Below, piece by piece: positions 1 through 20,099 of a stretch of 20,099 nucleotides of DNA (positions are counted from its first letter, which is position 1; each line of letters opens with the position of its first letter). This DNA comes from a virus, in the IMG/VR virus record IMGVR_UViG_3300009543_000340, positions 1 through 20,099 of that record; one strand, given 5' to 3'. A program made the translations under genes and the position numbers. The notes below the pieces were generated by a model. The model saw only the letters and a program-made list of their open reading frames with translations. It was not told where the DNA came from and searched no databases.

Positions 1-258
1 CTAGAAACGCTTAAGCAACAAAACCCTAATATAGGTCAACATCTTAGCATTATTGTTTCAGAAGAGATGAACGACTTATTTCAGGCTATGATTAATCACG
101 GTGAAGACTTCTTTAGAGGCATTGCTGTATCAGAAGATTCTTATACTTATGTAAAAGATGACCCTGAAGCTGAAGAAGTGTTTTCAGAGTGGTTAGAAGC
201 TGAAACCTTACGAGCTATACAAAGTCGTATAGCAATTCTTAATAGTAAATTTGATTAG
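1..258 (+). CDS. C-terminal part of an unknown protein (5' end outside window)
   Basis: The reading frame is open from the first base of the window to the TAG at 256-258, so this is the last 85 codons of a gene that starts upstream. The ATG at 67 is probably internal: it has no ribosome binding site just before it, and the 22 codons in front of it read as ordinary helical protein sequence. The visible part is acidic (runs such as DDPEAEEVFSEW) and probably alpha-helical. No family is recognised. It lies directly before the phage RNA polymerase gene, with the polymerase ribosome binding site overlapping its stop codon, so it belongs to the early gene block. Confidence 0.7.
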   Translation, partial: LETLKQQNPNIGQHLSIIVSEEMNDLFQAMINHGEDFFRGIAVSEDSYTYVKDDPEAEEVFSEWLEAETLRAIQSRIAILNSKFD

Positions 259-267
259 GAGAAGTGT

Positions 268-2598
268 ATGGCCTTAAAACGTCTAAAAGCTAGCATGGCA
301 GAACGTCTGTTAGACACGAGGGACAAGAGAAATACCAACCGCTACTTCTGGGAAGTTATAGCACCAGAAGACACCTTAGAAGATGAGGTAGTAGAACGTA
401 TTGTAGATATGACTCTTGGTCCTGTTCTAATGGCGTTAAGGTCTCGATCTATGCTTACTGAAACTGCAATTGGTTTAGGTAGCAAGGTCAGGAGAAACAT
501 GGGTATCAAGGAAGACCCTCTCAATGAGACGAAGATCTCGTTGTACTTAGGTTTAAAACTACTAGAAGCTTATTGTAATAAAGATAAGCCTAAAAGTAAG
601 TTTAAGTTACTAGGCATTGAGAAAATGCAACAAAGGAAACAGAAGGGACGACACCAACACGCTACTTATCATCTTAAGTTGACTTCACAGAAGACCTTTG
701 ATGAGCTATGGGCAACCATTGATGTAGCAGAGTTAGAAGAATCCCCTCGTAGCAAACCTTCCGCTGATTGGACTAGCGGTTATCACCAAGATGGTCACAC
801 TCTTATTCGTAGAGGTAATGCTGATGCTTTGCAAAAAGTAAGCAGAGAGAACTGCCCTGTGGTTCTTGATGCTTTAAACAAATTGCAGAACACTGCTTAC
901 TCTATTAATGAGCCTGTATTTGAAGTCTACAAGACTATGTTCGAACAGCAGGATAGAGAGAAGATATTCTCTAGTGACTATGAAATAGTAAAGGAAACAC
1001 CGTTTAAACACGAGAAGGAAGAGCGACAACCTAGTCGTGAAGGTATGTACCTAGAGGCCGATGCAATCCTTGTGATAGCAGAAACTTTCTTAGACAGACC
1101 TTTTTACCACAGATATAATTGTGACTTCCGAAGTCGTATTTACCCCGGTTCCTCATACTTACACGAACAATCATCTGATAATGCCAAAGGCTTAATCCAG
1201 TACCAAGACTCTGTACCACTAGGAGACAACGGTGCTTACTGGTTAGCTATTCACACTGCTAATAGCTTTGGTGAAGACAAGTTAAGGCTAGATGAGCGTG
1301 CAATATGGTGTGAAGAACGTATGGATCAGCTAATCGCTTGTGCTGAAGACCCTTATAACAACACTTTATGGATTCAAGGCGAAAAGCCGTGGACTGTATT
1401 AGCTTGTTGTTATGAGTGGGCTAGGCTCAGAGACTGGACTATCCTAGGCGGTAATGAGCAGTCAACATTTGAGTCTAAGATACCTCTATATATTGACGGT
1501 TCTAATAACGGTGTTCAACATCTAACCGCATTGTCTCTCGATGATACAGTAGCACATCTGGTGAACCTAGTCCCAACGGACCTTCCCGGTGATGTATACA
1601 TGTATGTAGCAGAGAAGGTGTGGGAAGAGTTGGCAGAGTTAGATAAGCAAACAGACCCTGAGTTAGCTAAAAATATGAGTAGATACATTCAAGAAATTAC
1701 TGATATTAAGTTAAAGATGGGAACTGCAGAAACTAAGGAAGAAAAAGATAAGGTCTTCAAGGAAGCAGACGCGTGGCGTACTGAGCATAAAGAACAACTC
1801 AATGATATGTGGGTTCCCTTCTGGATGCGACTGGCCGACAATAAGAAGCTACAACGTAAGACAGTTAAACGACCTGTTATGACTCTAGGTTACGGTGTTA
1901 CCAAGATGGGTGTCAGAGAGCAAGTATTCGATGACACTAAGACTCTCAACGAGGAATTAAAGTTCAAAGAGAAGAAGTGGGTTAATCCCTTCGGTGATCT
2001 CTTAATGGATACGACTCTAAAGAACATGCCCGGCCCTGCGGCTATGCTTGATCTCTTTAGGGAACTAGCTGTTCGAGCTAATTCTAAGTCTGATTTTCTT
2101 CAGTGGGATATACCTATTACTAACTTCCCTGTTGTACAGGCGTATGAAGCTACTAAGGAACAACAAGTAGAAGCATACTTCTGTAACGAGGGTTCTAGTA
2201 GACCTAAAGACAAGGTACGTAAAGATGGTAGTGTGGTAAGATATCACCCGCCTAACACTATCCGTTTAACTATACGACCCTATGAAAGACGTAAGCTAGA
2301 TAAGAGAGCACAGAAGACTGGTGCGGCTCCTAACTTGGTTCACTCTTTCGATGCGGCACACTTGACGACCACAGTTACTTCTTGTCCTTTCCCTGTTACA
2401 ACTATTCACGACTCCTTCGGTTGTCATGCTGGTAACATGGAAGACTTGTTTAGAATTGTAAGGGAAACATTTGTGTCATTTTATGAAACCAACCCATTAG
2501 AACAGGTGCTAGAACAAGTAGGTGCATCTGAGCTAATACCAGAGAAAGGTGATTTAGACTTAACAGCAATATTAGATTCTGATTTTGCATTTGCCTAA
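268..2598 (+). CDS. Single-subunit T7-family DNA-dependent RNA polymerase
   Basis: This 776-residue protein would transcribe the phage middle and late genes from phage-specific promoters. Seen motifs, with T7 gp1 equivalents: CDFRSRIYP near 285-293; YIDGSNNGVQH with catalytic D410 (T7 D537); KRPVMTLGYG with K534 and Y542 (T7 K631, Y639); NLVHSFDAAHL near 689-699; and IHDSFG with catalytic D715 (T7 D812). The C-terminus, LDSDFAFA, is nearly identical to T7. The protein is about 107 residues shorter than T7 gp1 (883), mostly in the N-terminal part. The segment matching the T7 promoter-specificity loop is about 21 residues longer. AGGAG at 257-261 supports the ATG at 268. The stop codon is also the start of the first candidate phage promoter. 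Identification is very secure. Confidence 0.98.
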   Translation: MALKRLKASMAERLLDTRDKRNTNRYFWEVIAPEDTLEDEVVERIVDMTLGPVLMALRSRSMLTETAIGLGSKVRRNMGIKEDPLNETKISLYLGLKLLEAYCNKDKPKSKFKLLGIEKMQQRKQKGRHQHATYHLKLTSQKTFDELWATIDVAELEESPRSKPSADWTSGYHQDGHTLIRRGNADALQKVSRENCPVVLDALNKLQNTAYSINEPVFEVYKTMFEQQDREKIFSSDYEIVKETPFKHEKEERQPSREGMYLEADAILVIAETFLDRPFYHRYNCDFRSRIYPGSSYLHEQSSDNAKGLIQYQDSVPLGDNGAYWLAIHTANSFGEDKLRLDERAIWCEERMDQLIACAEDPYNNTLWIQGEKPWTVLACCYEWARLRDWTILGGNEQSTFESKIPLYIDGSNNGVQHLTALSLDDTVAHLVNLVPTDLPGDVYMYVAEKVWEELAELDKQTDPELAKNMSRYIQEITDIKLKMGTAETKEEKDKVFKEADAWRTEHKEQLNDMWVPFWMRLADNKKLQRKTVKRPVMTLGYGVTKMGVREQVFDDTKTLNEELKFKEKKWVNPFGDLLMDTTLKNMPGPAAMLDLFRELAVRANSKSDFLQWDIPITNFPVVQAYEATKEQQVEAYFCNEGSSRPKDKVRKDGSVVRYHPPNTIRLTIRPYERRKLDKRAQKTGAAPNLVHSFDAAHLTTTVTSCPFPVTTIHDSFGCHAGNMEDLFRIVRETFVSFYETNPLEQVLEQVGASELIPEKGDLDLTAILDSDFAFA

Positions 2599-2614
2599 AT
2601 ACCACCTTATAATG
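2597..2614 (+). promoter_or_regulatory. Candidate phage RNA polymerase promoter 1
   Basis: The sequence AAATACCACCTTATAAT-G (17 bases plus presumed +1 G at 2614) aligns without gaps to T7 TAATACGACTCACTATA-G. Its first two bases, together with T2596, form the TAA stop of the RNA polymerase gene. The same motif recurs at 2657, 10632 and 16211. It would drive transcription into the ssDNA-binding protein gene. Promoter function is inferred from recurrence, position and the alignment. Confidence 0.72.
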
Positions 2615-2834
2615 AACAAATACCATCTAACGGGTTCCCTTTATAAGTGCAAAACTAAATACCGCCTTATAAAGAAGAACCCCTGGGATTACATTAGGGA
2701 TATTAAGTATACATTAATGTCCATTAGTGCCCTAGAGGGTAGTTGTTGTTAATATTAACTTAAAACCATAAAACGGCTTATACATATCGTGTAGGCATCA
2801 TTTAACTTAAAACTTTTTAAAAAGGTATAAAACT
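2599..2834 (+). other. Non-coding AT-rich segment with tandem promoters; candidate primary replication origin
   Basis: These 236 bases between the RNA polymerase and ssDNA-binding protein genes hold the body of promoter 1, promoter 2, and then a stretch from about 2741 to 2834 with only about 24% G+C by hand count. Also visible are a 10-base palindrome ACATTAATGT (2711-2720), a direct repeat TTAACTTAAAAC (2755-2766 and 2802-2813), and TAGGG (2695-2699) that can pair with CCCTA (2730-2734). In T7 the primary origin lies in the same place: tandem phage promoters just after gene 1, followed by AT-rich DNA. Origin function here is by analogy only. Confidence 0.45.
2657..2674 (+). promoter_or_regulatory. 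Candidate phage RNA polymerase promoter 2
   Basis: AAATACCGCCTTATAAA-G begins exactly 60 bases after promoter 1, with presumed +1 G at 2674. It differs from promoter 1 by A to G at position 8 and at the last base of the 17-mer. The 17 bases from its second position plus the following A (AATACCGCCTTATAAAGA) recur exactly at 10633-10650. It would give a leader of about 160 bases to the ssDNA-binding protein gene. Confidence 0.75.
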
Positions 2835-3332
2835 ATGTCAATTATTATTCGTAACGCTGATCTGTTCTGGGCTAAACTCGACCCTAAAGCTCCTGTTAAC
2901 CCATTCAACGCGCCTACTCCCCACTGGGAAATCCAAATCCGAACTCGTTCTAAAGACGAAGCAAAGACTTGGAAGGATCACAAGTTGAACGTAACACCTA
3001 AAGAGGACGATGAAGGTATCTTCTACCAAGTCAACCTCAAGGCTAAAGCAAAGCTACGAAACGGAGACGATCGTCGTCCCCCGCAAGTTGTAGATGGACA
3101 GCTAATGCCCTTAGACGGTACCACAATTGGTAACGGTTCTATCGGTAATGTACAGCTGGACTCCTATGAGTACACTATGAACGGCAATACTGGCGTTGGT
3201 TTCTCAATCAAAGCTATTCAGGTCACTAAGCTCGTTGAATACAAGTCTAACAAAGGCTTGGGCTTCGATGATGAAGGTGTTACTGAAATTGTAGTTCCTG
3301 TTGACACTAACACTGACGATGATCAGTGGTAA
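2835..3332 (+). CDS. ssDNA-binding protein, T7 gp2.5-like
   Basis: This 165-residue protein should coat single-stranded DNA at the fork and contact the phage polymerase and helicase. The body is a beta-rich OB-type fold with a conserved VVDGQLMPLDGTTIGNGSIGN stretch near 86-106, typical of short gp2.5-like proteins of marine podophages. The C-terminus is acidic and ends in an aromatic residue (TNTDDDQW), where T7 gp2.5 ends in Phe; that tail contacts replication partners in T7. It is shorter than T7 gp2.5 (232). AAAGG at 2821-2825 supports the ATG. Two phage promoters lie upstream and a strong terminator directly follows, which suggests high-level expression as its own unit. Confidence 0.85.
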   Translation: MSIIIRNADLFWAKLDPKAPVNPFNAPTPHWEIQIRTRSKDEAKTWKDHKLNVTPKEDDEGIFYQVNLKAKAKLRNGDDRRPPQVVDGQLMPLDGTTIGNGSIGNVQLDSYEYTMNGNTGVGFSIKAIQVTKLVEYKSNKGLGFDDEGVTEIVVPVDTNTDDDQW

Positions 3333-3357
3333 GCACTTGCTACTCCGTTAAAACTCA

Positions 3358-3390
3358 CCCCCTTTCACTTTATTGTGATTGGGGGTTTTT
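3358..3390 (+). terminator. Rho-independent-type terminator after the ssDNA-binding protein gene
   Basis: CCCCC at 3358-3362 pairs with GGGGG at 3381-3385. TCAC (3365-3368) pairs with GTGA (3375-3378) across two mismatches, with a short loop between, and TTTTT follows at 3386-3390. It lies 25 bases after the stop codon. It probably reduces read-through from the tandem promoters into the small-gene block. Confidence 0.8.
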
Positions 3391-3413
3391 AATCGAAACA
3401 ATAAGGAACAATT

Positions 3414-3647
3414 ATGTCTAAAGTAAATGAAAAAGAGTTAGAGCGTTTGTTAGCTACTTATGAATGTTTGTTAGTATCCTCAATCCCACCTGAAGCTATT
3501 GAGCATCAAATATCTCTCCTTTCTATTCTTCAAGATGAAGAGATTATCGCTGATTGGAAAGTTTGTGCAAGTGATAATGAAGGTGATTTTGATGTAGTAG
3601 TATTCGGATGGGGTGAACCTCGAATAGGAGAAGATGAAGATGAGTAA
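3414..3647 (+). CDS. Small acidic protein, unknown function
   Basis: This 77-residue protein has a helical N-terminal half (MSKVNEKELERLLATYE), a beta-like segment DFDVVVFGWGEPR near 58-70, and a C-terminus of alternating Asp and Glu. No family is recognised. AAGGA before the ATG supports the start. It is the first gene after the terminator and its end overlaps the next gene by 8 bases, so the two are probably translated together. Confidence 0.7.
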   Translation: MSKVNEKELERLLATYECLLVSSIPPEAIEHQISLLSILQDEEIIADWKVCASDNEGDFDVVVFGWGEPRIGEDEDE

Positions 3648-3813
3648 TACGCCTAATGCTTTAGAAAACATGAAAGACCACGAGCGATATGAATTCTTTG
3701 TTAACGAAGGTATCGCATTCCACTTGTTTGTAGATGAAGTCGAAGACAAGTACCAAGATGAGTATGCTCAAGTATGTATTGCTGAAGAGCGTATTGACCT
3801 GCTAATGTCTTAA
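3640..3813 (+). CDS. Small acidic protein of 57 residues, unknown function
   Basis: The ATG at 3640 lies inside the end of the preceding gene, and the frame closes at TAA 3811-3813. The protein begins MSNTPNALENMKDHERYEFF, is rich in Asp/Glu and aromatic residues, and is probably helical. GGAG at 3627-3630, about 9 bases before the ATG, serves as ribosome binding site. Without it there would be a 177-base gap in an otherwise tightly packed run, and the next gene's ribosome binding site begins at its stop codon. No family is recognised. Confidence 0.65.
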   Translation: MSNTPNALENMKDHERYEFFVNEGIAFHLFVDEVEDKYQDEYAQVCIAEERIDLLMS

Positions 3814-3824
3814 GGAGGTATAAC

Positions 3825-4034
3825 ATGGTGATAATTTCTATTGGAGATATTGATTTAGGTAATAATTTTACTTACGATCACTTTATAAACGCATTATCAG
3901 AAAAAGCTATAGACAGAATCTACAGTAAAGAATGGGATTTAGAAAGTGATATTCGTATTGTAGGTAAAGGTAACTATAGTAAGGTATGTTTAAATACTTG
4001 CGGCTCTGATTTATCGGATTATCTAAGGAGTTGA
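3825..4034 (+). CDS. Small protein, unknown function
   Basis: This 69-residue protein starts at an ATG preceded by a full AAGGAGGT ribosome binding site (3812-3819), among the strongest in the window. It has a beta-like N-terminus (MVIISIGDIDLG), a helix near 18-33 and a second beta-like part, with two Cys (near 55 and 59) close to the C-terminus. No family is recognised. Its stop is 1 base from the next start. Confidence 0.7.
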   Translation: MVIISIGDIDLGNNFTYDHFINALSEKAIDRIYSKEWDLESDIRIVGKGNYSKVCLNTCGSDLSDYLRS

Positions 4035-4035
4035 A

Positions 4036-4278
4036 ATGACAACACTCAGTAACAAGGCCCTTAATGTAGTTAAGTGGCTTGCTACGGGTTTAATTATCAT
4101 CGGTGCAGTAGTGGCCGCTGGTGGGTATAACCCGTATAATTACCTATGGAGCACTGTTGGGTCGGTGTTCTGGTTTTATGTAGGTGTCCAAACAGAGGAC
4201 AAACCTTTAATGACCCTTAATGCTTTTATGGCGGCACTCGCTGTAATGGCTTATTTTGCCAATGGAGGCACAATATGA
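4036..4278 (+). CDS. Small membrane protein with two or three transmembrane segments
   Basis: This 80-residue protein has hydrophobic segments at about 12-29 (VKWLATGLIIIGAVVAAG), 37-52 (LWSTVGSVFWFYVGV) and 60-75 (TLNAFMAALAVMAYFA). It has no cleavable signal peptide and should sit in the host inner membrane. An NPYNYL motif sits between segments 1 and 2. AAGGAG at 4025-4030 supports the ATG. Its TGA overlaps the ATG of the deoxyribosyltransferase-like gene (ATGA). The role is unknown. Its position in the early/replication block rather than near lysis genes argues against a classical holin. Confidence 0.72.
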   Translation: MTTLSNKALNVVKWLATGLIIIGAVVAAGGYNPYNYLWSTVGSVFWFYVGVQTEDKPLMTLNAFMAALAVMAYFANGGTI

Positions 4279-4718
4279 AAAGAGATTATACATACCTCGC
4301 AGGTTCAATGGAAGATGTTAGCGTAGAAGAAATGAAGGGGTGGAGAGATACCGCTACTGAGTTCCTTGCTATAAATGATGTTGAAACCTTAGACCCTACT
4401 CGCCGTGTATCTTTTCACGATCAAGTAGGTGAATTCCTTGAAGACGAAGTGCGCTCTATGAATATCTCAAAGCGCATCTTTAAGCAAGACCTTCAAGATA
4501 TCGCTCAATCAACAATTGTATTAGCTGATGTAAGACGTTCATCAGGTAGAGGTACAGGTACCAGTATGGAACTTATGTATGCTCACATGAAGAACAAAAT
4601 CATCATTATGGTTGCTGATAAAGACGATAAGCCACACCCCTTCTTAGAGTCAATTTACACTGAGAAGTTTTATAACCTAGAAGATGCACTCGAAGCAATT
4701 GCATCCTACTACTCATAA
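4275..4718 (+). CDS. Nucleoside 2-deoxyribosyltransferase-like protein
   Basis: This 147-residue protein matches the general plan of the nucleoside 2-deoxyribosyltransferase family. It has an N-terminal YLAGSM strand-turn (7-12), W and R at 23-24, DPTRR at 40-44, and IAQSTIVLADVRR near 76-88. GTSMELMYAH near 95-104 contains Glu99, the likely nucleophile. Such enzymes swap the base on a deoxyribonucleoside or cleave deoxynucleotides, so a role in recycling host nucleotides or trimming modified ones is plausible. It overlaps the membrane protein gene by ATGA and lies 2 genes before the gp1.7-like gene. The substrate cannot be read from sequence. The fold assignment is fairly secure, the reaction less so. 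Confidence 0.72.
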   Translation: MKRDYTYLAGSMEDVSVEEMKGWRDTATEFLAINDVETLDPTRRVSFHDQVGEFLEDEVRSMNISKRIFKQDLQDIAQSTIVLADVRRSSGRGTGTSMELMYAHMKNKIIIMVADKDDKPHPFLESIYTEKFYNLEDALEAIASYYS

Positions 4719-4728
4719 GGAGTTAACT

Positions 4729-4986
4729 ATGCCCTATATAGCTAAAGAAGACCGCAAAGAATTTGAGTTCTTTGAAAAAGAAGTTGAAGCAAGTCCACCT
4801 AAAACAGCAGGTGAGTTGCAGTATATGATTGCTATTCTTATCCGTGAAATGTTTAACAACACAGATAAGCGTTATCAGAACTGTAATGACATTATGGGTG
4901 CTTTAGCAGGTGCCCAGATGGAGTTTTACCGTAGAACAGTAGCCCCTTACGAAGATGTATGTATTAATAAAAACGGAGATGTGTAA
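4729..4986 (+). CDS. Small conserved phage protein, unknown function
   Basis: The protein is 85 residues from the ATG at 4729, which has AAGGAG at 4717-4722. A longer frame starting at 4684 would overlap the preceding gene and has no ribosome binding site. It has an N-terminal MPYIAKEDRKEFEFF and a C-terminal EFYRRTVAPYEDVCINKNGDV-like end. I recognise this pattern from small phage proteins of unknown function. It is probably all-helical between the two motifs. Its stop overlaps the next start (TAATG). Confidence 0.72.
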   Translation: MPYIAKEDRKEFEFFEKEVEASPPKTAGELQYMIAILIREMFNNTDKRYQNCNDIMGALAGAQMEFYRRTVAPYEDVCINKNGDV

Positions 4987-5690
4987 TGAAACATGAATCA
5001 ACTAAGTACTCTATTACTGCAAAAATGATTGAAAACATGAGTCCAGAAGACTGCAAAGATGCACTAGAAGATATAGATGCCGCTTTTGAAAGTGAGATGC
5101 TAATGCGTCTTACTGCTGATAAAGCAGGAGTGGCCCTTGTAGATTTTTACGAGTATCATGGAAGGGCACCTTTGCATCGTTATGAGCAAGCTGATTATAT
5201 TGGAAACCAAGTAGACGGTTACTACCCTCGTGTTTCTAAAGTATGGAGCACAGATGGAAGTACTTCATGTCGTACTATCCCAGAGTTTAACAGCTGGGAA
5301 GACGAATGGAATGAATGGGTCAAATCAACTTATACAGGAGAAGATATGGAAAGTAAGATAGATGTAAGTAAAGGAAAGCTACACGAAGCCGCTCACGGTA
5401 ACAACACTGTCTTCGTGGAGAATGAAGTATCAACCGTGGACCACTATGTTTCAGGTAACCATTATAACGATGTAGTACCGGGAATGCAGTATATGGAAAT
5501 GATGCAATATATGCTAGAAGGTAAGTCGGGTGTTGAAGCTCACTTATTCGGTCAGGTATATAAGTATCTAATGCGTGCTGGCAAGAAAGATGACTATGAG
5601 CAGGATATTCGTAAAGCTCGTTGGTACACTAATTGCCTAGTTAAATATGTTCAAACAGGTAAAATCGATGTTGAAAACAATGACGGATAA
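4986..5690 (+). CDS. DUF3310-domain protein, T7 gp1.7-like nucleotide kinase candidate
   Basis: This protein has 234 residues. The C-terminal part (about 151-223) is a DUF3310 domain: DHYVSGNHY, then FGQVYKYLMRAGKKDDYEQDIRKARWY. T7 gp1.7, which carries this domain, phosphorylates dTMP and dGMP, so a role in dNTP supply is plausible. The N-terminal 120 residues are not recognised; they are acidic and Trp/Tyr-rich near 90-118. Start and preceding stop overlap (TAATG). An in-frame ATG at 5346 (Met121), just before the domain, has AGGAG at 5336-5340 and could yield a separate 114-residue DUF3310 protein. The domain call is secure, the activity is inferred. Confidence 0.8.
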   Translation: MKHESTKYSITAKMIENMSPEDCKDALEDIDAAFESEMLMRLTADKAGVALVDFYEYHGRAPLHRYEQADYIGNQVDGYYPRVSKVWSTDGSTSCRTIPEFNSWEDEWNEWVKSTYTGEDMESKIDVSKGKLHEAAHGNNTVFVENEVSTVDHYVSGNHYNDVVPGMQYMEMMQYMLEGKSGVEAHLFGQVYKYLMRAGKKDDYEQDIRKARWYTNCLVKYVQTGKIDVENNDG

Positions 5691-5706
5691 TAAAGGAGAA
5701 GTAAAA

Positions 5707-6000
5707 ATGAATATGCCAATAGCTTATAGAGTATTAAACCAAGAGATAGTATGTTCTGGTCTTGAATCTCTAATTGCAAACCAAATGAGGGTCGCTTCAG
5801 TAACGTGCCCCTCTTTTAACGGAACCTCTAAACCTTTTAAGCTTTTAGAATTTCGTATAGAGCTTGAAAACCCTGAAGAAGAAATAGATGCACAATTCCT
5901 AACCCACGTTTGTGGTACAGATGTGTACAACATAGGACCAACAAGTAATGTATTTGAAGGTACTTTAAAGGGTGAAACGTTTATAATCACAATTGAGTAA
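5707..6000 (+). CDS. Small protein, unknown function
   Basis: The protein is 97 residues from the ATG at 5707, preceded by AAAGGAG in 5692-5700. An upstream frame start at 5647 lies inside the preceding gene without a ribosome binding site. It looks beta-rich: an N-terminal Met/Ile segment, LLEFRIELENPEEE near 46-59 and a GTLKGETFIITIE end. No family is recognised. It lies 11 bases before the DNA polymerase gene. Confidence 0.7.
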   Translation: MNMPIAYRVLNQEIVCSGLESLIANQMRVASVTCPSFNGTSKPFKLLEFRIELENPEEEIDAQFLTHVCGTDVYNIGPTSNVFEGTLKGETFIITIE

Positions 6001-6011
6001 GGAGTAAAATT

Positions 6012-7901
6012 ATGAAGCTGATATGGGATATTGAAGCCAATGGCTTGTTATCTAAACAGGGAAAGAAACCTGCGGCTGACACTATCTGGATGGTGGTAAC
6101 TAAAGATATAGAAACTGATAAAGAGTATATCTTCTGTGATCACACTACTAAAGATGGTTCACGACCTTTAAAAGAGGCGTGGAAGCATTTATCACAAGCA
6201 AAAGAGTTAATAGGTCACAATATTATCTCCTATGATTTACCTGTGTTAAAGAAGCTTGTCGGCTGGGTTCCAAACCCTAAGACTGTTATTCGCGATACTA
6301 TGCTAATGTCTCAGATATTAGACTACAATCGCTTTGGCGGTCGTCATGCACTTGCTTTATGGGGTCAGTACCTTGGCCAGAAGAAGCCAGAGCACGAGGA
6401 TTGGATGAACTACTCAGACGATATGCTACACAGATGTCGTGAAGATGTTGGTATTAACGAAAAAGTTTATCGTTTACTAGCAAGAGAGTTGTCAACAATC
6501 TTGTCTGGATTGTCCGATGAGAAGCAGGGTATGTTTAAACGCTCGCTACGAATCGAACATGAGATAGCCACCTTCAGTAGTATGTGCCATGAGGGTGGTT
6601 GGGTGTTTGACATTAATTCTGCTAGGAAGCTACAATTCGCTATGGAATGCGAAATGGCAGATATTGAGAAAGAAATTGTTCCTAAATTAAAGATAAGAGT
6701 TAAGTGTCTAGAAAGAAGAGACCCAGCTAATAACTCGTTCCGCTTTAAAGAACCTGAGTTCCGAAAAGATGGCGCGTATATGGCTAGAACCTGTGCTCAC
6801 TTTAAGATTGAGCAAAGCAATGGTAAGACAAGTAAGCGACTGATTGACGGTCCTTATAACAAGGTTGAGTTTGTAGAACCTGATATGTCTAGTATGGATG
6901 CTATTAAACTGCATCTAGACGCTATTGGCTGGGAACCTTTAGATTGGAACTGGGAAAAGAAGGGACGGGAATTCACTAAGAAATCCCCTAAACTATGTAC
7001 TGAGTCATTACTTAAACTAGGAAGAGACGGCGAGTTAATTGACCGTTACACTACTACTAAGTCTAGACTCGGAATCCTAAATGGCTGGGTTAATAACCTT
7101 AGTTCGGATGGTAGGTTGCGAGGTGACATGTTCACTATTGCTACCCCTACTGGTCGCGCTAGGCACAAGACAGTCGTTAATGTCCCCGGCGCAGATGCCG
7201 CTTGGGGTAAGGAAATGCGTAGTTTGTTTGGATGTGAGAGAGGCTACAAGGTTGTCGGTGCTGATAGTGCTGGTAATCAGTTTAGAGCCTTGTGTCACTA
7301 CATCAAAGATGATGACTTCACTAACGAAGTTATTAACGGAGATGTACACCAGAAGAATGCAGATATCTTAGGCTGTAAACGCTCAACAGCAAAGCCTTGG
7401 ATTTATGCTTTCTTATTTGGTGCTGGCTTGGAAAAGCTAGGTCTCATTCTCACAGGTGTTCGTAATGCTAAAGCAGGTAAAGAAAGTCGTGCTAAGTTCG
7501 CGGCGGCTATTCCCGGCTTTAAGCGTCTTGTAGATCGTCTTAATGAGATTTACCAGATAAGTGAACATCAAAACAAGCGCCCTTCTATCCCTGCACTAGA
7601 TGGTCGTAGAATCTATATCGATTCAAGTCACAAAGCCCTCAACTACCTTCTACAATCTGCGGAAGGTATAACCTGTAAGGCCGCTGTATCTTATACAATG
7701 GCAAAGTTTAAAGAAGAAAATATAGACGCTAGACCTCTAGTATTTTATCACGATGAACAAGAGTGGGCAGTAAGAGAGGATCAAGCACAAAGAGCCGCTG
7801 AGATAATGGCAGAATCATTCAGAGAAGCACCGAAGTGGTTTGGTGTGGAATGTATGGATGGTGATGCTTTGATTGGCGATAACTGGTACGATGTACACTA
7901 A
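6012..7901 (+). CDS. Family A DNA polymerase with 3'-5' exonuclease, T7 gp5-like
   Basis: This 629-residue replicative polymerase has an N-terminal proofreading domain with D6 and E8 (DIEANG), D75 (HNIISYD) and D145 (REDVG). The polymerase domain has motif A GADSAGNQFR (D418, T7 D475), motif B RSTAKPWIYAFLFGAG (K461, Y465; T7 K522, Y526) and motif C YHDE (D581; T7 D654). The C-terminal His, important in T7 (H704), is kept. It is 75 residues shorter than T7 gp5; the thumb region that holds the thioredoxin-binding loop is present but shorter. T7 E480 is replaced by Q423 and T7 Y530 by F469. AAGGAG at 5999-6004 supports the start. In T7 this gene follows the primase-helicase gene; here it precedes it. 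Confidence 0.97.
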   Translation: MKLIWDIEANGLLSKQGKKPAADTIWMVVTKDIETDKEYIFCDHTTKDGSRPLKEAWKHLSQAKELIGHNIISYDLPVLKKLVGWVPNPKTVIRDTMLMSQILDYNRFGGRHALALWGQYLGQKKPEHEDWMNYSDDMLHRCREDVGINEKVYRLLARELSTILSGLSDEKQGMFKRSLRIEHEIATFSSMCHEGGWVFDINSARKLQFAMECEMADIEKEIVPKLKIRVKCLERRDPANNSFRFKEPEFRKDGAYMARTCAHFKIEQSNGKTSKRLIDGPYNKVEFVEPDMSSMDAIKLHLDAIGWEPLDWNWEKKGREFTKKSPKLCTESLLKLGRDGELIDRYTTTKSRLGILNGWVNNLSSDGRLRGDMFTIATPTGRARHKTVVNVPGADAAWGKEMRSLFGCERGYKVVGADSAGNQFRALCHYIKDDDFTNEVINGDVHQKNADILGCKRSTAKPWIYAFLFGAGLEKLGLILTGVRNAKAGKESRAKFAAAIPGFKRLVDRLNEIYQISEHQNKRPSIPALDGRRIYIDSSHKALNYLLQSAEGITCKAAVSYTMAKFKEENIDARPLVFYHDEQEWAVREDQAQRAAEIMAESFREAPKWFGVECMDGDALIGDNWYDVH

Positions 7902-7911
7902 GGGGTCTATA

Positions 7912-8391
7912 ATGCTTAATCCTATTAATGTTTTTAAAACTTTTAAAGACTACAATGATTGGTGCGGGTGCAGACCTTCAAACCAAGCGGTAAGGGTGAG
8001 CTTTTGTGAGAAGGGTATACCTTTTACAATAGTTCGCCCTCATTCACCCAGTGCTTCACAAGAACTTCTTGACAAAAGAATGAGGAAGGTCTTGATGTCT
8101 ACTGGTATGGATGTGGAAAACAAGAAAAGGAGTCAACAATTAGAACAAAAGGTAATGGAGATGTTAGGGGATGACAATGAGGTATACCTTATCTTGTCCC
8201 CTAACCATGCGTATAAGCGCTGTAGAACAACCGGGCTTGCCGCGTATGAAAATAATTGTTTTAAATTAATTCACAAAGAAAGCAACATCTTAATTACTAA
8301 TGAAATAATAAAGGCGGCAAAAGATATGCCTCTTAAAGAAGCATGTGTTTTTGTTTCTTGTCTATACGAAATGGGAGTTGAAACAAAATGA
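7912..8391 (+). CDS. Unknown protein
   Basis: The protein is 159 residues from the ATG at 7912, which follows AAGGGG at the polymerase stop. A longer frame from 7873 runs inside the polymerase gene and is unlikely. The N-terminal part has CGC near 18-20. The middle is charged and helical (about 50-85), followed by a strand EVYLILSPNHAY. No catalytic motif is recognised. Its end overlaps the next gene by ATGA. Confidence 0.72.
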   Translation: MLNPINVFKTFKDYNDWCGCRPSNQAVRVSFCEKGIPFTIVRPHSPSASQELLDKRMRKVLMSTGMDVENKKRSQQLEQKVMEMLGDDNEVYLILSPNHAYKRCRTTGLAAYENNCFKLIHKESNILITNEIIKAAKDMPLKEACVFVSCLYEMGVETK

Positions 8392-8738
8392 ATATACTAG
8401 GACATATGGAAGCCTCACACGAGGCAATGCGTGAAGTAGACTGGCGATTAAGCAATGCTAACCATTGTACATGGATAGTTGATTGGCGTTTAATCGATGA
8501 CATTAACTCTTTCTACTCTGCTATTGTGTATGATGAAGATGCTGGCTTTTGTACTTTAGTTGGATCTCTTGAGGATGATTATCACATTCGAGATATCTTT
8601 CACGGTGTAGAACTCTGGCAATCATACGATGACATTGTACTTGGCGATTTAAGCCCTGAGTTAAAAGAACTGTTCCTTTCTAAATTAACGGAAGAACAGC
8701 TAAACGAAATAATAATAAAAGAAATGGGAATCAACTAA
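8388..8738 (+). CDS. Unknown acidic protein
   Basis: This 116-residue acidic protein overlaps the preceding gene by ATGA, which suggests coupled translation. It contains two similar DWRL segments (near 18 and 32), a strand-rich centre and a helical C-terminus (LSPELKELFLSKLTEEQLNEIII). No family is recognised. It is part of the accessory block between the polymerase and exonuclease genes. Confidence 0.7.
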   Translation: MNILGHMEASHEAMREVDWRLSNANHCTWIVDWRLIDDINSFYSAIVYDEDAGFCTLVGSLEDDYHIRDIFHGVELWQSYDDIVLGDLSPELKELFLSKLTEEQLNEIIIKEMGIN

Positions 8739-8759
8739 CTACTAGAAAAGGAAACAAAT

Positions 8760-9257
8760 ATGGACTATTATGATCAAAACTTTGTACAAGCAACTGTAGT
8801 TAATGCTTACAAGAAAACCTTCTGTGAAATAACTACACTAGTATTGCCTTGTGGTACTTATCTAACTAACACTCTAGTGTGGCGTAGTGGTGAAGTTTAC
8901 TTAAATATGACCGAAGAGGATGCTGTATTCTACAAGATGGGTAGTTTAGACTTCACAGATGAGCAGGGTATGTTTGATACTGACCTGCTAGAAGATCTAA
9001 ACATAGAGTGGGAAATGGCAGGAGCCTTTGATGGTCAGGAATCTGAATGGGAAGTAGTAGAAGAAACTGGCCCTTTTGGTGAGATGGCTTTGCGTTACCA
9101 TGAAGACAAGTATGAAGAGTCCGAAGCATTACAAGATGAGTACTTTAGTTTCTTAGAGTACATTGAAGAAGCACTAGGTGGTGAAATCGACACCTATAAA
9201 ATAGAGATACCCGAAGGAATCGAGGTATCTTTTAACACAACAACAATGGCAGACTAG
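8760..9257 (+). CDS. Strongly acidic protein, unknown function; possible DNA mimic
   Basis: This 165-residue protein has about 39 Asp/Glu and 7 Lys/Arg by hand count, giving a net charge near -32 spread along its length. It is beta-rich at the N-terminus and has acidic helices near 105-140. AAAGGAAAC before the ATG is the ribosome binding site; the same spacer style recurs before the next gene. Known phage proteins with such charge (T7 Ocr, for example) mimic DNA to block restriction enzymes or nucleases, but no homology to them is visible, so that role is only a hypothesis. Confidence 0.72.
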   Translation: MDYYDQNFVQATVVNAYKKTFCEITTLVLPCGTYLTNTLVWRSGEVYLNMTEEDAVFYKMGSLDFTDEQGMFDTDLLEDLNIEWEMAGAFDGQESEWEVVEETGPFGEMALRYHEDKYEESEALQDEYFSFLEYIEEALGGEIDTYKIEIPEGIEVSFNTTTMAD

Positions 9258-9271
9258 AAAAGGAAACACAC

Positions 9272-9622
9272 ATGTATTATGTGTATAACATACAATCTAA
9301 GCACCCAGATGATGATGAAGTTAAAACTTACATCGGAATCACTGGCTCAGTAGTTGAGAGAGCCAAATCACACCGTTCATCTTTTAGATACAAAGAAGCT
9401 GAATGGATTAACTGCGAGGTCGTCTTTGAAACCCCTAGCATTTCAGAAGCACTCAAGAAAGAGTATGCGCTGATTGATGAAGCGTTAGGCGGTGTCCTTA
9501 AAGATGGTAATCGCGAAAACTTTGAGGGTTCATGTCTGAACCGCTCAACTGTCGCCTCCTTTCCCCTAGGAGATGGTATGCACCTGTGCTACTCAGCAAA
9601 GCGGCAGTTTTACGTTAAATAA
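9272..9622 (+). CDS. GIY-YIG nuclease-domain protein (small)
   Basis: This 116-residue protein is a minimal GIY-YIG-like domain. YYVYNI at 2-7 stands for the first motif and TYIGIT at 19-24 for the second. R30 in the following helix and E64 (KKEYALIDEA) match the expected catalytic Arg and Glu. No extra DNA-binding domain is present. Members are homing, repair or recombination nucleases, so it could be a free-standing homing nuclease or cut host DNA. AAAGGAAAC before the ATG supports the start. The domain call is fairly secure, the biological role is open. Confidence 0.72.
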   Translation: MYYVYNIQSKHPDDDEVKTYIGITGSVVERAKSHRSSFRYKEAEWINCEVVFETPSISEALKKEYALIDEALGGVLKDGNRENFEGSCLNRSTVASFPLGDGMHLCYSAKRQFYVK

Positions 9623-9642
9623 CTAACCGCAAAGGATAGGAA

Positions 9643-9861
9643 ATGGAACAAGCAAAAACAGAGAATGCAAACTTTAATGTAGATGAAATAATGCAAAAAA
9701 CTGTTGGTATGGATTTACCTACATTTATCACATTAGCAGGTTTAATTAAGACTGGAGCACCCTTTCTTATTAATGCCTGTAGATTTCATCCCACGTTAAT
9801 GACAATTGCAGCCATCAGTGCCGCTCTCTATGCTCGTCAACAATTAATGATTAAAGAGTAG
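9643..9861 (+). CDS. Small hydrophobic protein, probable membrane protein
   Basis: This 72-residue protein has a polar N-terminus (about 1-22) and hydrophobic segments at about 25-45 (LPTFITLAGLIKTGAPFLINA) and 50-63 (PTLMTIAAISAALY), ending in a basic tail. AGGA before the ATG is the ribosome binding site. It lies 11 bases before another small protein of the same build. The role is unknown; a two-protein membrane complex or host-envelope function is possible. Confidence 0.68.
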   Translation: MEQAKTENANFNVDEIMQKTVGMDLPTFITLAGLIKTGAPFLINACRFHPTLMTIAAISAALYARQQLMIKE

Positions 9862-9872
9862 ATATTTATATT

Positions 9873-10118
9873 ATGAATAAATTTGAAAGCATTAAAAGTA
9901 AAGTTAAAGAAGCCTTAGACAGCGATGAATTTGCAATCGCAAAAGATCGTGTAATACATGCCTCATGTGCTATAGTTAGTATTCCCGGTTTTAAGGAGCT
10001 AGCCAAGGGTGCTATTGTAGGTGTGCTGGTAGGTTTAGCTATTCCTCAAGTAAGAGTCGCTAATGCGGCCCGTGTAGGAATAGTACTAAGCGCTTATTCT
10101 ATCGTTACTTCTAAATAA
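9873..10118 (+). CDS. Small hydrophobic protein, probable membrane protein
   Basis: This 81-residue protein has a charged, helical N-terminus (1-28) and Gly/Ala/Val-rich hydrophobic segments at about 43-57 (AKGAIVGVLVGLAIP) and 63-78. The ribosome binding site is poor: the 12 bases before the ATG are almost all A and T, with only GAG farther upstream. It may therefore be translated weakly or by coupling with the preceding gene. No family is recognised. Confidence 0.65.
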   Translation: MNKFESIKSKVKEALDSDEFAIAKDRVIHASCAIVSIPGFKELAKGAIVGVLVGLAIPQVRVANAARVGIVLSAYSIVTSK

Positions 10119-10128
10119 GGAAAGAGAA

Positions 10129-10422
10129 ATGAACAATGAAATTGAAGTTGAAGATATGATGTCACATGTAACAGGTGATAGAACTGATTTAATATTAGAT
10201 GTTGTTGTTACCTCTGAACTAGGTTACCATGTAGATATTCCTAATTATGTCTTAGAACAAGGTATAAGGAAAGTCGAAAAGGTAGAAGACCAACTAATCG
10301 TAGAAACAGAAAAGGGCAATAGGTTTACCTACCCTCTTAACTGTATCTACACTTCCGAACAGCCCCATATAGAAGTTATGGGGTTAGTAAACAAGCACGG
10401 AGATGTAATCTATGAAGATTGA
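10129..10422 (+). CDS. Small acidic protein, unknown function
   Basis: This 97-residue protein has an acidic N-terminus and appears beta-rich (DLILDVVVTSELGYHVDIP, then DQLIVETEKGNRFTYPL). This could be a small barrel-type fold. AAGGAAAG precedes the ATG. It overlaps the next gene by 11 bases. No family is recognised. Confidence 0.7.
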   Translation: MNNEIEVEDMMSHVTGDRTDLILDVVVTSELGYHVDIPNYVLEQGIRKVEKVEDQLIVETEKGNRFTYPLNCIYTSEQPHIEVMGLVNKHGDVIYED

Positions 10423-10924
10423 AGTACCAGTAGAAGAGTATGCCAGTGAATCACAACTGATTGAGATATACGACATTATAACCTTATATCAAGATTGGAT
10501 GTGTGAAGCTGGGTATGCTTTTGAGTCGTGGAAGTTAGCCAACCAACCTAAAGTGCTGCGGATTAAATGTGGTGAGTTGTTGTACACCGATGTAGTAATT
10601 GCAACCGAAGAAACTGAATTATCTCTAAAAGCAATACCGCCTTATAAAGACCTAATCCTATCTCTTATGGAAAACGGGAGAGGTTTGAGCTTTATGGTTA
10701 ATTCAGATAAATACGCCACCCCTTTTTACATAACCAAAGATGGTAATTTATTTCCGACCCTAAACTCTACAGAGGTATCTCAGTGGACAATATCAGGTAA
10801 CAACTATGCTAGTGATGGGAAAGAAATAACTACCGCTATTCTTGATTCGATGAGAGATGGTAAGGGGTTTCACGAAGCATTTGAGCTTCATAAAATATAC
10901 AAGGAAATGAATTTATGTCAATGA
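10412..10924 (+). CDS. Unknown protein whose gene contains a phage promoter
   Basis: This 170-residue protein overlaps its neighbours on both sides: 11 bases with the preceding gene and 10 bases with mazG. The first half is helical with several Trp/Tyr. The second has a turn-rich part (NGRGLSFMVNSDKYATPFYITKDG-like, about 88-111) and a helical C-terminus. No family is recognised. The codons for AIPPYKD are also the candidate phage promoter at 10632-10649, so this stretch may be constrained at the DNA level. Confidence 0.7.
   Translation: MKIEVPVEEYASESQLIEIYDIITLYQDWMCEAGYAFESWKLANQPKVLRIKCGELLYTDVVIATEETELSLKAIPPYKDLILSLMENGRGLSFMVNSDKYATPFYITKDGNLFPTLNSTEVSQWTISGNNYASDGKEITTAILDSMRDGKGFHEAFELHKIYKEMNLCQ
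10632..10649 (+). promoter_or_regulatory. Candidate phage RNA polymerase promoter 3, inside a gene
   Basis: CAATACCGCCTTATAAA-G lies in the middle of the 10412-10924 coding region, with presumed +1 G at 10649. From its second base through 10650 it is identical over 18 bases to promoter 2 (2658-2675). It would drive mazG, the exonuclease, the GIY-YIG nuclease and the primase-helicase. Function is inferred from the identity. Confidence 0.68.
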
Positions 10925-11220
10925 ATGCCCTTGATCAATATCAAGCAACTGCGGGGAAATATGCAACCGCACACAATGACCTAGACACCCTGTACATCGG
11001 GTTGTCTGCGGAGGTAGGTGAGTTAATGTCCGAGCGTATGATGGACAAAAGAACTGACCGTGAAAACTCAGAAGTGTACAATAAGGCTTCTGAGCTAGGC
11101 GATATACTTTGGTATGTTGCTACTATAGCTAAAGCAGAAGGTTACGATTTGAGCCACATCGCTCATATAAACGAAGTAAAACTAATCAAAAGAAAACAAG
11201 GAGAAAAAGATGACACCTGA
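10915..11220 (+). CDS. MazG-like nucleotide pyrophosphohydrolase
   Basis: This 101-residue protein has the all-alpha MazG-type pattern: LSAEVGEL with E33 and E36, then ASELGDILWY with E60 and D63. Together these give the metal-binding ExxE...ExxD arrangement. The C-terminal helix IAHINEVKLIKRKQG is also typical. Such enzymes hydrolyse (d)NTPs to monophosphates; phage forms are thought to tune the nucleotide or alarmone pool. AAGGAA before the ATG supports the start; Met3 is an alternative. It overlaps the genes on both sides by about 10 bases. Confidence 0.85.
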   Translation: MSMNALDQYQATAGKYATAHNDLDTLYIGLSAEVGELMSERMMDKRTDRENSEVYNKASELGDILWYVATIAKAEGYDLSHIAHINEVKLIKRKQGEKDDT

Positions 11221-11509
11221 AAGACTTAACTCTTTACTTAAAAATAACAACCGTGATTCACTACTACGTTTAACGCAGAAGCACCAAGCAACTGGTCTTT
11301 CTAAATTAAACAAGCGTGAGTTAGCTACTATTATTGTTAACGCTGAAAAAGAAGCGAACGATAAAGCTGTAGCTGAAAAGTACTTAAATGAAACCCTTGT
11401 TGACACCGATGAGCCTGTAATTTCTTGTGAAACTAAATTGTATTACAAGATAGAAGATTTCCTGCAGTCTGTTGTAGACCGCATTAAACGACTAGTAGGT
11501 ATGTTTTAA
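11210..11509 (+). CDS. Unknown helical protein
   Basis: This 99-residue protein overlaps the end of mazG by 11 bases, with AAGGAG about 10 bases before its ATG. Residues about 18-45 (LLRLTQKHQATGLSKLNKRELATIIV) have the helix-loop-helix look of SAP or Rho-N nucleic-acid-binding motifs (L..L...G...l.K.eL...I). This is suggestive only. The C-terminal helix LQSVVDRIKRLVGMF is amphipathic. Its stop overlaps the next start (TAATG). Confidence 0.68.
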   Translation: MTPERLNSLLKNNNRDSLLRLTQKHQATGLSKLNKRELATIIVNAEKEANDKAVAEKYLNETLVDTDEPVISCETKLYYKIEDFLQSVVDRIKRLVGMF

Positions 11510-11628
11510 TGGGAGAGATTCAAAAGTACGGAATTTGTACCTTTTGCAATGTACATCATCATGGTGTTTGTGATGCTGAAATAGAAGCTAAACGAAAAGA
11601 GGAAGAAGAAAATGTTACTGATAGTTGA
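11509..11628 (+). CDS. 39-residue Cys/His miniprotein, zinc-ribbon-like
   Basis: A short frame starts at the TAATG junction with the preceding gene and ends TGA at 11626-11628, overlapping the exonuclease start by 17 bases. The protein reads MGEIQKYGICTFCNVHHHGV, then CDAEIEAKRKEEEENVTDS. CTFC followed by HHH and a third Cys could form a small zinc site, with a charged helical tail. Coupled translation through TAATG, as in neighbouring genes, supports its reality. Without it there would be a 102-base gap. No family is recognised. Confidence 0.6.
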   Translation: MGEIQKYGICTFCNVHHHGVCDAEIEAKRKEEEENVTDS

Positions 11629-12346
11629 TGGTGACCCTGTAGTATTTCGTTCTAGTTGGAATCGCAATAGCTTAGAAGAAACGCGAGAGCGCTATGAAGA
11701 GATGATTGACGATATTGCTGGACGATGTTTTGCAGATGAAATAAAAGTAGCTGTATGGGGCGATAATAACTTTCGCCTAGATTTTTATCACGATTATAAG
11801 AACACCCCTAATCGTATTAAATCTAAAGAGCGTAACTTGTACTTCATGGATATGCGACACGAGTTAGTTGCTGACGGTAAAGTAACCCCTGCAGATGGAA
11901 TGGAAGCGGATGACTTAGTACGTATCTGGGCAGAGGAAGCCCGTGCTGAAGGTAAGGACTTTGTTATTGCTTCAATCGATAAAGACCTTTTGTGCATTGA
12001 AGGTGCTCACTACCTAATTCATCGTGATGAGTTTAAACACATGGATAAAGAAACCGCAGATGAACACTACTGGACTCAAGTATTAACCGGAGACAGTGTA
12101 GACAACATCCAAGGTATTAAAGGTATTGGCCCTAAGAAGGCTCAGAAGATTTTAGCTGGTGCTAAATTCGGTGAGCGTAAGCAACGAGTTATTGATGCTT
12201 ATTATGAGCACTATGGGTCTAACTGGAAGGAGAAGATGGTTCACTGCGGTACCTTAGTTCATATTATGCCCACTAGAGACGGTGTCTTTTCCTTGGATGA
12301 GAAGGATGCCCCTACGGAGGTTTTAGATGGCGAAGAAAGCAGTTAA
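11612..12346 (+). CDS. 5'-3' exonuclease, T7 gp6-like (FEN/PIN family)
   Basis: This 244-residue nuclease should remove RNA primers and degrade host DNA. The PIN-type core shows D6 and D8 (VDGDP), the acidic cluster DGMEADDL with E98, D100 and D101, and SIDKDL with D123 and D125. The helix-3-turn-helix GDSVDNIQGIKGIGPKKA (160-177) supplies D161 and D164 and binds the duplex backbone. It is somewhat shorter than T7 gp6 (300). GAGGAAGA before the ATG is the ribosome binding site. Its end overlaps the GIY-YIG gene by 20 bases. Confidence 0.93.
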   Translation: MLLIVDGDPVVFRSSWNRNSLEETRERYEEMIDDIAGRCFADEIKVAVWGDNNFRLDFYHDYKNTPNRIKSKERNLYFMDMRHELVADGKVTPADGMEADDLVRIWAEEARAEGKDFVIASIDKDLLCIEGAHYLIHRDEFKHMDKETADEHYWTQVLTGDSVDNIQGIKGIGPKKAQKILAGAKFGERKQRVIDAYYEHYGSNWKEKMVHCGTLVHIMPTRDGVFSLDEKDAPTEVLDGEESS

Positions 12347-12866
12347 AAAGAAAGTAACACCGAAGAAGAAAGTACCTAAGTATGTAGCAAAGAAGACAAT
12401 GTTACAAGAGTCTATTGGTCATTGGTATTACAATGGTGACATGGAAATATCTAATAAGTTCGGCTTTTTATATTTAATGATAAACCGAACAGAAGGTATG
12501 GCATACATAGGTAAGCGTCAGTTTTGGAAATACAAGAAAGGAAGTATGACTAAAACAGGGGCTAATACTTGGCGGCTTTATAAGTCGTCTTCTTCACACA
12601 TAGAGGAGTGCATTAAAGAAGGCGATGAGTTTTCTTATCACATGTTAGGTGTATTTGAAACAAGAGCGTGGTTGTCTTATGGAGAAGCTTATTTACAAAT
12701 GGCTTTAGACACGTTAACTGCTCGCGATGAAGAGGGTAACCGTTTATGGTATAATAACCAAGTTGCCCCTGTCAAGTACATTCCGAAGCGAAGTGATATA
12801 GAGTTAAAAACTTTAGAAGACGCTTTTAATAGTGCACATAAATTAACTTCATTAATTGGAAAATAG
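12327..12866 (+). CDS. GIY-YIG nuclease, SegE-like type
   Basis: This 179-residue protein has a Lys-rich N-terminal tail (1-24), then a GIY-YIG-type domain: GFLYLMIN at 46-53, AYIGKRQFW at 59-67, TWRLYKSSS at 81-89, and E120 (SYGEAYLQ) as the probable catalytic Glu. The pattern is like SegE-type GIY-YIG proteins of phages. GGAGG at 12316-12320 supports the ATG. It lies between the exonuclease and primase-helicase genes, and no gp3-like endonuclease I is seen in the window. It could therefore be a homing nuclease or a replacement branched-DNA nuclease. The domain call is good, the role open. Confidence 0.78.
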   Translation: MAKKAVKKKVTPKKKVPKYVAKKTMLQESIGHWYYNGDMEISNKFGFLYLMINRTEGMAYIGKRQFWKYKKGSMTKTGANTWRLYKSSSSHIEECIKEGDEFSYHMLGVFETRAWLSYGEAYLQMALDTLTARDEEGNRLWYNNQVAPVKYIPKRSDIELKTLEDAFNSAHKLTSLIGK

Positions 12867-12867
12867 T

Positions 12868-14514
12868 ATGGCTAAAACTAAAGGTACCTTTCTAGGTCAC
12901 GCTGAATGCGCGGCTTGTGGGTCTGAAGATAATGTGGCTGTGTATGATAGCGGCCCTTTAACCTGTATGGGTTGTGGTGCAAAACACCCTAATCCATATG
13001 ATAACCCGTCCGAAGATACTGAGTTTAAGCTAGTCGAAAAGAAGCAATCCGCGTTTGTAGATGTATCCGCTGTTGATGGATACAGCACTCGTGGATTTAA
13101 GGAGAGAGGCATACCTAAAGACATCTGTGATTACTTCCAAGTAAGATCAGGTGTTGATTCAAGTAACAATGTTATCGAGCACTATTACCCTTATGGTGTA
13201 GACGATATCACAGGTTACAAGGTGCGTACTCTACCTAAAGACTTCCGAGCGGCTGGTACACTCGAAGGTTTATTCGGTCAACGTAATTTTAACGGAGGTA
13301 AGCGGTTAGTAGTCACCGAGGGTGAGCTAGATGCAATGGCAGTTGCCTACGCCTCAATGAAGAAGTATGGTAAAATTTATCCTGTAGTATCTTTACCTTC
13401 TGCTAGTGGTACAAAAGCATTGTTAGAACAGCGAGACTGGGTTCGTCAATTTGATGAAGTAGTTCTCATGCTAGACAACGATGAAGCAGGTAAGGCGGCT
13501 CTTGACAAGGCGTGTAGTATTGTCGGTATTGACAAAGCTAAGATTGCTAAGTTAAAAGAAAAAGATGCTAATGATGAATTGCTCAAGCACGGTACAGACG
13601 CTATTATGTCTGCTATCTGGGATGCACAACCTTGGTCTCCTTCTGGGATCCTCCAAGGTGACACTCTATGGGAAAAGTTCTTAGATCGTGAAGCGACTGA
13701 GAGCATACCCTACCCTCCTTGTATGGAAGGTGTTAACAACTTAACTAGAGGTATGCGCTACGGTGAAGTAGATTTGTTTACATCAGGTACTGGCTCAGGT
13801 AAGAGCACGATGATTAAAGAAATTGTATTACATCTAAATGAAACTACAGAAGATAAAATCGGAATGATATCCCTAGAGGAAGGCCCCGGTGATACTGTAG
13901 AAAAGTTTATTGGTATGCAGTTGAAACAAAATCTTACAGATGTAGGTGCTGAGATATCACAAGAAGATAAAAGAGCGGCTTTTGAAGCTGTATTTAGTTC
14001 CAATCGTATTATTCTATTAGACCACCAAGGCTCTGTTGCTGATGGTTCTTTGATGGATAAGATTGAGACTATGTGTTTAATGGGCTGTAAATACCTTATT
14101 CTAGATCACTTAACTATTGCTACTTCAGAAGTAGAAGGTGATGCTAATAGCGCTGTAGATAAGGTAATGTCAGATCTATTGAAGATAGCCAAGAAACACA
14201 ATGTCTGGTTGGGTGTAATCTCTCACCTAAGAAAGACTAGTGGTGGTGGTGCGGCATTTGAAGAAGGTAAGATACCGTCTCTAGATGACATTAAAGGTAG
14301 TGGTAGTATTAAGCAAATATCTTTTCAGGTAATTGCATTCGCAAGAAACTTAATCTCCAACGATGAACGAGAAAAGAACACAATTAAAATTCGTGTGCTT
14401 AAGTCTCGTTTTACTGGTCGTACAGGTGATGCAGGTGGTGCTTTTTACGAAGCAGAAACTGGTCGTCTACAGTATGTTGAAGAAACAGGTTTTAAGGATA
14501 TAACCGAAGTATAA
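12868..14514 (+). CDS. Primase-helicase, T7 gp4-like
   Basis: This 548-residue fused enzyme unwinds DNA and makes primers. The zinc-binding domain has C14, C17, C33 and C36. The TOPRIM primase core has E151 (VVTEGELDA) and D203/D205 (LDNDEAG). The RecA-like helicase has Walker A GTGSGKST (307-314), E337-338 (SLEEG), Walker B LILDH with D413, ISHLRK near 451-456, KGSGSIKQ and KSRFTGRTG. The length is close to T7 gp4 (566). The T7 C-terminal Phe that contacts polymerase is absent; it ends ITEV. ATG 12868 is chosen over an upstream TTG at 12856. The only upstream signal is a weak GGA (12858-12860), so translation may be coupled to the nuclease gene. Confidence 0.97.
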   Translation: MAKTKGTFLGHAECAACGSEDNVAVYDSGPLTCMGCGAKHPNPYDNPSEDTEFKLVEKKQSAFVDVSAVDGYSTRGFKERGIPKDICDYFQVRSGVDSSNNVIEHYYPYGVDDITGYKVRTLPKDFRAAGTLEGLFGQRNFNGGKRLVVTEGELDAMAVAYASMKKYGKIYPVVSLPSASGTKALLEQRDWVRQFDEVVLMLDNDEAGKAALDKACSIVGIDKAKIAKLKEKDANDELLKHGTDAIMSAIWDAQPWSPSGILQGDTLWEKFLDREATESIPYPPCMEGVNNLTRGMRYGEVDLFTSGTGSGKSTMIKEIVLHLNETTEDKIGMISLEEGPGDTVEKFIGMQLKQNLTDVGAEISQEDKRAAFEAVFSSNRIILLDHQGSVADGSLMDKIETMCLMGCKYLILDHLTIATSEVEGDANSAVDKVMSDLLKIAKKHNVWLGVISHLRKTSGGGAAFEEGKIPSLDDIKGSGSIKQISFQVIAFARNLISNDEREKNTIKIRVLKSRFTGRTGDAGGAFYEAETGRLQYVEETGFKDITEV

Positions 14515-14523
14515 GGAGGCTTT

Positions 14524-16212
14524 ATGTCTTATGATTTAACCTGCTACAGAAGCTTGGTAACTTCCATTGTTCTAATGAGAAGGTATGTACGACCTACTAA
14601 GCTTTCAAACAAAGTATACAACAAGCTAGTCACTCTACATGACAATGCTCGTGAAACTATACGACCTTGGGACGAAACACAACTTAAGAGTGAGCCTAAG
14701 CTATTAGACTCAGAAAAGTGTTACGAACTAATTACATCTCTCAAAGGCTTTGGTAGCTGGAAGGCTACTGGAGTCCAAAGAGAGCTTCAGAAACTGGTTG
14801 CTTTACTTGAAGACCGTTGTGAAAAACTAATGGACAAAGAGTATGAGCAAGCATTCATGCAAGGAAAAAGTATGACTAACAAAGAAGCAGTTAAGCTGGT
14901 AAATGAGTTCCTCAACGGGCCTCACGTTCAAAGCCTATTAATACACAAAGGAGGAACAATTAAGCGTTCTGGTAAAAACACTAAGATACCCACTACCTAC
15001 GGGTGCTTAGAAGCTACAATGGTTTCACAATGCTACACTAGTGGTGCTTTCGAGTATTACAATCGTGAAGAAGCATTCCTCACTTGGTTTGGCTCTGAGT
15101 TAGGTTACTACTATGATTACTTAATCGGTAAAGGACGTTCATCCTCTAAGGACGAAGATGATGATGGTGGTATGGGTTTCTTCTCAGCTTTAATGGGTTC
15201 TAGTTCTTCTAAAGAATCCCCTTCTGCTACAGAAACAGCATGGGCACAAGGCGCTTGGTGCTCTGTATGTTTAGAAGGTGAGACTATTCCCGGTATTGTT
15301 TTAAGAGTAGACCCTGTTAAGTTTGACAACGAAGAGCTAGACTTTATGGCTCAGAAGATTAAGCTAACTAAAGAAAAAGCAGAAGAAGCAGTAGTAGCGC
15401 TTAAAGGAGATTCTATTACTGAACTCTCTTTTGGTAAGGGCGTTGTTGTAAGTCTAACCCCACAACACTCTGTTATGGAAACAGACGAGTATGATCCGTC
15501 TATTGTTAACATAGAACCCTCTGCTGAACAGTTAGTAAAGCGTATTGTTGATATTAGCAAGAAACCAGAATCAGAACAACCTAAAGTAATAACTGGTTTG
15601 TTCTATGGTGTTCCCGGTACAGGTAAGTCTAAGTTGGTTGAGTATATTGGTCATCAACTAAACCTTCCTGTGCTAAAGAAGACCTATGGTGAACTACAAT
15701 CTAAGTATGTTGGTGAAGGTGAGAAGAATCTCCACAAGGCTTTTGAGGAAGCTAGAGAGACTAACTCTATTCTGTTAATTGATGAGATCGATTCAATGGC
15801 TAACTCTCGTGAGTCAGCGGATAGACGGCATCAAAAGACCTTTACTAACCAGCTGTTAACAGAGCTAGACAACTTCCAAGGTTATTTCTTTTGTACTTCT
15901 AACTTTATGGAAGGTTTAGATTCTGCTGTTCTTAGACGTTTATTCCTCAAAACTGAGTTCAAGTTCTTAACCCCTGAACAGGTTGAAACTTGTTTTAAAT
16001 TATACTTCCCTCGATTTAAGAAATCTAAGTTAGGTATTTACGACTTCGTTACTCCGGGCGACCTTAAAGTGGTGCAACAAGCCGCTTTGTTTGAGCCTAA
16101 AGTGCCTACCATTGCTCGCATTAGGGAGATGGTTACAAGCGAAATAGACCTGAAAAGAAAGACCCTTCCTCAAGTTATGAAAGCAGATATGGGTAAGTCC
16201 TTTCAGTTTTAA
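14524..16212 (+). CDS. AAA+ ATPase, classic remodelling type, with unknown N-terminal domain
   Basis: This protein has 562 residues. The C-terminal AAA domain has Walker A GVPGTGKS (362-369), a pore-loop-like SKYVGEGEKN (393-402) as in VPS4/katanin/p97-type ATPases, Walker B ILLIDEID (416-423), sensor 1 TSN (458-460) and Arg-finger candidates R471/R472. Such enzymes form hexameric rings that pull on proteins. The N-terminal 340 residues are unrecognised: helical to about 200, then a flexible acidic/Ser-rich linker (205-235) and a possible beta domain (245-315). AAGGAGG at 14513-14519 is a strong ribosome binding site. The stop codon is the start of promoter 4. T7 has no such gene; the substrate is unknown. 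Confidence 0.92.
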   Translation: MSYDLTCYRSLVTSIVLMRRYVRPTKLSNKVYNKLVTLHDNARETIRPWDETQLKSEPKLLDSEKCYELITSLKGFGSWKATGVQRELQKLVALLEDRCEKLMDKEYEQAFMQGKSMTNKEAVKLVNEFLNGPHVQSLLIHKGGTIKRSGKNTKIPTTYGCLEATMVSQCYTSGAFEYYNREEAFLTWFGSELGYYYDYLIGKGRSSSKDEDDDGGMGFFSALMGSSSSKESPSATETAWAQGAWCSVCLEGETIPGIVLRVDPVKFDNEELDFMAQKIKLTKEKAEEAVVALKGDSITELSFGKGVVVSLTPQHSVMETDEYDPSIVNIEPSAEQLVKRIVDISKKPESEQPKVITGLFYGVPGTGKSKLVEYIGHQLNLPVLKKTYGELQSKYVGEGEKNLHKAFEEARETNSILLIDEIDSMANSRESADRRHQKTFTNQLLTELDNFQGYFFCTSNFMEGLDSAVLRRLFLKTEFKFLTPEQVETCFKLYFPRFKKSKLGIYDFVTPGDLKVVQQAALFEPKVPTIARIREMVTSEIDLKRKTLPQVMKADMGKSFQF

Positions 16213-16228
16213 ATACCACCTTATATAG
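16211..16228 (+). promoter_or_regulatory. Candidate phage RNA polymerase promoter 4
   Basis: AAATACCACCTTATATA-G (+1 G presumed at 16228) is the closest of the four to T7 at its downstream end, sharing TATA-G. As with promoter 1, its first bases complete the TAA stop of the upstream gene. It would start a transcript for the dCMP deaminase, the 16694-17092 gene and the ribonucleotide reductase, ending at the terminator near 19008. Confidence 0.78.
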
Positions 16229-16243
16229 AAGGAAGCCAATCAT

Positions 16244-16270
16244 CCCCACCTAGCACGGACTAGTGTGGGG
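16244..16270 (+). promoter_or_regulatory. Leader hairpin before the dCMP deaminase gene
   Basis: CCCCAC (16244-16249) pairs with GTGGGG (16265-16270) and CTAG (16250-16253) with CTAG (16260-16263). T16264 is bulged and the loop has six bases. It starts 16 bases after the presumed transcription start and ends just before AGGAG (16273-16277). No T-run follows, so it is not a terminator. It may stabilise the message or affect ribosome access. Confidence 0.5.
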
Positions 16271-16283
16271 TCAGGAGTATACT

Positions 16284-16697
16284 ATGCAAAGTGAAAAGAA
16301 AGACCGTTTAATGATGGACATAGCAAAACGTGTAGCTCAACAATCTTATGATTCCTCAACCCAAGTAGGTGCAATTGTTGTTTCCGGTGATCAGATACTA
16401 GGTTACGGTTACAATGGCACCCCTGCTGGCTTCGATAACGAGTGTAAGGACGAAAAAGGCAAGACACTACCTTGTGTAATACATGCTGAAGTTAACGCTT
16501 TAGCTAAGGTGGCTCGTTCTAATAATTCTACTGAGGGAGCTACAATCTATACAACTTTATCACCATGTATTAACTGCGCTTTATCCATAGTGTCGTCTGG
16601 AATAACCGAGGTAGTCTTCCAAGACTATTTTAAGTTAGGCACTGAGGGCTTAAGTGTTCTTGAACACGCTGGTTTAAAAGTTAGGAGATTAAAATGA
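16284..16697 (+). CDS. dCMP deaminase-like zinc enzyme
   Basis: This 137-residue protein should convert dCMP (or a similar cytidine nucleotide) to dUMP, feeding dTMP synthesis. The zinc site is clear: HAEVNA with ligand H67 and proton-shuttle E69, and SPCINC with C95 and C98. YGYNGTPAGFDNEC near 41-54 is typical of dCMP deaminases. The ATG at 16284 has AGGAG at 16273-16277; a GTG at 16263 in the same frame lies in the leader hairpin and is rejected. It is the first gene after promoter 4. No thymidylate synthase is seen in the window. Its stop overlaps the next start (ATGA). Confidence 0.9.
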   Translation: MQSEKKDRLMMDIAKRVAQQSYDSSTQVGAIVVSGDQILGYGYNGTPAGFDNECKDEKGKTLPCVIHAEVNALAKVARSNNSTEGATIYTTLSPCINCALSIVSSGITEVVFQDYFKLGTEGLSVLEHAGLKVRRLK

Positions 16698-17092
16698 AAG
16701 TATATATTGGAAAATACCCAACATATCGTTGGTACCACAAGCTGTTTCGATTAACACCCAAACAAATTGTTTCCGTAAAGATAGATAAGCACGATACTTG
16801 GGGCATGAATTACACCCTTGCTTTAATTATCTTGCCTATGCTTAAACAACTTAAAGAAACAACACATGGGTATCCTGCTCTTCCAGACTTATTGGAGGAC
16901 GCAGAGGATGTAACAGACGACCCCGAAAAAGCTTGGGATATTATTTTAGACAAAATGATAGCCTCATTTAGTTACGTGATAGATCTGGAAAAAGACGATA
17001 TCGCTTTCGATGCCGATCACTTAACTAACCACCTCGCCGCCAAAAAGGGCTTCTCTCTTTTCGGCAAATATTACAACAATTTGTGGGACTAA
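16694..17092 (+). CDS. Conserved phage-type protein, unknown function
   Basis: This 132-residue protein has the segment VKIDKHDTWGMNYTLALIILP, then LKQLKETTHGYPAL (about 27-62). I have a memory of this pattern in small phage proteins near nucleotide-metabolism genes, with no known activity. It is followed by an acidic helical part (64-100). It is coupled to the deaminase by ATGA and precedes the ribonucleotide reductase, so a link to dNTP metabolism is possible. A small GTGGG/CCCAC hairpin (17083-17097) covers its last codons and stop. Confidence 0.78.
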   Translation: MKVYIGKYPTYRWYHKLFRLTPKQIVSVKIDKHDTWGMNYTLALIILPMLKQLKETTHGYPALPDLLEDAEDVTDDPEKAWDIILDKMIASFSYVIDLEKDDIAFDADHLTNHLAAKKGFSLFGKYYNNLWD

Positions 17093-17121
17093 CCCACTAT
17101 CACCCCAAGGAAAGAAATAGA

Positions 17122-18981
17122 ATGACATACAGACCATTTACAAGTTATGAAGAGTTCATCTATCTGAGCAGGTATGCTCGGTGGATTGAAGATGAAGGAA
17201 GGAGAGAGACGTGGCCGGAAACAATTAAGCGTGTAGTTGATGCTTTTAAACGTCAGGTAAATCACAATACAGAAATTCCTTGGAATGAAATAGAAACAGC
17301 ACTACTTAACCGAGAGATTGTCCCATCAATGCGTGTTATGATGGCGGCAGGCCCTGCTCTTGACAACAATCACATTGCCGCTTACAACTGTTCCTTCTTA
17401 GACATTGATAGCTACACTGCTTTCTCTGAAGCTTTGTATGTACTAATGCATGGAACAGGTTTGGGTTTCTCTGTTAAAGAAGAATCTATTAGCCAGTTAC
17501 CTGCTGTAGCAGAGTGTACAGGTAAAAAGATTACATTTAAAATAGAAGACTCAAAAGAAGGATGGAGAGATAGCGTAGATGTACTCTGTGAACTAGCACC
17601 AATGGGTTACAAGGTGTACTTTGATTACAGTGCTATCCGACCTGAAGGCGCAAGACTCAAGACCTTTGGTGGCAGGGCTAGTGGTCCTGACCCCTTAAAG
17701 CAACTACACCGACACATCATTGACATCTTTTCCGATGCTAGAGGGCGACATCTAACTACAGTTGAAGCTCACTCTATCGTTTGTAAGATTGCAGAGGTTG
17801 TTGTTGTAGGTGGAGTAAGGCGCTCTGCTCTGATTAGCCTGTCTGATTTATCAGATGACAACATGGCTAAAGCAAAGAGTGGTGAGTGGTGGATAGAGCA
17901 TGGTGAGTTCGCACTTGCAAACAATTCAGCAGTATACGAAGGTAAACCAACTGAAGAGGAGTGGATTAAAGAATGGGACACAATAAAAGCATCTGGTTCT
18001 GGAGAAAGAGGCATATTCAATCTGGAGAGCGCGTTCAAGAAGTGCGAAGAGATTGGAAGAAAACCCCTAGTCATGGGAACCAACCCGTGTGGGGAAATCC
18101 TCTTGAGGGACGGGCAATTCTGCAACCTCAGTGAAGTTATTATTCGTCCTGAAGATACTATGGAAACTCTGATGGACAAAGTACGTCTATGCGCTATTCT
18201 TGGTACTATACAATCTACCTATGATCAGCTGAAAGGGCTTCGTCAAAAGTGGGTTGATAACACCATTGAAGAGCGTTTGTTAGGTGTTTCTCTAACAGGT
18301 ATTATGGACAACGACTTAACCAACGGTGCTGATGAAGGTCTTGAGAATCGTCTTACTGAACTTCGTCTTGAAGCTAACGCTACTAATATTGAGTTTGCTG
18401 ATATATTAGGCATCAACCGTTCTACTGCAGTAACTACTGTTAAACCTTCTGGTACTGTATCACAGCTTTGTGGTGTTAGTTCTGGAATCCATCCGTCACA
18501 CGCTAACTCCTACATTCGTAGAGTACGTAACGACAAGAAAGACCCTTTGACTCAGCTTATGATTGATGAGGGTGTTCCCGGTGACACAGACTTCTATAAC
18601 CCTAATGCTCATGTATTCGAATTCGGTATTAAGCGACCTAACAGCCGCACACGAGACGATATGACAGCATTACAGTTCCTAGAGATCTGGAAAGCCTATA
18701 AAGTGTTCTGGACTGACCACAACCCTTCTGTAACAGTATCTATACACGAAGACGAGTGGCGTGGTGTTGGAGATTGGGTTTACAATAACTTCGACATTGT
18801 TGGTGGGTTATCTTTCCTACCTCACAGTGGTGGTACTTATCAGCAGACTCCTTATGAGACCTCTGATGATTTACCTCCAGAAGCTAACCCAGACTTTTCC
18901 CGTTTGACTGAGTATGAAATGAGCGATAACACTACATCAGATAAGCAACTTGCTTGTTCTGCTGGTGTATGTGAAATCTAA
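17122..18981 (+). CDS. nrdJ: Adenosylcobalamin-dependent (class II) ribonucleotide reductase
   Basis: This 619-residue enzyme reduces ribonucleotides to deoxyribonucleotides using B12. It resembles the monomeric Lactobacillus leichmannii type (739). Seen residues: C90 (AYNCSF) and C334 (FCNLSE) as the substrate-reducing pair; NPCGE at 321-325 with radical C323, N321 and E325; TVKPSGT near 439-445; and C-terminal C612/C617 (CSAGVC) for re-reduction. The C323-C334 spacing of 11 equals C408-C419 in the L. leichmannii enzyme. The ATG at 17122 has AAGGAAAG at 17107-17114; a GTG at 17083 in the same frame is rejected. The gene is closed by a terminator. Activity depends on B12 in the host. Confidence 0.96.
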   Translation: MTYRPFTSYEEFIYLSRYARWIEDEGRRETWPETIKRVVDAFKRQVNHNTEIPWNEIETALLNREIVPSMRVMMAAGPALDNNHIAAYNCSFLDIDSYTAFSEALYVLMHGTGLGFSVKEESISQLPAVAECTGKKITFKIEDSKEGWRDSVDVLCELAPMGYKVYFDYSAIRPEGARLKTFGGRASGPDPLKQLHRHIIDIFSDARGRHLTTVEAHSIVCKIAEVVVVGGVRRSALISLSDLSDDNMAKAKSGEWWIEHGEFALANNSAVYEGKPTEEEWIKEWDTIKASGSGERGIFNLESAFKKCEEIGRKPLVMGTNPCGEILLRDGQFCNLSEVIIRPEDTMETLMDKVRLCAILGTIQSTYDQLKGLRQKWVDNTIEERLLGVSLTGIMDNDLTNGADEGLENRLTELRLEANATNIEFADILGINRSTAVTTVKPSGTVSQLCGVSSGIHPSHANSYIRRVRNDKKDPLTQLMIDEGVPGDTDFYNPNAHVFEFGIKRPNSRTRDDMTALQFLEIWKAYKVFWTDHNPSVTVSIHEDEWRGVGDWVYNNFDIVGGLSFLPHSGGTYQQTPYETSDDLPPEANPDFSRLTEYEMSDNTTSDKQLACSAGVCEI

Positions 18982-18988
18982 ACCAATT

Positions 18989-19008
18989 GGGGGTTTCGGC
19001 CCCCTTTT
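18989..19008 (+). terminator. Terminator after the ribonucleotide reductase gene
   Basis: GGGGG (18989-18993) pairs with CCCCC (19000-19004). Inside, a T-G pair closes a TTCG tetraloop, and TTTT follows at 19005-19008. It lies 7 bases after the stop codon, so it should end the promoter 4 transcript and is a clear rho-independent-type hairpin. Confidence 0.88.
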
Positions 19009-19024
19009 ATTAAGGAATAACAAA

Positions 19025-19246
19025 ATGCAAAAGCAATATACTTACAAGATTAAGTTTACTACTGATCGTGATAATGTTGAAGCCAGTACTTTTACTGTTA
19101 GTGGAAACGCTAGGGGTAATATGCCTTCTCAAATGTTTGTCAAGCTTCTACGTGAAGGTATCGCCCAAGGTGGTTTCTTTCTAGAATCTTGGAGAACACC
19201 TTACCGTGGAAATAAACCCCTTCCACCTAATTCAATTGAGAAGTAG
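19025..19246 (+). CDS. Small basic protein, unknown function
   Basis: The protein is 73 residues from the ATG at 19025, with AAGGAA at 19012-19017. The frame is open further upstream but crosses the terminator and the end of the reductase gene, so the longer form is rejected. It is beta-rich at the N-terminus (YTYKIKFTTD), then has a helix MFVKLLREGIAQGG and a basic, Pro-rich tail. No family is recognised. It is the first gene after the terminator. Confidence 0.72.
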   Translation: MQKQYTYKIKFTTDRDNVEASTFTVSGNARGNMPSQMFVKLLREGIAQGGFFLESWRTPYRGNKPLPPNSIEK

Positions 19247-19255
19247 AGGTACATC

Positions 19256-19648
19256 ATGAAAATGAGAACTAGAGTAATACGCTTGTTAGCAGAGTTCGTA
19301 CGGAAGACCCACGGCTCTTCTATTAAAGATGCAGTTGATGAAGCATCATTCTTTCACGATTTAGTGTTTCAAGCTATAGACCTTACTGATTCGAAAGAAG
19401 AAGCTATTAAAGTAATGGCTACGTATTTTGCAGGTCAAGGTGAAGATGCTTCTGAAGCTGAAACCCTGTCTAGTTATGCTTATACGTTAGTTACTACTGC
19501 TATTTATGAAGTAGTACCTCAAAGTAAAACTAACCCTGTAACTGTTAATGTCGGTAAATTCCCTACTGACTTTTCTAAGCCTATTGTAGATGCTTCAAAT
19601 GCAACTTCAGTAGACTTAATGGGCGGTCCAGAAGCCGTTAAATTCTGA
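19256..19648 (+). CDS. Unknown protein
   Basis: This 130-residue protein has a helical N-terminal two thirds (1-85) rich in Ala/Glu and an extended C-terminal third (PVTVNVGKFPTDFSKPI). GAGGTA before the ATG is the ribosome binding site; Met3 is an alternative start. No family is recognised. It lies between the terminator and the ClpP-like gene. A small head- or packaging-related role cannot be excluded. Confidence 0.7.
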   Translation: MKMRTRVIRLLAEFVRKTHGSSIKDAVDEASFFHDLVFQAIDLTDSKEEAIKVMATYFAGQGEDASEAETLSSYAYTLVTTAIYEVVPQSKTNPVTVNVGKFPTDFSKPIVDASNATSVDLMGGPEAVKF

Positions 19649-19655
19649 TACCTTT

Positions 19656-19675
19656 TCAAGTTTAACTTAACTTGA
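19656..19675 (+). repeat. Inverted repeat between the unknown gene and the ClpP-like gene
   Basis: TCAAGTT (19656-19662) and AACTTGA (19669-19675) form a 7-bp stem with a 6-base loop, followed by GATTTTGATT. This could be a weak terminator or a message-processing hairpin. The stem is AT-rich and the T-run is interrupted, so a terminator call is uncertain. Confidence 0.45.
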
Positions 19676-19706
19676 GATTTTGATTAATTTATCAAGGATA
19701 TAAATA

Positions 19707-20099
19707 ATGTACGAAATGAAAACCGTATACGAAACACCCGGCCTACTCCTAGCAGAAACTGGAGTAATAATGTTAACTAGTTCGTTTAACCAAGCGAACA
19801 TCATGCCAATTGTGGCGCGTATTATGGAGTACAATTTACTACCCCAATCTAAACAACCCGAAGAAATTAAGCTTATCATCAACTCCCCCGGTGGAGAAGT
19901 AGCCTCGGCTATGCACCTGATTGATACAATGAAGACCTCAAAGATCCCTATTCGTACTATTGGTATGGGTATGGTGGCTTCTTGTGGTGTTTTAACACTA
20001 ATGTCAGGTACAAAAGGCCGTAGATGTGCCTCCCCTACTACCTCTATCATGTCTCATCAGTACGCTGGTGGTACTGGAGGTAAAGATCACGAGATGAGA
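19707..20099 (+). CDS. ClpP-like serine protease (3' end outside window)
   Basis: The first 131 codons are visible. NSPGGEV (59-65), GMVASCG with S92 as nucleophile, and MSHQYAGGTGGKDHE with H117 as the general base match the ClpP fold. The Ser-His spacing of 25 equals E. coli ClpP (S97-H122 in mature numbering). The third catalytic residue, an Asp, would lie beyond the window. AAGGA at 19693-19697 supports the ATG. The SHQ..GG.GG...E form resembles ClpP-like proteins known from T4-like marine phages, whose role is unclear. It may degrade proteins, act in head maturation, or work with the phage's AAA+ ATPase. Confidence 0.88.
   Translation, partial: MYEMKTVYETPGLLLAETGVIMLTSSFNQANIMPIVARIMEYNLLPQSKQPEEIKLIINSPGGEVASAMHLIDTMKTSKIPIRTIGMGMVASCGVLTLMSGTKGRRCASPTTSIMSHQYAGGTGGKDHEMR

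Follow-up and report, generated by a model that had tools for sequence, protein, structure and literature searches.

A classic-type AAA+ ATPase and a ClpP-like peptidase in a marine phage: a possible phage-encoded proteolytic machine

The locus analysed here raises the question of whether a phage can drive its own ClpP with a AAA+ motor that is not of the Clp type. The window, which is the entire IMG/VR fragment IMGVR_UViG_3300009543_000340 (20,099 bp) of a marine bacterial virus, encodes both a AAA+ ATPase and a ClpP-like protein; the gene of the latter is incomplete, since its reading frame is still open at the contig end (Table 1). Comparison with related viruses suggests, but does not prove, that the two proteins work together. 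We consider it about an even call that a classic-type unfoldase of Cdc48/PAN/IetA-like character, the AAA+ protein, drives the phage ClpP as a phage-encoded ATP-dependent protease. The AAA+ ring would thread substrates through its KYVG pore and deliver them unfolded into the phage-made ClpP peptidase, and this protease would act during the replication phase; ring formation, physical docking, the degradation activity and its substrates (host or phage proteins) are what we infer.

The genome had been described as T7-like in the preliminary description, and the replication and RNA polymerase genes agree with this, while the tail genes of the related phage G002 do not. No structural genes were seen in the window; because G002 encodes a distal tail protein as well as a tape-measure protein (matched to phrog_3519 at 1e-78), the phage is probably, judged from its relatives, a siphophage rather than a T7-like podophage.

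Table 1. Positions of the genes and motifs discussed, numbered along the window.
Feature	Coordinates	Strand	Evidence or remark
Primase/helicase, 9 bp before the AAA+ gene	12856..14514	+	phrog_239, 8.5e-148
AAA+ ATPase, 562 aa	14524..16212	+	PF00004, 7e-28; two family alignments; model pLDDT 81
Walker A GVPGTGKS, residues 362-369 (G362-S369)	15607..15630	+	Alignment
Pore-loop-1-like KYVG, residues 394-397	15703..15714	+	Alignments
Walker B ILLIDEID, residues 416-423 (DEID 420-423)	15769..15792	+	Alignments
R471/R472, arginine-finger candidates	15934..15939	+	Invariant in 25/25 aligned sequences
C-terminal tail of the AAA+ protein, residues 555-562	16186..16209	+	Predicted disordered; aromatic residue third from the end
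dCMP deaminase, between AAA+ and ClpP	16263..16697	+	phrog_174, 3e-51
Ribonucleotide reductase of the adenosylcobalamin type (class II-like), located between the AAA+ and ClpP genes	17083..18981	+	PF21995
Small ORF directly upstream of clpP	19256..19648	+	Also upstream of clpP in G002, G003, G004 and G022
ClpP-like serine peptidase, first 131 residues, truncated by the contig end	19707..20099	+	PF00574, 2.1e-25
S92, catalytic serine	19980..19982	+	Equivalent to E. coli S97 in the alignment; invariant (19/19)
H117, catalytic histidine	20055..20057	+	Equivalent to E. coli H122 in the alignment; invariant (19/19)

The AAA+ protein consists of an N-terminal region (approximately residues 1-320) without a known family, followed by one classic AAA module, in which a Pfam profile search matched PF00004 over residues 359-477. 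All features of a classic AAA protein were found, namely the PF00004 domain, Walker A and B motifs, an aromatic pore loop, sensor 1 (TSN, residues 458-460) and an arginine finger, for which R471/R472 are presumably the candidates. The core ATPase-motif residues are invariant across the family alignments, and within KYVG, Y395 and G397 are invariant in 25/25 sequences and V396 nearly so. Together, the profile match and the alignments bear out the earlier description of a classic-type AAA+ protein with KYVG and all ATPase motifs. A first structure model (pLDDT 66) was discarded as poor and a second (pLDDT 81) was used; its best PDB folds, for approximately residues 315-555, were p97/Cdc48, NVL and Rix7 (Z 20-22), with p97 at Z 21.8, and PAN (Z 20). 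Matches to the AAA module dominated the fold search, which thus barely probed the N-terminal region.

The module is similar to the PAN, Cdc48 and 26S Rpt ATPases in fold and pore-loop pattern; HbYX is the tail motif of PAN/26S Rpt-type ATPases, but the window AAA+ has no such tail, and no proteasome gene was seen. The nearest curated AAA families are IetA/IteA (PADLOC 9e-23; NCBIfam 3.9e-19). IetAS, an anti-phage system, is a two-gene arrangement of a AAA+ protein and a serine protease, and thereby resembles the layout considered here. However, the match is limited to the AAA module and lies far below the NCBIfam IteA cut-off (69 vs 510 bits), and the partner in the window would be ClpP rather than a subtilase. 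No S8 subtilase match was obtained among the scanned ORFs neighbouring the AAA+ gene (12856 to 19648). Two more distant phage AAA+ genes do adjoin subtilases; a motif search near 70 bacterial AAA+ genes returned no subtilase, but it carries no weight because it missed two genuine S8 genes.

The ClpP-like protein passes the PF00574 gathering threshold (90.1 vs 20.2 bits), and the earlier observation that it keeps S92 and H117 holds across all aligned ClpPs. The catalytic Asp would lie past the contig end and is found in all 18 other aligned sequences. Complete relatives in AAA+-bearing phages have 186-192 aa (203 in G040 as called). The complete G004 relative does not reach the NCBIfam clpP equivalog cut-off (92.8 vs 308.6 bits), so the window-type ClpP is assigned to a divergent subfamily. 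In the alignment it lacks Y60, Y62, F82 and F112, which we take to form the docking cleft of E. coli ClpP. ClpXP and ClpAP likewise combine a AAA+ ring with a ClpP peptidase, and the phage ClpP family retains the S/H/D triad; the differences are the missing aromatic cleft residues and a motor that is a PF00004 classic AAA rather than AAA_2. No AAA_2 (PF07724) match was listed for the window AAA+ (17.5 bits vs a cut-off of 27 in the relative G044), and neither a zinc domain nor, by alignment and motif scan, a conserved internal IGF/L docking loop was found in it. The preliminary description had seen no IGF/L-type loop; this stands as regards a conserved loop, although an IGF-like MGF tripeptide does occur at residues 217-219, in a predicted disordered stretch, and is lost in G004 and G022.

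The preliminary description had also stated that a head-maturation role shown for the ClpP-like protein would refute the proposed machine; the protease would then have no connection with the AAA+ protein. Its best PHROG match is indeed phrog_94, annotated as head maturation protease (4e-20), but the G004 relative scores 64 bits against the NCBIfam head-protease cut-off of 120. In G002, clpP adjoins phoH and precedes the terminase gene by approximately 6.7 kb, the portal gene by 8.8 kb and the capsid gene by 16.3 kb; in other phages of the same ClpP family it is found beside primase or helicase genes. Moreover, terminase, portal and capsid genes are all present in G054, which has no ClpP. Since the gene belongs to the replication region and is distant from the portal and capsid genes, this identity is very improbable; it was rejected on gene place, on G054 and on the sub-cut-off score.

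Co-occurrence was analysed from both sides. ClpP was found in all ten records of the AAA+ clade whose sequence extends to the syntenic place, including all eight that extend at least 9 kb beyond the AAA+ gene; seven of the ten (G022, G036, G040, G044, G048, G050, G051) came from scans without ClpP. Altogether, 34 AAA+ records were mapped, the other 24 of which stop no more than 6.1 kb past the AAA+ gene; the table of 34 includes G047 and G049, both with a shorter N-terminal region, and does not hold G017, G021, G025, G026 and the partial G011. From the side of ClpP, 80 of 453 loci found were taken up, and 50 of 77 (L139-L215) were examined for AAA+; the 27 left out comprise L139, L140, L142, L143 and L179, which lie in records with both genes, and mostly short contigs. 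ClpP without the window-type AAA+ was present in four contigs of sister phages (G005-G008) and in 49 of 50 additional ClpP records; the remaining one gave a weak match, to a ClpX. Conversely, G054 carries the AAA+ gene and no ClpP within its 48 kb. The earlier proposals, that the pair be checked by co-occurrence and that frequent occurrence of one gene without the other would count against it, therefore had a divided outcome: AAA+-clade records reaching the place are paired in 10/10 cases, while ClpP stands alone in sister phages and AAA+ in G054.

The two genes of the window and its kin, spaced 3.5-11.3 kb apart, sit inside a generally conserved block, so their co-inheritance is not specific; co-occurrence within a single clade was rejected as proof of pairing, since the block is passed on as a whole. 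Among the tested gene pairs, AAA+ and ClpP distances had the highest correlation (r 0.92; partial 0.70, 0/2000 permutations), and those of AAA+ and dCMP deaminase were nearly as correlated (r 0.90, partial 0.63). Within this block, the ribonucleotide reductase also matched TIGR02505 (1.2e-87, under that model's cut-off), and the small ORF before clpP had no Pfam or PHROG match.

The neighbourhood could also be explained by separate action, with AAA+ remodelling parts of the replication or nucleotide machinery (e.g., primase/helicase or ribonucleotide reductase) without a protease, and ClpP working with host ClpX/ClpA or alone. We regard this as possible, though somewhat doubtful. The primase/helicase adjoins or is near the AAA+ gene in nearly all mapped relatives, and the solitary occurrences of each gene fit such a division. 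However, this neighbourhood is not constant, because the AAA+ gene is near nrdB in G052-G054; every AAA+-clade record that extends to the place has ClpP; and the canonical docking residues are missing from the ClpP, though phages with the same ClpP family (G065, G089, G080) keep a true ClpX with an [IM]GF loop. The latter also makes the lost cleft residues compatible with IGF docking.

A different partner is offered by most relatives, where a MoxR AAA+ and a metallopeptidase-VWA protein are encoded just upstream of clpP, between the ribonucleotide reductase and clpP genes (G004, G022, G036, G040, G044, G048, G050, G051); the classic AAA+ would then be unrelated. This is unlikely: the block is missing at this place in the window and in G003, where AAA+ and ClpP are still present, whereas G052, G053 and CRP-7 have the MoxR and VWA genes but, in the sequence covered, no ClpP. 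For the MoxR-vWA pair of jumbo phages, which is of the same kind, PMC7824862 proposes a role in virion assembly.

Joint action of AAA+ and ClpP is also suggested by a separate phage lineage, in which a shorter related AAA+ lies beside a different, near-canonical ClpP and not next to a primase, an arrangement that argues against separate action. The five contigs represent two lineages (AAA+ identity 57%), and the two genes either overlap by 14 bp or have one 59-aa ORF between them; the overlapping pair encodes 343 and 197 aa, with the AAA+ gene at 13994-15025 and the ClpP gene at 13414-14007 of L224. For comparison, ClpP was near 0/70 related bacterial AAA+ genes. On the phylogenetic trees, the AAA+ of this second lineage groups with that of the window (95/94) and its ClpP with bacterial ClpP (100/100), which indicates one motor lineage with two ClpP lineages. 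The AAA+ tree did not include the G050 AAA+, Mcat5 and AR9, which were missed by the Walker pattern used for selection.

Phages with both motor and peptidase are represented by the jumbo phage Atu_ph07, which encodes ClpX and ClpP (PMC6102473), and by G065, G089 and G080. In the latter three the two genes are far apart, as in the window, but the motor of all these phages is a true ClpX instead of a Cdc48/IetA-like protein. Distance, raised earlier as an argument against the pair, is a weak objection because the phage ClpX and ClpP genes are also approximately 25-30 kb apart. No phage pair of ClpP and a non-Clp AAA+ was found in the literature searched.

How such a motor might dock is hinted at by its C-terminus. 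The window tail is related to [IVM]GF tails across the wider AAA clade, and a [ILMV]G[FLYM] tail was present in 41/70 bacterial AAA+ relatives versus 17/530 control ORFs. By its sequence, this conserved, disordered tail resembles the Clp 'IGF' docking peptide and is an as yet unproven candidate docking device. Its conservation is no proof of ClpP docking, since 41/70 bacterial relatives have the tail yet none of the 70 has ClpP nearby (flanks up to 6 kb; the count leaves aside 10 of 80 bacterial loci, and some viral loci, in which no AAA ORF was obtained); these bacterial proteins might instead use the ClpP of their host. One could speculate, with little confidence, that the Cdc48/IetA-like clade docks ClpP not by an internal IGF loop but by its disordered, IGF-like C-terminus, and that phages supply a matching ClpP: a VGF/AGF tail with a near-canonical cleft, IGF with no phage ClpP (as in G054), in which case the host would provide the peptidase, and GYx[LIMF] or SFQF with a rebuilt cleft.

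The 10/10 co-occurrence, the second-lineage adjacency and the ClpX of phages with the same ClpP family speak for the suggestion that the phage makes its own remodelling or degrading machine; ClpP alone in sister phages and AAA+ alone in G054 speak against it. Also counted for it were the tree, the distance correlation, the fold and IetA likeness and the subtilases beside more distant phage AAA+ genes, and against it the spacing, the lost cleft residues and the lack of a conserved internal IGF loop.

If the joint reading is true, a classic AAA+ drives ClpP, and phages fit one ClpP family with exchangeable motors, either ClpX or a ring of the Cdc48/IetA-like type, showing how motors and barrel peptidases come to match each other. 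Tail docking, if true, would be a third coupling of motors to barrel peptidases, next to HbYX tails and the internal IGF loop. The 343 and 197 aa pair of the second lineage is a compact system open to direct expression, and the AAA+/ClpP machine could be a phage route for removing host proteins during replication.

The window, which is a complete IMG/VR fragment of 20,099 bp, encodes a T7-type RNA polymerase, a family A DNA polymerase, a 5'-3' exonuclease, a primase/helicase, an AAA+ protein, a dCMP deaminase, an RNR and a ClpP-like protein truncated by the contig end. The replication genes, similar to those of CRP-7, Kolga and DSS3_VP1, agree with the preliminary description of a T7-like genome, but the relatives do not: judged by gene content, they look like siphophages with T7-type replication, because the related record G002 encodes tape-measure, distal tail, portal and capsid proteins. 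RNR class switches between close relatives: the enzyme is class II-like (B12) in the window and in G004, where no NrdB was seen, while G003 has at the same place an NrdB-like gene and a class I NrdA, the latter also matching glutaredoxin. The DNA polymerase gene of G027 and G051 is in two pieces around an ORF of ~160 aa, pointing to insertion of a homing endonuclease or an intron. Directly after the portal gene, G002 and G033 encode proteins of 1482 and 1563 aa, respectively, whose N-terminal part carries a Mu F head-morphogenesis domain (PF04233) and whose C-terminal part matches single-subunit RNA polymerase (PF00940, 4e-5 and 2e-9, both above the cut-off); that of G002 also matches phrog_414 (2e-23). 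These could possibly be virion-packaged RNA polymerases fused to a head protein; such phages have a separate T7-type polymerase gene besides.

Coordinates of the genes discussed
Feature	Record	Positions
AAA+ gene (562 aa)	window	14524-16212 (+)
Class II-like RNR	window	17083-18981
ClpP-like gene, open at contig end	window	19707-20099 (+)
Class I NrdA and NrdB-like gene	G003	L081:4060-7021
Head-domain/RNA polymerase gene	G002	L070:13111-17559
Head-domain/RNA polymerase gene	G033	L097:6651-11342
Split DNA polymerase gene	G027	L084:9734-12269
Split DNA polymerase gene	G051	L223:36-2608
MoxR/metallopeptidase-VWA pair		L067:8271-10991
SbmA/BacA-like transporter gene	G006	L077:9097-10083
215-aa gene		L238:2920-3567

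The presence of both an AAA+ ATPase and a ClpP-like protein was correctly recognised earlier. All AAA+ motifs named then are present, with PF00004 at residues 359-477, and S92 and H117 of the ClpP-like part (131 aa, PF00574) align to the E. coli catalytic residues; the catalytic aspartate is carried by all 18 other aligned ClpPs. In the second AlphaFold model of the AAA+ protein (25 sequences; pLDDT 81; residues 555-562 disordered), residues ~315-555 match p97, NVL, Rix7, Cdc48 and PAN at Z 20-22 (VIA-align). The best curated family match is IetA/IteA, far under the family cut-off. Two more distant phage AAA+ genes adjoin subtilases, and so provide examples of AAA+/serine-protease pairs not far away in sequence space.

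Mapped relatives share the gene order primase/helicase, AAA+, dCMP deaminase, RNR, (NrdB), (MoxR, metallopeptidase-VWA, one more gene), small genes, ClpP, with 3.5 to 11.3 kb between AAA+ and ClpP. The pair of MoxR ATPase and DUF2201 metallopeptidase-VWA genes lies upstream of clpP in L067 and in G022, G036, G040, G044, G048, G050 and G051, but the window and G003 lack it there. ClpP was found in 10 of the 34 mapped records of the AAA+ clade, namely the window, G003 and all eight with at least 9.4 kb beyond AAA+; the remaining 24 end no more than 6.1 kb beyond it. Co-occurrence thus holds in every record reaching the place, but the two genes also occur apart: in G005-G008 ClpP accompanies the same replication genes with no AAA+ between primase and RNR, and the 48,090 bp of G054 contain a short AAA+ gene (308 aa) but no ClpP. 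An AAA+ profile matched none of 49 among 50 other ClpP records, and the one weak match (G080) is ClpX. The distribution of ClpP is therefore wider than that of AAA+. In G006, among the phages lacking AAA+, the gene directly before clpP encodes an SbmA/BacA-like transporter (PF05992, 2e-123). Over ten genomes, the evolutionary distances of AAA+ and ClpP correlate at 0.92, the highest value among pairs of different genes (AAA+ with dCMP deaminase, 0.90; with primase, 0.73); the partial correlation is 0.70, reached in 0 of 2000 label permutations, which lends weak support because permutations ignore relatedness.

A prohead-protease view of phage ClpP is mentioned in PMC5964084, but gene place makes a head protease improbable here, since clpP in G002 is far from the terminase, portal and capsid genes. 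It adjoins phoH there, and primase or helicase genes neighbour it in other phages. According to PMC7824862, the occurrence of ClpP in some jumbo phages is patchy, a pattern to be expected if such proteases are used against the host.

The separation of the two genes had been held against a direct pair. A search for AAA_2 (PF07724) in 50 ClpP-bearing records gave matches above the cut-off in three (G065, G089 and G080), each encoding a full ClpX that has the N-terminal zinc region and, at the position of IGF in E. coli ClpX, a loop reading MGF or IGF. Between these genes and clpP are roughly 25-29 kb, so distance is no argument against a pair. The same search found AAA_2 above the cut-off in none of eight AAA+-clade records and not in the one second-lineage record.

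This second lineage comprises G055, reached by the AAA+ profile scan, and four more contigs found with its AAA+ as query. Its AAA+ (343-349 aa) stands beside a different ClpP: the genes overlap by 14 bp in G055 and L237 and are separated by a 59-aa ORF in L238-L240, and adjacency is retained at 57% AAA+ and 70% ClpP identity. ClpP was found in none of the fetched flanks of 70 bacterial loci with related AAA+. The AAA+ tree joins the window and second-lineage groups (support 95/94, with long branches and few outgroups), while second-lineage ClpP, unlike that of the window, groups with bacterial ClpP (100/100); a related motor thus accompanies two distinct ClpP lineages. In L238 the gene just upstream of the pair encodes 215 aa, apparently with a signal peptide, and is distantly ClpP-like (phrog_1684, 1.8e-4).

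In the window's clade the AAA+ tail reads GYx[LIMF], or SF/NF plus two residues; the second lineage has VGF or AGF there, and G054 has IGF. This tail resembles the IGF tripeptide of Clp ATPases, but in an unusual place. [ILMV]G[FLYM] occurs within the last ten residues of 41 of 70 bacterial relatives (18 of the 21 closest) versus 17 of 530 control ORFs. The motif clusters phylogenetically and may have a structural role. Conserved [IVM]GF tails are carried by many AAA+ proteins of unknown role (~570-835 aa) at bacterial loci L257-L336. In AAA+-clade ClpP, the E. coli cleft residues Y60, Y62, F82, F112 and L114 are all replaced, and 9-15 residues precede position 21 versus 20 in mature E. coli ClpP; second-lineage ClpP retains Y62, F82 (Y in L238), F112 and L114. 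The changed cleft also occurs in ClpP of phages with ClpX, and so is not enough on its own to rule out IGF docking.

A functional link between AAA+ and ClpP is therefore likelier than the preliminary description allowed, yet it is still a proposal, and we consider the chances of a working machine evenly balanced. With ClpX in three phages and no AAA_2 above the cut-off in the AAA+-clade and second-lineage records searched, different phages appear to fill the motor slot in different ways. Phage ClpX and ClpP have already been published (PMC6102473); a Cdc48/IetA-like motor in the place of ClpX would be new, as far as the literature searches show.
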